58,503 nucleotides of DNA from Kofleriaceae bacterium (GTDB lineage Bacteria > Myxococcota_A > Polyangia > Haliangiales > Haliangiaceae): NCBI GenBank assembly GCA_024762925.1, contig JANTGM010000029.1, forward strand, positions 1-58,503, written 5' to 3'. Made by a program: the position numbers and the translations under genes. Within the stretch, counting starts at the first letter, position 1. Each line of letters begins with the position of its first letter. Of the stretch, positions 1 through 58,503 are shown in pieces. Below the pieces are notes generated by a model. That model worked only from the letters and a program-made list of their open reading frames with translations, did not search any database and was not told the DNA's origin.

Positions 1-196
1 CCTTGCCCCAGCAAGGTCGTCCTTCGCGCCTTGTCAAAGAACGAGCTCCCGTCGCCAGCACATTTCTATTCCTCTGAGCCGCACACTAGTGCGTGATTCA
101 GAGAGATTGAGCGTGCTCACTCGTCTTCTCGCCCGCTGGACAGACTGGCTCTGCCAGTCTTCTTCGTTGTTCCTCGGTCGCTTGCCCGACATTGGA
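1..196. repeat. Dispersed intergenic repeat R1, copy 1 (rearranged)
   Basis: Positions 23-95 match 6315-6390 in direct orientation almost base for base. Positions 100-190 match the reverse complement of 6466-6540. One module of the repeat is therefore inverted here relative to the copy at 6.3 kb. It contains a stem-loop with 8-bp arms and a TCT loop at 142-160. The repeat can be read as short open frames, but these follow the repeat and not a gene, so no protein is called. Confidence 0.8.
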
Positions 197-270
197 AAAA
201 CTCTGACTGTACTAATGGCGAGTTCCCTCATCGCCGGTTGCGGCTGAGGTTTCGCCCCACCGGGTTCGCC

Positions 271-855
271 TCACTGCTCATGGCCCTTCGAAGGATCGTG
301 GGTAGAGCCTGTGCGCTCCTGCCATGTCGCAGCGTCGACAACCTCTTGACGGTACATCGCGTGACACCCCGTGCAAGCCTGTAGGGTGTTCGACGTGGCG
401 TGCAAAACCGCAGGCCCATCATGGGCACGAGCCGCTTCACCAATAGCGTCTGCGCGTCGGTGAAAGTCGAGGGCCATCTCAGTGAAACCGTCTGCACCTG
501 CCCCCATGTGCTGACACATCTGCTGCATTTGAGGGGATGTCTCGATGAGCGCAGCGGCGCTCGCGACCTCTTCCCAGTCTTCTTGGGCGAGACCGCCAGT
601 GATGCGCTGAATAGCACCGAGGTGCTCCATCATGTTCTGCTTCTGATGCCATGCCATCATCGGCTGCAGGGGTACCGGCCGCCGGGTGTCGAGTTCACCA
701 AGCTTGGCCACAGGCTCGCACGTGGTACTCGCCGCTTGAACCTGGGCGGTGGGTGTGTCCTCCGTCTTTGCGGCATCCTTGCTGTTGCAAGCCCCGAGCA
801 CAAGGAAGGAGAGTACGGCAAGGCCGCGGGTCGATATCATTCTTGTTGGGTTCAT
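271..855 (-). CDS. Cytochrome c'-like lipoprotein
   Basis: A 194-residue protein with a lipoprotein signal (hydrophobic stretch ending in LVLGAC, predicted lipidation at Cys23) and one CTGCH haem-binding motif near the C-terminus (about residue 160). A single C-terminal CxxCH after a helical domain is the layout of cytochrome c' and cytochrome b562-like four-helix bundles, so a periplasmic or outer-membrane-anchored mono-haem protein is likely. Its start overlaps the stop of the upstream marR gene by ATGA, so the two are translationally coupled. Redox or gas/metal-stress sensing is possible but is inference. Confidence 0.7.
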   Translation of the reverse strand: MNPTRMISTRGLAVLSFLVLGACNSKDAAKTEDTPTAQVQAASTTCEPVAKLGELDTRRPVPLQPMMAWHQKQNMMEHLGAIQRITGGLAQEDWEEVASAAALIETSPQMQQMCQHMGAGADGFTEMALDFHRRADAIGEAARAHDGPAVLHATSNTLQACTGCHAMYRQEVVDAATWQERTGSTHDPSKGHEQ

Positions 856-1304
856 TCGTTGTCCTTACTCAGAGCCATTGCTCTTTCCAATTGTTCCAGC
901 GCTTCGATGACACGGCCCGTTGAGCCTCCTAGGGTCTGTGCAAGGTTCGCGAAATGGCGGGTGCTGGATTTGTCGACGCTTCGGGCGATTTTCTTGCCCT
1001 GGGCGGTGAGACGGAGAACGCGAGCACGTCCATCCTCGGGATGAGCCTGCTTGGCAAGCTCACCCGCTTCCTCCATTCGCGCACAAAGACGTGAAACGTT
1101 TGTTCGGTCGATGGCGAGTGTCTCGGCAAGACTTGAGATCGTCATCGGCTCTTCGCGGTCGAGGAGTTCAAGAAGTGCGTGGGCATTCGGCACGGACATC
1201 TCTGCTCCGCATGGCCGCCTCGCTTCGTCCATTGTGTTGTGGGCTACCACCAGACGTCGGACGGCGTCCCGGAGCTGTCGAGCTTTCTTGTTGGTGGTTG
1301 CCAT
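852..1304 (-). CDS. MarR-family transcriptional regulator
   Basis: About 150 residues with the MarR winged-helix layout: an N-terminal dimerisation helix, a helix-turn-helix region (MTISSLAETLAIDRTNVSRL), the wing (ahpEDGRARVLRLTAQG) and a C-terminal helix. I start at the ATG at 1304, not at an upstream in-frame start at 1334, because the conserved part begins just after it. It is the first gene of a two-gene operon with the cytochrome c'-like lipoprotein and probably controls it. The ligand is unknown. Confidence 0.85.
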   Translation of the reverse strand: MATTNKKARQLRDAVRRLVVAHNTMDEARRPCGAEMSVPNAHALLELLDREEPMTISSLAETLAIDRTNVSRLCARMEEAGELAKQAHPEDGRARVLRLTAQGKKIARSVDKSSTRHFANLAQTLGGSTGRVIEALEQLERAMALSKDNE

Positions 1305-1317
1305 GTCGAGTACAGAC

Positions 1318-1345
1318 TGCGTGCGAACGCACATATATAGAAACG
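1318..1345. promoter_or_regulatory. Putative MarR promoter/operator
   Basis: Upstream of the marR start there is an inverted repeat GTGCG-aa-CGCAC (1321-1332) next to a TATATA stretch that could serve as a -10 on the minus strand. A short dyad over the promoter of a MarR gene is the usual autoregulatory arrangement. This is a weak prediction from pattern only. Confidence 0.35.
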
Positions 1346-1533
1346 TTCATTCGCGCGCAAGTGCCGAATCCGCGAATCCAATTTTGAACGCGAACACGGC
1401 AAGAGGGTGGTTCGGAGACAAACGTGGATGTGAATTTTCCGTGGGCCGATTCCGTCACCCCTCAAACTTCCGTTACCTTGGATCGTAAAAGCAGATAGTT
1501 AGGATGGCACCAGGTTTGCTCTAGTGTGTAGGC

Positions 1534-2451
1534 ATGTACTCTTCACCCAAGAAACTCCTTCTCCTTGGCTCCCTCCTTCTCGCGGCTGCGTGCTCCGGGG
1601 GGACCAGCGATTCCTCAGGAATCCGAGCCCTCTCCAACGGTGAGAGCCTTCCCCCCGAATGCGACATTTGCTGGGTCGATTTTGACACCTGTGCCGACTC
1701 CGGCGTCGACTTTACCCTTTGCGAAGACGCGGTGATTGCATGCGCTGCGATTTGTGATGCTCCTCCCCCTCCCCCTTCTTGCGATCATTGTTTCGCAGGC
1801 TATGAGGCCTGTACCGCTGAAGCCGAGCAGGGAATGCAAGACTTCGGAGATTGTGTTGCCGGGCTCGACGCTTGTCTTCAGAGCTGCGAAGAGGATGAGC
1901 CTCCCTGTCATGAAGAGTGCTGGGAATGCCCTTCGGATGTCGATGGCTGCCTACCCGGTTGCCAAATCGTATGCGAGCCCGAGCCTTGTCCTGATGTCTG
2001 TCCTCCCTGCCCCGATGGCGAAGAGTGCCCACCTTGCGACATCGTTTGTGAGCCGGATCCGGGCCCGGAGCCCTGCTATGAGGTATGCCCCGATTGCCCA
2101 GAAGGTGCTGACTGTGGTCCTTGCGATGTGATTTGCGAGCCCGATCCGGACCCTGAGCCCTGCTATGAAGTATGCCCCGTCTGCCCAGACGGCGAAGAGT
2201 GCGGCCCCTGTGAGACTGTTTGTGATCCCGATCCAGGCCCGGGCCCTTGCCAAGAAGTATGCCCCGAATGCCCAGACGGCGAAGAGTGTGGCCCCTGTGA
2301 GTTCACCTGTGACCCGCTACCATGCTTAGGAACCTGTGTGGAAATCTGCGATGAGGATGGCAGTTGTGAAGTCACATGCTGGGATGACTGCAATGGTGGC
2401 CCTGGCAACCCCGGCCCTGGTACTCCCGATCCCTCCGAGCCCTGGGCCTAG
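1534..2451 (+). CDS. Cysteine-rich lipoprotein with tandem Cys/Pro repeats
   Basis: A 305-residue lipoprotein (signal ending LLAAACS) with no recognised enzyme domain. The middle, from about residue 145 to 270, is a tandem repeat of about 30 residues built on the pattern EPCxEVCPxCPxGxxCGPC followed by a Cys-Glu-Pro-Asp-Pro spacer, in about four copies. The tail is Gly/Pro-rich. Over 45 cysteines in an exported protein suggest either many disulfides or metal binding. Low-complexity Cys/Pro surface lipoproteins of this kind are common in myxobacteria-like genomes. Function unknown. Confidence 0.75.
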   Translation: MYSSPKKLLLLGSLLLAAACSGGTSDSSGIRALSNGESLPPECDICWVDFDTCADSGVDFTLCEDAVIACAAICDAPPPPPSCDHCFAGYEACTAEAEQGMQDFGDCVAGLDACLQSCEEDEPPCHEECWECPSDVDGCLPGCQIVCEPEPCPDVCPPCPDGEECPPCDIVCEPDPGPEPCYEVCPDCPEGADCGPCDVICEPDPDPEPCYEVCPVCPDGEECGPCETVCDPDPGPGPCQEVCPECPDGEECGPCEFTCDPLPCLGTCVEICDEDGSCEVTCWDDCNGGPGNPGPGTPDPSEPWA

Positions 2452-2464
2452 TGCCAAGTTCAGG

Positions 2465-2690
2465 AGCATAGAGTTCCTCTCGCGAAGCGAGCTTGTTCTC
2501 TGGCAAGGCGCGAACGACGAGCTTACCGGGGTAAGGAAGGAGTTGAGTAACGAAGAGCGCTGGCCATGCCAGCGCGTCCAGCAGGCGAGAAGACGAGCGC
2601 GTTCTAATTCATGGACATTGATTCGTGATCGCGAAGTCAGCTCGTTTGCTGGCGAGGCGGGAAGAGGGAGTTTGCTGGGGCAAGTGAGGC
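2465..2690. repeat. Dispersed intergenic repeat R1, copy 2
   Basis: Positions 2599-2684 match 6393-6471 and 9155-9240 closely (core around CGTGATCGCGAAGTCAGCTC). The left part carries two stem-loops with 3-nt loops: CTCGC-gaa-GCGAG at 2479-2491 and GCGCTGGC-cat-GCCAGCGC at 2557-2575. No gene is seen between 2452 and 2761. Confidence 0.8.
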
Positions 2691-2761
2691 GCAAAGTAAC
2701 GCCGAGCCGAAGCAGAAGCCGAAGAACCGAGCGAGCGCGAGCAAGATTTTTGAATCGCCCC

Positions 2762-3628
2762 CTAGTCGCACGGGATTCGGAAGGCGTCGTTGAGGTCGAG
2801 GGGCAAGATGAGGGTCCGAAGATCCAAAGACAGAGATTGCGGGCAAATTAGGCTCGGGTCATCGACAAAGGCCTGCTTGTATTCTGCGTTCCAGACCGGC
2901 TTGCCCTTCCCGATAAAGGGCAACAGAGTGTCGCACTCGTCGAATTCGTGGCATTGCTCGTTGACGCTGAAGTCGAAGTAGTCGACGAGGTTGGATATCT
3001 GGTCGAGATCGTTCTTCAGTCCAACCGCGAGATTTCGCGTGTGGGCCGCATTGGCGATCTTCTTGTTGAAGAGCAATTGGTCGTGATCGGAAAGCGGAAA
3101 GCCGCTGTCATTTTGATAGCCATCTACGTTGTCGGGCTCGACGCCGTCGCAGCCCTTTTCAACAGCCAGGTCAAGCCGAGTCTCCATGATCGAAAACACC
3201 TGAGGGTCGCGCACATCGAGCCATTGCTCATCTTCGAAGCCGTCGAGCACAAGCCCCTTGATGGCTTCGGGAAAGTCTGCCGAATCCGGGCGAAACGACT
3301 CGTAGGAACCCGCCGAAAAGTAGCAGATGACCTTGAAGCCCGCGCTTTGCAACTCGGCAATGCGCGACTTCGGAACCTGGAAGAGGTCGATGTCATAGGC
3401 TTCGACTTGATACTCGCTATTGACCGCGTCGACGAGTTGCCATTGCCAGGTTGCCTTGGTGTTGGGCTGATACCAAGCGCCGTCCACGATGGGAGCGGGG
3501 TCCTCAATGCCCCAGCCAGCGTCGTCAGTTGACGGCGTAGCGTCGTCACTCACGCATCCACTCATCGCAATCGCAACGAGAGCGGGCAGAATAAGAGAGG
3601 GAGCGAAGTGGGAATACCTCATTAGCAT
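2762..3628 (-). CDS. GH114-like (TIM-barrel glycosidase family) lipoprotein
   Basis: The ORF encodes about 288 residues with a lipoprotein signal ending in AIAMSGC. The body matches the glycoside hydrolase 114 / endo-alpha-1,4-polygalactosaminidase pattern: WQWQL, YDIDLF, VICYFSAGSYE, the 'GCDGVEPDNVDGY' acidic strand, and 'LAVGLKND' followed by 'DFSVNEQCHEFDEC'. Members act on galactosaminogalactan-like polysaccharides outside the cell; the substrate here is not known. Starts at 3628 or 3622 are both possible; longer in-frame starts would precede the signal peptide with a non-hydrophobic stretch. Confidence 0.8.
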   Translation of the reverse strand: MLMRYSHFAPSLILPALVAIAMSGCVSDDATPSTDDAGWGIEDPAPIVDGAWYQPNTKATWQWQLVDAVNSEYQVEAYDIDLFQVPKSRIAELQSAGFKVICYFSAGSYESFRPDSADFPEAIKGLVLDGFEDEQWLDVRDPQVFSIMETRLDLAVEKGCDGVEPDNVDGYQNDSGFPLSDHDQLLFNKKIANAAHTRNLAVGLKNDLDQISNLVDYFDFSVNEQCHEFDECDTLLPFIGKGKPVWNAEYKQAFVDDPSLICPQSLSLDLRTLILPLDLNDAFRIPCD

Positions 3629-3983
3629 GCCGAAGGAACATGCTCGGCGATTCTCTCGCCGTTCGCAAGGACTTGCCTCACGCAACGAACATTGGACTTC
3701 ACGAGGAACCATCGATCCTATTCCAACCGAGTTCTCCACTTCCACAGAGTTATTCTGAATCCAGAACTACCAGCAGCGTTGCGATTGCATGGCCTCCATT
3801 GCCTACGCGGGCTTCCTTGACTCTGAAGCGGGATCTGGATCTGAAGCTAAAAAAACGGAACGAATGCAGCCAACGGCCACGATTACGCTGGCCGGCCTAG
3901 ACAACCTAAGCACTGGCCGCAGGCCACTGCTGGCCGTGCTGCAAGCATGAGAACGGAACCGAGACTCGCTGCTACGACCCCTT
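3629..3983. other. Gene-free stretch
   Basis: No convincing ORF, RNA gene or repeat was seen between the GH114-like gene and merTP. Both flanking genes are on the minus strand, so it must hold the promoter of the GH114-like gene and the end of the mer transcript, but I cannot point to either with confidence. Confidence 0.4.
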
Positions 3984-4649
3984 TCACAAGGACACCACCG
4001 TAGCTGTGTAGCCATCGAGTGCGCTGACGACCTGCGCGAGAGCCTCCGGTTCTACTTGTGTTGGATCGTAGGTCACGGACGCTAGGCCGTCGGAGAAGGC
4101 GATGCTTGCCTTGACCACGCCTGGCGTGTCAGTTAGCGCCGTGACGATGTGTGTCACGCAGCTCTCACAGGTCATGCCTTCGACATTGAGACTCACCTGC
4201 TTGGAAGCTGCCGTAAGCGCCGTATCCCCGCTCTTCTCGGTCTGAGCAAACGCACCAGCGATGTGCGGGTAGCTGGCAAAGAAGAGCACGGCCAATGTTG
4301 CCAGCCACAACATGGGCTTTCCGGCACGGCGAGTCCGCGGTGCAGGACAACCGCAGGCGTCGCCCTCACTGGCATCGATGGTGGCAGTCTTCGGCTTGCG
4401 ATACACCAGGTAGAATCCAATCCCCAAGAGCAGAGCGGTCACGCCGAGGAAGAGGGGACGGTACGCTTCCAAGGCCGCGGCGACGCCGAGCCCGGAGACA
4501 CCTAGGACCGCCAAAATGGCGGGCAGAACGCAACAAGAGGATGCGGCAATGGCCGCGACAATAGCGCCGGCCATGGTGGCGCGTGCAGCTTTGGTCTTCG
4601 GTGTATCGACGTTCTGCTCGAGAGTGCAATTTGCGTTTGAATTAGACAT
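3984..4649 (-). CDS. merTP: MerT-MerP fusion, mercuric ion transport protein
   Basis: A 221-residue inner-membrane protein for moving Hg(II) into the cytoplasm. The N-terminal part is MerT-like: the first membrane helix holds the paired cysteines (AASSCCVLPAILAV), a second helix follows, then a cytoplasmic loop with CGCP, then a third helix. The C-terminal 70 residues are a MerP-like HMA domain with GMTCESC. Fusions of this kind are known in mer loci. I start at ATG 4649 because AGGAA lies about 6 nt upstream. Its start overlaps the stop of the anti-sigma-like gene by 8 nt, so it belongs to that operon. Confidence 0.9.
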   Translation of the reverse strand: MSNSNANCTLEQNVDTPKTKAARATMAGAIVAAIAASSCCVLPAILAVLGVSGLGVAAALEAYRPLFLGVTALLLGIGFYLVYRKPKTATIDASEGDACGCPAPRTRRAGKPMLWLATLAVLFFASYPHIAGAFAQTEKSGDTALTAASKQVSLNVEGMTCESCVTHIVTALTDTPGVVKASIAFSDGLASVTYDPTQVEPEALAQVVSALDGYTATVVSL

Positions 4650-5511
4650 AGAGGTTCCTTTGTTGGTCACCGCGAAGGTGAGTTATTAGAAATGCGGCCA
4701 TCGCCAGGAGCAGCGCACCTGCCAGGGTTCCGGCAAGAACGGGCCAAGCGTTCACAGTGGGTACATCGCAGCACTGCGCAAAGATGAGAGGTAGTTCTGC
4801 GCCCAGGAGCACAGCTCCAATCGAAGCCATGGTTGCGAGAGAGGCGCTAGCACCACGAGCAATCACGAGCGCTATGGCAATGGGAATGATGCCAAAGAGA
4901 AGCCCGACGAGTAGCTCAGAAGCCATGCCGCTGGTCTGGAGCAATGTGCTGCTCATGAGGGCGAGCGATGGAGGTGGACAGAGAAGGCTCATCACGAGCA
5001 CCGCCCCAACGCCAGAGAGTGCGGCCCTGGGCCAGCGACTCGCAGGACTGCCAGACACTGTGAGATGGACTGCTAGAGCAATCGCACCCGTCCACGCTGC
5101 AACGCACACCAGAAGTGGTAGGCCCGAAGCCAAGGGCGTGCGAGCGGTTGTGAGCGCTAAGGCGACAATGGCAAAGGCTGTGGCGAAGGCGATGGACGCA
5201 ATCGCACGAGTCCTCGTAACGGGTGTCAAATCCTGGCGGACCTTCGCAAGGACCGTTGCGCGCACACCGGCATTAGCGCTGGCGAGCAGTGGTGTGGAGA
5301 GCAAGCCGTCTGCTTCTTTGGCTCCACTGAGCGAGGACGAGCATGCAGCACAGCTGTCACAGTGCCCTTGGACCTCGTCCTGGACCGCAGAGCTGGCGAT
5401 TCCAAGAGCCACTTCTGCGACAAGAGGCTCCATCACCAGACACATGCCATTGCGCTTGCTCTCAGAATCCAAGCGACTCCCGGCTTGCGATATCTTCAGT
5501 TTCCTCGACAT
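4642..5511 (-). CDS. Zinc-finger anti-sigma-like membrane protein
   Basis: A 289-residue protein. The N-terminal part (about residues 30-70) carries an HCDSCAAC motif, the Hx3Cx2C pattern of zinc-binding anti-sigma (ZAS) domains. It is followed by about five or six hydrophobic segments with a Cys pair (QCCDVP) near the C-terminus. It lies 33 bp downstream of an ECF sigma gene and overlaps merTP, so the simplest role is a membrane anti-sigma factor that senses metal or thiol state and releases the sigma. The multi-span membrane part is longer than in most anti-sigmas and might itself handle metal. Confidence 0.7.
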   Translation of the reverse strand: MSRKLKISQAGSRLDSESKRNGMCLVMEPLVAEVALGIASSAVQDEVQGHCDSCAACSSSLSGAKEADGLLSTPLLASANAGVRATVLAKVRQDLTPVTRTRAIASIAFATAFAIVALALTTARTPLASGLPLLVCVAAWTGAIALAVHLTVSGSPASRWPRAALSGVGAVLVMSLLCPPPSLALMSSTLLQTSGMASELLVGLLFGIIPIAIALVIARGASASLATMASIGAVLLGAELPLIFAQCCDVPTVNAWPVLAGTLAGALLLAMAAFLITHLRGDQQRNLYV

Positions 5512-5544
5512 CTCAATGACACATATGCCGGCGCGCCTGCTCCG

Positions 5545-6132
5545 TTACGCTGGCTCGTCGTTTTTTTGGGAACTCGTCGTTTTTTTGTGACTGTCCGTAT
5601 TCTCGAGCACCGCACGCAGCGAGGCGAGCCCACGAAATACGCGCAATTTCGCAGCGTCTTCACTGCACCCAAGCTGCTCTGCCGCCTCGCGGTAGTCGAG
5701 TTCTAAGAATCGACATAAGACGACTGCCTCGCGCTGGGCATCGGAGAGCTGGCCTAGCGCACGCCAGACGCGCCCAAGCTCATGACTCGCATCCGTCCGT
5801 GCAGCGGCATCCGAATTTGTCGCAAGCGGCTCATCGCTCAGGTGCGCTTCCGGTTTCCGCGAACGACGGCGGCATTCCTGCTTGTAGAGGTTGTAGGCAA
5901 TGGAATTGATCCATGCCGCAACGCCGCCGCCTCGATACCGCGAACGTGCACGATGAACATTCAAGAAGGTCTGCTGGAGCAAGTCCTCGGCTCGGGTGCG
6001 GTCGCCAATCGCTCGCAAGAAGAAACTGAAGAGCTTCCGCTCATAGCGGTCATAGAGAATCTCAAACGAAGCAGCATTGCCCCTCGCGTAGGCATGCATC
6101 AGCGCTTCGTCTGTAGGGCTCTCTTTGGACAC
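5545..6132 (-). CDS. ECF RNA polymerase sigma factor, mer-controlled
   Basis: About 195 residues with sigma region 2 (DRTRAEDLLQQTFLNVHRAR) and region 4 (LSDAQREAVVLCRFLELDYREAAEQLGCS) linked by a short spacer, the normal ECF plan. I chose the GTG at 6132; a TTG at 6144 would lie inside the predicted -10 box. The promoter just upstream contains the same palindrome as the merR promoter, so MerR probably controls this sigma factor. Downstream genes are an anti-sigma-like protein and merTP. The targets of the sigma factor are unknown. The C-terminal tail is rich in Lys, Thr and Ser. Confidence 0.85.
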   Translation of the reverse strand: MSKESPTDEALMHAYARGNAASFEILYDRYERKLFSFFLRAIGDRTRAEDLLQQTFLNVHRARSRYRGGGVAAWINSIAYNLYKQECRRRSRKPEAHLSDEPLATNSDAAARTDASHELGRVWRALGQLSDAQREAVVLCRFLELDYREAAEQLGCSEDAAKLRVFRGLASLRAVLENTDSHKKTTSSQKNDEPA

Positions 6133-6143
6133 GGTACCCCACA

Positions 6144-6175
6144 AGCATGCACTCCGTACCGTGGTACGGAGTCAA
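6144..6175 (-). promoter_or_regulatory. MerR-type promoter/operator upstream of the ECF sigma gene
   Basis: On the minus strand: -35 TTGACT (6175-6170), a 20-nt spacer, -10 CATGCT (6149-6144). The spacer region carries the dyad CTCCGTACC-gt-GGTACGGAG (6152-6171). The over-long spacer with a central palindrome is the hallmark of MerR-activated promoters. The half-sites CCGTACC/GGTACGG are those of the merR promoter at 8.37 kb and closely resemble the classical mer operator of Tn21/Tn501. Confidence 0.85.
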
Positions 6176-6180
6176 GGCAA

Positions 6181-6262
6181 TCGCGAGCAAGCATGGGTGT
6201 TGCGCGCCTACAGCGCTGTGGTCTGGTGTTCCTCACCAGACTACGGGCTAGTTCTCGTCCGA
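6181..6262. repeat. Dispersed intergenic repeat R2, copy 1
   Basis: Positions about 6186-6245 match the reverse complement of about 22680-22755. Both share, in the same order, a GCGCC-type stem and a GTCTGGTG-(5 nt)-CACCAGAC stem-loop. It lies upstream of the ECF sigma operator, between it and an R1 copy. Confidence 0.7.
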
Positions 6263-6289
6263 CTGGGATACGAACTAACTAGTGTGGGA

Positions 6290-6560
6290 TCCAGAGGCAT
6301 AGAACTGGCTCGGTTCTTCGCGCCTTGTCAAAGAACGAGCTCCCGTCGCCAGCACATTTCTATTCCTCTGAGCCGCGCACGAGTGCGCGATCCATGGATA
6401 TTGATTCGTGATCGCGAAGTCAGCTCGTTTGCTGGCGAGGCGGGAAGAGGGAGCTTGCTGGGGCAAGCGACCGAGGAACAACGAAGAAGACGGGCTGAGC
6501 CAGTCTCTCCAGCGGGCGAGAAGACGAGTGAGCGCGTTCTATCTTCATGAATCGCGCACG
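6290..6560. repeat. Dispersed intergenic repeat R1, copy 3 (most complete)
   Basis: This copy contains all modules in order: one shared with 23-95, one (about 6393-6471) shared with the copies at 2.6 and 9.2 kb, and one (6466-6545) found inverted at 100-190. It fills the gap between the selenoprotein stop and the ECF sigma promoter. It probably separates the two mer transcripts. Confidence 0.8.
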
Positions 6561-6562
6561 AG

Positions 6563-7438
6563 CTATTCCTTAGCACCTTCGCCAGCGGCAAGTGCCCCTT
6601 TAAGGGCTGTTTCGAGGTCCCCCTCGTCCCCTTCAGTGAAGTTCTGATGTCGATAGGCAACCTTGCCGTCGGCACCAATGAGAAAGATAAGAGGAATACT
6701 CGCGCCCTGTGCATACAGGGCGAGCACCTCTCCCTCGGGATCAAGCGCAACGGGATAGGAGATTTTTAGATCCGCGACCAATGTTTCAAGGGTGCCGCGA
6801 TCATCAGGTTCGTCGATGCTAACCGCGATGAACTCCACGCCCTGCCCCTTGTACTCCTCGTAGAGCTGGACTAGGTGCGGTGCCTCCTTGATGCATGGCT
6901 TACACCAGCTCGCCCAAAACACAATGACTGTTGGCGCCTGCCCAAGGGCCTTCGCGAAATCGAATGTGCCGCCTCCGAGAAGTGGGGCAGTAAACGTCAT
7001 CGCTGGCGATCCCAGACCAAGGCCATCCTTCTTTGCCTCTTCGGATGCAGTGTCCCAACGCACCACATAGTTCATCTGGCGCTCCTTCGACTGCACAGCG
7101 ACCGCCTGCTCCACAATCGCATGGGTCAGTTTGGCGCCTGGCGCCACTGAGAGCGTAAAAACCTCTCTTTTGCCGTCAAACGTTGCTTTTGAAACTTCTG
7201 GAAGCCCTTCCAGGGCTCCTGCGACCGCATTCGGTCAACCCATTCACAAAGCGCCATTGACGCGGCGCATACCGTCGATACGAAATTCCAATGGCTCGGT
7301 CTCTTGGATCGCCGAGGCCGGAGCATTCTGCGTCACCCTCTTGCCGCTAGGTTGTGCTTCCTTAGTGGACGTGCAGCCAACGGCAGTCACACCAAGAGTG
7401 AGGACCAACGCAAGTTCATAAACTATCTTCGTCATCAT
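6563..7438 (-). CDS. Predicted selenoprotein: HMA (UxxU) - thioredoxin fusion lipoprotein
   Basis: A single 292-codon frame if two TGA codons (7244-7246 and 7235-7237) are read as selenocysteine. Order: lipoprotein signal (VLTLGVTAVGC), linker, HMA domain, TlpA/ResA-type thioredoxin domain with WCKPC. In the HMA domain the sequence FRIDGM is followed a few residues later by U-M-G-U, then PNAVAGALEGLPEV; this aligns with CxxC-A-xx-V-xx-AL-xx-L-xx-V of MerP/CopZ with both Cys replaced by TGA. A 7-bp hairpin with a UGGAA loop lies 22 nt after the second TGA. The start ATG overlaps the upstream stop (ATGA). If TGA is a true stop, this is a lipoprotein fragment plus an isolated thioredoxin. Likely role: periplasmic mercury (or other soft metal) capture and thiol/selenol reduction. 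Confidence 0.75.
7201..7219 (-). promoter_or_regulatory. Candidate bacterial SECIS element
   Basis: On the minus strand GGAGCCC-TGGAA-GGGCTTC forms a 7-bp stem (one G-U) with a 5-nt loop holding GG. The loop begins 22 nt after the second in-frame TGA and 31 nt after the first. Bacterial SECIS elements lie inside the coding region a short distance after UGA and typically have a G near the start of a small apical loop. The fit is good by eye; no folding program was run. Confidence 0.6.
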
Positions 7439-7932
7439 TCGTCTCCTATCGAGTTCCCACCACAACAGCAAGAAGCCTCCTCTTTGTTGGGCGAAGCTTG
7501 AGTGCCCAACTTCTCTTGCGCCGCCTTAACCACTGCCCGAACGTTGCCAAGGCAACAGCTCCCCTGCGGGTTGGTCTCCTCGCAGCGGTCTTCGCCGTTG
7601 CGACACTTTTGTGTGATGCTCTCAATAACAGAGCTTGTTCCCTCTCGCTCGACCTCTTTATTGATCTCGTCGACAGAGTGGTCGAAACAATAGCAAACCA
7701 GACGCTTTGCCCTGTCTGACTTTTGAAACACCGGGACTGTCACCGAGTCGCTGGCAAAGCGCTGGCCGTCCTCGGGACGAAAGTAGACGATTTCACAAGA
7801 CGCGGTCGGGCAGAAGCGGAATCCTTCAAAGTTGCCGGCGCTAGGCATCGCGGCGCTAGACAGAAGAGTTCTTAGGGTCACTGCTTTGACAGCGCGCGTA
7901 CTTTGCGCGCACGACGGGCACGAAAACTTCAT
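7435..7932 (-). CDS. Putative iron-sulfur-binding metallochaperone (CopZ N-domain-like)
   Basis: A 165-residue soluble protein with an N-terminal zinc-ribbon-like CPSC, a second Cys pair around 'CPTASC', the 'VCYCFDHSVDEI' signature and later 'NPQGSCCLGN', which together match the zinc/[2Fe-2S] domain of CopZ-type chaperones. The C-terminus ends in a Cys cluster (SCCCGG). It is thus a likely cytoplasmic metal carrier. Start and stop overlap both neighbours by ATGA, so merR, this gene and the selenoprotein gene are tightly coupled. I use the internal ATG at 7932 because it is the one overlapping the merR stop. The metal is inferred to be mercury from the operon. Confidence 0.8.
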   Translation of the reverse strand: MKFSCPSCAQSTRAVKAVTLRTLLSSAAMPSAGNFEGFRFCPTASCEIVYFRPEDGQRFASDSVTVPVFQKSDRAKRLVCYCFDHSVDEINKEVEREGTSSVIESITQKCRNGEDRCEETNPQGSCCLGNVRAVVKAAQEKLGTQASPNKEEASCCCGGNSIGDE

Positions 7933-8354
7933 GAGCGGGCTCGCTTCGTCGGCTTGTCGTCCAATGCATCCAAGATGGGACACTCGCGAACCGAGCCCTT
8001 GCTTGCGCAGGACTTCACCAAGACCCCAAGTGCCTTCTTCATCGCACGGAGACTTTGAATCTTCTCTTCAATCTCCTCCATCTTTTGCGTCGCCGTCGCC
8101 TTCGCTTGCTCACAACTGGCGTCGGTATTTTCTCGCAACACGAGGAGTTCTTCGACTTCGTAGAGGGTGAAGCCAAGCTCCTGCGCTCGCTTGATGAAGC
8201 GCACAACGCGGACCGCCTCGGGTGGATACTCTCGATAGCCCGAGCTTCGCCTGTGTGGCTCCTTGAGGATTCCACGGCGCTCATAAAAGCGCAGCGTCTC
8301 CACATTGACGCCCGCAGCCTTCGCCACTTGCCCTGTCCGCAACTTCCCAGCCAT
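7929..8354 (-). CDS. merR: MerR, mercury-responsive transcriptional regulator
   Basis: A 141-residue MerR protein: N-terminal winged helix (RTGQVAKAAGVNVETLRFYERRG), linker helix, dimerisation helix, and the metal loop. The three Hg-binding cysteines of classical MerR are present: one at the start of the dimerisation helix (CEQAKA) and two in CASKGSVREC, spaced C-x8-C as in Tn21 MerR. It therefore most likely senses Hg(II). The ATG at 8354 starts only 6 nt after the predicted -10, which suggests a leaderless or near-leaderless transcript. It is the first gene of its own controlled operon, not divergent as in Tn21. Confidence 0.9.
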   Translation of the reverse strand: MAGKLRTGQVAKAAGVNVETLRFYERRGILKEPHRRSSGYREYPPEAVRVVRFIKRAQELGFTLYEVEELLVLRENTDASCEQAKATATQKMEEIEEKIQSLRAMKKALGVLVKSCASKGSVRECPILDALDDKPTKRARS

Positions 8355-8360
8355 GACAAC

Positions 8361-8392
8361 AGTATGCACCCCGTACCTAGGTACGGAGTCAA
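8361..8392 (-). promoter_or_regulatory. MerR promoter/operator (merR operon)
   Basis: Minus strand: -35 TTGACT (8392-8387), 20-nt spacer, -10 CATACT (8366-8361). The spacer holds a perfect 16-bp palindrome CCGTACCTAGGTACGG (8371-8386). This is nearly the classical mer operator. The predicted start of transcription falls at or next to the merR ATG. Confidence 0.9.
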
Positions 8393-8452
8393 CCCTGACT
8401 CCGCCTACAGCCTCCCAGCTCGTGTTTACAGGTGCTTATGCTTGTGCAGAGA

Positions 8453-8806
8453 CTATGGCCCGTGACAGATAACTGCATTCGGGACTTCGATGCCGCAAGA
8501 AGCCGTCGGTGGATTTTGGCAGGAAGTTGGTGCGGTGCACAAGGATGTGCATTCGTCTGAGCAGCCCAAGCCGGAACCAACATCGGGAATGCACGTAGCT
8601 GGCTTTTCCCTACATTGCACTGATGTCGCACAATCTGGGGCCAAGAACTGCACACAGATTTCGGTCGGAGAGCAAGCAGAACACTGACCATCGATTGATG
8701 CATCAGAATCCACGACCGACGAATCTAGTTCTACACCTATGTCCGTATCTGCCGAACATCCCCAAACAACGCAGGGCACTATCACCAGCAACAAGAAGGC
8801 TTTCAT
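8453..8806 (-). CDS. Cysteine-rich lipoprotein
   Basis: A 117-residue protein with a lipoprotein signal (LLLVIVPCVVWGC) and about 15 further cysteines, spaced irregularly (CSACSPTEIC, CSDECTSLC). No enzyme domain is seen. Similar short Cys-rich surface lipoproteins are frequent in myxobacteria-like genomes. It is on the same strand as, and upstream of, the mer operon, but 60 bp with a strong mer promoter lie between, so it is probably not part of that system. Confidence 0.65.
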   Translation of the reverse strand: MKAFLLLVIVPCVVWGCSADTDIGVELDSSVVDSDASIDGQCSACSPTEICVQFLAPDCATSVQCREKPATCIPDVGSGLGCSDECTSLCTAPTSCQNPPTASCGIEVPNAVICHGP

Positions 8807-9178
8807 TCTGTCCCAAGAGCATCAAACATGCCAAAACGCAAACACTGGCAATTGAACACTTGCTCAAAACCATTCGAGCCAAAGCGGCAATAGTCCGACA
8901 TTGAGGTCATGGTTTGTGAGTGTTTCGGGATGAAGTATGGGCGTGATCTGTTTCAGGATGCAGCGACATACTTCGCAATGTCGAAAACCTCTACATCGCG
9001 TCGAAGACAGCTGGTACCTCGTGACTTGGATGTGTCGTCGACTTCGGTTTCTCGTTCCGGGCAGCAAGACCACAGCCTGCGATCTCAACCGACGTGGGCT
9101 GACCTATCGGGGCAAAGGAAGAGGGAATTCCTCTCGAGGTCAAAGCGATTCTAGTGCGCGATCCATGGACATTGATTC
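8807..9178. other. Gene-free stretch with part of a repeat
   Basis: I see no supportable gene. Short open frames exist on the plus strand between 8909 and 9180 but show no start signal or recognisable domain. The right end (from about 9150) is the beginning of an R1 repeat copy. Confidence 0.4.
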
Positions 9179-9247
9179 GTGATCGCGAAGTCAGCTCGTT
9201 TGCTGGCTAGGCGGGAAGAGGGAGTTTGCTGGGGCAAGCGACTGAGG
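9150..9247. repeat. Dispersed intergenic repeat R1, copy 4 (partial)
   Basis: Matches 6385-6475 and 2600-2690 with few differences, including the shared segment starting at GATCCATGGA. It ends where the following ORF's distinct sequence begins. Confidence 0.75.
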
Positions 9248-9727
9248 CCTAACCGATGTCCTTCTTCGGCGCCTTCAGACTCTCAACATCAAGAGGGGCT
9301 CGAGTCGGTCGTTACTGGCTTTGACGAATTGGCGAGGCATGTTGGGAAGCGAGCAGCCCGCCGCCTATGGTCATTTGCCAAGACATTAGGAAACGCCTCA
9401 CGCCGTGAGGTTGCCATCGCGGCGGTACTGGCGATGGGGCACAAGAAGCAAAAACAGCTTCTTTCCGAGCTAGAGCAAGCCGAGGCTTCAGACGACGAGC
9501 TTCTCGCGGTCTATCGCGACCAGCTCGACCGTGAGATCTCAATCAAGCGTCAGGATTCTTGGGTTCTTCCGCTTCTGGCACTCTTGCCACTGACTTTGCT
9601 CGATACACAGGAGACTGCGACCACAATCGCCGTTGGCGCTTTGATGGCGCTGCTTTTCGCACAGGGCCTGTGGGTTCGGTTCAGTGTGTTGCCTCGCTTG
9701 CTGCGGAACCGAGAGGCTCTGAGCTGA
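9179..9727 (+). CDS. Small membrane protein of unknown function, 5' end in a repeat
   Basis: The open frame begins with GTG inside repeat R1, but the distinctive part starts near 9290 (GFDELARHVGKRAARRLWSFAKTLGN). It has an amphipathic N-terminal region, a charged helix and a C-terminal hydrophobic hairpin of two membrane spans (LLALLPLTLL and VGALMALLFAQGLWV). No convincing start codon lies between the repeat and the distinct part, so the repeat may have replaced the original 5' end. It ends 2 bp before the ECF sigma gene and is probably co-transcribed with it. Function not recognised. Confidence 0.5.
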   Translation: MIAKSARLLARREEGVCWGKRLRPNRCPSSAPSDSQHQEGLESVVTGFDELARHVGKRAARRLWSFAKTLGNASRREVAIAAVLAMGHKKQKQLLSELEQAEASDDELLAVYRDQLDREISIKRQDSWVLPLLALLPLTLLDTQETATTIAVGALMALLFAQGLWVRFSVLPRLLRNREALS

Positions 9728-9729
9728 GC

Positions 9730-10464
9730 ATGACGGTGTGTGGACCCAAACTCGACGCCTCCGAAGAGGCGGCGCTGCTGGAGAGGATCCTGAATGGCAC
9801 TCCTCCCGAGAGGGAGGCAGCTTACGAGCAGATCTTCTCCAGCTTGCGTGAGCCGGTGTACGCGCTGTGCCTCCGTCTGACTGGGAATACCATAGATGCG
9901 GAGGATGCACTCCAGGACGCCTTTGTTGCGGCTTTTCGCGGGCTCAGCGCATTTCGTGGTGATGCTCGGATATCAACATGGCTCTACCGCATCGCGGTTC
10001 GGGAAGCACTACGACAAAAGAGACGTCATGCAGGCAAGGAGATACAGGCCGAGATTGACGTACCCGCGCCGGAGACAACCAATCCTGCCATTCGGAAAGA
10101 GCGCGTGGAACTATTCAACCAGGCGTTGGATCGCCTCAGCGCCGACCATCGAACCGTACTCGCGATGTTCACAGTTGAGGGGCTGTCTCATGATGAGATC
10201 GCCGATGCATTGAAGATTCCCACAGGCACGATTTGGTCGCGGCTGCATAAGGCACGCAAGAAGCTCGCGGCTGAAATCAAGGTTCTCGAACAGACGCCTA
10301 GATCAGGCGCTGTCCGTCCCAACAATCGCAGGGGGACACAAGTACACGAGCGCGAAAGGTCCCATAGCACCCTTCAGACAATTCTTGTCAGCTCGGGCGT
10401 TTACCTTCGGGCATTGGCCACATGGGCAGTACGTTGGAGTTTGAGAGACGCGCAGGTTGCGTGA
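9730..10464 (+). CDS. ECF RNA polymerase sigma factor
   Basis: A 244-residue sigma factor. Region 2 includes DAEDALQDAFVAAFRGLSAFRGDARISTWLYRIA, region 4 is LSADHRTVLAMFTVEGLSHDEIADALKIPTGTIWSRLHKARKKL. The start at 9730 follows the previous stop directly. The part after about residue 195 is basic and then unusually hydrophobic and does not belong to the usual sigma fold; it may be a C-terminal extension or read-through into non-coding DNA after a lost stop. No anti-sigma gene is adjacent. Its targets are unknown. Confidence 0.8.
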   Translation: MTVCGPKLDASEEAALLERILNGTPPEREAAYEQIFSSLREPVYALCLRLTGNTIDAEDALQDAFVAAFRGLSAFRGDARISTWLYRIAVREALRQKRRHAGKEIQAEIDVPAPETTNPAIRKERVELFNQALDRLSADHRTVLAMFTVEGLSHDEIADALKIPTGTIWSRLHKARKKLAAEIKVLEQTPRSGAVRPNNRRGTQVHERERSHSTLQTILVSSGVYLRALATWAVRWSLRDAQVA

Positions 10465-10525
10465 TGAAAACCCAGGGCGGGCTGGTTCAGAAGAAACGTT
10501 GTCGTGGTAGGGCTCTCGCTCAACC

Positions 10526-10954
10526 ATGATAGCTTCCATGGCTATGAGCCTCCGCCGCATCGATACACTAGCAGAGCATCAGGTTCACGCCTTGACGGAG
10601 TTGTTCAAAGAACTCTGGTGGACGCCGAACCGAAGTCAAGAGCAGGTAGAACGCATGCTCCAACACTCGATAGTCGTCGCCTTCGAGGATAGTGAACGGC
10701 AGCTCATCGCATTCGCGAGAATTCTCAGCGATCAGGTATTCAAAGCTCTGATTCTTGATGTCGTGGTCAGGCCTGACCAGCGCAACACCGGTTTGGGCCG
10801 CGTTTTGATGGACGCAGTTCTACACCACGAATCCCTCACAGAGGTTCGCCATTTCGAACTTTACTGTGCCACCGAAATGAAACCCATGTACGAGAAATGG
10901 GGATTCTCAGGTTCTCTTGGCGATCTGACCTTCATGCGCCTGGTTCGGAATTGA
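10526..10954 (+). CDS. GNAT-family N-acetyltransferase
   Basis: A 142-residue protein with the GNAT motifs: strand LILDVVVRPDQRNTGLGRVLM (motif A, acetyl-CoA pyrophosphate loop RNTGLG) and the C-terminal 'ELYCATEMKPMYEKWGF' motif B. Such enzymes move an acetyl group from acetyl-CoA to an amine; the substrate cannot be deduced. It stands alone between the sigma gene and a gene-free stretch. Confidence 0.85.
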   Translation: MIASMAMSLRRIDTLAEHQVHALTELFKELWWTPNRSQEQVERMLQHSIVVAFEDSERQLIAFARILSDQVFKALILDVVVRPDQRNTGLGRVLMDAVLHHESLTEVRHFELYCATEMKPMYEKWGFSGSLGDLTFMRLVRN

Positions 10955-11652
10955 AGCCACGCGCCAACGGCGCTACACGGCAGACGGGCTCGACCACCGC
11001 TGGACAAATTCCGCGCAGCGTAATTTTCCGAGCGGGGGCGACGGAGCCCAGACGTGGCCAGACGACGGTTGCCAGCGGCCGCTGTACCTCACTGCCAACA
11101 CCCAGCGAAACAGCCATGGGGAGAACGATCAAGTCCCGAACAGTGTAGGGACACTGTCTCCCCACAATGACAACCGGAGACGCCATAGCTCTCTTCACAG
11201 TAGTCATCCCTCGTTGCACGTTCGTGATGTTCAGAAGCTCCAGCACGTCCCCAGTGTCGCGGGCCATCGAGCCACCAGAGATGGGGCAGGTGATTGCGTT
11301 CCCAGAGGTGGGTGGTTTGCATCACCGCTACAGTCGAAGTATGGCTGCATGAAGCTAGGAGAAGGAGGCAAACGCAGTCAGGATGGACAGCGCAAACGAA
11401 ACATCGACTGGAACACCGGCTTAACGCGATCCGGTTTGTGGAATGACGGTTGCGCCAGGGAATCACTTTGAAGTTGGCCGCGTCTGATGAAGACTTGGCC
11501 AGGGGCTCGCCACTGGCTCATGCTCACGTGATTCCGAGTGGCACCTACCACTTTGGCCACCAGACCTCCTCCCTCCACTGGAGGCCTAACCGGGATTTTT
11601 TACGCGATTGGGCCTGGTACCCCAGTATGATAAAGTCGGACCTAGCGGTCGT
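10955..11652. other. Gene-poor stretch with hairpins and a czcA scrap
   Basis: No intact gene. It holds GCGCC-aac-GGCGC (10961-10973) and a decayed AAATTCCGC-gca-GCGtAATTT (11006-11026), the latter a near copy of a hairpin at 50916. A 63-bp czcA fragment follows. The segment 11130-11640 shows only short open frames without recognisable products. Confidence 0.5.
11061..11123 (-). pseudogene. Fragment of a czcA-type RND gene
   Basis: Exactly 21 codons read LPMAVSLGVGSEVQRPLATVV, identical in protein to a segment of the czcA at 16586-19723. Homology stops abruptly on both sides. The missing next codons (IGGIITSTLL) are found at the start of another czcA fragment at 44015. Confidence 0.8.
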
Positions 11653-12270
11653 ATGAGCGACAAGAATCATTGGCAATCGGTATATGAGCGCAAGACCATA
11701 GACGAGGTGAGTTGGTATCGGCCCCATCTTGAACGGTCACTTGAGTACGTTCACGCAGCAGGCCTTGGCCCTAGTGCTCGAATCGTTGACGTGGGCGGCG
11801 GCGCATCAACGCTGGTGGATGACTTGTTGAGCGAGGGCTATCACAACATTGCAGTGGTCGATATTGCGGACTCGGCTCTTCAGGTGGCTCGTGAGCGGCT
11901 TGGCAAACGCGAAACGCAAGTGGACTGGGTCATCGGAGACGTTACGAAGCCGCTGCTTCCCGATTTGAGCATCGACTTTTGGCACGACAGAGCTGTCTTT
12001 CACTTTCTCACAGAGCAAGATGCACGCGCAGCCTACCTCGCTCAGGTCACGCGCTGCGTGAAGCCAGGCGGTCGCGTGCTGGTAGCAACTTTTGGTATCG
12101 ACGGGCCCGAACAATGCAGCGGCTTGCCCGTTGCTCGCTACGACGCGGGTGGGATTCATGCTGTTTTTGGAGATGCATTCGATAAACTCGATGAGGCTAC
12201 AGAAGAGCACGAGACTCCCTGGGGAAGCGCTCAGTCTTTTGTGTACTGCTACTGCCGTCGTGCGCCATAG
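11653..12270 (+). CDS. Class I SAM-dependent methyltransferase
   Basis: A 205-residue protein with the Rossmann-type methyltransferase motifs: motif I (ARIVDVGGGASTLVDDLL), the acidic residue after strand 2 (IAVVDIADSAL), motif II/III (VDWVIGDVTK) and post-motif (CVKPGGRVLVATFG). I start at the ATG at 11653 (MSDKNHWQSVYERK), the usual beginning of this subfamily. Relatives include thiopurine/metalloid-type methyltransferases; the substrate here is not clear. A metal(loid) such as tellurite or selenium is conceivable given the setting but not shown. Confidence 0.85.
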   Translation: MSDKNHWQSVYERKTIDEVSWYRPHLERSLEYVHAAGLGPSARIVDVGGGASTLVDDLLSEGYHNIAVVDIADSALQVARERLGKRETQVDWVIGDVTKPLLPDLSIDFWHDRAVFHFLTEQDARAAYLAQVTRCVKPGGRVLVATFGIDGPEQCSGLPVARYDAGGIHAVFGDAFDKLDEATEEHETPWGSAQSFVYCYCRRAP

Positions 12271-12475
12271 CTGCGACACTGGTCACGCTAGTAGCGCCTG
12301 TGGCTAGTGCGATCGTGGAATCACGATACCTTGGAGCTATTCAATCTGCGACTGAAACACTCCTTCGACATAGCCGATAGGAATCAGTCCAGGAAGTGTC
12401 TCTCAGACCAGCTGAGCCTGCCCCGAAAGTTGGACACCGAATCAAGGAGGTTATCCTTGGGAAGAGGTGGCCAGC

Positions 12476-12771
12476 ATGGCAAAGAAAAAGAGAACGACCA
12501 GACGATACACGGATGAATTTAAGCGTGAGGCAATTCGGCTTCTCGAGAATCGCGGGGACACAACGGCGGCCGAGATTGCGTCTAGCCTTGGCATCGCTCC
12601 AAGCATTCTGTATCAGTGGCGCAAGCAACTCGGCTCCGCTCCAGAGCGTTTGATTGACAATGTGAGCCTGGAAGAGGAGTCACGCCGTCAGAAACAGGAG
12701 ATTGCTCGTCTGCGAAGGGAGAATCAAACGCTAAAAAAGTCAATAGCGCTCTTCGCGAAGGATCTGGACCT

Positions 12772-12775
<4 letters not shown>
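12476..12775 (+). CDS. IS3-family OrfA, transposase DNA-binding subunit
   Basis: A 99-residue helix-turn-helix protein (RRYTDEFKREAIRLLENRG...AEIASSLGIAPSILYQWRKQ) followed by a leucine-zipper-like helix. This is the intact orfA of the IS3 element. In intact elements a -1 frameshift near the end joins it to OrfB. Confidence 0.85.
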
Positions 12776-13641
<866 letters not shown>

Positions 13642-13693
13642 CCGAAAACGGTAGGCGGCAATGACCGTCCAACTTTTGGGGCAAGCTCAAGCC

Positions 13694-13840
13694 CCGCTTT
13701 GTTGGACAGACTGTGTCTTGATTGTGAGGTCGCAAATGCCGGTGCTTGGCTCATACTCGACAGGGCTTTCGTAGTCTGGCGTCGAAGGCATGCGTTTCCG
13801 GCTGTAGAGATGCTCGATGTACTCGGATCATCGAAGCCTG
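13694..13840 (-). mobile_element. Remnant of a second IS3-family element (3' end)
   Basis: Minus strand encodes YIEHLYSRKRMPS followed by DYESPVEYE, the standard C-terminal end of an IS3 OrfB, then a terminal-repeat-like end (TCAAGCCCCGCTTTGTTGGAC read on the plus strand near 13687-13707). It abuts the right end of the first IS3 element back to back. Confidence 0.7.
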
Positions 13841-13906
13841 GGACTTACATCGTACGGTCTCGGGCTACCCCCGCATTTGAGTTCGGCGGCCTGAGATGCT
13901 CGGTCC

Positions 13907-14140
13907 ATGCGAAGACCGATTGCGTCACTGAGAAAAGAAATCGCCAAGGTCCACATCGATGGCGCGGGCCGGCGTCGATATGACAAGGAGCTCCGAAGGC
14001 GGCTCGTGCATTTCGCTCGAGCTGAGCAAGCTCGCGGACGCCCCATCATCAAGATTGCCGAGGAACTCGGCATTCGCTAGCAGGTCCTCGGCGGCTGGCT
14101 CCGCAAGGCGGGAAGAACAACGCCCATCCGCCAGGTCGAG
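13907..14140 (+). pseudogene. Helix-turn-helix 5' part of the IS66-type transposase, with in-frame stop
   Basis: An ATG at 13907 opens a frame (RRRYDKELRRRLVHFARAEQ, then PIIKIAEELGIR) that looks like a transposase DNA-binding domain. It is cut by TAG at 14078-14080, then continues in the same frame (QVLGGWLRKAGRTTPIRQVE) straight into the transposase at 14141. So the original protein was probably longer at its N-terminus, or this is a separate small accessory gene with a mutated end. Confidence 0.55.
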
Positions 14141-15340
14141 GTGGTCGAAGAGAAGACGGAGGTGAAGCTCCCCGATAACGACAACCTCTGCGACTGTTGC
14201 GGCAATCCTCTCATCGCCATGGAAGGCATCGCGGAAGACAGCGAGCGCGTGAACGTCGTGGAGCGCAAGTTCGTCGTCCAGAAGATTCAGCGACAGAAGT
14301 ACCGATGCAAGTGCCGGGCGGCGGTGGTCACCGCACCTGCACCCGCTCAGCTCGTCGTAGGTGGCCGCTACTCTGTCGAAATCGCGGCGCACATCGCGGT
14401 GGAGAAGTACCTGAACCACATGCCACTAGATCGCCAGAGGCGCTCTATGGGCCGGTTGGGCCTCGACATCAGCACCTCGACGCTCTGGGACCAAATCAAC
14501 GCGCTAGCGGGTCTGCACGAGGCCTCCTACGACCGCCTGCAGGACTACATCCTCGGCGCCGATGTCGTCGGCATCGACGAGACCTGGTGGCGTATGCTGG
14601 ACAAGAAGCCCAACAAGCGCTGGTGGGTCTGGAGCATCACCGTGCCCAATGCGGTTTGGTACACGATTGCACCGAGCCGCTCCGCCGACACCGCCAAAGA
14701 GATCATCGGCGACTACGAAGGCACCTTGATCGCCGACGCCTACAAAGTCTACGAGACCGTGACCAAAGGCAACGAGCACATCATCCTGGCGCTTTGCTGG
14801 AGCCATGCGAGGCGGAAATTCATTGAGGCCGAGCCAAACTATCCGCAATGCGCCGAGGCCATCGAAATCATCGGCGGGCTCTTTGCGATTGATCGAGAGA
14901 CCGCCGATCCAAACAGGCTGGAGGGAGACGAGAAAATCGCCGCAATCGAGGAGCGCGGGGCAGCCCGCGCCGAACGGGCACCACCCATATTGGAGAAACT
15001 CCGAGAGTGGTGCTTAACGCAGCGAGGACTGCCGCGTTCAGGTCTGCGCAAAGCGATCGACTACACGCTTGGCCATTGGAAAGGGCTCACCGTCTTCGTC
15101 GATGACCCATTCGTGCCCCTCACGAATAACGATACGGAGCGCGAGCTGCGCACCATTGTGCTCGGGCGCAAGAATCACCTAGGCAGCAAATCAGAGCGCG
15201 GCACCGAGGTCGCGGCCATCCTCTACACGCTGATTGAGACCGCATATCTCAATGGCCTCGATCCGTACAAATACCTCGTTGAGGCCACCTACGCTATGCT
15301 CGAGGACCCGGCGGCAGTTCCGCTGCCGCTAGATCGCTAG
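14141..15340 (+). CDS. IS66-type transposase
   Basis: About 399 residues. It has the N-terminal zinc-binding Cys region (LCDCCGNPL...KYRCKCRAAV), the DDE core with VVGIDETWWRM, 'GTLIADAYKVYE', 'LALCWSHARRKFIEAE' and 'FVPLTNNDTERELRTIVLGRKNHLGSKSERG', all typical of IS66/TnpC transposases, and the C-terminal 'YLVEATYAMLEDP'. The start is a GTG continuing a longer frame from 13907. Core motifs look intact, but the upstream stop may have inactivated the element. Confidence 0.85.
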   Translation: MVEEKTEVKLPDNDNLCDCCGNPLIAMEGIAEDSERVNVVERKFVVQKIQRQKYRCKCRAAVVTAPAPAQLVVGGRYSVEIAAHIAVEKYLNHMPLDRQRRSMGRLGLDISTSTLWDQINALAGLHEASYDRLQDYILGADVVGIDETWWRMLDKKPNKRWWVWSITVPNAVWYTIAPSRSADTAKEIIGDYEGTLIADAYKVYETVTKGNEHIILALCWSHARRKFIEAEPNYPQCAEAIEIIGGLFAIDRETADPNRLEGDEKIAAIEERGAARAERAPPILEKLREWCLTQRGLPRSGLRKAIDYTLGHWKGLTVFVDDPFVPLTNNDTERELRTIVLGRKNHLGSKSERGTEVAAILYTLIETAYLNGLDPYKYLVEATYAMLEDPAAVPLPLDR

Positions 15341-15449
15341 CGGCAGGATGCCATGATTCGGCGGATTGTCGGCGAGTGCGCATCGCCCCGTCTAACATCG
15401 CCTAACTGTAATCCGGCTTTGCGTTCACCACTGATATCGTCTCAACATC

Positions 15450-16091
15450 ATGAAGTGGGGAGGATGCTGTCTTGTCGGGCTCTGGGCCGTTTCGGCCTGT
15501 GGCCCGACGACGGCACGAACCAACGCGCGTTTGGAGAAGGGCTTCGAATTTGGCATCTCGGCCGCAGCACGAACGACTGACAAGGGGTTTGAGATCAATC
15601 ACGAGGGAATGCGTACCAACGGAGTTCAGCAAAATTTCGAGTTGCATCACCTGAATCTGAATCTGCAGTGGGCATGGAAGGAACAGAATGGGGCGGGGTT
15701 TGCGGTCCAGGGTCGGCTCACCATGGGAGTCTTTCCCACGGCTCTAGACCTCTACTACGCATTGCCGGGTGGCGATGACTCTTCCTTTGCTGCTGGCTTT
15801 GGCGCCGAACTTGGCGCACTGCCAGCCGTGTATGGCGTTTTCACCCGCGACCTTGGCGACAGACTCTTTGTCACCTTCACACCGCGAGTGTTGCTTAATC
15901 GGGGCAATGCAAAGAGAGCTCTGCTCAATCCACAGATTTCCTTTGGCCTGGAAGACGGTTTTGGCTTTGCAGGATTTGTGAGCTACGTCTACTACACAGG
16001 AGCGGGCTACGACCCCTACGGAATCCTTGGTTTCGACTCAAGCGAGTATCACAAGCAATTCTTGCTGACCGGACTCGCCGCGAGCTTCTAG
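15450..16091 (+). CDS. Predicted outer-membrane-associated lipoprotein, unknown function
   Basis: A 213-residue protein with a lipoprotein signal (GLWAVSACGP). The rest consists of alternating strands with many aromatic residues at strand ends (GFEFGISAAARTTDK, HLNLNLQWAWKEQ, QGRLTMGVFPTALDLYYALPG) and ends in ...LLTGLAASF, with terminal Phe, as in small beta-barrel proteins. No family recognised. It sits between the IS66 element and an IS66 remnant, so it may be a passenger gene. Confidence 0.6.
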   Translation: MKWGGCCLVGLWAVSACGPTTARTNARLEKGFEFGISAAARTTDKGFEINHEGMRTNGVQQNFELHHLNLNLQWAWKEQNGAGFAVQGRLTMGVFPTALDLYYALPGGDDSSFAAGFGAELGALPAVYGVFTRDLGDRLFVTFTPRVLLNRGNAKRALLNPQISFGLEDGFGFAGFVSYVYYTGAGYDPYGILGFDSSEYHKQFLLTGLAASF

Positions 16092-16488
16092 GGAATCCTT
16101 CCTGGAGAAGTTCCGTGGCCTCTGTTTGGAGCAACGCGGAGGCCCGCGATCTGACGACGCACGCGATGCTCAAGAATCCGGCCGCCGTGCCGCTGCGGCT
16201 AGCTCGCTCACGGTAGCATGCCATGATTCGTCGGATTAGCGGCGAGTGCGTACCTTACATCCTCAAAGAGACGTCATTTCAAGCGCCGACCAATTTCTCG
16301 CTAATGCCGCCCGCGTCCATCATGTTGTTCGCGGTGAGTTTCCGACTTGCTGTCACTCCCATCGCCTGCTGTCGCTAGCATCCTCAAGCTGAGACGCCTT
16401 GTTTGAAGTCGACTCCCAAGATCGCTACTCAGTCGGTTCGCTACTCCATGCGCTCACACTCACGCTCGTTGCCTTCGCGCTGCACGAG
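16092..16488. other. Gene-free stretch with an IS66 3'-end remnant
   Basis: Positions about 16165-16253 repeat the 3' end of the IS66-type element (15296-15378), including CCATGATTCG at both sites, with many substitutions. It is the end of a second, lost IS66 copy. Nothing else is seen until the cadA fragment. Confidence 0.6.
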
Positions 16489-16593
16489 GTATCGAGAATA
16501 GTCGGAGGCAGGCCGCCTGGGCGGGCTCGGCGTGGACGCTTCCGTACTACAGGAATCCCCTCCGCAGGCCGAATTCACGTGGTTGTCACTCAT
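16489..16593 (-). pseudogene. 5' remnant of a cadA-type P-ATPase gene
   Basis: The ATG at 16593 overlaps the czcA stop. Its first 35 codons (MSDNHvnSACGGDSCSTEAs ... ASDYSRY) closely match residues 1-35 of the intact CadA at 44146, and DNA identity is high. Homology then ends and the frame runs into a stop about 15 codons later. The original order here was therefore czcA then cadA, as also seen at 44.1 kb. Confidence 0.8.
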
Positions 16594-19500
16594 TGCTGTC
16601 CGCGATCGGATTGCTTCCTAGATTCCCAGGGCCCCGCTTAGGGGTAACTGTGCGCCCAAAGACGAGAGAGAGTACCGGCAACACGAAGAGGGTGAGTAGC
16701 GTCGATGTAATGATGCCGCCAATGACAACGGTTGCTAGCGGCCGCTGTACCTCACTGCCAACGCCGAGAGACACTGCCATCGGCAGAAAACCGGCTGCGT
16801 CGGTTACGGCGGTCGCCAAGACGGGGCGCAAGCGTGTCTTGGCCGCCTCAATTACGGAGAGGTCGCGTGCGAGTCCTCGGCCACTGTGCTCGCGAACCGC
16901 CTCAACCAAGATTTGCCCGTTGAGGACCGCAATACCGGCCAGGGCAATGAATCCGACGGCGGCACTCACACTAAAGGGAATGTCACGGAGCCAGAGCGCG
17001 AAGATCGCCCCGATGGCGGCAAAGGGGATACCCGTGTAGATGATGAGTACATCTCGTAAATTCTTCATGCTGAGGAAGAGCAAGATAAATACGAGAACGA
17101 GCACCGCCGGAACAACGATTGCGAGACGCGTTTGCGCTCTCTCCAGATTCTCGAACTGCCCACCCCATTCGATGACATATCCCTCGGGTAGGGTAATTTC
17201 CTCGGCGATCTTTGCGCGGGCCTCTGCAACAAACGAAGCCGCGTCGCGATTCTTGAGGTTGGTTTGTACACGAATGAGTCGTCGCCCCCACTCGCGGTTG
17301 ATGGTGGACGCGGCATCCGTCGATTCTACGGCTGCCAGGCTAGAAAGCGGCACGCTCGCCCCTCCCTCCGTCGGAATTCGCACAGATGCGAGTGCCTCTT
17401 TGTCCTTGCGAAACACATCAGGAAGTCGAACGACAAGTGGGAACACACGCTGTCCTTCGTACACTTCGCCGACTCGAATTCCACCGATGGCCTCGACGAA
17501 GTCGAGCACCTCGAGAGCCGCGACATCATAGCGGGCGATGCTGCTTTGATCGACCGCTACGTTGAGTGTGGGCTGGCCCGTGATTTGGTCAACCGAGATT
17601 TCGTCGGCGCCGGGGACAGATTGCAGCACTCGCTGCACCTCGGCGGCAATCCCAAGTAGCTGGTCAAAGTCATCGCCGATGATCTTGATACCGATGTCGG
17701 ATCGTATCCCCGAGACCATCTCATTCATCCGCATCTCGATTGGTTGTGTGAAGACGATGTTGACGCCTGGCATCTCCGATACGGCGGTTTGCATCTGTGC
17801 TACGAGCTGAGATTGGGTCTCGGCCCGTTTCCAATCTTCGCGAGGGCGAAGCGCGATGAAGATATCCGTTAGCTCGAGCCCCATTGGGTCCGTGGCAACT
17901 TCGGCCGTTCCGATTCGGCTCCAGACATGCTCGATCTCATCGGGGAATTCTTCCAAGAGAAGTGCTTCGAGGCGAGTGTTACCCTGAATCGACTCGTCGA
18001 TAGAAACACCAGCAAGTCGAATCGTGTTGGCGACCAGAGAGCCTTCACTGAGATGAGGGATAAATTCTCCTCCCAGGCGGGGGACGAGGAGACCGGCCGA
18101 TACGAGCAGGATGACCGCGACCGCCAGGACTCTTTTGGGTGCGGCAAGAACGCCCGCGACCATGCGGCCATATCCGGTCGTTAGCGCAGCCGTCATACGG
18201 CTCTCTGGACGCGGTACCTTGCGAGGAAGGAAGTAATAGGAGAGCACGGGGGATAGAAAAACAGCAGTTGCCAGTGCCCCTACGAGAGCGAAAATGAAGG
18301 TCCACGCCATGGGACGGAAGAGCTTGCCTTCGATTCCTTCCAAGGTGAGGACTGGGACGAAGACGAGGGCGATAATTGCCATTCCAAAGATAATGGGGCG
18401 AACGACTTTCGCGCTTGACGCCGCGATCGATTGCAGTCGTTCATCCGGCGTCAACTCTCGTCCGAGCTCGCGCTGTCGTTGGCGCAGTTCACGAAGATTC
18501 GACTCGGTCATGACGACGGATCCGTCCACCAGGATTCCGAAGTCAATTGCTCCCAGGCTCAATAGGCTCGCAGCAATTGCAAACTCGTGCATGCCCTGTA
18601 CTGCAAAGAGCATGGAAATGGGGATGGACACTGCCACCAAGATTCCAGCTTGGAGATTTCCCAGGAGAATGAGCAAGACCAGAACCACCAAGAGAGCGGA
18701 GACTGCGAGGTTGTGCTTCACCGTTGCGATAACTTTGTCGACAAGCGTCGTTCGGTCGTAGACAACTTCAATCTCGATATCTGGTGGAAGCGATGGTCGT
18801 ACCGAATCGAGAGCGTTCTTCAGGTCATTCGCGACAATTCGACTGTTCTCACCCATGAGCATGAAAGCGAGACCAAGCACCGCTTCGCCATTGCCGTCTG
18901 CCGAGACCGCACCTCTTCGAATCTCCGCACCGAGCTCAACTGTTGCAAGGTCTCGAATCCGAATCGGGGTACCGTCGATACTCTCGACGATGATCATCTC
19001 AATCTCTGATATGGACGAAACTCGAGCAACGCCGCGTACAACACTTGCCTCGCCAGCACTGGAAATTTGCCCTCCGCCGACATTGGCATTGTTCCGTTCG
19101 AGAGCTTCAGTGACCTTGCCAAGGGTAAATCCAAATTTGATCAGGGAATCCGGGTCCACCACGACGTGGTACTGGCGTTCGAATCCACCCCAGGAGTTGA
19201 CCTCTGCAACGCCGGAGACTTTTCGGAGCTCGGGTTTGATAACCCAGTCATGAAGTGTTCTGAGCTCTTCCGTCGAGCGGTTTGGATCCGAAGAAGTAAT
19301 GATGTAGTGAAAGATTTCGCCGAGCCCGGTCGCGATTGGTCCAAGCCTTGGCCGCTGTACGCCCTCGGGAAGCTCGACGGATGCTAGGCGCTCGCCGACG
19401 TACTGACGCGCGTCGATGATGGAGATGTCATCACTAAATGTAACGACGACCTGGGAGAGCCCAAACTTGGAAACAGAGCGGCTGCTTTGGAGTCCTGGCA

Positions 19501-19723
19501 ACCCACCGATGGACAGCTCCACAGGGAGAGTAATCTGTTGCTCTACTTCGTTTGGGCTCAGTGCCGGCGCAACCGTGTTTATCTGCACCTGGACCGGTGT
19601 GGTGTCTGGAAAGGCGTCGATCGGAAGCTGGGTGAGGCGAATGACTCCCGCCACGCAAGCGACCAAGAACGCGAGCACTACAACCAGACGATTGCGCAAG
19701 GCACCGTAGATTAAGTTTTTCAT
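16586..19723 (-). CDS. czcA: CzcA-type heavy-metal RND efflux pump (system 1)
   Basis: A 1045-residue inner-membrane proton antiporter that pumps divalent metals. The N-terminus (MKNLIYGALRNRLVVVLAFLVACVAG), two periplasmic porter repeats and twelve membrane spans are clear. The fourth membrane helix carries DFGILVDGSVVMTE, the HME-type charged motif of the Zn/Co/Cd class, unlike the third pump at 30.7 kb. I start at ATG 19723; 9 earlier codons would overlap czcB and lack sense. It is 11 bp after czcB and last in the czcCBA-1 operon, followed by a broken cadA start. Confidence 0.92.
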   Translation of the reverse strand: MKNLIYGALRNRLVVVLAFLVACVAGVIRLTQLPIDAFPDTTPVQVQINTVAPALSPNEVEQQITLPVELSIGGLPGLQSSRSVSKFGLSQVVVTFSDDISIIDARQYVGERLASVELPEGVQRPRLGPIATGLGEIFHYIITSSDPNRSTEELRTLHDWVIKPELRKVSGVAEVNSWGGFERQYHVVVDPDSLIKFGFTLGKVTEALERNNANVGGGQISSAGEASVVRGVARVSSISEIEMIIVESIDGTPIRIRDLATVELGAEIRRGAVSADGNGEAVLGLAFMLMGENSRIVANDLKNALDSVRPSLPPDIEIEVVYDRTTLVDKVIATVKHNLAVSALLVVLVLLILLGNLQAGILVAVSIPISMLFAVQGMHEFAIAASLLSLGAIDFGILVDGSVVMTESNLRELRQRQRELGRELTPDERLQSIAASSAKVVRPIIFGMAIIALVFVPVLTLEGIEGKLFRPMAWTFIFALVGALATAVFLSPVLSYYFLPRKVPRPESRMTAALTTGYGRMVAGVLAAPKRVLAVAVILLVSAGLLVPRLGGEFIPHLSEGSLVANTIRLAGVSIDESIQGNTRLEALLLEEFPDEIEHVWSRIGTAEVATDPMGLELTDIFIALRPREDWKRAETQSQLVAQMQTAVSEMPGVNIVFTQPIEMRMNEMVSGIRSDIGIKIIGDDFDQLLGIAAEVQRVLQSVPGADEISVDQITGQPTLNVAVDQSSIARYDVAALEVLDFVEAIGGIRVGEVYEGQRVFPLVVRLPDVFRKDKEALASVRIPTEGGASVPLSSLAAVESTDAASTINREWGRRLIRVQTNLKNRDAASFVAEARAKIAEEITLPEGYVIEWGGQFENLERAQTRLAIVVPAVLVLVFILLFLSMKNLRDVLIIYTGIPFAAIGAIFALWLRDIPFSVSAAVGFIALAGIAVLNGQILVEAVREHSGRGLARDLSVIEAAKTRLRPVLATAVTDAAGFLPMAVSLGVGSEVQRPLATVVIGGIITSTLLTLFVLPVLSLVFGRTVTPKRGPGNLGSNPIADSNE

Positions 19724-19734
19724 GATCGGTGATC

Positions 19735-21330
19735 CTAATCGTCCGTGCACCCTGCACCGAGGCGCTCGGCGAGTAGGGCTGACTTGATGGAGAATCCGCC
19801 GGTCATGACGATTTCATCTTCCGGGCGAATTCCCGCGAGTACAAGGTACTCATCCGAGGGAAGTCTCCGACTTACCTCAACGCGACGTGCGGCGTAGAGA
19901 TCATCTTCGAGCTTTGTAAACACGAAAGGGTCATTGTCAATTTGGTGGATCGCAGAAGCCGGTAGACGCACGGCCTGTCCGCTCTTTGATGTTTGGGCAG
20001 AGACGTTGGCGAACATCCCGTGGCGAAGAAGCCCATCGGCGTTGGGAAGAACACCTCGGGCACGCACCATTCTTGTTCGTTCGTCCGCCAGCGGGCTGAC
20101 CCAGGTGATTTCCCCTTCGATAGGTGGCCGAGCAAGTGCTTTCAGAGTAACTCGTATTGGCGTTCCTTCGCGGATGCTTGCTGCATGTTCAGCGGGAACG
20201 GAGAGTTCAACCCACATCTGGCTCAGGTCTGCGATTTTGAAGAGCGCCTTGCTTGTACCCACAGCTTCGCCGAGCACTGCAGTACGGTTTACGACGCTGC
20301 CTTTGAACGGGGCTCGCAGCTGAAGGGCAGAACGAGAGTCACGCAAGTTTTTCAACTGGGCGGCCGTGATCCCTAGGTTAAGCAACCGCTCTCGGGCCAG
20401 CCTACTTGTGACCTGTGCTCGATTGGCCGACGCAACGGCGTTCTCCATCGCTCGCTGAGAGCCGATCTTGTCCTCAAAGAGTTGGCTCTGACGTTTGGAC
20501 GCTGCCTTCCACTTCTGCAATTCGGCTTGCGCTGAGAGATAGGCAGCTTTGGCTTCCGCAACATCGGGAGCGTTTACCACCGCCAAAATTGCACCTGCTT
20601 CGATCTCTTGTCCTACGTCGACGTTGATCTTGGTGATCACCCCACCTGCGAGCGGGGTGATCTTGGCCAGGCGATTGCCATCGAACCGGATTTCACCGAG
20701 AAGTTCGATTGAGCTGGCACCCTCCACGTGTTTTGGTCGGGCAGTCGTAACGCCTGCAAGCTCGGCCGAGCGCTTTGATGCCAGCCGTATTGCGAGAGAC
20801 TCACCCACGGGCAACGTGTTGGCGAGATCCGGATGGCATATCCCGCACTCGTGCTCCGGTAGGTTGTGTTCATCGCAAAGCAGAACATCGCCATTCGCTT
20901 TCTCATCGCTGTCGGTTTTCCTGTCACCCTCATTCGTCGTAACAGGCCCATCGGCAGTTTTACCTGCAGGCGCTTTCTTTGTGGCTCTTGATGGGTCGCA
21001 TAGATGGCATTCATCCTCGTAGAGTCCGTGCTCATCACAGAACGGGCGCGTCTCGTCTCGCAGTTCGGGGTGACACTCCCAGCACCTGTCTTCGTACACA
21101 CCATGCTCATCGCACCAGAGCCTTCCTGGTGCGCGTTTGGACGGGTCTTCGATGAAACAGGTTTCGCCGTCAGCGTGCTCGTGAGCGATCGGTGTTGCCT
21201 CGGAGCCTTGTGCCTTGTGCTTTGTGTCCTTGCAGGCGGGCATCGACACGGCGAGCATGAGGACGATGGCCGAGATGAGTGGCCGCTTGCAGGAAGGAGC
21301 CGTCCTGGATGTGTTCTTGCTAGAGATCAT
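19735..21330 (-). CDS. czcB: CzcB-type membrane fusion protein with three Cys/His repeats (system 1)
   Basis: A 531-residue periplasmic adaptor linking the pump to its outer membrane channel. The N-terminal third is unusual: three copies of CDEHx6CxxC (CDEHGVYEDRCWEC, CDEHGLYEDECHLC, CDEHNLPEHECGIC), near residues 75, 95 and 155, joined by Lys/Asp/Glu-rich linkers. Then come the standard barrel-sandwich, hairpin (YLSAQAELQKWKAASKRQ) and beta-barrel domains. The repeats look like zinc-ribbon-type or soft-metal sites. The ATG overlaps the czcC stop. Confidence 0.88.
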   Translation of the reverse strand: MISSKNTSRTAPSCKRPLISAIVLMLAVSMPACKDTKHKAQGSEATPIAHEHADGETCFIEDPSKRAPGRLWCDEHGVYEDRCWECHPELRDETRPFCDEHGLYEDECHLCDPSRATKKAPAGKTADGPVTTNEGDRKTDSDEKANGDVLLCDEHNLPEHECGICHPDLANTLPVGESLAIRLASKRSAELAGVTTARPKHVEGASSIELLGEIRFDGNRLAKITPLAGGVITKINVDVGQEIEAGAILAVVNAPDVAEAKAAYLSAQAELQKWKAASKRQSQLFEDKIGSQRAMENAVASANRAQVTSRLARERLLNLGITAAQLKNLRDSRSALQLRAPFKGSVVNRTAVLGEAVGTSKALFKIADLSQMWVELSVPAEHAASIREGTPIRVTLKALARPPIEGEITWVSPLADERTRMVRARGVLPNADGLLRHGMFANVSAQTSKSGQAVRLPASAIHQIDNDPFVFTKLEDDLYAARRVEVSRRLPSDEYLVLAGIRPEDEIVMTGGFSIKSALLAERLGAGCTDD

Positions 21331-22607
21331 GGATTCGAAATTTTCTGTGTAGTGGTTTGAGGCAAGGCCGCGGCCGCCAGCACGGCGGCATGAGCTTGGG
21401 CAAGTGCCAGTCGCACGCCAAGGTACCCTTCACGACTCTCGAGGATTTCTCGCTGCAAGACGATTACGTCGGGAATGCCAATGTCTCCGGCCTGGAAGGC
21501 CCCCTGAAGCAGCTTGAGGCTCTCCTCTTGGGCACCCAGGACCTCGTCGTCGTAGAGCGCAAGGGCACTTCGCGCTTGTTCATAAGAGAGCAACGCCTGG
21601 CGCAGTTCGGACTCGATCTCGATCTTGCGAGAACTGCTCGCGGCACGCATGCTCTCAAGAGCAGCGCGGGCTCGCTTGCGCTCGCCTTTGTTCCGATTGA
21701 AAACAGGGAGCGTGAATCGAATGCCGCCCATGACGACGCCGATATCTTCTTCTACGCCATAGGTCACGCCAACGGAGACGTCAGGCCATGCTTCCGCGTT
21801 TGCAAGCCGCACGGTCGCTTTGGCAGCCTCAATTTGCCCCGTGAGTGCCCGAAGGTCGGGCCGCTCTTCGAGGGCACGCATAACCAGCGCATCATCATTC
21901 TGCTTTGGCTGGGCTGCCGGAAGACTTCCTTTGAGCGCGAGATTGCGAGTTGCGGGCAGACCAAGAAGCATTTGCAGACGAAGAAGCGCCGACCGTCTGC
22001 TTGAGTTGGCTGCAAGCAAGCGCCGCTTCGCTTCGGCTCGCCGAATACGTGCAGTGTTTACATCCAGAGGGACTCCAGCACCTCGTTCGAGGCGCTTGGT
22101 GGCAACTTCGAACAGGCGCTCCGCGAGCCTTAGACTCTCCCCTCGGATCTCAACGCGACGCTTTGCGGCGATGGCTTCAAAGAAGGCCGTTGCTACCGCA
22201 AGCTCGACAACGCGGAGCACGTCCTGCGTGCTTTGCTCACTTGCTCGCAACTGAGCCTTGGCACGGCCAATTCGCTGCCGGCGCTGCCCACCAATCTCGA
22301 ACTTCTGTTGGACTCCAACTTCAAATTCGAAGTTCGATGGCGCCCCTGAGTTCGATGCACCTCTTTGACCAGCTCGAGCTGCGAGTCGGGGGTTCGTTAC
22401 CAGCAGAACGCTTGCTGCTGCGAGATTCCCCTCGGCCTCCGCGATTCGCAGCCGCGCACCTAGCAAGACAGGGCTGTTGCTTCTCGCGAGCTCAATCGCT
22501 CGTTCTAAGTCGATGTCGCTAGGAGATTGCTCCTGAGCGGCTGCCGCTCGGGGCAGCATGAGCCCCGCCACTGCGAGTGCAGTCAGCATTCGTTGTTTCT
22601 TCGCCAT
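21327..22607 (-). CDS. czcC: CzcC/TolC-type outer membrane efflux channel (system 1)
   Basis: A 426-residue outer membrane factor with a cleavable signal (LTALAVAGLMLPRAAAAQ) and the two OEP repeats (IELARSNSPVLLGARLRIAEAEGNLAAA and the matching second half). I use the ATG at 22607; upstream in-frame codons lie in a hairpin repeat (R2) and do not look like coding. It is the first gene of the czcCBA-1 set; the small Cys-rich gene upstream may be in the same transcript. Confidence 0.88.
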   Translation of the reverse strand: MAKKQRMLTALAVAGLMLPRAAAAQEQSPSDIDLERAIELARSNSPVLLGARLRIAEAEGNLAAASVLLVTNPRLAARAGQRGASNSGAPSNFEFEVGVQQKFEIGGQRRQRIGRAKAQLRASEQSTQDVLRVVELAVATAFFEAIAAKRRVEIRGESLRLAERLFEVATKRLERGAGVPLDVNTARIRRAEAKRRLLAANSSRRSALLRLQMLLGLPATRNLALKGSLPAAQPKQNDDALVMRALEERPDLRALTGQIEAAKATVRLANAEAWPDVSVGVTYGVEEDIGVVMGGIRFTLPVFNRNKGERKRARAALESMRAASSSRKIEIESELRQALLSYEQARSALALYDDEVLGAQEESLKLLQGAFQAGDIGIPDVIVLQREILESREGYLGVRLALAQAHAAVLAAAALPQTTTQKISNP

Positions 22608-22649
22608 ATCCTTCGTCCGTTCCACGGAAAGGTGCCAGCCCCCAAGTGG

Positions 22650-22795
22650 GGCAGTTCGATCGTTTCTCTGCAGGTGGCCTAGAAGTCTGGTGTGAAACGC
22701 CAGACCACAGCGCCGCAGGCGCGAAACACCAACGCTTGCACAGCAAGCGTTAGGAGTTTGGGCGCCAAACATAGTTTGGCACCAGACTCCTAGGG
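22650..22795. repeat. Dispersed intergenic repeat R2, copy 2: hairpin array
   Basis: A row of stem-loops: GTCTGGtG-(5 nt)-CgCCAGAC (22685-22705), GCGCC-gca-GGCGC (22710-22722), AACGCTTGC-aca-GCAAGCGTT (22731-22751), GCCAAAC-ata-GTTTGGC (22764-22780). Three of the four have exactly 3-nt loops. It is inverted relative to the copy at 6.2 kb. It overlaps the 3' end of the Cys-rich gene and might act as a processing or termination signal between it and czcC. Confidence 0.8.
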
Positions 22796-23178
22796 CCAGC
22801 TCGGGCAGGAATCGCTCGGGACGTCCAGAGACGACGCGGCGGCCTTATCAAGGAAGGGCGGACGATGGCTAGAGTGCGAACCGTTGCCAGAGGAAGCGGA
22901 CTCTCAAAAGGAAGAGCGTCGCGAGCACTCAGAAGAATTCGCGGCGTGAAGTCAATGGTTGCGTGGCCTGGGCAGCAAAGGCACGCACACTCGTCGGGGC
23001 AAGAGTCTTTGTCTCTGTCGCCCGGGCATCGCTCATCCTTCGCGTTGCCATGATCGCTACTCGCGAGGTCGGAGGACTGTACGTCCTCGGTCGGCACCGG
23101 GAGGACGAGATCCTCACACGGCGTGGCCGAGAGGAAGACGGCAAACAACGTTACCCAGGCGAGTAGCACTCGCGTCAT
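22750..23178 (-). CDS. Small secreted Cys-rich protein by the metal pump (CzcI-like position)
   Basis: A 142-residue protein with a signal peptide (LLAWVTLFAVFLSATPCE) and a dense central metal-binding-like stretch DSCPDECACLCCPGHA. The C-terminus is basic and its last part runs into repeat R2, so the real end may have been altered. Its ATG overlaps the arsR stop. Small periplasmic proteins in this position are linked to czc operons (CzcI-like), but the homology is not secure. Confidence 0.6.
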   Translation of the reverse strand: MTRVLLAWVTLFAVFLSATPCEDLVLPVPTEDVQSSDLASSDHGNAKDERCPGDRDKDSCPDECACLCCPGHATIDFTPRILLSARDALPFESPLPLATVRTLAIVRPSLIRPPRRLWTSRAIPARAGPRSLVPNYVWRPNS

Positions 23179-23579
23179 GAGGAAGGCTCCTCGCCGCCCA
23201 GGTGGCGCACACAATCAGTGATGAGTGCGAGCACAAATGGATCGCGCAAACTATAATACGCGAGCTTGCCATCCATTCGATACTGCACGAGCTTCATCTT
23301 TCGTAGCGCTTGCAGTTGGTGGGAGGTCGCGGATACCGACAGGGCGATGACCTGGGCGAGGTCGCAGACACAGAGTTCTTCTAGCGCCAAAGCTCGAATG
23401 ATCCGCACCCGAGTTGGGTTCGCCAACACCTTGAATGTTTCGGCGACATCCTGGACCACATCCGGGTCAAGCGCTTTGCCAGACGCTCGCTCGACCCGCT
23501 CCTCATCAAAGACGAAAGCTCCACAGCTACCGGATGGTGCTGGAGGGGAGGTCTCGGAGTTGCGTTTATTCTGGCTCAT
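23175..23579 (-). CDS. ArsR/SmtB-family metal-sensing repressor
   Basis: About 134 residues with the winged helix (VLANPTRVRIIRALALEELCVCDLAQVIALSVSATSHQLQALRKMKLV). The ELCVCDL motif is the alpha-3 metal site known from ArsR, CadC and CmtR type sensors, and a Cys near the N-terminus (GSCGAF) could complete it. The start at 23579 removes a non-conserved N-terminal stretch. It precedes the secreted Cys-rich gene and czcCBA-1 and is likely their repressor, released by a soft or divalent metal such as Cd, Zn or Pb. Confidence 0.88.
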   Translation of the reverse strand: MSQNKRNSETSPPAPSGSCGAFVFDEERVERASGKALDPDVVQDVAETFKVLANPTRVRIIRALALEELCVCDLAQVIALSVSATSHQLQALRKMKLVQYRMDGKLAYYSLRDPFVLALITDCVRHLGGEEPSS

Positions 23580-23897
23580 TGGTGGGTGGTAAGCACCTGA
23601 AAATGCTCCGGTGGAGCCATGCCCATGTCTGTCAGGAGAATGAACACTTGAGCGACTATAGGAATGACATGCTCCAGCTGTCAACCTCAGTGATTGCCAT
23701 GGTTGCCAGCTCCAGCGGACTGCATTGCTTGTCGCAGTTTGCTGCCACACGGCCAGCGAGCGTCAATTCTTGGCTTAAGTTGCGGTTGCATGCATCGCTA
23801 GTCTGCCGCCCCACAGCGACCCGCCTTGATGATGGGGACGCCTTGAGCGAAAAGAACCAGTTCGTTGGTAAAGGACGTTTGGGGATTTCTATGTGCA
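23580..23897. other. Intergenic region upstream of arsR
   Basis: No gene seen. It must carry the promoter of the arsR-czcCBA-1 operon. On the minus strand a TATAGT could act as -10 near 23658, followed by a TCAAGTGTTCA stretch that may be part of an ArsR operator, but no clear dyad is visible. Confidence 0.35.
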
Positions 23898-26800
23898 TCA
23901 TTCTTGTTCTTCTTTCACCAGAGTGCTTGCGACCACGGCGCCGCTGGTTGTGGAGGTCTTTGGACCGAGCCAGGCGTAGATGGTTGGAAGGACAAAGAGC
24001 GTAAGCAACGTGGACGTTGCTAGGCCGCCGATTACAACTGTCGCTAGTGGCCTTTGCACCTCTGCCCCGGCGCTAGTAGCCACCGCCATCGGCAGAAAGC
24101 CAATGCCATCGGTCAATGCTGTCATGAGTACCGCTCTCAACCGAAGCTTTGCTCCCGAAGCGCTGGCTTCTCTAAGCGAGACGCCTTTCCCCTGCAGGTC
24201 GCGAATGTGAGAAACGAGGACGACTCCGTTTAGAACCGCGATCCCAAAAAGAGCAATGAACCCCACCCCAGCGCTAATCGATAGCGGCATTCCCCGTGCA
24301 GCCAATGCGAAGACCCCGCCAACAGCAGCGAATGGTACGTTTACGTAGATCAACAACGCGACTCGCGACGATCCATAGGTCATGTAGAGGAGCAGGAAGA
24401 TCAGGATGAGCGCGGCAGGGACAGCGATCATAAGCCGCTCGGTCGCCTCTCGCAGATTCTTGAACTGGCCGCCCCAAGCCACAATGTAGCCAGAGGGGAG
24501 CTCAACCTCCGCCGCGATCCGCTTCTTGGCTTCGGCCACAAAGCCTGCCAGATCACGGCCACGAACGTTGGTCATGATCGCAATTCGACGCTGCACGTTT
24601 TCTCGGCCAATCTGCGCGGGACCGTCTTCAAACGAAAGCTCAGCGAGTTCCCCTAGAGGGATTGTCGTGCCCGAAGGGGTGCGAATCGGAACATTGTGAA
24701 TCGACTCGATGCTCTGGCGGGTACTCTCGGCCAATCGAACATTCAAGGTGAACCGTCGCTGGCCCTCAAAGACTTCGCCAACGGGGTGACCGGCTACACT
24801 GGACACCGCATTCATGACCTCGGAGGCACTGACGCCATAGCGCGAGATGGCAGGTCGATTCACCTGGACTCGCAAGAAAGGCAGCCCCGACACCTGTTCG
24901 GATTCCACGTCACCGGCTCCCGGCACCGAACGAACGACCTTCTCAATCTTCTCACCCAGCTCGGCGAGAACATCGATATCATCACCGTAAATCTTGATCG
25001 CCACGTCAGCTCGAACGCCGCTAATCAATTCATTGGTTCGCAATTCGATGGGTTGCGAGAACAAGTAGTTTTGGCCGGGAACCTCTACTCTAAGAACATT
25101 CTGCATCGCAGTGACCAATTCTGCCTTCGTTTCTGCCCGGGTCCACAGGTCCCGTGGATGCAGCATGATGAAGACATCTGAGATCTCAACCCCCATTGGG
25201 TCCGTTGCGATTTCTGCTCTACCTGTCCGTGACACCACGGTCTCGATTTCGTCTGGGAAGGCACTGAGCAACGCTTGTTCCTGGCGGGTTGTGAATCGAA
25301 CAGATTCCTCCAGAGGAACTGAGGGCAGACGCACCGACTGCATGGCAATAGCCCCTTCATCGAGCCTTGGAATGAACTCGGCCCCGAGAAATGGCACCGT
25401 GGCGGCCGCCCCACTCAGGAACACGAGTGCAATTCCGACCACTACGAAGCGGCGTCCCATAGCCCAATCAAGAGCGGGAAGGTAGAGACGCTTTACCCCC
25501 CGCAAGAGCCACGTATCTTTCTCTCGCACTCCCCGTCGAAAAACGATGGTCGCCATCGCCGGCATGAAGGTAAGTGCGAGGATGAGCGACGCGAAGAGCG
25601 CGAAGATTACGGTCATCGCCATCGGTTGGAACATCTTTCCTTCGATGCCCTGGAGGGTGAAGATCGGAACGTAAACGAGCATGATGATGGCCACGGCAAA
25701 CGCAACCGGACGAGCAACCTCCTTGCCTGCGCGAATTACCGTTTCCTCGATGCTCTCGCCCTCGGTCCGATTGCGCGTCAGCGCAATGACTAAGACGACA
25801 TGTTCGACCAATACCACAGACCCATCCACGATCAGCCCAAAGTCTAGGGCACCCAGGCTCATGAGATTGCCGGATACTCCGAAGGCATTCATGGCGATGA
25901 AGGTCGCGAGCATGCTCAGGGGAATGCTCGATGCAACGAGAAGACCTCCACGGAGATTTCCCAACAACAGGAACAGGACAATGATGACGAGGACGCCGCC
26001 TTCAATGAGATTCGTTGTAACCGTTCGAACAGTCCGATCTACGAGATCGGTGCGATCATAGAATGTATCGAGAGTGATGCCGGGTGGGAGTGTGGAGGCA
26101 ATCTCCTCGATCTTGTCATCGACTGACGCCGAAACCTCTCGCGAGTTCTCTCCCATTAGCATCATGACGATTCCGGTTACGACTTCACCGCGACCATCGC
26201 GAGTCACGGCCCCTTGTCGGATCATTGGAGCGAGGCGCACATCAGCGATATCACCGATGTGGATTGGTGTGCTCTCGTTCCGTGTAGCGACGACGACATC
26301 CTCCAGGTCATCCAGGCTCTTCACCAACCCATCACCACGAATCAGACGCTGTTCTCCCGCGTGTACGATGTAGCCACCGCCGGCGCTTAGGTTGTTCTTC
26401 TCAATCGCGTCGAAGACATCGTCAAGGCCGAGGTCGAACGCGGTGAGGCGGTCTGGGTACACCGCGACCTCGTAGGTCTTGAGTTCCCCGCCAAAGCTGT
26501 TGACCTCGACAACGCCCGGAACGCTGCGAACCTGGTAGGCAATAAACCAATCGAGGATCTCCCTAAGCTCCATCGGGCTATAGCACTCGGGAGTATCAGG
26601 CTGTCCCGGTTCGCACGCGGGCTCACCTCTAACTTCGAACTGATAGATCTCACCAAGCCCCGAGGAGATGGGCCCCATCTCGGGAGAACCGTAGCCCTCG
26701 GGAATGGCTTCCCGTGCATCGGCAAGGCGCTCTTGTACAAGCTGCCGTGCGAAGTAGATGTCTGTGCCTTCCTCAAAGACCACCGTGACAGCCGACAGCC

Positions 26801-27065
26801 CAAAGCGAGACACACTGCGCACCTGCTCCAGACGTGGCAGTCCACTCATGACCGTTTCCACTGGAAAGGTGATGAACTGTTCGACGTCAGCGGGCCCTAG
26901 CGAGGGAGCATTGGTAAGAACCTGCACCTGGACGTTGGTTACGTCGGGAACAGCATCGATGGGGAGCTCCTGCATGGCTTTGACGCCAATGGCACCAACA
27001 AGCAAGACCCCAAAGATGACCAGGAAGCGGTTTCGCACCGAGAATTCGACAATGCGTTCAATCAT
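23898..27065 (-). CDS. czcA: CzcA-type heavy-metal RND efflux pump (system 2)
   Basis: A 1055-residue pump, clearly a paralogue of system 1 but diverged. It starts MIERIVEFSVRNRFLVIFGVLL and carries DFGLIVDGSVVLVE in the fourth helix, the divalent-metal (HME1-like) motif. A periplasmic insertion with two cysteines (EPACEPGQPDTPECYS) near residue 155 is not present in system 1. It is last in czcCBA-2, nine bases after czcB-2. The gene reads to ...VASTLVKEEQE and looks complete. Confidence 0.92.
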   Translation of the reverse strand: MIERIVEFSVRNRFLVIFGVLLVGAIGVKAMQELPIDAVPDVTNVQVQVLTNAPSLGPADVEQFITFPVETVMSGLPRLEQVRSVSRFGLSAVTVVFEEGTDIYFARQLVQERLADAREAIPEGYGSPEMGPISSGLGEIYQFEVRGEPACEPGQPDTPECYSPMELREILDWFIAYQVRSVPGVVEVNSFGGELKTYEVAVYPDRLTAFDLGLDDVFDAIEKNNLSAGGGYIVHAGEQRLIRGDGLVKSLDDLEDVVVATRNESTPIHIGDIADVRLAPMIRQGAVTRDGRGEVVTGIVMMLMGENSREVSASVDDKIEEIASTLPPGITLDTFYDRTDLVDRTVRTVTTNLIEGGVLVIIVLFLLLGNLRGGLLVASSIPLSMLATFIAMNAFGVSGNLMSLGALDFGLIVDGSVVLVEHVVLVIALTRNRTEGESIEETVIRAGKEVARPVAFAVAIIMLVYVPIFTLQGIEGKMFQPMAMTVIFALFASLILALTFMPAMATIVFRRGVREKDTWLLRGVKRLYLPALDWAMGRRFVVVGIALVFLSGAAATVPFLGAEFIPRLDEGAIAMQSVRLPSVPLEESVRFTTRQEQALLSAFPDEIETVVSRTGRAEIATDPMGVEISDVFIMLHPRDLWTRAETKAELVTAMQNVLRVEVPGQNYLFSQPIELRTNELISGVRADVAIKIYGDDIDVLAELGEKIEKVVRSVPGAGDVESEQVSGLPFLRVQVNRPAISRYGVSASEVMNAVSSVAGHPVGEVFEGQRRFTLNVRLAESTRQSIESIHNVPIRTPSGTTIPLGELAELSFEDGPAQIGRENVQRRIAIMTNVRGRDLAGFVAEAKKRIAAEVELPSGYIVAWGGQFKNLREATERLMIAVPAALILIFLLLYMTYGSSRVALLIYVNVPFAAVGGVFALAARGMPLSISAGVGFIALFGIAVLNGVVLVSHIRDLQGKGVSLREASASGAKLRLRAVLMTALTDGIGFLPMAVATSAGAEVQRPLATVVIGGLATSTLLTLFVLPTIYAWLGPKTSTTSGAVVASTLVKEEQE

Positions 27066-27074
27066 GATCGCTCC

Positions 27075-28277
27075 CTAGTGCGCGTGACCTTCACCGAGTT
27101 CGCCTCGGAGAAGTTCGGATTTCAAGACAAAGGCACCCGCTGATACGTAGCGATCACCAACGGACAGGCCACTGAGTACTTGCACTCGTCCCTGATTGGG
27201 TTTCCCGACAGCGACGGGCACGGCGTGGTATGCGCCAACATCTTCCTCTGGGACGAAGACAACAAGTTTCTCCCCGACCTGCTGAAGTGCGTCTGCACGA
27301 ATGAATGGTGCATTGCTTGAATCGACGCTAGTCGCACTGATACCGAGTGAGCCGAAGAGCCCTGGGCGTAGGACGCCTTCTGGGTTATCGAGCACCATAC
27401 GGACCGCGAGAGTTCGAGTACGTTCGTCGAGGGCGGGCGCGACATAGTCGATGGTTCCTTGCCATGTCCGTCCTGGATACGCTTGTAGCGTAAGACTCGC
27501 TGTAGCGCCCCTACGAACCTGACCGGCGTTTTGTTGGTATACTCTGCCCACGGCCCATACCTTCTCGATGTCGGTCACCTCGAAGAGGGCCTGTGATGCA
27601 GTCACCACCTCCCCGATGCTGGCGTGGCGCTCGACGATCTGGCCGGAGATAGGACTGCGGATGGCGACCTCGCTGCCGCGCCCACCGCCATAGACCTCAA
27701 GGGCTCGGCTTGCGGCGCTGACCTCTGCCTTGGCTTTTGCCAGCTCAGCTTGCGCAGTCACGAGTTTCTTCTTGGCACCGATACCTTCCTTCTGAAGCTC
27801 CTCCTGTCTAGCGAAGTCTGCTTTCGCTGCCTGTAGATTCGCTCGGGCACGCTCCGCGTCTGCCCGGGCTTGACCGAGTTCAATGCTGCGAACACTGGCG
27901 AGAATCTGCCCGGTCTCTACCTTGTCGCCTATCGAGGCTTTAACGCTCGCAAGCTGACCTGAGACCACCGACGAGATATGGGCTACGCGATTTGGCTCAG
28001 CTTGAATCTCGGCGGGCACACGAATCCCGCCAACAGAGGGAGCAGCTTCAACCACCGCGACAACAACCCCCATGCGTTCGACGGCAGCCTTATCGATCTT
28101 GACGACACCTTCGACGTGTCCTTCGCCCCCATGCTCACCGTGCTCGCCGCCTTCACCTTCGTGCTCACCGTGCTCCTCATTCTTGTGCTCGCCGTGGCCA
28201 CCACCGGCGCTATCTTTCTGTCCACATCCGGTGAAGATCGTCATAAGTGCCAAGAGACATAATCGTTGCATTGTCAT
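27075..28277 (-). CDS. czcB: CzcB-type membrane fusion protein with His-rich N-terminus (system 2)
   Basis: A 400-residue lipoprotein-type adaptor (signal [12 protein letters not shown]). Residues about 25-58 are a repeated Gly/Glu/His stretch ([11 protein letters not shown] and similar), a typical zinc/nickel/cobalt buffer. Hairpin ([20 protein letters not shown]) and beta-barrel domains follow, and the C-terminus ends LGEGHAH. Its ATG overlaps the czcC-2 stop. Confidence 0.9.
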
Positions 28278-29653
28278 TTTGACTCTCCCGTATCGTGGCG
28301 CTCTTCAGGCCAGACTTCGGCACCAACCACCAACTCAAGGGTGGCGGCGGCCTGGTAGTATTGTTGATAGGAGGAAAGGGCACTCCGCTGGATGTCCAGG
28401 AATCGCCGCTGTGCCACGGAGACATCCAGGATCTCGATTTCTCCCAGCTCGAATGCCCGCCGCAGCATTGTTAGATTCTTTTCAAAGGTCGGAAGGATCT
28501 GGCTCCCGTAAGCCGCGATGCGATCGGCGCCGACATCAACTTCGTTGGCCGCTCTGCGAACACGAGCTGCAAGCATCTGCTTTTGGCTTTGGTGGCGAGC
28601 TCGGGCAACACCAACCTCAGCCTTCGCCCGAGCTCGGCTGGCAACGTTCTTTCTCCACAGAGGAATGGGAAGCCCCACTCCAAAGAGCACGACGTTCGCT
28701 TCTGCGCCACCACCAAGGCCGCCCGCGGTATCGGACTCTCGTGTGTACTGAACACCGATCTGGGGTTTCGGCCAAGCCTCACGAGCCGCGAGATGGCTTT
28801 GTGCCTCTGCCGCTCGAGTCGCAGCAGCGTTTGTATGCAGCCGTGGGTTCTTCTCCTCCGCCAAGGCAACCAGCTTCCCGATTTCGGGAGCCTTCTTTGG
28901 CGCGTCCAGATTTCCGGCTGGCTCAGGCAGGTGAGCAGACGGCCAGCCAGTGACTTCTGCCAGTGAAATTCGAACCGTTCGATAGTCCCCATCAGCGGCT
29001 ACTTTCGCCTGCCGTGCCTGAGCGAGCTCTCCTTGTGCAACGCGAACACCGAGAGGCGAGATATCCCCAGCCTTCAGACGTCGCTCTGCAATGGAGACCA
29101 AGGACTCGGAAAATTTCAGTAGCTCTCCCGCCGCCACCGCACGATCTCGAGCAACCAAAGCCTGATGGAAGAGCGCGTGGACTCGTTGGTGTACGAGCCA
29201 TCGAATCTCCGCGAGTTCCATTTGCTTCACGTCTCGAAAACGCTCGGCCGCTTCAATACGTAGCCCGCGAGCACCACTAATCTCAAGCTTTTGCTGCAGC
29301 CCCAGTGAGACATCCAGGCCGGTGCCATCACTGCCGATTCGTGGACCGATTGAAAACTGGACGGATGGGTCCGCGGGGAGCAGTGGCTTGGCACCGCGGA
29401 GCTGAGCATCCCCGCGCCCGAGTTCGGCCCTTGAGACCGTTAGCAGCGGCGAATTCTTGTCCGCATAGGCGAGCATCCCGTGCAAGGAGACTTTCCCTGT
29501 CTGGGAAGGATCCGGAATGGGCTCCGGGGGTGCATCAATATGCTCAGTGGATAGTTGTGTAGGCGTTTCAATGCTGTAGCGCGGAGGGGCAACACTGCAC
29601 CCAGCCGCCAGCGTCAGGGCGATTGCCCCGATACACGGTCGTCGAAAACTCAT
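28274..29653 (-). CDS. czcC: CzcC-type outer membrane efflux lipoprotein (system 2)
   Basis: About 459 residues with a lipoprotein signal ([14 protein letters not shown]) and two OEP repeats with the usual coiled-coil regions ([12 protein letters not shown]..., [30 protein letters not shown]). I start at ATG 29653 ([10 protein letters not shown]); an upstream start at 29707 would put 18 charged residues before the signal. First gene of czcCBA-2. Confidence 0.88.
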
Positions 29654-29764
29654 AGCTCTGCCTCCCAATCGTGGGGGTCTGTTCAATTCACAGGCAGATG
29701 CAGCCAATGCTCGGGCAAAAGAATGACCCGCGCAAAGGACGCACCTATCCCAATGTCAGCCGAG

Positions 29765-30145
29765 CTATGCGATTGGTGGGCGGAAAAGTTCGCTAGTGGC
29801 GCCGTCGCTTGCGCCCTCAGTCAGAGTAAAGCTGCTTGCCTTTTGGGCGAGGATTGCCAGCCCTTTCGGTTTCGTTTGTAGCGCGATCACGAAGGCTGTC
29901 GGTGCGTGACAGAAACATGTATGGCAATCGCCATCCTCACCGGGCAGTTCGCCGTGCTCTGCGTGCCGTTCCTCATCGGAACCATGCAAATCGCCCGCTT
30001 CGACGTAGTGGATAGCCACCTCGGCCAATTCGCACAGTCCAGGCGTAAAGGCGTAGACCAGCATGACCGCAACGAATGGAAGGATCCTTCGCACCTCACG
30101 CAAGCGTAGCAGCCGTTGGAGGCGGGCATCAACGCCAAACTCCAT
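29765..30145 (-). CDS. Small exported His/Cys-rich protein by the metal pump, 5' end altered by an IS
   Basis: About 126 residues with a hydrophobic segment (RRILPFVAVMLVYAFTPGLCELAEVAIHYV), an acidic His-rich part (DLHGSDEERHAEHGELPGEDGDCHTCFCHAP) and a neutral C-terminus. It holds the same position relative to czcCBA-2 as the small Cys-rich gene has to system 1. The frame is open upstream into a chimeric IS3 remnant, so the ATG at 30145 may not be the original start; no good RBS is seen. Likely periplasmic metal binding or signalling. Confidence 0.55.
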   Translation of the reverse strand: MEFGVDARLQRLLRLREVRRILPFVAVMLVYAFTPGLCELAEVAIHYVEAGDLHGSDEERHAEHGELPGEDGDCHTCFCHAPTAFVIALQTKPKGLAILAQKASSFTLTEGASDGATSELFRPPIA

Positions 30146-30161
30146 AAAAGGAAATGCAGCG

Positions 30162-30649
<488 letters not shown>

Positions 30650-30734
30650 TTGTGAGATGGACCGCTACTTGGCAACCATATCTTGCCTAACCGGCCCATC
30701 TCCAATGCGTACGAGCGTGTACGCCCACTTCGAC

Positions 30735-33700
30735 CTAACCCTCCTCGGAACTCAAACGCCGCTTGAGACGCACTTCTTCAACCCACGCATAGAGCACCGG
30801 GACCGTAAACAGCGTAAGCAAGATCGTCCCCATGCCTCCGATACTCGGGAGCGCCATCGGAACCATCACGTCTGCCCCGCGCCCCTGTGAACTCACCACA
30901 GGTAAGAGTGCCAGTGCCGTGGTTGCCGTTGTCATTAGGCAGGGGCGAACACGCCTCTTTCCGGCCTCCATCGCTCGCTCGTAGACTTCGTCGACAGAGC
31001 TCGGTGGTTTGGCCCGAAACCGCTGAGAGAGATACGTTGCCATCACAACCCCCGCGTCGGTGGCGATTCCCAAGAGCGCAATGAAACCGATCCAGACCGC
31101 CACGGATAGGTTGATCGTGCCGACCTGAAAGAGGTCGCGCATGGCGACGCCAAAAACACGAAAATCCAAGAACCAAGGTCTGCCGTAGAGCCAAATCAGC
31201 GCAAAACCACCAGCGACGCAAAGTGCCACTCCCGAGAATATGATCAAGGCTGTGCTGATCCGGCGAAACTGCATATAGAGGATCAAGAATACGATTGCCA
31301 TCGCCAGTGGAACGAGGATGCGAAGCTTGTCCTCAGAACGTTTCTGATTTTCATAGGCACCCGCAAATTCATATTGCACTCCCGCAGGCACCTCGAGTGC
31401 GCCATCTTCGATCAACTTCTTTAGATACTCATCAGCCTGTTCCACCACACTCACTTCGGCAGCAGATGGCACTTTGTCGAACAGAACGTAGCTCGTGAGG
31501 AATGTGTCTTCGGATTTGATGACTTGAGGTCCCTTGCTGTAGCGAATCTCAGCCAACTGTTCCAAGGGGATTTGTTCCCCTCCTGGGGTAGGAACGAATA
31601 TACGACCAATCGCGTCGACGCTATCGCGTTCTTCTCGCATGTAGCGCACCCGAACGGGATAGCGTTCCCGCCCTTCCACCGTTCGTGTGAGCATTCGTCC
31701 ACCTAAAGCAATCTGGATGACATTCTGCACCTTGCGGATGGACAGCCCGTACCTTCCGATCGCCTCGCGATCGATATCAATCTCGAGATAAGGCTTTCCA
31801 ACGACTCGATCGGCAAAGACAGTCTCGGGTCGAATCGTTGGCACCTTCTTGAGATGCTCTTCGAGAAGCAGGCCAAAGGCCTCGATCGTCTCTAAATCAG
31901 GCCCCTTTACTTTGATGCCCATGGGGGCTCGCATGCCGCTCTGCAACATGACGATTCGGGTATTGATCGGCATGAGCATGGGAGCACTCGTGAGACCTGG
32001 CGCCTGTGCTGCCTTCGTGATTTCATTCCAGATGTCGTCGGGAGTTCGTATGTGGTCACGCCACTGACGAACACGGTTTCCCTCATCGTCGACTCCGTAT
32101 TCGGCCTTGTAGTTGACGATTGTCTCGAACATCGACACAGGAGCCGGATCGAGCGGCGTTTCGGCGCGCCCAAGTTTTCCGACGGCTCGATCGACCTCGG
32201 GGATTGCCGCAATCGCCTTATCCATTTCCTTGAGCATTTCCAGCGATTGCCCAACCGAGGCGTGAGGCATCGTTGTCGGCATGTACAGAAATGCCCCCTC
32301 GTCAAACGGAGGCATAAACTCACTTCCGAAACCGGGTAGCGCGTGGGCAACACGCGATACTGGCTTCGAAGTCTTTACATCCTGCGGAAGGAATCCAAAA
32401 ACACTGTCGAACCCTAGCCACGTTGTGAAGCCAAAGAGCACTACGGCGACAGGTATCAAGAGAGCCTTGACCTTATGGTGAAGCGCCCAACGCAGGATTG
32501 GTTCATAGACGCGCTCAAAGAGCATGAAGAGTCCTAAAAGGCCCATGACTGTGAGGACCACAAATACCAGGTTGACCAGTCCACTTCTCTCCACACCCAA
32601 GGGCATCCAATCGGCAGTCAACAGGACACTCACGGTCACGATGGCAATCGTGTTTTCGGTCCAACTGACATACGGTTTGAAGCGCTCCGGCAAGACGTCT
32701 TGCACAATTCGAAAGAGTCCGAGCATCACGACGAGCAGCCCGCCAACCAGGGTCCATTTCAGCAGAATAACTCCGAGAGCTATCAGGACCGAGTCACGCC
32801 ATCGTCGCGTCACCACATCAACGAGCTGAGAAAAGCTGCTCACCTCCTCGTTTTCATCGCGCGTAATCAAGAGGTGGGCTAGTGCTGGAAGCACCACCAT
32901 GGAAATCAGCAGCGCAGCGACCATGGCGAATGATTTGGTGAATGCCAGTGGCGTAAACAACTTGCCTTCTGCGGCAGTCAACGCGAACACCGGCAGGAAG
33001 CTGACAACAGTCGTCAAAACGCTCGTGAGCACGGCTGGTGCGACTTCAGCCGCTGCATGGGCGACGATTTGAGCCCTATCATCCCCAGGCCTCGAGAGAC
33101 GCAGATGGTCCACGATATTTTCGGTGAACACGATGCTCATGTCCACCATCGTCCCGATGGCGATGGCGATTCCTGCAAGCGCCATGATGTTGGCGTCAAC
33201 GTGGGTCCATTTCATGACAATGAACGCGCCGAGCACAGCCAGCGGAAGAACCGACGAAATCAGAATGGAGCTACGAAGATTTCGCAGCATCACCAGCACA
33301 ACGATAATGGTGACCAGGATCTGCTGAATCAGCGCTGTCGACAGCGTATCCAACGTCTCGTCGATGAGCGCACTCCGGTCGTAGAATGGTCGGATTGAAA
33401 CCTGCGAAACAGTTCCGTCTTCCAACGTTTTCTTTGGAAGCCCTGGTGCGATTTGCGCGATCTTCTTCTTCAGGTTCTGGATCACCTCCATCGGGTTGGC
33501 CCCATAGCGAGCGACCACGACGCCGCCAACCGCTTCGGCACCAGCGTCGTCAAGAGCTCCGCGGCGTTGTGCCGGCCCTTTGCTCACTCGCGCCACGTCG
33601 CTGATACGTATCGGCGTATGCCCTCTGGTCACGATGACCGTCTCTTCAAGGTCTCGTGGATCCTCGATGAAGCCCAGACTTCGAATGAGATACTCAGCTC

Positions 33701-34478
33701 GATTGATCTCGAGAGTTCGGGCGCCAACATCGAGGTTTGACTCGGCTACAGCACGAGCTACTTGTGCGAGGCTAATCTCGTAGGCCAATAGCGACTCTGG
33801 ATCGACGTCTACCTGATACTCCTGAACAAAGCCGCCAACGGAAGCAACATCCGAAACTCCGCTAACAGCTTGCAGTGCGTAGCGTACGGTCCAATCCTGA
33901 ACCGATCGGAGCTCATGCAAATCCCATCCCCCGACCAACTTCCCATCGGCATCATGGCCTTCGAGCGTATACCAATAGACTTGCCCGAGTGCCGTGGCAT
34001 CCGGCCCCAACGAGGGCGACACTCCCTCCGGTATCGTGCCGGGCGGCAGCGATGAGAGTTTTTCCAACACGCGAGAGCGCGACCAATAGAACTCCACATC
34101 CTCCTCGAAGATCACAAGGATGCTCGAAAAGCCCAGCATCGACGAACTTCGCACGGTGCGAACGCCGGGGATTCCCAGAAGTGAAGTTGTCAGCGGGTAG
34201 GTGAGCTGATCTTCGATGTCTCTAGGCGAACGGCCGGGCCACTTCGTGAAGACGATTTGCTGATTCTCACCGATATCGGGGATGGCATCGACCGGCACTC
34301 GGTCGCGAGGAAGGTTCCCCAGGTCCCATCCAAATGGAGAGTAGGAAAGCCCAGCGCCAACCAACAGCGCAACAAGAACGAAGACGACGAGCTTGTTGTT
34401 GATGAAGAAGCCCAGGAAGTTCTCCCATCCGGGGGAAACGACCTTGACCTCACCAGGCTTGTCTTCCTCTTCGCTCAA
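30735..34478 (-). CDS. cusA: CusA-type heavy-metal RND efflux pump (system 3)
   Basis: A 1247-residue pump, longer than the usual ~1050, with an extra region between membrane segments (about residues 560-700, including VLPERFKPYVSWTENTIAIVTVSVLL) that adds spans. The fourth helix reads GIAIAIGTMVDMSIVFTEN, the CusA/SilA (monovalent Cu/Ag) type, and 'PLDPAPVSMFETIVNYK' and 'PMGIKVKGPDLETIE' are typical CusA signatures. ATG overlaps the cusB stop. Probable substrate Cu(I)/Ag(I). Confidence 0.9.
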   Translation of the reverse strand: MSEEEDKPGEVKVVSPGWENFLGFFINNKLVVFVLVALLVGAGLSYSPFGWDLGNLPRDRVPVDAIPDIGENQQIVFTKWPGRSPRDIEDQLTYPLTTSLLGIPGVRTVRSSSMLGFSSILVIFEEDVEFYWSRSRVLEKLSSLPPGTIPEGVSPSLGPDATALGQVYWYTLEGHDADGKLVGGWDLHELRSVQDWTVRYALQAVSGVSDVASVGGFVQEYQVDVDPESLLAYEISLAQVARAVAESNLDVGARTLEINRAEYLIRSLGFIEDPRDLEETVIVTRGHTPIRISDVARVSKGPAQRRGALDDAGAEAVGGVVVARYGANPMEVIQNLKKKIAQIAPGLPKKTLEDGTVSQVSIRPFYDRSALIDETLDTLSTALIQQILVTIIVVLVMLRNLRSSILISSVLPLAVLGAFIVMKWTHVDANIMALAGIAIAIGTMVDMSIVFTENIVDHLRLSRPGDDRAQIVAHAAAEVAPAVLTSVLTTVVSFLPVFALTAAEGKLFTPLAFTKSFAMVAALLISMVVLPALAHLLITRDENEEVSSFSQLVDVVTRRWRDSVLIALGVILLKWTLVGGLLVVMLGLFRIVQDVLPERFKPYVSWTENTIAIVTVSVLLTADWMPLGVERSGLVNLVFVVLTVMGLLGLFMLFERVYEPILRWALHHKVKALLIPVAVVLFGFTTWLGFDSVFGFLPQDVKTSKPVSRVAHALPGFGSEFMPPFDEGAFLYMPTTMPHASVGQSLEMLKEMDKAIAAIPEVDRAVGKLGRAETPLDPAPVSMFETIVNYKAEYGVDDEGNRVRQWRDHIRTPDDIWNEITKAAQAPGLTSAPMLMPINTRIVMLQSGMRAPMGIKVKGPDLETIEAFGLLLEEHLKKVPTIRPETVFADRVVGKPYLEIDIDREAIGRYGLSIRKVQNVIQIALGGRMLTRTVEGRERYPVRVRYMREERDSVDAIGRIFVPTPGGEQIPLEQLAEIRYSKGPQVIKSEDTFLTSYVLFDKVPSAAEVSVVEQADEYLKKLIEDGALEVPAGVQYEFAGAYENQKRSEDKLRILVPLAMAIVFLILYMQFRRISTALIIFSGVALCVAGGFALIWLYGRPWFLDFRVFGVAMRDLFQVGTINLSVAVWIGFIALLGIATDAGVVMATYLSQRFRAKPPSSVDEVYERAMEAGKRRVRPCLMTTATTALALLPVVSSQGRGADVMVPMALPSIGGMGTILLTLFTVPVLYAWVEEVRLKRRLSSEEG

Positions 34479-36352
34479 TGGTTGTGCCCTCCAGCAGGCG
34501 CGGGGCGCGGAGCCGCTGGCTTCTCATCGCTTTCGGGCAAATAGGTCCCATGTTCTACAGAGCCGTTGATGTCTCCGCAGCTATGCATCGACGCTCCGAA
34601 GTACGGATTCTCGATTTCGCTCGCCCTCTGAACCCACTCGGCCCCTTGCCCGTCGAGAGCCATCGGGCAAAACGCCAATCGCACAGTCTCTTTTGATGGA
34701 TTTCCAAAGACGCGCAAGATGGTGGCAACTTGCTGAGATAGAACTTGAAATGGAACCCGTGCCTCATCGAGAGATGACGTGCCAGCGAGGTGTTTGCCAT
34801 GCCCGACGAGTTGCCTTTGAATTGGCATCCACGCATCGCGAAAGTCGGCTGGTTTCGTCGCATCAACGGATTGCGCTGCGCTTATGAGCCGTTCCGAGGA
34901 AGCTTTGGCAGCCTCCAAGTCATCCGCAGCGAGCGCCTCGTGCAGGGCTAAATAGCTTGTGACGACGAGAGCTAGTTTGGACTTCGCATCATCCGAGACC
35001 TCGACAATTTGGTCAAAGGCTCCAACAGTGCTGTCGTCTGTGGCTGACATCATCGAGAGTCCGCCGCGAATTTGAAGATCCGCATCCAGCGTGAAAGCGC
35101 CGTGGGTGACGACTCTCTCGCCCTCCTCCAGGCCCGCAATAACTGGATAGATCGCCCCCATCTTGGGACCCAGCTTCACAAGTCGCGCATCGTAGGTAGG
35201 ACTCTCAGCGCCGGGAACCTCGACATAGACCACGGAGCGACGTCCTGTGAACAGCGGCGCACTTTCGGGAATCACCAGCGCACTTGCCTCTTCATCGCCG
35301 TTGCCGCTACTCACGACCGCCTCAGCAAACATATTGGGCCGCAGCTGCCCTTCGGGGTTCTTCACTTCGATGCGGACCCTGGTTGTACGTGTGCGTTGGT
35401 TGAGCACCGGATCGACAAAGGTAACTCGACCACTAAAGCTACTGTTGGGCAATGCCTCCACCCGTAGGGAGACCTCCTGCCCGATACTAAGCAGAGGCAA
35501 GTCACTCTCGTAGGCGTCCAACTGTACCCACAAACTCGAGAGGTCGGCGATTTGGAATAGCCCCGTCCCGGTCTTCACATAGCTGCCCTCCGTTGCGAGC
35601 CGCTCGAGGACCGTTCCGGAAAACGGCGAACGAATTCGGACCTGCTCCGACGGCCTCTTGGCGTTTTCCATGGTTGCAATTTCCGCTGCCGGCACGCCAA
35701 GGAGCCGAAGGCGGTCCCTCGATGCATTCAGTGCTAGCTCCGCGCCAAGCCGAGCGTTCTCGGTTGCCCCTTTGAGCTTCATCACCTGCTGCTTGGCGAC
35801 CAGGAGATCTTGGTGAGCTCCAAACACTTCGGGGCTGTACAAGGTAGCGATCACCTGCCCCCGTCTCACTCGCTGGCCAGTCGTGCGAATGTGAAGCCGG
35901 TCGATGCGGCCGCCAATCCAGGATGTCACGGTCCGAAGGCGCGTCTCGTCATAGTCAACCCGCCCCAAGAGCCTCCGCTCAACGGCGCCCGAGTGCAGTC
36001 GCTTCACCGGTGTCGTCTGAATTCTGGCGCGAATCTTGGCGTTTTCCGATAGAGCAATGCGTTCGGGCCCGGTGTCGCCAGAACCAGATTCGTTTTCTAC
36101 TGGAATGAGGTCCATCCCGCAGATGGGGCAAGAGCCCGGCTCACTTGCCCGGATTTGTGGATGCATAGAACAGGTCCACACGTCTGCGGCTTCGGTGGCG
36201 GCGGACGCAGCGTTGGCGGAGTTCTCGCGATCACCGGAGTTGTCATCACCGCCAAACAGCAGCGCCCCCAATCCGAATGCGATGGCGAGTGCGAAGGCGA
36301 TCGCAGCGCGCTTAACAACGCGGCTCTCTAGAAACTGACGACTATCGGTCAT
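34475..36352 (-). CDS. cusB: CusB-type membrane fusion protein with metal-binding ends
   Basis: A 625-residue adaptor. After an N-terminal membrane segment there is a heavy-metal-binding domain (WTCSMHPQIRASEPGSCPIC, then GMDLIP) near residue 58. Lipoyl, hairpin and barrel domains follow. From about residue 455 a DUF3347-type helical domain with the end motif CPMALDGQGAEWVQ...NPYFGASMHSCG is fused; this motif also occurs in the lipoprotein at 42.6 kb. It ends in APAGGHNH. It overlaps cusC by 11 nt and cusA by 4 nt. Confidence 0.9.
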   Translation of the reverse strand: MTDSRQFLESRVVKRAAIAFALAIAFGLGALLFGGDDNSGDRENSANAASAATEAADVWTCSMHPQIRASEPGSCPICGMDLIPVENESGSGDTGPERIALSENAKIRARIQTTPVKRLHSGAVERRLLGRVDYDETRLRTVTSWIGGRIDRLHIRTTGQRVRRGQVIATLYSPEVFGAHQDLLVAKQQVMKLKGATENARLGAELALNASRDRLRLLGVPAAEIATMENAKRPSEQVRIRSPFSGTVLERLATEGSYVKTGTGLFQIADLSSLWVQLDAYESDLPLLSIGQEVSLRVEALPNSSFSGRVTFVDPVLNQRTRTTRVRIEVKNPEGQLRPNMFAEAVVSSGNGDEEASALVIPESAPLFTGRRSVVYVEVPGAESPTYDARLVKLGPKMGAIYPVIAGLEEGERVVTHGAFTLDADLQIRGGLSMMSATDDSTVGAFDQIVEVSDDAKSKLALVVTSYLALHEALAADDLEAAKASSERLISAAQSVDATKPADFRDAWMPIQRQLVGHGKHLAGTSSLDEARVPFQVLSQQVATILRVFGNPSKETVRLAFCPMALDGQGAEWVQRASEIENPYFGASMHSCGDINGSVEHGTYLPESDEKPAAPRPAPAGGHNH

Positions 36353-37730
36353 GACTCTCTCCCTTAGATTCGAGCCCAGTGCCCGTTACGAATTCTAGAT
36401 TTGCCCAAAACCTGGCGTGGTCGGCGCGTGCCTTAGCGTGCTCAATTTGAAGGTCGATCAGATCGCGTTGCGCGAGAATCACAGCCGCCACGGTGGAGTG
36501 CCCCGTCTGGTAGCCACCCAGCACCGCTTGATAGGTCGCCTCAGCCTGTGGCAACAGGGTCCGCTCATAGAGTTCGATGCGACGCTGGGCATCCCTCACG
36601 TTCGAGAGGGCCTCTCCAAGCATGCCTTCCGCACGCCGAAGTGTCGCCTCGGCCATCGCTTCGTGTGCCCTGCCCTTCGCCCGCGCTTCCGAAATTGCAT
36701 CCGAGTAGGTCCCGGACCAAAGCGGCACGGATAGCCCCGCCGATACCACGAGGGCATCTTTGCCATCGTCTTCGATGCCCGCCATCCCGCTCTCCCCTGT
36801 TCCAATCAGGTTCACGCCAACCTTGAATCGAGGATATCGCTCCGCTCGCTGCGCCCTAGCGCGGTGCTCTTCACTCGCTGCGAGATGCGCGAACTTCTCT
36901 ATCATCGGGTGCTCTGCGAGATGTCCGGCCAACACCTCTTCCGAGGCGAGTGGCAACCCATGCGTAGGGGGCTCCAATGCTGGAAGAGTTTCGGGGCCAC
37001 GCGGCGCACCAATCGCCGCACGCAGCTTTGCGGAGGCACGCTTTGCAGCCTCATGGTGAAGTCCCCGATGATCGTGGTGTCGAGCGATATTGAGCTCGAC
37101 GAGGTTGAGATCCGCCAACGTCGCGTTGCCTGTCTGAAGACGCCCACGAACGGCTCCCGCCAGTGACTCTAGGACCGCATCATGTTCACCTTTGAGACGG
37201 TGCTCTTCGTCAATGAGCCATAGAGTCCAGTACACCTCGGCAACATTTCTGCGGATCTCCAAGATATTGGCATCGACGAGGAGGGCTGCAGCGTTTGCTC
37301 GCTCTCGGGCCGCATCCTCCCCCGCGCTGAGTTTCGTCGGCCATGGAAACATCTGCGAAACACCGAGTTTGTAACGCTGTGGACCAACTTTCGTTTCTAC
37401 ACTGCGGAGGAAGTAGCCAAAGGAAATATTCGGTTCGGGGAGTTTTCCCGCACGGCTGATGCTAAATCGAGCAGCTCGCCAACGCTCGAATGCCGCCCTG
37501 GTGTCGGGGCTCTTCGCGAGAGCATAGGCGAGGTACTCAGCGAGAGTGCCAGAGAGTTCGGAGAGCTCACGGGGCTCCTCGGTAGAAGTCCTCTCCGAAA
37601 CATCATCTCGTGAGACAGCCCACTTCGGCTCGCCCCCCATCGACGACGGAACACTCGTTCCACCGCAAGCCGAAAGCAGCCCGAAGAGCGCCGCCATGCA
37701 GACCTTGGTCAATACTCCATGCATCATCAT
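36342..37730 (-). CDS. cusC: CusC-type outer membrane efflux lipoprotein (system 3)
   Basis: About 462 residues, lipoprotein signal MAALFGLLSACGG, OEP repeats (LAYALAKSPDTRAAFERWRAARFSIS and the second half). I start at ATG 37730 (MMMHGVLTK), whose ATGA overlaps the stop of the upstream Reeler-like gene; an upstream start at 37823 lies in that gene. Part of the long operon with the upstream genes. Confidence 0.88.
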   Translation of the reverse strand: MMMHGVLTKVCMAALFGLLSACGGTSVPSSMGGEPKWAVSRDDVSERTSTEEPRELSELSGTLAEYLAYALAKSPDTRAAFERWRAARFSISRAGKLPEPNISFGYFLRSVETKVGPQRYKLGVSQMFPWPTKLSAGEDAARERANAAALLVDANILEIRRNVAEVYWTLWLIDEEHRLKGEHDAVLESLAGAVRGRLQTGNATLADLNLVELNIARHHDHRGLHHEAAKRASAKLRAAIGAPRGPETLPALEPPTHGLPLASEEVLAGHLAEHPMIEKFAHLAASEEHRARAQRAERYPRFKVGVNLIGTGESGMAGIEDDGKDALVVSAGLSVPLWSGTYSDAISEARAKGRAHEAMAEATLRRAEGMLGEALSNVRDAQRRIELYERTLLPQAEATYQAVLGGYQTGHSTVAAVILAQRDLIDLQIEHAKARADHARFWANLEFVTGTGLESKGESHDR

Positions 37731-38476
37731 CGCCCCCTTCGTTCTTTGCCGGCTCTCAACAAGACCGCCACAAGAACGATCAATAGAACGGTCGCCCCGC
37801 CCTGCCCGCCTCCAACACCACAACTCATCGGTGCGTCATCGACTGGAGCCGGTGTGTCCGGCTCACAGACCGTGTCAACTGGGCAAAGCGCCAGAGCATA
37901 TGTGGCAACGTCATCGTTGAGAGGATCAATGAAGCGCCGCTCCGAGTCATCTGCACCATCACCATCGAGCATCGCGATGTGCAACGTCGCTTGACTGCCC
38001 TCCGAGGGTGCCCACCAGGAGAAGGTCCATTCGGTTTCTCCTTCACCAAAGCCCTCTGCGACCGCAACCGTTCGCTCGGCCTCCAGAAGGACTTGCTGTC
38101 CCCCCGACGCCACCAGTCCAACGGGGTTGCCAGCGGCATCGGTAAAATCCGCAACAAACGTATTGGGGTTAAAGGCCGACTGCAGCCCTCTGTGCTCACC
38201 CAGCAGGCGCACTGTTACCGGATAGATGAGTCCCGGCGTGTAGACTCCAGAGGTCAGGGGCGAGTTGACTTCCACGGCAATCCGCCGCTGCGCATCTACG
38301 TGGCAAATCGAACAATCGTAGCCTTTGAATCGCTTCGATCCGCTGTAGTACATGCCCCCGCCTCCGCCGGAGTTCGCGGTTCTGGAAAACGAAGCGACCT
38401 CGTGGAACGCATGTGCAGACGAAGAAATCGAAAGCATTCCGAGCAACATTCCGAGCAGCATGAACCATCGAATCAT
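37727..38476 (-). CDS. Exported Reeler-like CxxCH protein with MYXO-CTERM-like tail
   Basis: A 249-residue exported protein (signal GMLSISSSAHAF). A CSICHVD haem-type motif is at about residue 55, then a Reeler-like beta domain (TSGVYTPGLIYPVTVRLLGEHRG). The end is Cys-Gly-rich, one hydrophobic helix (ATVLLIVLVAVLLRA) and basic residues, like a MYXO-CTERM surface anchor. Overlaps both neighbours, so it is in the cus operon. A surface haem or copper-redox role is inference. Confidence 0.7.
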   Translation of the reverse strand: MIRWFMLLGMLLGMLSISSSAHAFHEVASFSRTANSGGGGGMYYSGSKRFKGYDCSICHVDAQRRIAVEVNSPLTSGVYTPGLIYPVTVRLLGEHRGLQSAFNPNTFVADFTDAAGNPVGLVASGGQQVLLEAERTVAVAEGFGEGETEWTFSWWAPSEGSQATLHIAMLDGDGADDSERRFIDPLNDDVATYALALCPVDTVCEPDTPAPVDDAPMSCGVGGGQGGATVLLIVLVAVLLRAGKERRGR

Positions 38477-38979
38477 GGACCAACCTCCTCTCTAACGGCG
38501 CAGTCCTCGGGGGCACTCGCTCCATCGGCAAAGTCACGTAAGACTTGATATCCGACGTCTCCTCGGTCGAGGAAGACGTCGTCCTCCCCGAAGAGGTCTC
38601 GGCCCCTATGAAATAGGCCGCCAACGCGAGCATCCAGCGGTTTGTCGGCAAGCAAGGTTTCCTCGCCATCGTCTCGCCCAACAAAGCCACTCGCCATTCG
38701 AAAGTTGGCCAAGAGTTCCTCGTCGGTGAGGGGGGTCTCGTATTCATCCCAGGGGATGCTCAATCGAAATCGTTGTTCCGCAAATAGCATCAGAGGCCGC
38801 TCGTCATTGCCATGACAGGCCATGAACGAACATCTTGCTGCCAAAACTGGCTGTACGTTGCATCGAAAGTAGTTCTCATCGAGAAGCGTGAGGTCCTCGC
38901 GCTTGGCAAGCCCGTCTTGCGCACAGTTTGCAAGCGCGATGCCCAGGACGCCCACCGCTATCAGCTTTGAAATACTCAT
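38473..38979 (-). CDS. CxxxxCH lipoprotein (cus operon)
   Basis: A 168-residue lipoprotein (LIAVGVLGIALANCAQ). It has one CSFMACHG motif (C-x4-CH) at about residue 45, like the first haem-type motif of many predicted myxobacterial/planctomycete surface cytochromes, followed by a helical domain. I use ATG 38979 since it overlaps the upstream stop. Haem binding is possible but C-x4-CH is not the standard motif. Confidence 0.65.
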   Translation of the reverse strand: MSISKLIAVGVLGIALANCAQDGLAKREDLTLLDENYFRCNVQPVLAARCSFMACHGNDERPLMLFAEQRFRLSIPWDEYETPLTDEELLANFRMASGFVGRDDGEETLLADKPLDARVGGLFHRGRDLFGEDDVFLDRGDVGYQVLRDFADGASAPEDCAVREEVGP

Positions 38980-40046
38980 CACCACTCTACCTTTGCGCCA
39001 CCACCAGCGAGTAACGCCACTCGCCGTGGCAGTCTTGGAAAATTCCGAAATCGATAGCGAATGGCGCCGACCCTTGCGTCCAGTTTTAATGGTCCCAACT
39101 GCAATCCGAGCTGTGCATTGCCACCAACGTTCCACATCGACGCCAGCTCGCGATCACTGCTCATGAACCGAAAGCTGGTCGGATAGCTCGCACGATAGAA
39201 GTCAGCTTGACTCTGATTGTACAAACGACCATCCAAAGCCGCCGAGACTCGTTTCGACAATTCGACTGAGAAACGGACTGTGCCCGTGTGGGAAGCGATG
39301 CCCCAATCGTCCCGGTAGAGACGATAGTCAATGCGGGCGGAAGCTCTGGGCGTCAAAGAGCGCAGAACAAAGGCGCTGAGAGCGTGACGCCTGCGCTTGT
39401 CGGGATGTCGCTCTGGCACCGTCGTTCCATCAGACGCAGCGACATAGCGATACGGACTGGATTGAAATCCCGACAGGGCCTGAAATGAATACGCGATTCC
39501 GCCGCGACTTTTTCTGTCTAGCAGTTGCCCTACAGATACTTCAGCCGAGTGAGACAACAGAGAACGCTCGAAACTTGGATCCATCGCACGACCAATCTTG
39601 TTGCGCGTGAACCCGTAGCCAGCAGACAGCACGGTGTTCTTCTGAAATAGCTCGCGTGAACCCGCTAGAGAGGCCGTGTGACTGAGCCAATCATTCTCCT
39701 GTGAGCGTACAGTTCCTACAGTAAGGTTCGAACCGGCGACAGGCACCACCGCTCGTGCGCCCACTTCGACCCGATTCTCTTGCCAGCGCCCGGTCGCGGC
39801 GGACACCACATCGACAGACGCCGAGGACACCGCGTCGAGAACGGTATGGGCTCCGATGGAGATGGCCCCAGGAAGAGTCGCATCAACGTCTGCGATGCTC
39901 GTCACTACAGTCGTGGCATCATTGTCGTCGTAGACCAGCAAGCGAGCTGTCGCATCCCCTGCGCCATCCTCGCGCTCCTGAGCATCTGAAGCCGCAGTCC
40001 CAGCAAGCGTCAGACAGGCCAGGATAATTCCTAGTTGCAGCCGCAT
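38979..40046 (-). CDS. DUF3570-family outer membrane beta-barrel protein
   Basis: A 355-residue exported protein (signal ending GTAASDAQ). The pattern LPGAISIGAHTVLDAVSSASVDVVSAATGRW is the DUF3570 signature, followed by many amphipathic strands ending in VEW. In other bacteria DUF3570 genes pair with DUF4266 genes, as here. Function of the pair is not known. It overlaps both neighbours. Confidence 0.85.
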   Translation of the reverse strand: MRLQLGIILACLTLAGTAASDAQEREDGAGDATARLLVYDDNDATTVVTSIADVDATLPGAISIGAHTVLDAVSSASVDVVSAATGRWQENRVEVGARAVVPVAGSNLTVGTVRSQENDWLSHTASLAGSRELFQKNTVLSAGYGFTRNKIGRAMDPSFERSLLSHSAEVSVGQLLDRKSRGGIAYSFQALSGFQSSPYRYVAASDGTTVPERHPDKRRRHALSAFVLRSLTPRASARIDYRLYRDDWGIASHTGTVRFSVELSKRVSAALDGRLYNQSQADFYRASYPTSFRFMSSDRELASMWNVGGNAQLGLQLGPLKLDARVGAIRYRFRNFPRLPRRVALLAGGGAKVEW

Positions 40047-40282
40047 CCGCCCCCTCCAACACCGCTTCCGCCGACGGAACCTTCACGATACTCGTGAACG
40101 TGGCCCTCTAGCTTGGCGTCACTGGCATCTCGCTCCTGCATCGTCTTGCGAGAATGAGCCTCGCGTTCAAACGGTTTGACTCGAACGCATCCGACGCAGC
40201 ACGACAAAATGAGCGTTGCCCCGATCCCCGCGAAGAGCTTCGCGAGCGCTCGACCATCCGTTTTTACATTCGTGTCCGCCAT
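40031..40282 (-). CDS. DUF4266-family small lipoprotein
   Basis: 83 residues: lipoprotein signal (LILSCCVGC), the conserved VKPFER motif, DASDAKLEGHVHEYREGS and a Gly-rich tail ending GGCGCN. This is the standard DUF4266 layout. It is partner of the DUF3570 gene next to it. Confidence 0.88.
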   Translation of the reverse strand: MADTNVKTDGRALAKLFAGIGATLILSCCVGCVRVKPFEREAHSRKTMQERDASDAKLEGHVHEYREGSVGGSGVGGGGCGCN

Positions 40283-40287
40283 AGGAT

Positions 40288-41829
40288 TTACTCATTCTCC
40301 AACATGATGAGCACATCATCTGCCTCGTCGATGAGTGCAGCGTCGAGGTCACCATCTCGATCAAAATCAACGAGGATGCAGCACGAAGCATCTTCGGGAG
40401 AGTCGAACTCCATGAAGCGACGAAAGTTTCCCGCGCCGTCATTCTCGAAGAAGCTCCAATCGCTGTTCGACGTCGAGAAACTCGACAGAACCCAATCGAG
40501 ATCTCCGTCGCCGTCGAGGTCTCCAAGGTCCGTCGATGCATTCCCCGGGTCGGTCGTGTGTATCGTGGCCTCCCCAAACACGCCAGGTTCCGTGGAAACG
40601 ATCAAGCTTCCTTTGCCGGAGTGTCCTCCAGCAACCGCAACATCAGCGATACCGTCGCCACTCAAGTCGGCGACATTGACGTGCCACAGTCCCTTCGGCG
40701 TAGTTGTGGAGGGGCCCGGTATGAAATGTCCTTCCCCTCGTCCCAACAGTCCCATGATCGTGCCGTCGTCGTGCCCACCCACGACAAGGTCCATAACGCC
40801 GTCGTTATCAATGTCGCCAGCGCCGATAGCGTAGTCTCCTTCGATATCAGGAGTCTCCAGAACCGTCCGTACCAAGAAGTTCCCGTTTCCTGCATTCACG
40901 TGAATCGAAAGGGAATCGTCTACATAGTCTGCGGTAACGATATCCTCGAGTCCGTCGGCGTTCACATCAATCAACGTGACGCCCCTTGGCTGGCACCCGG
41001 TTGGGAGCTCCTGCCATGGAGAAAGGCGTCCATCGGATTCCCCTTTGTACAAGCTCACAACATCGTCGCGAGTGTTCGCTACCACCAGATCAACAAAGCC
41101 GTCCCCATCCAGGTCAGCCGCGTGACTCGGACTCGGTCCGTGCCCTGTTGCCATCGTTCCAGGCTGCCGTTGCATGCCTATGCTTCCGTCGCTGGTGTTG
41201 CTAAACGTGACGACGTCGTCACTATGCTCATTGACCAGCGCCAGATCTGCAAAACCGTTGCGATCCAAATCGATGGCAACACCACCATAGGTCTGTGAAA
41301 AATTGCCCTCGACGCCTTGGGTACTGTGGCGTTCGATTTCTCGCAAACTAGACTCTGAGAGGGGCGCCGACGCTGGTGTGGCCGAAACATAGAATTGCCA
41401 GACGAAGCCGTGCGGCGCGAGAAAACTCCCATCGCTGGCTTTCGCAGATTTCGGAAGCAGGACGGTGATGCGCTCTCCTGCCATTGGCGAATTGTCGGGC
41501 GTAAATTCGAGAGTAGAGCCGTTTACTGTCACGAGCCCTTCCATCGGGCCAGAGTGCTCCCCCATTACGTGCAACTCTTGTGCGGCTTCAATTGGCGCGT
41601 CGAACTCGAGTCGAATTGCTGTCCCGTCGCCAAACTCATAGTTCGCTGGAGCGGAAGAAACGATTCGATGGTCGGCGAACGTTGGAGGAGAGTCCAAGTC
41701 TCTGGATTCGGTCGCGCCTGGCTCACAGCGCAGCGTTTCGCCACATCCACCTGTGCCAATCAACACCGACGTTGCGCAAAGAATCGAAATCGGAGTTCGG
41801 GCTGGGGAGAGTAGATTTACTTGGTTCAT
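40288..41829 (-). CDS. FG-GAP/VCBS-repeat lipoprotein
   Basis: A 513-residue protein with a lipoprotein-like N-terminus (LCATSVLIGTGGCG), an Ig-like domain (about 55-155) and then several FG-GAP/VCBS repeats with calcium-binding loops DLDGDGFVDLV, DVNADGLEDIV, DIDNDGVMDLV, DLSGDGIADVA, DLDGDGDLDWV and DFDRDGDLDAA, together forming a beta-propeller. Likely surface-exposed. It heads the cus-DUF operon (5 bp before DUF4266). Role in metal handling unknown. Confidence 0.85.
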   Translation of the reverse strand: MNQVNLLSPARTPISILCATSVLIGTGGCGETLRCEPGATESRDLDSPPTFADHRIVSSAPANYEFGDGTAIRLEFDAPIEAAQELHVMGEHSGPMEGLVTVNGSTLEFTPDNSPMAGERITVLLPKSAKASDGSFLAPHGFVWQFYVSATPASAPLSESSLREIERHSTQGVEGNFSQTYGGVAIDLDRNGFADLALVNEHSDDVVTFSNTSDGSIGMQRQPGTMATGHGPSPSHAADLDGDGFVDLVVANTRDDVVSLYKGESDGRLSPWQELPTGCQPRGVTLIDVNADGLEDIVTADYVDDSLSIHVNAGNGNFLVRTVLETPDIEGDYAIGAGDIDNDGVMDLVVGGHDDGTIMGLLGRGEGHFIPGPSTTTPKGLWHVNVADLSGDGIADVAVAGGHSGKGSLIVSTEPGVFGEATIHTTDPGNASTDLGDLDGDGDLDWVLSSFSTSNSDWSFFENDGAGNFRRFMEFDSPEDASCCILVDFDRDGDLDAALIDEADDVLIMLENE

Positions 41830-41994
41830 TTAGGCGTATTCCTTGATTGCGACGTCTGGCAAAATTCAGAAGCGATGGTTCGGTACATCGTCTCCACGAG
41901 ACTTCGTGCTGCGTGAGATGGCGTCACCTCGCTTCCGAGTGACTCGTGCGAGTACACAGTCTGCGACACGGCAGGAAGTGACCGACTTCCTTGG

Positions 41995-42030
41995 ACAACG
42001 TTTGCCCGAAACTCGTTTGCCCGAAACTCC
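41995..42030. repeat. Short tandem repeat upstream of the FG-GAP gene
   Basis: GTTTGCCCGAAACTC occurs twice in direct tandem order near 42000-42030 in the 238-bp gap that should hold the promoter of the long cus operon. It may be a regulator site; nothing else supports this. Confidence 0.35.
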
Positions 42031-42067
42031 GCTCCTGCGAGTATCGACAAGTGAAGGCGAGCGATTG

Positions 42068-42568
42068 TCATCGCTGAGACTCCGATGACGGACTGTGGGA
42101 GTGATGAGCTGCTGGAGTTTCAACTTCAACTCCGACGCCCATCTGATACACGAGCACGGCTCCGCGATCTGCTCCAACGGTCATCACAACGCTTTGGATG
42201 ATTGACAGCAGAAAGAGCCAACCACGCCGGATTCGGGCCCCGCGGAGCTCCCACCAGCCGAGACACGTAACGAGTGCCGAGACACCTGTTGCCCACAGCA
42301 TGATATCTCGATGGACATGCACTTCCCCGTGCCCCGGGGCGTCATGTCCCATGAGCGATGTACCGAGATAGCCTGCAGCTACCGCGGCCACCGCCGTAGC
42401 AACGCCGGCGGAATGAAGCCAGAGCCCCGACCGCCAGGCTCCAGCGCGATCCCTAAAGAGCGCGTAGCTCCACATAGCGCTTGCCGCGATCCAGAATGCG
42501 ATCGGGAAGTGCACGAGCATCGGGTGCAGATTGATGGCCGACTTGAGGCCTGGGAGAAGGGGTTCCAT
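42068..42568 (-). CDS. DUF2231-family membrane protein
   Basis: A 166-residue membrane protein with about four spans starting at LHPMLVHFPIAFWIAASAMWSY, the DUF2231 signature, and a His-rich end (HHSHSPSSESQR). Its next neighbour upstream is the DUF3347 lipoprotein. DUF2231 proteins often lie by copper or cytochrome genes; role not established. Confidence 0.82.
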   Translation of the reverse strand: MEPLLPGLKSAINLHPMLVHFPIAFWIAASAMWSYALFRDRAGAWRSGLWLHSAGVATAVAAVAAGYLGTSLMGHDAPGHGEVHVHRDIMLWATGVSALVTCLGWWELRGARIRRGWLFLLSIIQSVVMTVGADRGAVLVYQMGVGVEVETPAAHHSHSPSSESQR

Positions 42569-42580
42569 TGGAGGTAACTC

Positions 42581-43237
42581 CTAGTGGTCGTGGTCGCCGT
42601 GGGCTGGGTTCGCCGATGCGGCCTTGCCTTCCTCGTGCATCATTCCCTTGTGATGGTCGTGCACTTCGGAACCGCACGAGAGCATCTTCCCCCCCATGTA
42701 CGGATTTTCTAGAGCGGCACCGGGCTGAGCCCAGCGCTTGTACCCCTTGGCCATGGGGCACTCGAAAACGTGGTACTCCTTCCCCGCTTCTGGAGCGGCT
42801 GTCAGCATCGCAACAACGGACTTACTGACATCGCCGAATGCGACACGAACTTGTTCAATGTCGTCCATTGGAGTCGCCGCTAGAGCCTCGGCGGCTTTCA
42901 CCAGAGTGCCAATGTGTTCGTGAGCTGCATCCGGGGCAGACGCGTGCGCACTCTTTGAGGCCTCCACGATACCCTTCGCACAGTCGACGATTCCCTCGGA
43001 CGAATCGGCAGCCAAGAGTGCGCGGCATTTCTCGTAGGACTTCATCATGCCCGCGGCGAAGTTCTTTGTGGCTTGCGGAGCCACGTTGGGAGCTTCAGAG
43101 GCAGTCTGTGGAGGCACGGCCTTTTGTGCCTTTGTAGCGGGAACCTCAGGCGACTTCTTCTCCTCTTTGGAACAAGCGGAGAATGCGACGGTTGCGCTCA
43201 GTAGAGCGAAAAATGTAGATGTAGCGATTTTGTTCAT
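42581..43237 (-). CDS. DUF3347-domain lipoprotein, copper-related
   Basis: A 218-residue lipoprotein (signal SATVAFSACSKEE) with a helical DUF3347-like core and the end motif ECPMAKGYKRWAQ...NPYMGGKMLSCG, also found at the end of CusB in this window. The C-terminus is His-rich (HDHHKGMMHEEG...HGDHDH). It probably binds Cu/Ag in the periplasm and works with the Cus pump. Confidence 0.8.
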   Translation of the reverse strand: MNKIATSTFFALLSATVAFSACSKEEKKSPEVPATKAQKAVPPQTASEAPNVAPQATKNFAAGMMKSYEKCRALLAADSSEGIVDCAKGIVEASKSAHASAPDAAHEHIGTLVKAAEALAATPMDDIEQVRVAFGDVSKSVVAMLTAAPEAGKEYHVFECPMAKGYKRWAQPGAALENPYMGGKMLSCGSEVHDHHKGMMHEEGKAASANPAHGDHDH

Positions 43238-43476
43238 AGGAATATCCTTCTCAAACGAAATGAAACGACGGTGCGCCTTTGCCGATCGTCGGATCGGCAG
43301 ATCACGAGAGGCGCATCAAGCGATGCAAGAAATACGAGCGCACACTGCGGTGCGACCCTTCCGTCGGGACAGACGGCACCCAGTCGCTGCAGAGGCTCTG
43401 AACTTGAGGCTCGGCGAGAATGGTTTTCTCGCACCTACCACCCGAAACGGGCAGGAGCCTCAAAGCGTGTTGAGTA

Positions 43477-43866
43477 TCAAATAAGTAGAGAGGTTCGCAG
43501 GGAGAGAAGAGTGGTTCTCGGCGGCGGAGCTCTGGCTCGTGAGCATGTGGCGAGCAAACGTCCTTCGAGTGGTATCAACGTGTCGATAGCGACCTTGGTC
43601 GGCGGTGCTCCAACATCACTTGTAGACTCGGTGGTGATGGTCTTGACACTCTCCGTTCCCGCGTTTGCTGGAGAAGGCTTGCAGCAGCACGCCGAAGTTA
43701 CCTGCGACTGCTCGGAGTCACTGCCACTGTCACTGGCTACATCGCAGCACGTAGGTCCCACGAGCTCAATCCCATTGCCAGGCATTGGTCCACTCCAACG
43801 AACCGCCGGAGTGCCAAGCACTACCATTAGAAGAATGAGGACAAAACGAGGCACTGCAGATTCCAT
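43477..43866 (-). CDS. Small exported Cys-rich protein
   Basis: A 129-residue protein with an N-terminal hydrophobic segment (RFVLILLMVVLGTP) and two Cys groups (GPTCCDVAS and SACCCKPS). The C-terminus is basic and irregular. It is the third small Cys-rich exported protein next to a metal-efflux locus in this window. Metal binding is likely, function unknown. Confidence 0.55.
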   Translation of the reverse strand: MESAVPRFVLILLMVVLGTPAVRWSGPMPGNGIELVGPTCCDVASDSGSDSEQSQVTSACCCKPSPANAGTESVKTITTESTSDVGAPPTKVAIDTLIPLEGRLLATCSRARAPPPRTTLLSLRTSLLI

Positions 43867-44014
43867 AGCATAGGGAATCGGTTTAGGAAAGAGATGCGTT
43901 TACACATCGGACGAAGCGGCAAGCGCCGAGCCTTGAATTTCTCGTATCTATTCGGGTGGCTAAGCTGCACTAACTGACAACATCGTACGAATCATCGCGG
44001 TGACAATCGATGCC

Positions 44015-44149
44015 ATTGGCGGCATCATAACATCGACACTACTCACCCTCTTCGTATTGCCGGTACTCTCTTTCGTCTTTGGGCGCACAGTTGCCCCTGC
44101 GCGGGGCCCTGGGAATCTAGGAAGCGATCCTGAGCGAGGACAGCAATGA
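44015..44149 (+). pseudogene. 3' remnant of a czcA-type gene
   Basis: 45 codons read IGGIITSTLLTLFVLPVLSF, VFGRTVAPARGPGNLGSDPE and RGQQ-stop, nearly the same as the last codons of the system-1 CzcA at 16586 (high DNA identity). The stop overlaps the cadA ATG. Homology begins sharply at ATT GGC. The preceding codons of the same family are at 11061-11123, on the opposite strand. Confidence 0.85.
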
Positions 44150-46398
44150 GTGATAACCACAAGACATCGGCCTGCGGCGGAGATTCCTGTAGCACGGAAG
44201 CGTTGACGCCACGCCTACCCAGTCACCCGGCCTCAGACTATTCCCGATATCGGGTTCGAGGGATGGACTGTGCCGACGAAATCGCGGCCTTGCGCGAGTC
44301 GTTTGCAGGAGTCACGGAGCCCGACGCTCTGCGCTTCGATCTTCTCGATGGGACCATGGATGTACCCGCTGCGGTTTCGGAAGCGACGGTGGTCGAGCGG
44401 GTTGCTGCCGCCGGAATGCAAGCGAGCCCAGCCGGCCGCGACGAGGTCTCCACTTGGTGGAGCCGACACGGTTTGAATCTGCTGACGGCAATAAGTGGCG
44501 TGGCGGTTGCCCTTGCCTTTGTGATGCACGCTGTCCTTGAAGGAGCTAGCGCCGCAGTTGGGTCGGAGGGCATGGCGGCGGCCGAGCATGCTCGCCCGCT
44601 CGTCGTAACCGCTCTCTACCTTGCTGCGGTTGGAACGGGTTTGTTTCGAGTCGTGCCCAAGGCCTTGCTGGCACTGCAACGGCTTCGGCTCGACATGAAT
44701 GTCCTCATGACCATCGCCGTTGCCGGCGCGATAGCCCTGGGCGAGTTGTTCGAGGCCGGGACGGTAGCGTTTCTGTTTGCGCTCTCTCTTTCTCTCGAAG
44801 CCTGGAGCGTCGGAAAGGCTCGGCGAGCCGTCGAAAAGCTACTTTCATTGGCTCCGCCTACGGTCACCCTAAAGGATGGAAGCGGAATGACCGAGGTCGC
44901 GCCTGACTCGGTGGCGATTGGAGCCGTTTTCGTTGTTCAACCCGGAGAGCGTTTTGCTCTCGATGGCATCATCGTCGAAGGCTCATCCGACGTGGACCAG
45001 GCTCCCATTACCGGTGAGAGCGAAAGGGTCCCCAAGGATAAAGGCGACGAAGTGTTTGCAGGAACCATCAATGGCAATGGCTCCCTCGAGGTTCGGAGCA
45101 CGAAGCTTGCGTCCGACACCACGCTTGCTCACGTCATCGAAATGGTCGGCGAGGCCAGAAAAGACCGCTCCAATTCCGAGCGCTGGGTCGAACGCTTCGC
45201 TCGAATCTACACGCCTGTCGTCTTCACGGCCGCAGCGCTCGTGGCCCTGGGGCCGCCCCTGCTCTTTGGGCAGTCGCTTGAGCCGTGGATCTATCGCGCA
45301 CTCGTGCTGCTGGTCATTGGCTGCCCTTGCGCTCTGGTCATCGCAACCCCGGTGGCCATCGTCGCAGGACTGGCTGCAGCGGCAAGGAACGGCGTGCTCG
45401 TCAAAGGAGGCCAATTCCTGGAACTCCCAGCAGCGATTCAGGTCGTTGCGATGGACAAGACCGGCACACTCACAGAAGGTCGGCCGAAGGTCGTTTCTGT
45501 GGAGCCCGTAAACGACCACACATCCGAGCAACTCCTGGCCATTGCCGCCGCAGTAGAGTCCAAGAGCGAGCATCCCATCGCCCGAGCCATTGTCCAGCAC
45601 GCCGAGGAGCAGGGCGCGTCCGTGCCGCCCTGCAGCGAGGTACAGATCGTCCCAGGCAAGGGCACCACGGGAACGGTGGACGGCAAGCGCTACTGGCTGG
45701 GGTCCCATCGCTGGCTTGAAGAACGAGAGCAGGACACCTCAGAAATTCACCGAGCACTGGAAGATCGCTCAAACGCGGGCCGGTCAGTCGTTGTTGTCGG
45801 CACAGATGATCATGTTTGCGGGTTTATTACACTGGCCGATGGTCTACGGAGCGACAGCAAGGCCGCCGTGGCAGCCCTGCACGCAGCCGGCATCAAGCGA
45901 GTGGCCATGCTTACCGGGGACAACCAAGGTACGGCCGACGCAATCGCCACCGAAGTCGGTATCGACGATATTCGCGCCGAGCTCCTGCCCGCCGACAAGG
46001 TGACCGCCGTCGAGGCATTGGAACGCGACTACGGCGCTGTCGCCATGATTGGAGACGGAATCAACGACGCCCCAGCCCTCGCACGTTCGAGCCTCGGCAT
46101 CGCAATGGGCGTCATGGGGACCGACGTCGCTGTGGAAACCGCCGACGTCGCCCTCATGACCGATGACATGAGCAAACTCGCCTGGCTCATCGGCCACTCC
46201 AAGCGAACGCTCGGCATCATCCGCCAGAACACAACGTTTGCCCTCGGCATCAAGGTTGTGTTCGTGGTCCTAACGTTCACGGGTATCGCTTCGCTCTGGG
46301 GTGCTATTGCGGCCGATATGGGGGCGTCGCTATTGGTCGTCGCGAATGCGTTACGCCTGCTCAAGAGCGAGGATTCTTCGAGTTCACGTGATTCTTAG
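44146..46398 (+). CDS. cadA: CadA/ZntA-type P1B heavy-metal P-ATPase
   Basis: A 750-residue divalent-metal exporter. An N-terminal HMA-like domain has GMDCADE, with only one Cys of the normal CxxC, and a Cys-rich leader (ACGGDSCS). Then come the membrane helices, A-domain TGES (PITGESERV), the metal-site GCPCAL (about 392), the phosphorylation site DKTGTLTEG (about 437), SEHP and GDGINDAPAL (about 636). The CPC motif and lack of further HMA domains fit Zn/Cd/Pb export. ATG overlaps a czcA fragment stop, keeping the ancestral czcA-cadA junction. Confidence 0.93.
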   Translation: MSDNHKTSACGGDSCSTEALTPRLPSHPASDYSRYRVRGMDCADEIAALRESFAGVTEPDALRFDLLDGTMDVPAAVSEATVVERVAAAGMQASPAGRDEVSTWWSRHGLNLLTAISGVAVALAFVMHAVLEGASAAVGSEGMAAAEHARPLVVTALYLAAVGTGLFRVVPKALLALQRLRLDMNVLMTIAVAGAIALGELFEAGTVAFLFALSLSLEAWSVGKARRAVEKLLSLAPPTVTLKDGSGMTEVAPDSVAIGAVFVVQPGERFALDGIIVEGSSDVDQAPITGESERVPKDKGDEVFAGTINGNGSLEVRSTKLASDTTLAHVIEMVGEARKDRSNSERWVERFARIYTPVVFTAAALVALGPPLLFGQSLEPWIYRALVLLVIGCPCALVIATPVAIVAGLAAAARNGVLVKGGQFLELPAAIQVVAMDKTGTLTEGRPKVVSVEPVNDHTSEQLLAIAAAVESKSEHPIARAIVQHAEEQGASVPPCSEVQIVPGKGTTGTVDGKRYWLGSHRWLEEREQDTSEIHRALEDRSNAGRSVVVVGTDDHVCGFITLADGLRSDSKAAVAALHAAGIKRVAMLTGDNQGTADAIATEVGIDDIRAELLPADKVTAVEALERDYGAVAMIGDGINDAPALARSSLGIAMGVMGTDVAVETADVALMTDDMSKLAWLIGHSKRTLGIIRQNTTFALGIKVVFVVLTFTGIASLWGAIAADMGASLLVVANALRLLKSEDSSSSRDS

Positions 46399-46474
46399 TG
46401 ATTCGTTCCACGTGGTATCCCCTGATAGTTCCCATCCTTTGCGCTTGCTCTGCGGATGCCAACGCGCTCGCCCG

Positions 46475-46500
46475 AGAATAGCCGCGCACTGACTATTCTT
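46475..46500 (+). terminator. Weak hairpin after cadA
   Basis: AGAATAG...CTATTCT with an 11-12-nt loop lies 77 bp after the cadA stop and is followed by GACGATTTTCTT. A possible but weak rho-independent terminator. Confidence 0.3.
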
Positions 46501-47521
46501 GACGATTTTCTTCCACTTGAGGAGTGGATGCATTTCGAATACTCCGTGTGGCTCCACCGGCCGAGGTCCGAGAGAGTCCAACGGCAACGAGTTTCCCGAC
46601 GGCGGATGCAATGCCGACAACTGCGGTCCCGGCACCGACAACCCCGACATGTTGACCGTCCCGAGTGTGGCTGGCGACATGGGTACCTGCGACGCGCCCA
46701 ATAGCGACCACAGCAACGGCGCACTATTCAAGGAGAACGGCGAGCCAGCCTTCTGCCAGATCATGAGCATGCACTGGGGAGTCAACGATCGAGAGACCGT
46801 AGAATGCGGTGGGGGAGGCTGCCCAGACACTCCGGAGGAGTGTGCCGGTGTTCCGATCACCTATCACGGCCACGAAGTCGTGGCCGAGGTGCGCTCGTTT
46901 CTAGCCTATCCAACGCACTTCTTCGCCGAGTGTCAGGCGGTTAACGCCTACGAAAACACAGTTCCGAATCCCGACTGGCCATACCTTGATGACGAGGGCC
47001 GCACGGGGCACTTCTTGACGACTACGGGGAATCCTCCCGCCTGCCCATGCAACCCTGGCCCAGACGAGGGGGATTTCGAGTGCGTCGAGGATGGCTGCGG
47101 TCCTGGCCAGGATTGCTGTTTGCCTTCCAACGACAAGGAGCGTGGCGCGGGTTTCATGATCGCCGACCAGCCTGATCCCTTCAAGATGCTCCGACCCGAC
47201 GTCGCCTATGCCCAATTCGACGGCGAGTTCGAGCGCACTGGCGGCAGCGAGCCAGCCTACAATCTGAGCTCGTACCTCGGAACCACCTACAAGAACGATC
47301 GCGAAGTCACCTTCATCACAGCCGAGAACGGTCCGGGCGTCGCTGATGTCTGGATGACGGGCTACGTCGACGGAGTTTGTGATGTCCAAGACACGAATGA
47401 CGACGTGGGTGGCACCACAACCGCCGACTGCGGCGGTAAAGTCAGCTACCTGGGCGGCCACGACTACAACGGCAAGATTGGTCAGCGCCTTTTCCTGAAC
47501 GCCCTCTTCGAGGCCGACTGA
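46499..47521 (+). pseudogene. 5'-truncated secreted Cys-rich protein gene
   Basis: The frame encodes up to 340 residues. The convincing part starts around 46560 (RESNGNEFPDGGCNADNCGPGTDNPD) and includes MHWGVNDRETVECGGGGCPD, AECQAVNAYENTVPNPDWPY and a beta-rich C-terminus (NLSSYLGTTYKNDREVTF...GQRLFLNALFEAD). It lacks a signal peptide, and its upstream end falls in the direct repeat at 46524-46555, so the 5' end was probably lost when a mobile element inserted. Looks like the end of a large secreted protein; no family named. Confidence 0.6.
46524..46555. repeat. Direct repeat shared with 51153 (possible element end)
   Basis: A 32-bp sequence (start GTGGATGCATTTCGAA, end GTGGCTCC) recurs at 51153-51184 in the same orientation with 25 of 32 bases alike. 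It marks the point where the truncated secreted protein's coherent sequence begins. Confidence 0.6.
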
Positions 47522-47615
47522 GTCGAGTAGCAAAGGCAAACAACGGAAGCTGTGGCCGGTCGTCGCCCTGGTCTTCCTGTGGCTTGCAGCGAGCGTCGCC
47601 GCCTTCAAGGCGTTT

Positions 47616-47914
47616 TTGGTAGTCAACAGCCTTATCGCAGCGGCGGCATTGGCCTGCCTGTTCGTCGGGAAGCTGCGACCATTTCTGCCGGACAGTCTCG
47701 CGTCTAGGTGGCGGCTTCTGGAGATTCTGGGCCTCGCAATCGTTGGGCTCGGGGCGGCTGCCTCGGCCAGGAGTGACCACAAGGAGAAGCAGCGCGTTGC
47801 TGCGGTCGAGGAGCAGCACGCCGCCGACGAGCGAGACCGTGAAGTCCGAGGAATCGAGAGGAAGCTCAGCGAGCTCGCGGAACGAGTCGAGGCGAGTCCA
47901 GTAGAGGTGTACGA
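47616..47914 (+). CDS. Small membrane / coiled-coil protein fragment
   Basis: The frame (open from about 47530 without a clear start) encodes two hydrophobic segments (ALVFLWLAASVAAFKAFLVVNSLIAAAALACLFVG is one long stretch, shortened here to its ends ALVFLW and LACLFVG) and a C-terminal charged helix (VEEQHAADERDREVRGIERKLSELAERV). The frame then collides with the recombinase remnant near 47915, so its end is not original. Function unknown. Confidence 0.4.
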
Positions 47915-48250
47915 GACGCTCAGGACGGCAGGATCAGCACCTCGTACTTCGACAAGATGGCCAGAGGTTGGCGGGGCAAGCAGGACACCCTCCTCCGGTC
48001 CATCCACCAGCACCAGAACGCGAACCAGAGCTACCTGGAAGAGGGAGCAACGCTCCTAGAACTGGCGCATCGAGCCCACGAACTTTTCGCAAAGCAGGAA
48101 GCGCGTGAGAAACGCCGCCTTCTCGACTTCGTACTATCGAACTCCACCTGGGCCAATGGCGAGCTCTCCGTGATCTACCGACAACCATTCGACATGATTG
48201 CCGAAGCGGCAGCCCGAAACGACGAAAGGACCACCTCGAAAAGTGGTCCT
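47915..48250 (+). pseudogene. C-terminal remnant of a large serine recombinase
   Basis: Codons for ISTSYFDKMARGWRGKQD up to the end of RRLLDFVLSNSTWANGELSV, then AAARNDERTT, match the C-terminal part of the intact recombinase at 56892 (same order, high identity). It then ends in SKIWLP, which matches EIWLRQ of the intact protein, that is, the tRNA-derived att core. It is the end of a former sister element's recombinase. Confidence 0.85.
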
Positions 48251-48697
48251 TCGCGCAAATCTAAGATTTGGCTCCCCAACGGGGTCTGTAGTGGGAGAAT
48301 TCTGAGTGGCTTCGTCATCGACCTCGGCGAGGCCAGAAAGCGTTTGCGTCCCAAGGCGTTGGATGAATCTCTCGTACCGCCAGCCACCAAGGCTCTGGCA
48401 CTCGCCGATGAGTTCCAAAGGCTCCTCGACACCGGAGTCGTTAACCGAAGAGCCGACCTCGCCAGGAGGTTCAAGCTCAGCAGGGCGCGGGTGACGCAGC
48501 TCCTGGACCTTCACAAGCTCCACCCTGACATCCTGGCCTTCGTGCGGAATCTCAGCGGCGTGGGGGCACGCTATCTGTCGGTTCGGCAGCTCCGCCTGCT
48601 CTGCCTCCTCCCCTACCAGCAGCAACTTGTGGAATTGCGAGGGCAGTGCGCCGAGTTCCGGCCCATGCAGGTTCAACGGTCGGCTCAGCACACGTAG
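48251..48697 (+). pseudogene. HTH-protein fragment fused behind the recombinase tail
   Basis: In the same frame the recombinase tail runs into about 140 codons of a ParB/KorB-like helix-turn-helix protein (FQRLLDTGVVNRRADLARRF, KLSRARVTQLLDLHKLHPDI, LAFVRNLSGV). Short HTH proteins of this type accompany serine recombinases in tRNA-located islands. Its own start is missing or unclear, so it may be functional only as part of the fusion. Confidence 0.55.
48267..48277. other. att-like core in the recombinase remnant
   Basis: AGATTTGGCTCC at 48264-48275 is identical to 58402-58413, the junction of the recombinase and the 3' end of the tRNA-Asn gene. TTTGGCTCCCC at 48267-48277 also recurs at 51139-51149. 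Probably a former attachment site. Confidence 0.6.
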
Positions 48698-48729
48698 TCT
48701 CCCAAAACTGACTCGTTTGAGCAGCAAGC

Positions 48730-49029
48730 CTATCGAATCACTGGCCGCTCGCCGAGATACCACTCTAAGATGCGACCCACCATCCCCGGTGAAACAGACT
48801 CGGTGCCTCTTTCAAACTGAGGACATCGCACGAAATCACTACCCGCCCAGAGGCTACACGAGTCTGGGGACTGCCTGAGCCCATACTTCAAGTAGAGCGG
48901 CCCGTGTTCAGCCATAATCGCGACCTGTAGGCCGTCGAAGTGGGATTGCTCGTACTCCTCGGAAGCCCTCCACAAGTAGGTCTTGCCATCTACAACAATG
49001 GATCGCTTTTTCGCTCTTGCTCGTGCCAT
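48730..49029 (-). CDS. Hypothetical protein
   Basis: 99 residues starting MARARAKKRSIVVDGKTYLWRASEEY and including a conserved-looking C-terminus (RGTESVSPGMVGRILEWYLGERPVIR). Soluble, no known family. Such small proteins with a KTYLWRA start occur in accessory regions of myxobacteria-like genomes. Confidence 0.6.
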   Translation of the reverse strand: MARARAKKRSIVVDGKTYLWRASEEYEQSHFDGLQVAIMAEHGPLYLKYGLRQSPDSCSLWAGSDFVRCPQFERGTESVSPGMVGRILEWYLGERPVIR

Positions 49030-49048
49030 TAACCTAGCTCAAAGTGGC

Positions 49049-49384
49049 TCAGCCCTTGATCGAGTACCAGTACAAGGAACCATGGACAAGCGAGTACTCG
49101 GCCGGCACCAAGTAGCCCTTAGCCTCAACAAATCGTGACCAAACCTGAATGTCGAAGCCCGAGCCTCGTCGGCACACGGACTCAGGCTTCAAGTCGCGAA
49201 TGACCTTGGGCCAGTCTGCCTTTTGCACACAGTCGTTCAACTCAACCTTTGATTCAAGCAGGCGAACCGCCCGAACGATGCAGGTCGCTTCATCCGCTGA
49301 CAGGTCTGGTTTACTTGGGCCACAGGCAGCCAGGCACAATACGATTGTTGCCAGAAGTCTCACTGGATCACCATTCTGCTTCAA
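49049..49384 (-). CDS. Small lipoprotein of unknown function
   Basis: 111 residues. The signal LLATIVLCLAACG gives a lipoprotein; the rest has two Cys in CVQKADWP and SVCRRGS. Start TTG 49384 has GGAG upstream and overlaps the stop of the preceding gene by TTGA; a GTG at 49363 is an alternative. No family recognised. Confidence 0.55.
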   Translation of the reverse strand: MKQNGDPVRLLATIVLCLAACGPSKPDLSADEATCIVRAVRLLESKVELNDCVQKADWPKVIRDLKPESVCRRGSGFDIQVWSRFVEAKGYLVPAEYSLVHGSLYWYSIKG

Positions 49385-49932
49385 AGAGCTCCGTGCTCGA
49401 TGAGAAAACGCCTACGAGCCCCGTCGAAGCTCTTCTGTGTCGACACATCTGGGAGCTTGCCTAGCACGGCAATGACATCGCCCTCATTGTCACCCCCGTC
49501 AAGGATGTCCATGATGTTGACGCGAATCCTCTCCTGTGCAGCAGGATCTCGAAGAATGCTGAGAAAGTCGGATGTGGCGGCAGCGAGTTCGGCGTCTATG
49601 GCCTCCCTTGTCCGAACCAGCTCCCCATTGGTGGCGGCAAAGTCATCAAAGCCTTGTTCCACGTCAAACACCACGCCTTCCACAAGCACCTCAAACGCTG
49701 CGTGTTGAGCCCAGCCCGAACCTCGGAGAGTCACTTCTACGATTTCAGGACCGGCGGCAACCGCCGCGGGGTAGAGGGTGCCAGCGTGGTTGTTCCCAAC
49801 CGCGAACAGTACTCGATTGTTTGCATCCGTAGCCTCCTCTTCGCTCGAAGCGCACGCCAGTGCCCTCAAGGCGGGCTCGACTGTTGAGGGCTCGTAGTAC
49901 TTCGGGCCTGGGAATGTTGACCAATCAGGCAT
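49381..49932 (-). CDS. Hypothetical protein
   Basis: About 183 residues, soluble, starting MPDWSTFPGPKYYEP. It contains NRVLFAVGNNHAGTLYPAAVAAG and a charged C-terminal half. I start at ATG 49932, overlapping the stop of the upstream amidase-like pseudogene by eight bases. No family recognised; the overlap suggests it was once co-expressed with the amidase. Confidence 0.55.
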   Translation of the reverse strand: MPDWSTFPGPKYYEPSTVEPALRALACASSEEEATDANNRVLFAVGNNHAGTLYPAAVAAGPEIVEVTLRGSGWAQHAAFEVLVEGVVFDVEQGFDDFAATNGELVRTREAIDAELAAATSDFLSILRDPAAQERIRVNIMDILDGGDNEGDVIAVLGKLPDVSTQKSFDGARRRFLIEHGAL

Positions 49933-50830
49933 GGCTCTTGTCCGTAGGCAATCGCACCTCCGCCAAGCCTTTGTTGGCGGACAGGACCATCGACTGGACG
50001 GTGATGTCCATCCGTACCTTGGCGTCTTCAAGAATCGCGAAGCACTCAGTTGGAGATGTGGGCTGGCGTTCTAGGACGAGCTCCCCAGCGCGTTCAAAGC
50101 GACGACATGAAGTGTGCTGCGCGGCGACGGCACCGACTCCGCTCGTGGACGGCAAACTTCGATAGTCGTTGCTCACTGCGACGAAGCCATTGGCAGCCTG
50201 GCGAACAGCAGCCCGTTTGGGACTGCGTTCGATGACGACCATCTCGCCCTGTTTGGTGCCGGTCACCAACAACAAACTATCCGAAGTCACAGGTGAGTCG
50301 CGGAGCCGAACGACTGCATCGTCAAAGTCACAAGCGCTGTCCAGAACGTCACGCAGCAGGAATGTGACTGGGGGCGCAAGCTCAGGCGGATCACCGCTCA
50401 GGACAGCATTGAGCGTGACAGAGAACCTGGCTTGAGCCATTCCCGAGAGAGCACCTGCATATCCCGGCCACCCAACCACGACGAAATGTGGCTTGCCAGC
50501 CCTAGAAATACTCAACGCGCAACGAGTGCCGAGAGAGCATCTCATTGACCGTGCCCCAATCGAGATTGCGAGCGTGCAGTGGCCCATCAGGGGTATCCAC
50601 AGCAAAGGCAGTTCACACAAAGAGGTGCTTGATCGCGTCGTAGTAGAGATTCGAGAGAAGTACCTCGGCCTCGGGCCTTCCAATGAGCTTCGCCATTGAA
50701 CGCATCTCTGTCGCGCAATCTGGCGGCACAAAAGCATCGCGATACGAAGACAAAAGCTCGTCAAACTGCTCCAAACCGCCGAGATCGTTGACGTAGTAGA
50801 AAAGTAATTCGACTGCGGCGTCCTTGTGGA
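49925..50830 (-). pseudogene. NAAA/acid-ceramidase-type amidase, frameshifted, TGA at the nucleophile codon
   Basis: Two frames together give an N-terminal-nucleophile amidase of the NAAA/acid ceramidase/C45 type. In the first, DAIKHLFV is followed by TGA (50613-50615), then TAFAVDTPDGPLHARNLDWG. The family has Cys (GCTAFAVD...RNLDW) at the TGA, its catalytic nucleophile. The frame hits TAG after SLRVEYF; one extra T there shifts it, and the second frame continues RAGKPHFVVVGWPGYAGALS to the end. The 5' end also lacks a start. Most likely a decayed gene; a selenocysteine at the nucleophile plus a sequencing error is the alternative. Confidence 0.7.
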
Positions 50831-50915
50831 CTCAAGCAGTACATGCGAATTCGTGAGCCGGCCATAGGCCAAGCCCGATGCTCAAACGAAGCCTCGGGCT
50901 TGACCACGAGTGCAC

Positions 50916-51093
50916 AAATTCCGCGCAGCGGAATTTTGCAGGAGAGGTAACGAGCACGACCACGGGCCAGCGAAGCTGGCGGCACCAGCGGTTCCCATCC
51001 GCCAAAGGCGGATGCCGTGGCCGCGCGCAGTTCACCGCCCGGCCAGCTCTGCTGGCCGGGCGTGAAAGCTCATCCGCCAGCGCCAAAGGCGCT
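50916..51093. repeat. Array of five stem-loops with 3-nt loops
   Basis: In order: AAATTCCGC-gca-GCGGAATTT (50916-50936), GCCAGC-gaa-GCTGGC (50966-50980), CATCCGCC-aaa-GGCGGATG (50996-51014), CCCGGCCAGC-tct-GCTGGCCGGG (51038-51060, extended by further pairs), AGCGCC-aaa-GGCGCT (51079-51093). All loops are three nucleotides. The first also occurs, decayed, at 11006. It does not encode a gene. Confidence 0.85.
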
Positions 51094-51131
51094 AACTAGA
51101 AAAGCCACCCTACTGGGTGGCCTTTCTAGTT
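51094..51131. terminator. Long bidirectional terminator-like hairpin
   Basis: AACTAGAAA(a)GCCACCC-tact-GGGTGGC(c)TTTCTAGTT forms a stem of about 16 bp flanked by A- and T-rich arms, as in bidirectional rho-independent terminators. It lies at the end of the hairpin array and just before the att-like sequence at 51139. Confidence 0.6.
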
Positions 51132-51138
51132 ATCTCGT

Positions 51139-51184
51139 TTTGGCTCCCCCTGGTGGACGCATTTCGAACTTTTTGCGTGGCTCC
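51139..51184. repeat. att-like sequence and direct repeat copy 2
   Basis: TTTGGCTCCCC (51139-51149) repeats 48267-48277; GTGGACGCATTTCGAA...GTGGCTCC (51153-51184) repeats 46524-46555. Both repeats are in direct orientation and bound nested segments. Confidence 0.6.
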
Positions 51185-51362
51185 GACGGCAGAGATGAAA
51201 AGCGTCTTCAATGAGCTGCGAGCAGTGGCGGCGTGAGTGCGGCTCCGCCACGAGTCTTGGCTGAGTGCTGGAACTAGTTGTGCACCTAGCGAACAAGACC
51301 GCAGATATGGCCGCAGACACTCCCCTTCCGGCGCATCGTAGCTCAGCTATGCGCGACGCCAG

Positions 51363-51800
51363 CTACTCTATGTAGCCGCCACAGTACTGGCCACCAGAGA
51401 AACACTCAAGTCGCCCGCAGAGTCCAACTCGCTCTCCGCTTTCCGATATGCAGATTGTGTGCTGAGCGCGCTCGAACGAATCGCATGAACTCCGGCATTC
51501 ATCAGGATTCGCTGCAACACTCCCGCTCAACACTCCATCGACATAAATATCCACAACCAGCAGATCGCTTGCCTCGTCCGAATCCGCGAACTCTCTGGTG
51601 TACGAGAACGAAAGCTGGCCCTCGTCATGCTCAACAAGCGCCTCTCCACCGATATCCAGCTCGATATCCGGGTCCCCATCCCCCGTGACCTTAACGAGAA
51701 GCTCGTAGGTGAAACTCTCGTCCCCATCCCCACCAGAGCATCCTGCGCTCCCAATCGCGATCCCTACGATAAGCGAGAGCTTCGGGAGAATGGGTATCAT
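51363..51800 (-). CDS. Lipoprotein of unknown function
   Basis: About 145 residues, lipoprotein signal (LIVGIAIGSAGCSGG), a beta-rich acidic middle (TYELLVKVTGDGDPDIELDIG...YTREFADSDEASDLLVV) and a Cys-rich C-terminus (six Cys). It resembles many small surface lipoproteins of myxobacteria-like genomes. Start at ATG 51800; a longer frame starts with non-signal residues. Confidence 0.6.
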   Translation of the reverse strand: MIPILPKLSLIVGIAIGSAGCSGGDGDESFTYELLVKVTGDGDPDIELDIGGEALVEHDEGQLSFSYTREFADSDEASDLLVVDIYVDGVLSGSVAANPDECRSSCDSFERAQHTICISESGERVGLCGRLECFSGGQYCGGYIE

Positions 51801-52006
51801 GCAGTGATTATCGCACAGCAAAGGTGCCCAAATGAGCAATAAGCACCGTGACCGTCTGTCGCAGACGAGACTAGGCCAAGCCCACTAATAATTGCCGCAG
51901 CGAAGGAGCACGATGTCGTGTGGTAGCGAGATACTGTCCCCACCCACGTCAGACATAGCAGATAGCAGCCGCCGGGGCGCTTCATGCTCGGTTCCCAAGG
52001 ATAGGG

Positions 52007-52411
52007 CTATCGCCCCTCGCGACCGGGCGAGCTTGGCTTTAGCTGGACCCTACCCGATACCTCTAGGCAAGATTCCGACGCTTGTTTCTTGGTGCACGAC
52101 GGCCCAATTGGCTCTGAGAATGCTCGATAGCCGGAAGCGCTTGCCTCCAACGTACACTTCATAGGCCGCCAGCCAACGGCGTTCCCTTGAAAGCGGCCAT
52201 CGTCATCACTCTTGGTCTGGGCTACAGCGATACCGTTGCCGCACGAGACGTGCACCATCGCTCCGGATATTGGCTGACCGTCCTCGCCGTGCACCGTGCC
52301 CTGCAACAAGAAGGCGGGGTCACCGCACGCGGTGACCAGAAGAAGGAGCGAAGCGCCCAACCACCACAACCACCCAAGCTGGCCACTTGCTTGATTACAT
52401 CCTCTATCCAA
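52007..52411 (-). CDS. Carboxypeptidase-regulatory-like domain lipoprotein
   Basis: A 134-residue lipoprotein (SLLLLVTACGDP) with one Ig-like CarboxypepD_reg domain (LQGTVHGEDGQPISGAMVHV, then DDDGRFQG, LEASASGYRAF). Surface adhesion or binding is likely, target unknown. Confidence 0.7.
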   Translation of the reverse strand: MDRGCNQASGQLGWLWWLGASLLLLVTACGDPAFLLQGTVHGEDGQPISGAMVHVSCGNGIAVAQTKSDDDGRFQGNAVGWRPMKCTLEASASGYRAFSEPIGPSCTKKQASESCLEVSGRVQLKPSSPGREGR

Positions 52412-52830
52412 GTCCCGAGCCTACCTCCGGAAACCGAGTATGATGATGACAACCCCTCACCCAATGAGTGGTGGCCCCCCATTCATGAGACGGCTTCGGT
52501 CTTGAACCCAAACCTGAAATCGGAGGGCCGATGCAACCGACGGATACCCGTTCGGAAAACTTGGAGTAATTCGGAGAATCTGAGGCGGGTAGTCCGTGTA
52601 CGGCTCGTCCACGCTCGGAGATCCTCTGAGCCCAAAGGCAGCATTCCGATGCCGCTAATCCTTTTGTGCAACATTGTTGCTGGTGTTTGTGCAACACGAT
52701 CGCAACAGAGCTGTACAAGGTCGAAACTCCCCGACAAACTTGTACAACCTTCTCGCTGAGACTGCACAAACTAGCTCATACTTGTACAACCGCGCTGATT
52801 TGTCGCCTTCACGCTGCTAGCTTCAACGAT
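52412..52830. other. Intergenic stretch with repeated TTGTrCAA sites
   Basis: No gene is seen. From 52664 to 52790 there are six related sites (see the separate entry). The left part shows nothing recognisable. Confidence 0.5.
52664..52790. promoter_or_regulatory. Cluster of six TTGTrCAA-like sites
   Basis: TTGTGCAACA at 52664 and 52687, CTGTACAAG at 52711, CTTGTACAAC at 52739, CTGCACAAAC at 52762, CTTGTACAAC at 52781. The core TTGTACAA is a palindrome. Spacing is 20-29 bp. They lie 40-165 bp upstream of the gene at 52831. They could be operators of a repressor or iterons of a replication origin. Confidence 0.55.
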
Positions 52831-53565
52831 ATGGGCGTTCGAGGGGAGCGGATGAGGCGGATGATGGAGATGGCGAAAGATCTCTTTCCCATTCAGATAG
52901 TGGGGTCTGCCAAGTTCGACGATTGGAACGTGCTAGCCCCCGCCATTGCATATCGCGTACTTGAGGACATCGAGCAGCTCTGCTTGGCGGGTTCAATTGC
53001 GGCAAGGGCCTGCCTATGCCGTAGCGCCTTTGACCATACCGCTACGCTTGCCTGGCTCTCGCTTGCCCCGGATAACCACGTACCCAAGTGGATTGCAGGC
53101 GACACGATACAGCGACTGAAAGCCGATGATCATGCGCGGCGCATGGGGCGGACAGTTCTTGATCCGTCAACCCGTACGGAAATGGAGCGCGAGCTGGCAC
53201 AAGGGCCACAGACCACAGGCGGCAAGCCGCAAACGATGCCTGACTTGGCTTCCTGTGTGGGGGCCGTGCATGAACGCTACCCGCAGTGGGCTCTCGACCA
53301 GCTCTATGTGTTGACGTATCGACAGCACAGTGGCTTCCTACATCCGACACCTCGGGGGCTGATGTCATCGGTTGCGGCCCATTGGCCGACTGAGGGCACA
53401 ATGACCATCGGTGCCCCGGAGCCCGATGTTGCGAACATGAAGGCTCATCTAGATCTTGGGTGCTCAGTGCTTGCTACGTGCCTTGCGGTCTTGAGCGAGG
53501 CGACGGGCATTCCGGAAGCCGACCGCGTGGTTGCCACCTATCAGGAGAGCGACAATGGCGAGTGA
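52831..53565 (+). CDS. HEPN/DUF5677-like helical protein
   Basis: A 244-residue soluble, mostly helical protein. The pattern AARACLCRSAFDHTATLAWLSLAPDN and the later LYVLTYRQHSGFLHPT resemble DUF5677-type/HEPN-like proteins. I start at ATG 52831, after the operator cluster. It overlaps the next gene by 11 bp, so the two form a coupled pair. A defence role as a two-gene system is possible but only inferred from the position in an integrative element. Confidence 0.5.
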   Translation: MGVRGERMRRMMEMAKDLFPIQIVGSAKFDDWNVLAPAIAYRVLEDIEQLCLAGSIAARACLCRSAFDHTATLAWLSLAPDNHVPKWIAGDTIQRLKADDHARRMGRTVLDPSTRTEMERELAQGPQTTGGKPQTMPDLASCVGAVHERYPQWALDQLYVLTYRQHSGFLHPTPRGLMSSVAAHWPTEGTMTIGAPEPDVANMKAHLDLGCSVLATCLAVLSEATGIPEADRVVATYQESDNGE

Positions 53566-54538
53566 GATATGGAAGATTCCCGAAGACGAGGACGAATCGA
53601 AGCTCGACCCACTATATCTGCGTGTGCGCAACGGAACGCTCTGCGAAGAGGTGCGAGTTTTGGTTGACGAACTGTGGGAGAAGTACGAGCCGTACTGCGG
53701 TGATCGCGACTTCGTGTCCCGCCTACGTTGTGAATTCAATCAGCTTACCTGGCAGATGTATGTCGGCGGATGCCTTCTCGATTCCGGGCTCGACCTCCAA
53801 CAAGGCGCTCCTGCTGGCCCCGATCACTGTGTTCTGGCTGGCGATCGAAAAATCTGGATCGAGTGCATCGCTCCTCAAGCCGGGGACGGCAACAACGAAG
53901 CAAAGCGTACCTACGGGTTTGTCCAGTCGCAGGGTGCGACAAGGTCGGGGACATTTCGCCCCCCGCCCGACGACAAGATCGCGCTGAGGTTAACGGGCGC
54001 GATCTGGGAGAAACACCAGCAGAGAGACGTCTGGATCGCGGACGGTATCTTGGCCGAAGAGGAGCCCTACGTGGTAGCAGTAGGCGCGGGCGACATTCCT
54101 GATGCGGATATAGAAAGCGAGTTGCCTCTCATCGTCAAGGTGCTCTACGGGATTGGTGAGCCTCTCATTCGGTATGAGATAGGCGGAGATTCGGAGCCCG
54201 AGGTTGTGGGCACACATCGCGACTTCATAAGCCGAGGCGACAGACCACCGATCTCCGCACGCGGCTTTCTCAACGAGCTACTCAAGGGAACGTCTGCGGT
54301 CCTCTTGGGGCCGTCAGGAATACTAAATCCTCCCAGAGTTCCTGGACGAGACTTGATCTGGGTTCACAACGCGAAGGCGAATAATCCGGTAGACCGTGGC
54401 TTCCTAGCGATGGGGCGCGAGTTCTGGGCGACAACGGTACTAGAGCAGCATGATCACCGAGAATCACTGCCGGAGCCCGAACTGTCAGATGATCTCGTAG
54501 CCCTGATCGAGCAAATTCGCTCTGAGCGAGACGAGTAG
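53555..54538 (+). CDS. Predicted nuclease-like protein, PD-(D/E)xK-type pattern
   Basis: A 327-residue protein. Residues about 60-115 read LRCEFNQLTWQMYVGGCLLD, then GPDHCV and RKIWIECIAP, a D...ExxP pattern like the active site of restriction-type PD-(D/E)xK nucleases of uncharacterised families. The C-terminal half has no clear domain. Start ATG 53555 overlaps the HEPN-like gene. Together they may form a toxin- or defence-type pair. Confidence 0.5.
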   Translation: MASEIWKIPEDEDESKLDPLYLRVRNGTLCEEVRVLVDELWEKYEPYCGDRDFVSRLRCEFNQLTWQMYVGGCLLDSGLDLQQGAPAGPDHCVLAGDRKIWIECIAPQAGDGNNEAKRTYGFVQSQGATRSGTFRPPPDDKIALRLTGAIWEKHQQRDVWIADGILAEEEPYVVAVGAGDIPDADIESELPLIVKVLYGIGEPLIRYEIGGDSEPEVVGTHRDFISRGDRPPISARGFLNELLKGTSAVLLGPSGILNPPRVPGRDLIWVHNAKANNPVDRGFLAMGREFWATTVLEQHDHRESLPEPELSDDLVALIEQIRSERDE

Positions 54539-54547
54539 GAGTTGCGG

Positions 54548-54934
54548 CTAGCCCATACTAGAAATCTCATGCAGGTCTTCTCGGATCGTGGATTCGACGA
54601 GAGCACACCACATTGAGATCAGAGCAGCCACGTCAAGGCGTCTTTCTGAGACGCTGTCGAGGAGCAGAACCGCCCCGATCCCAAGTTTCAGATCGGCACT
54701 CGCGGTGTCGGCTAGACACACGCACACCAATGGGATGGTCGGAGGCTCTGACGTCGTCTCAGCCACATACCTGGCCGCCTTTAGCACTCGCCTGGCAGCC
54801 GGGCTGCCGATGCGTGCAAGGTCTATTGAGTGGCCAACGGCGTGCCAAAACTTGGGCGATGAGCACGATAGGTAGGCCAGCCAAGCCTCGAATTCAGCCT
54901 CGGAGCAATACGGTCGTCTCTGAATTTTGAGCAT
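54548..54934 (-). CDS. Hypothetical protein
   Basis: 128 residues starting MLKIQRRPYCSEAEFEAWLAYLS, helical, with LVCVCLADTASADLKLGIGAVLL. No family recognised. It converges on the nuclease-like gene and lies by the Rep gene. Confidence 0.5.
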   Translation of the reverse strand: MLKIQRRPYCSEAEFEAWLAYLSCSSPKFWHAVGHSIDLARIGSPAARRVLKAARYVAETTSEPPTIPLVCVCLADTASADLKLGIGAVLLLDSVSERRLDVAALISMWCALVESTIREDLHEISSMG

Positions 54935-55054
54935 AGGTTTTCTTTTTCAAGTCGGGAGTACGACTTGACCTTTTGGTCTTCAAACGAAGCAGTTGCAGTG
55001 AGGAGCCTTGCTCGCGGACCGCAGGTATTGCTTCTATGGTGGAAAGGGTTGCTG

Positions 55055-55528
55055 CTACCAAGCGCCGGGGGATTCGCTGCAAACAGAACGTCGGCACTTC
55101 GCGGCTCTGGGACAGGCGACGTTTAGGTCATAGACATCATGATCGATGACGTATTGCGTACCACCACTCCCCCGACTGTGATCATACTTCTCGATTCTCG
55201 CCCACCCCGTGTTGTAGTCAGCAGCCGACCAAATCGCTTCTCCGAGGTCGGCGTTGAAAACCTGAGAGTCCCATGGCCAATACAGCAGTGCGTGATAGTG
55301 AGGCACTCCGCGACGTTGTGGTTCTGTACCCCACGCCACGATGACATGATCCCGGATAACCCTTTGAGCAATGAAACAAAGCCACCTACGGAAAGCTCTC
55401 TCGGCGGTGAAGGCTGTTGCATCCTTGAAGGTCAGGTGGGCAATCCATCGCCACCTGCGATAATCATATACAAAGTCCCCCATTGCTTCGGTCGCTCGGC
55501 GAGCGAGAGGATTGTGCTGGTTGGCCAT
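55055..55528 (-). CDS. HUH-type replication protein-like
   Basis: A 157-residue protein with WIAHLTFKDATAF, then VPHYHALLYWPWDS (HYH, the HUH-like metal site) and later KYDHSRGSGGTQYVIDHDVYD, where a conserved Tyr could be the DNA-nicking residue. This matches rolling-circle Rep-like proteins of small phages and plasmids. It is smaller than most Reps, so it could be a truncated or satellite-type Rep. It follows the helix-turn-helix gene by 2 bp. Confidence 0.7.
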   Translation of the reverse strand: MANQHNPLARRATEAMGDFVYDYRRWRWIAHLTFKDATAFTAERAFRRWLCFIAQRVIRDHVIVAWGTEPQRRGVPHYHALLYWPWDSQVFNADLGEAIWSAADYNTGWARIEKYDHSRGSGGTQYVIDHDVYDLNVACPRAAKCRRSVCSESPGAW

Positions 55529-55530
55529 GC

Positions 55531-55818
55531 CTACCGTGGGGACTCCGTGTATGAAGCCAGGTCGAGCAAATCGCCTACACGAAATCGGAGCCGCCTACCT
55601 ATCCTGCGAGCAGGTAGATTCCCTCGGGAAGCAGCTTTGCGAGTTGCAGCTTCCGTCATGCCCATTATCGAAGCGGCCTCCTCGACCGAGACGAGTTTGT
55701 CCGGATTGAGGCGGCGAGAATCGCTCAGCTCAGACCGAACAATGGCGGCTAGCCACGGTTTCAGGTGCTCCTCAAAGAGGGTACGCAGTGCACGATATTG
55801 GTCGATACCTTGTCGCAT
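55531..55818 (-). CDS. Excisionase-like helix-turn-helix protein
   Basis: 95 residues. The C-terminal half is a MerR/excisionase-type HTH_17 domain: LVSVEEAASIMGMTEAATRKAASRGNLPARRIGRRLRFRVGDLLDL (shortened: VSVEEAASIMG ... RRLRFRVGDLL). Such proteins help excision or regulate small elements. It directly precedes the Rep-like gene. Confidence 0.75.
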   Translation of the reverse strand: MRQGIDQYRALRTLFEEHLKPWLAAIVRSELSDSRRLNPDKLVSVEEAASIMGMTEAATRKAASRGNLPARRIGRRLRFRVGDLLDLASYTESPR

Positions 55819-55876
55819 TTGAGAAGACTAGACGCGACTAGCGGAACGTCCCAACCTACGAAAGTCTACCGAGCAT

Positions 55877-56437
55877 CTACGGACACCGAATATGCCGATG
55901 CCGGAGTTGCTCTATACGGGCGATCGCAGAACCGACAGATTGCTCACTAAACGGATCGACAGCATTGGGATCGACGCCTAACGCACTAGCGATGTGCACA
56001 ATCTCCCGGATGGAGAATTGTGTTGGCGCTGCATCACGGAGGGAACAAACAAAACTCGCCCAGTCCATGAGCTTTGGACGGCCTCCGCTGGCGGGCGAAT
56101 CGGTCGCTCTTTGGAAATCGCGGGCACTGAGTGCCTCGGACAGAGCTGGGCGAATCATTCGATCCCCGAGGGGAACTGACGACATGGAATCAAAAATGCG
56201 CTGATGCTCAAGCATCGCCGGAGTAGGAACCTCGCTTCCAAGTCCCAAGGCGATGCGCAATCCATGCAAGTCATGAGTCGTCCGCGCTGTAGATTCTATT
56301 TCATGGACCACGGCTTGCGCACCAGCCCATCGCCGCCCGGTGCCATCTGCACGCATGGAGGACCTACTTCCCGTTGTCACAAGGGCAGGCAGCTCGCTTC
56401 TAAAGTTGTGACCACTTGGCTTTCGTCCTCGGCTCAT
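55877..56437 (-). CDS. Hypothetical protein of the integrative element
   Basis: 186 residues starting MSRGRKPSGHNFRSELPALV. A central motif GGRPKLMDWASFVCSLRDAAPTQFSIREIVHIASALG suggests DNA binding, but no family is known to me. It lies between the helix-turn-helix gene and the intergenic region before the recombinase. Confidence 0.5.
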   Translation of the reverse strand: MSRGRKPSGHNFRSELPALVTTGSRSSMRADGTGRRWAGAQAVVHEIESTARTTHDLHGLRIALGLGSEVPTPAMLEHQRIFDSMSSVPLGDRMIRPALSEALSARDFQRATDSPASGGRPKLMDWASFVCSLRDAAPTQFSIREIVHIASALGVDPNAVDPFSEQSVGSAIARIEQLRHRHIRCP

Positions 56438-56600
56438 TCGTCGAAAGTCCCAAACACGCCGCGTAGTGTCCAGCGTTGTCCCTCATGGTTGGACGGCAGA
56501 GGCTTTCGTAGGTTTGGTCGTCTTCGGTGACCTGCCAAAAGAAGACTTATGAGATTTGAGCCACACGCACTTAGCACCAGAGCTAGTTGCACGCATCAGA

Positions 56601-56660
56601 ACAACTCGCAACCTCCGCTTGGCACCCTTGATGCGAGTTGTATCGTTCGCAACAACTCGC
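56601..56660. promoter_or_regulatory. Three ACAACTCGC sites upstream of the small gene/recombinase
   Basis: ACAACTCGC at 56601-56609, its inverse GCGAGTTGT at 56633-56641 and again ACAACTCGC at 56652-56660. They are 14-73 bp before the GTG start at 56674 and may be operators for the integration module. Confidence 0.5.
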
Positions 56661-56673
56661 GAGGAGCATCATC

Positions 56674-56895
56674 GTGAGTTCAAAACGTAACGGATCTCGT
56701 TCACAGAGATTCTGGCGACTCAGAGATGGGGCCGTCGCGAGCAAAGAGACTTGTCGCGAACGAGACGCAAACCTAGTCGGCTTTTTCAAGGTGCTACTTG
56801 AGTGGCAAGCCCACGACGAGAAAGAGAATGAGGTAGCTGATGAGAGCAAAGTACGAGATATTGTTGATAGTGGCTATGGCGAAGGAAAGCGATGA
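56674..56895 (+). CDS. Small protein upstream of the serine recombinase
   Basis: 73 residues from GTG 56674, which has GAGGAG 8 nt upstream. It is very basic at the N-terminus (SSKRNGSRSQRFWRLRDG) and acidic at the C-terminus (HDEKENEVADESKVRDIVDS). Its stop overlaps the recombinase ATG (ATGA). Possible directionality factor or DNA-binding helper. Confidence 0.65.
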   Translation: MSSKRNGSRSQRFWRLRDGAVASKETCRERDANLVGFFKVLLEWQAHDEKENEVADESKVRDIVDSGYGEGKR

Positions 56896-58448
56896 GTAGC
56901 AGCCAACCAATTAGGCCGGTGATTTACGCCCGAGTCTCATCCAAGGAGCAAGAGAGAGAAGGTTTCTCCATCGATGCCCAGCTTCGCCTGTTGCACGAGT
57001 ACGCGGTCAAGCACGGATACCTTGTCGATAAGGAGTTCATCGACTCCGAGACGGCCAAGAGCACGGGGAGAACCAGTTTTAACGAGATGGTCGAATTCTT
57101 CGACAAGAATAAGAAGATCCACAGCGTGCTACTGGTTGAGAAAACTGACCGGCTCTATCGAAACCTCAAAGACTACGTGACGGTCGATGACCTCGACCTG
57201 ACCATCCACTTGGTGAAAGAAGGGGCGATTCTCGCGCCTAATTCACGGTCCGGCGAGAAGTTCATGCACGGCATTAAGGTCTTGATGGCCAAGAACTACA
57301 TCGACAATCTCTCCGAGGAAACCAAGAAGGGAATGCGCGAGAAGGCTGAGCAAGGCCATTGGCCATCCCGAGCCCCCCACGGCTACCGCAATGTTGTCGG
57401 TCCCCACGGGAAGAAGTTGATCGAGCCCGATCCTGAGACGGCCCCAATAATCAGGGGGCTATTCGAGTGGTTCGCTGCTGGGAAGCACTCAACACGGGAT
57501 GCCACACGGAAACTTCAAGACGACGGGCTGGTCTTCCGCAAGGGCAAAGGCGACCTGCCCAAGTCAACCGTCCATCAGATGCTACGCAATCCGATCTACA
57601 TGGGCGAATTCGATTGGACGGGCACTCGCTACAAGGGCAAACACGAACCACTTGTCTCACGCGAGCTTTGGGATCGGGTCCAAGACATTCTGACTGGGCG
57701 CTTCGCGACCAGGCAGAAGAAGACCAGACATGACTTCGCTTTCTCACGGCTCATCGAATGTGGCCACTGTGGATGCGGCATGGTTGGTGAAATCCAGAAG
57801 AAGAAGTACATCTACTACCACTGCACCGGCTATCGTGGAAAATGCCCCGAGCCCTACACTCGCGAAGAAGTTCTTGAAGAGCGATTCGCGGAGGTGCTGC
57901 GCGGACTCACCTTCGACAAAGAGATCCTAGCTTGGGTGGCACAGGCACTACGAGAGAGCCACCGCGACGAGAAGAAGTGCCACGATGATGCCGTTAGGCG
58001 GCTTCAAGACCAGTACAACAAGCTCCAAAACCGGATCGATACGGCCTACGAAGACAAACTCGACGAGCGGATCAGCACGTCCTACTTTGACAAGTTGGCC
58101 AGAGGGTGGCGTGGAGAGCAGGACCGGCTTCTCCGCTCGATCCAGCAGCACCAAAACGCGAACCAGACCTACCTAGAGGAAGGTGTCGCACTGCTCGAAC
58201 TCGCTCACAAAGCCCATGAGCTGTTCCAGAAGCAGGAACCAAAGGAGAAACGCCGCCTTCTAGACTTCGTACTCTCGAACTCCTCTTGGGCCAATGGTGA
58301 GCTGTCGGTGACATACAGACAACCGTTCGACATCATTGCCGAGGCGACGGCCCGAAACGACGAAGAGGCCACCACGATTGGCGACCCCTTGGTCAATACT
58401 GAGATTTGGCTCCGGCAGACGGGCTTGAACCGCCGACCTAGTGATTAA
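56892..58448 (+). CDS. Large serine recombinase (integrase), ending inside a tRNA gene
   Basis: A 518-residue recombinase: resolvase domain with the catalytic Ser in VIYARVSSKEQEREGFSIDAQ-type start (YARVSSKEQ, Ser15), E helix, then the recombinase domain (GYRNVVGPHGKK, HQMLRNPIYMGEF), a zinc ribbon (CGHCGCGM ... HCTGYRGKC) and a coiled-coil C-terminus. The last codons, IWLRQTGLNRRPSD, are the reverse strand of the tRNA-Asn gene, so the stop TAA lies in the tRNA's middle. This means integration fused the gene to the tRNA 3' end. The gene is likely active. Confidence 0.92.
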   Translation: MSSSQPIRPVIYARVSSKEQEREGFSIDAQLRLLHEYAVKHGYLVDKEFIDSETAKSTGRTSFNEMVEFFDKNKKIHSVLLVEKTDRLYRNLKDYVTVDDLDLTIHLVKEGAILAPNSRSGEKFMHGIKVLMAKNYIDNLSEETKKGMREKAEQGHWPSRAPHGYRNVVGPHGKKLIEPDPETAPIIRGLFEWFAAGKHSTRDATRKLQDDGLVFRKGKGDLPKSTVHQMLRNPIYMGEFDWTGTRYKGKHEPLVSRELWDRVQDILTGRFATRQKKTRHDFAFSRLIECGHCGCGMVGEIQKKKYIYYHCTGYRGKCPEPYTREEVLEERFAEVLRGLTFDKEILAWVAQALRESHRDEKKCHDDAVRRLQDQYNKLQNRIDTAYEDKLDERISTSYFDKLARGWRGEQDRLLRSIQQHQNANQTYLEEGVALLELAHKAHELFQKQEPKEKRRLLDFVLSNSSWANGELSVTYRQPFDIIAEATARNDEEATTIGDPLVNTEIWLRQTGLNRRPSD

Positions 58449-58482
58449 CAGTCACCCGCTCTACCAACTGAGCTATGCCGGA
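58407..58482 (-). tRNA. tRNA-Asn (GTT)
   Basis: The 76-nt sequence read on the minus strand has the acceptor TCCGGCA...TGCCGGA, D-arm TAGCTCAGTTGGTAGAGC, the anticodon loop CTGTTAATC with anticodon GTT, T-arm GGTTCAAGCC and an encoded 3' CCA. It is the insertion target of the integrative element; the 3' end of the tRNA is also the end of the recombinase gene. Confidence 0.97.
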
Positions 58483-58503
58483 ATGCTGCGGATTTCTATG
58501 AGA

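Follow-up and report, generated by a model that had tools for sequence, protein, structure and literature searches.

INTRODUCTION

HMA selenoproteins with a UxxU motif, that is, with two selenocysteine (Sec) residues, are already catalogued: NCBIfam models them as NF041115 (UxxU_metal_bind), and the 2022 and 2026 selenoproteome reviews list them as a "metal-binding protein (putative mercuric reductase)" with the motif UxxU (PMC9312934, PMC13188914). Here we describe a gene from a Kofleriaceae bacterium (GenBank assembly GCA_024762925.1, contig JANTGM010000029.1; the 58,503-nt stretch of DNA analyzed is referred to as the window) that is predicted to encode a lipoprotein in which an HMA-like domain with two Sec residues is fused to a thioredoxin domain. 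Like this fusion, NF041115 proteins carry Sec at both metal-ligand positions of an HMA-type domain; unlike them, the fusion has a longer loop before the first Sec, is a predicted lipoprotein, carries a thioredoxin domain, and is encoded in a MerR operon, and it scores 16.2 and 17.1 bits against the family model, below the cut-off of 95. Sec in a mer-like heavy-metal system, as found here, is also known from NF045683 (MerT/CopZ fusion-like heavy metal transport selenoprotein) and from "putative mercuric transport protein" selenoproteins, but NF045683 is a MerT membrane transporter with an HMA domain and no thioredoxin, and this model gave no match to the fusion in the NCBIfam scan.

Three further systems are comparable in part. 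MerP (TIGR02052), the periplasmic Hg(II)-binding HMA protein, resembles the fusion in its mer context and in having an exported HMA domain, but it has Cys in place of Sec, a canonical loop, and no thioredoxin, and the fusion scores 14 bits against its cut-off of 92.55. The ResA/TlpA thiol-disulfide oxidoreductases have the same C-terminal domain fold and WCxxC motif as the fusion, whereas the described families lack an HMA domain (83.1 bits for the fusion against the ResA model NF002854, with a cut-off of 170). Lastly, the selenoproteins of the Sec-assisted organometallic (SAO) operon are thought to handle mercury or organometals, much as we propose here, but those described in the available text of PMC13188914 are different proteins, none of them an HMA-thioredoxin fusion.

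An earlier reading of this locus, made from the letters of the DNA alone (the sequence-only reading), knew of no described example of the full fusion, and we likewise found neither a description in the literature nor a model in NCBIfam of an HMA-thioredoxin selenoprotein fusion. What is new is an apparently unmodelled, well-supported selenoprotein family with two Sec at the metal site, metal-responsive control, and its own reductase attached; it makes testable whether bacteria hold mercury with selenium, beyond redox catalysis. With standard gene callers, the fusion gene would be cut short or begun at an internal GTG, and such genes are therefore probably misannotated.

RESULTS AND DISCUSSION

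Two TGA codons in the frame of an HMA-thioredoxin gene

Retranslation from 7438 to 6563 on the minus strand, with TGA read as Sec (U), gave MMTKIVYELALVLTLGVTAVGC...GMRRVNGAL-U-MG-U-PNAV...WASWCKPC...AKE*, in which the two TGA codons are the sole internal stops; this bore out the earlier claim of one frame with two TGAs spaced U-M-G-U (Table 1). A Cys is likewise present after the hydrophobic stretch in the relatives described below, and the product would be lipid anchored. The C-terminal domain matches Pfam AhpC-TSA over residues 143 to 262 (79.9 bits, cut-off of 26).

Table 1 Features of the fusion locus in the window
Feature	Position	Strand	Detail
MerTP-like mercuric transporter, C-terminal HMA (Cys)	3984..4670	-	profile matches
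Membrane protein with HCxxC-like N-terminus, possibly an anti-sigma factor	4642..5511	-	no Pfam match
ECF-type sigma factor	5545..6144	-	Pfam match
Second mer-type operator, TTGACTCCGTAC-CACG-GTACGG	6154..6175	-	before sigma factor-MerTP gene set
Predicted fusion selenoprotein gene: lipoprotein signal, HMA-like domain (UMGU), TlpA/ResA-type thioredoxin	6563..7438	-	291 aa, stop TAG
TlpA/ResA-type thioredoxin domain (AhpC-TSA/Redoxin)	6602..7012	-	WCKPC at 6893-6907
HMA-like domain, residues about 50-130	7049..7291	-	lengthened metal loop GM-RRVNGAL-U-MG-U
Predicted SECIS hairpin	7201..7219	-	loop UGGAA at 7208-7212; 22-23 nt from Sec68, 31-32 nt from Sec65
TGA, predicted Sec68	7235..7237	-	kept in 5/6 relatives; TGC (Cys) in G331
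TGA, predicted Sec65	7244..7246	-	kept in 6/6 relatives
Predicted signal peptide, lipobox-like end (AVGC)	7373..7438	-	mature N-terminus probably Cys22
Putative iron-sulfur/CopZ-like metallochaperone (NF047645, zf_CopZ)	7435..7983	-	TGA stop overlaps fusion ATG (ATGA)
MerR-family regulator	7929..8369	-	three metal-ligand Cys of Hg-MerR
Mer-type promoter/operator, TTGACTCCGTAC-CTAG-GTACGG	8371..8392	-	before merR-copZ-fusion; 0 mismatches, none expected

The match of the N-terminal part to Pfam HMA (PF00403; residues 59 to 98) reaches 21.0 bits (E = 4.4e-4), below the gathering score of 24.8. Relative to ordinary GMTCxxC domains, whose loop spacing the fusion does not share, about six residues are inserted between GM and the first Sec. 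When the HMA parts of the fusion proteins were compared with ordinary HMA domains by hhalign, the probability was 97.3% (E = 1.8e-11), with the UxxU pair aligned to CxxC, and the profile of these parts matches the solved HMA structures of MerP, the MerA N-domain, and CopA. The sequence-only reading had put the pair exactly where HMA has CxxC; that position is upheld by the alignment, and the longer loop and the subthreshold Pfam match refine it. A single-sequence AlphaFold model had a pLDDT of 43 and was used only for its order of strands and helices, which at this low confidence is E-H-E-E-H-E in the HMA-like domain, as expected for HMA.

Relatives in other genomes keep the TGA codons

A class-wide search (318 genomes) yielded three full-length orthologues, in G030, G092, and G119, with both TGAs in GALUMGUPN and overall identities to the window protein of 49%, 41%, and 44%, respectively. 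A fourth full-length orthologue, G569, which has UMGU and a TlpA-type thioredoxin, lies outside the class and was recovered by a search with the HMA part in 379 genomes of the phylum. Two distant HMA-thioredoxin fusions from the latter search have a different thioredoxin domain: G527 (ULAU, WCLPC) and G331 (ULSC, WCAPC), the latter with a Sec/Cys exchange at the second position of the pair. With a seven-row profile, fusion members were separated from ordinary HMA proteins by a score gap of about 45 bits, and repeat searches brought up neither another member nor a Cys-Cys fusion in the genomes searched. The sequence-only reading had proposed a search for homologues with Cys at both TGA positions; those found have Sec-Sec (G030, G092, G119, G569, and G527) or Sec-Cys (G331). 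When genome contigs were searched with the whole protein, only thioredoxin-domain relatives appeared, and tblastn of the fusion against plasmids gave no match.

The presence of the same TGAs in independent genomes rules out a sequencing error. A GTG-started ORF of 194 aa does exist, and if the TGAs were true stops, the thioredoxin could be translated from this GTG (at 7147), and the locus would then be a pair of independent genes or a gene in decay. However, the orthologues preserve the protein sequence of the segment between the TGAs and the GTG and share no start codon at a common position, and both TGAs recur in five genomes, followed by a hairpin that covaries; the presence of the Sec machinery, described next, also argues against this reading, which we consider extremely improbable.

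Sec machinery and a shared SECIS hairpin

The search for selA, selB, selC, and selD proposed together with the sequence-only reading found all four in the source genome. Its tRNA-Sec scores 67.6 bits, in agreement with aragorn (anticodon TCA), and SelB (331.8 bits), SelA (579.5 bits), and SelD (373.7 bits) are all above their curated cut-offs; the selA and tRNA-Sec genes lie on different contigs. Among the carriers of the fusion, selA and selD are above the cut-offs in all seven, selB in all four examined, and tRNA-Sec in G000, G030, and G119, whereas G092 (89% complete) has selA, selB, and selD and no tRNA-Sec above the cut-off. A tRNA-Sec match above the cut-off was obtained in 151 of the 318 genomes of the class, about half, and tRNA-Sec in the carriers is therefore weak evidence by itself. 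The selD gene of the source genome (L158; contig C125, 12235-13164) contains an in-frame TGA, which makes this selenophosphate synthetase probably a selenoprotein too.

In the window, G030, G092, and G119, the RNA downstream of the TGAs carries GCCCUGGAAGGGCU, whose apical loop can be read as GGA or UGGAA. The hairpin with a UGGAA loop had been noticed 16 nt past the second TGA in the sequence-only reading, and it proved to exceed chance both by covariation and by conservation of synonymous codons. It fits the bacterial SECIS model set out in the available text of PMC13188914 (loop of 3 to 9 nt, stem of 4 to 16 bp, G within the first two nucleotides of the loop, spacing of 16 to 37 nt, and MFE of ≤ -7.5) for both UGAs; the window hairpin has an energy of -12.3 kcal/mol. 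Across seven sequences, 81.6% of cells are paired, compared with 68.7% after shuffling, and four of the seven pairs show changes on both sides (compensatory); the covariation score of 0.401 (shuffled, 0.150) was reached by 0 of 500 shuffles and is well above slid controls. When only columns with invariant amino acids were considered in the window and the three same-class orthologues, codons were identical in all four sequences at 5 of 8 sites in residues 66 to 82 but at 5 of 60 elsewhere (Fisher p = 0.0011). Comparison of the minimum energy of the SECIS region with synonymous shuffles was uninformative; we therefore rely on covariation and codon conservation. One hairpin would direct the reading of both UGAs as Sec.

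Both TGAs kept in independent genomes, together with this SECIS, lead us to reject true stops, whether of two genes or of a pseudogene. A general reassignment of UGA would fit poorly with the TGA that ends the upstream copZ-like gene and with the tRNA-Sec of the genome. On the evidence of six relatives from other genomes, both in-frame TGAs are very probably true Sec codons, and since the Sec machinery, the TGA-keeping relatives, the SECIS hairpin, and the lack of a conserved internal start codon agree, insertion of Sec into the fusion protein is predicted with near certainty. None of the three objections that the sequence-only reading had raised against itself held: the Sec machinery is present, Sec homologues exist, and the TGAs appear to be neither errors nor stops.

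A MerR-type operon and two exact mer-type operators

The fusion gene is the third in an operon with the order merR, copZ-like, fusion, in which the genes overlap head to tail and the stop codon of the copZ-like gene is a TGA. The sequence TTGACTCCGTAC-N4-GTACGG occurs exactly at 8392-8371 and 6175-6154, with a chance expectation of none. The best alignments of the regulator are to Hg-MerR structures, and none of the three metal Cys is missing from it; TIGR02051 is its top MerR-family model at 141.1 bits, under the cut-off of 150.85, and the next model scores 114. The exact operator and a MerR with three metal-binding Cys lend support to the MerR-controlled operon of the sequence-only reading. 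The sigma factor gene at 5545-6144 is apparently under MerR control.

Mer-type contexts recur in some of the relatives. The fusion of G030 is closely preceded by a MerR gene (59% identical); in G092, the same mer-type operator is found 17 bases before the fusion start codon, and the contig also carries MerR, CopZ-like, and MerTP-like genes. No mer-type gene was found in the surroundings of the fusion in G119, G331, and G527, and mercury may therefore not be the common substrate.

Cd, Pb, and other soft metals would also be compatible with the Cys triad and the type of operator, the triad being common to the Cd/Pb regulators CadR and PbrR. Together with a CopZ-like neighbour that scores above its cut-off and copper ATPase domains as the top match of the HMA profile, this leaves room for the same chaperone-plus-reductase mechanism with a soft metal other than mercury, such as copper (Cu(I)), Cd, or Pb. 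Against such a substrate stand the mer-type operator, the rank of TIGR02051 as the top-scoring model for the regulator, and the MerTP gene in the second operon, and we regard it as improbable.

Two further putative Sec HMA loci in the source genome

The source genome encodes two further exported HMA proteins with two TGAs each, U-PSG-U on contig C15 and U-PDA-U on contig C83, which score 51 to 66 bits against NF041115 (cut-off of 95). On C15 (L113), the HMA gene at 9810-10140 (minus strand) is divergent from a thioredoxin-like lipoprotein gene at 10323-10781 (plus strand); three residues separate the two Sec in its U-P-S-G-U. The thioredoxin-like lipoprotein has an in-frame TGA of its own (DKUGGC), and both C15 genes are putative selenoproteins. 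On C83 (L112; 8064-8400 and 8733-9434, minus strand), the U-P-D-A-U HMA protein is encoded downstream of a TlpA-type lipoprotein gene. A Sec HMA domain is thus paired with a thioredoxin in three instances in one genome (the fusion, C15, and C83), and we therefore favour a working link in which the thioredoxin would reduce the selenol pair.

Proposed function of the fusion

The fusion is most likely an exported soft-metal chaperone, with Hg(II) the probable metal, that has a thioredoxin of its own to regenerate the selenol pair. MerR control and the nearby MerTP gene point to Hg(II), which a selenol pair would be expected to bind more tightly than thiols. Expression of the operon would be induced via MerR, and the UxxU selenol pair of the HMA-like domain would capture the metal outside the cytoplasm. 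By reducing a diselenide or freeing the selenols, the attached TlpA/ResA-type thioredoxin (WCKPC) would then allow the UxxU site to act repeatedly in an oxidising compartment, and the captured metal would be handed to the MerTP importer encoded nearby. Sec coding, as far as sequence can show it, domain make-up, and mer-type operators are read from the DNA; lipid anchoring, the identity of the metal, the flow of electrons, and the hand-over to MerTP are what we infer. For the mercury/reductase mechanism we see a slightly better than even case, and the whole explanation (Sec-Sec lipoprotein, Hg(II) capture, recycling by thioredoxin, hand-over to MerTP, and induction via MerR) is the one we hold, with moderate confidence, to be the best.

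The same Sec-Sec protein could instead use UxxU as a redox centre that shuttles electrons between its thioredoxin and an oxidised envelope partner, with a role as a diselenide reductase or a metal-stress repair enzyme. Sec is mostly found in redox motifs, and the covalent joining of thioredoxin to the HMA-like domain, the Sec HMA and thioredoxin-like gene pairs at C15 and C83, the unusual length of the metal loop, and the three relatives with no mer genes found nearby would all fit such a role. We nonetheless think it unlikely, as the domain is related to HMA with the pair at the metal-ligand position, and three carriers have MerR-type contexts. Within the preferred chaperone reading, a more general and tentative proposal, to which we give somewhat less than even weight, is a modular seleno-metallochaperone system in which a two-Sec exported HMA domain would capture Hg(II) as a bis-selenolate and a dedicated thioredoxin would supply the reductive recycling within the system. 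The thioredoxin would be either fused, as in the window and six relatives (one of them UxxC), or encoded by an adjacent gene, as at the two other loci of the source genome.

Repeats and transposase-like ORFs around the locus

Near the mer-like region, at 12467-15340 of the window, lie ORFs that by eye resemble IS3-type and IS66-type transposases, which suggests that the region may be mobile. A dispersed 95-nt repeat is found at 2599-2693, 6382-6476, and 9153-9247 of the window, with copies 81 to 96% identical to the middle one, which lies just past the 3' end of the fusion gene. It is adjoined by a 92-nt repeat present at 19-110 and 6313-6404, and a similar stretch occurs on contig C15.
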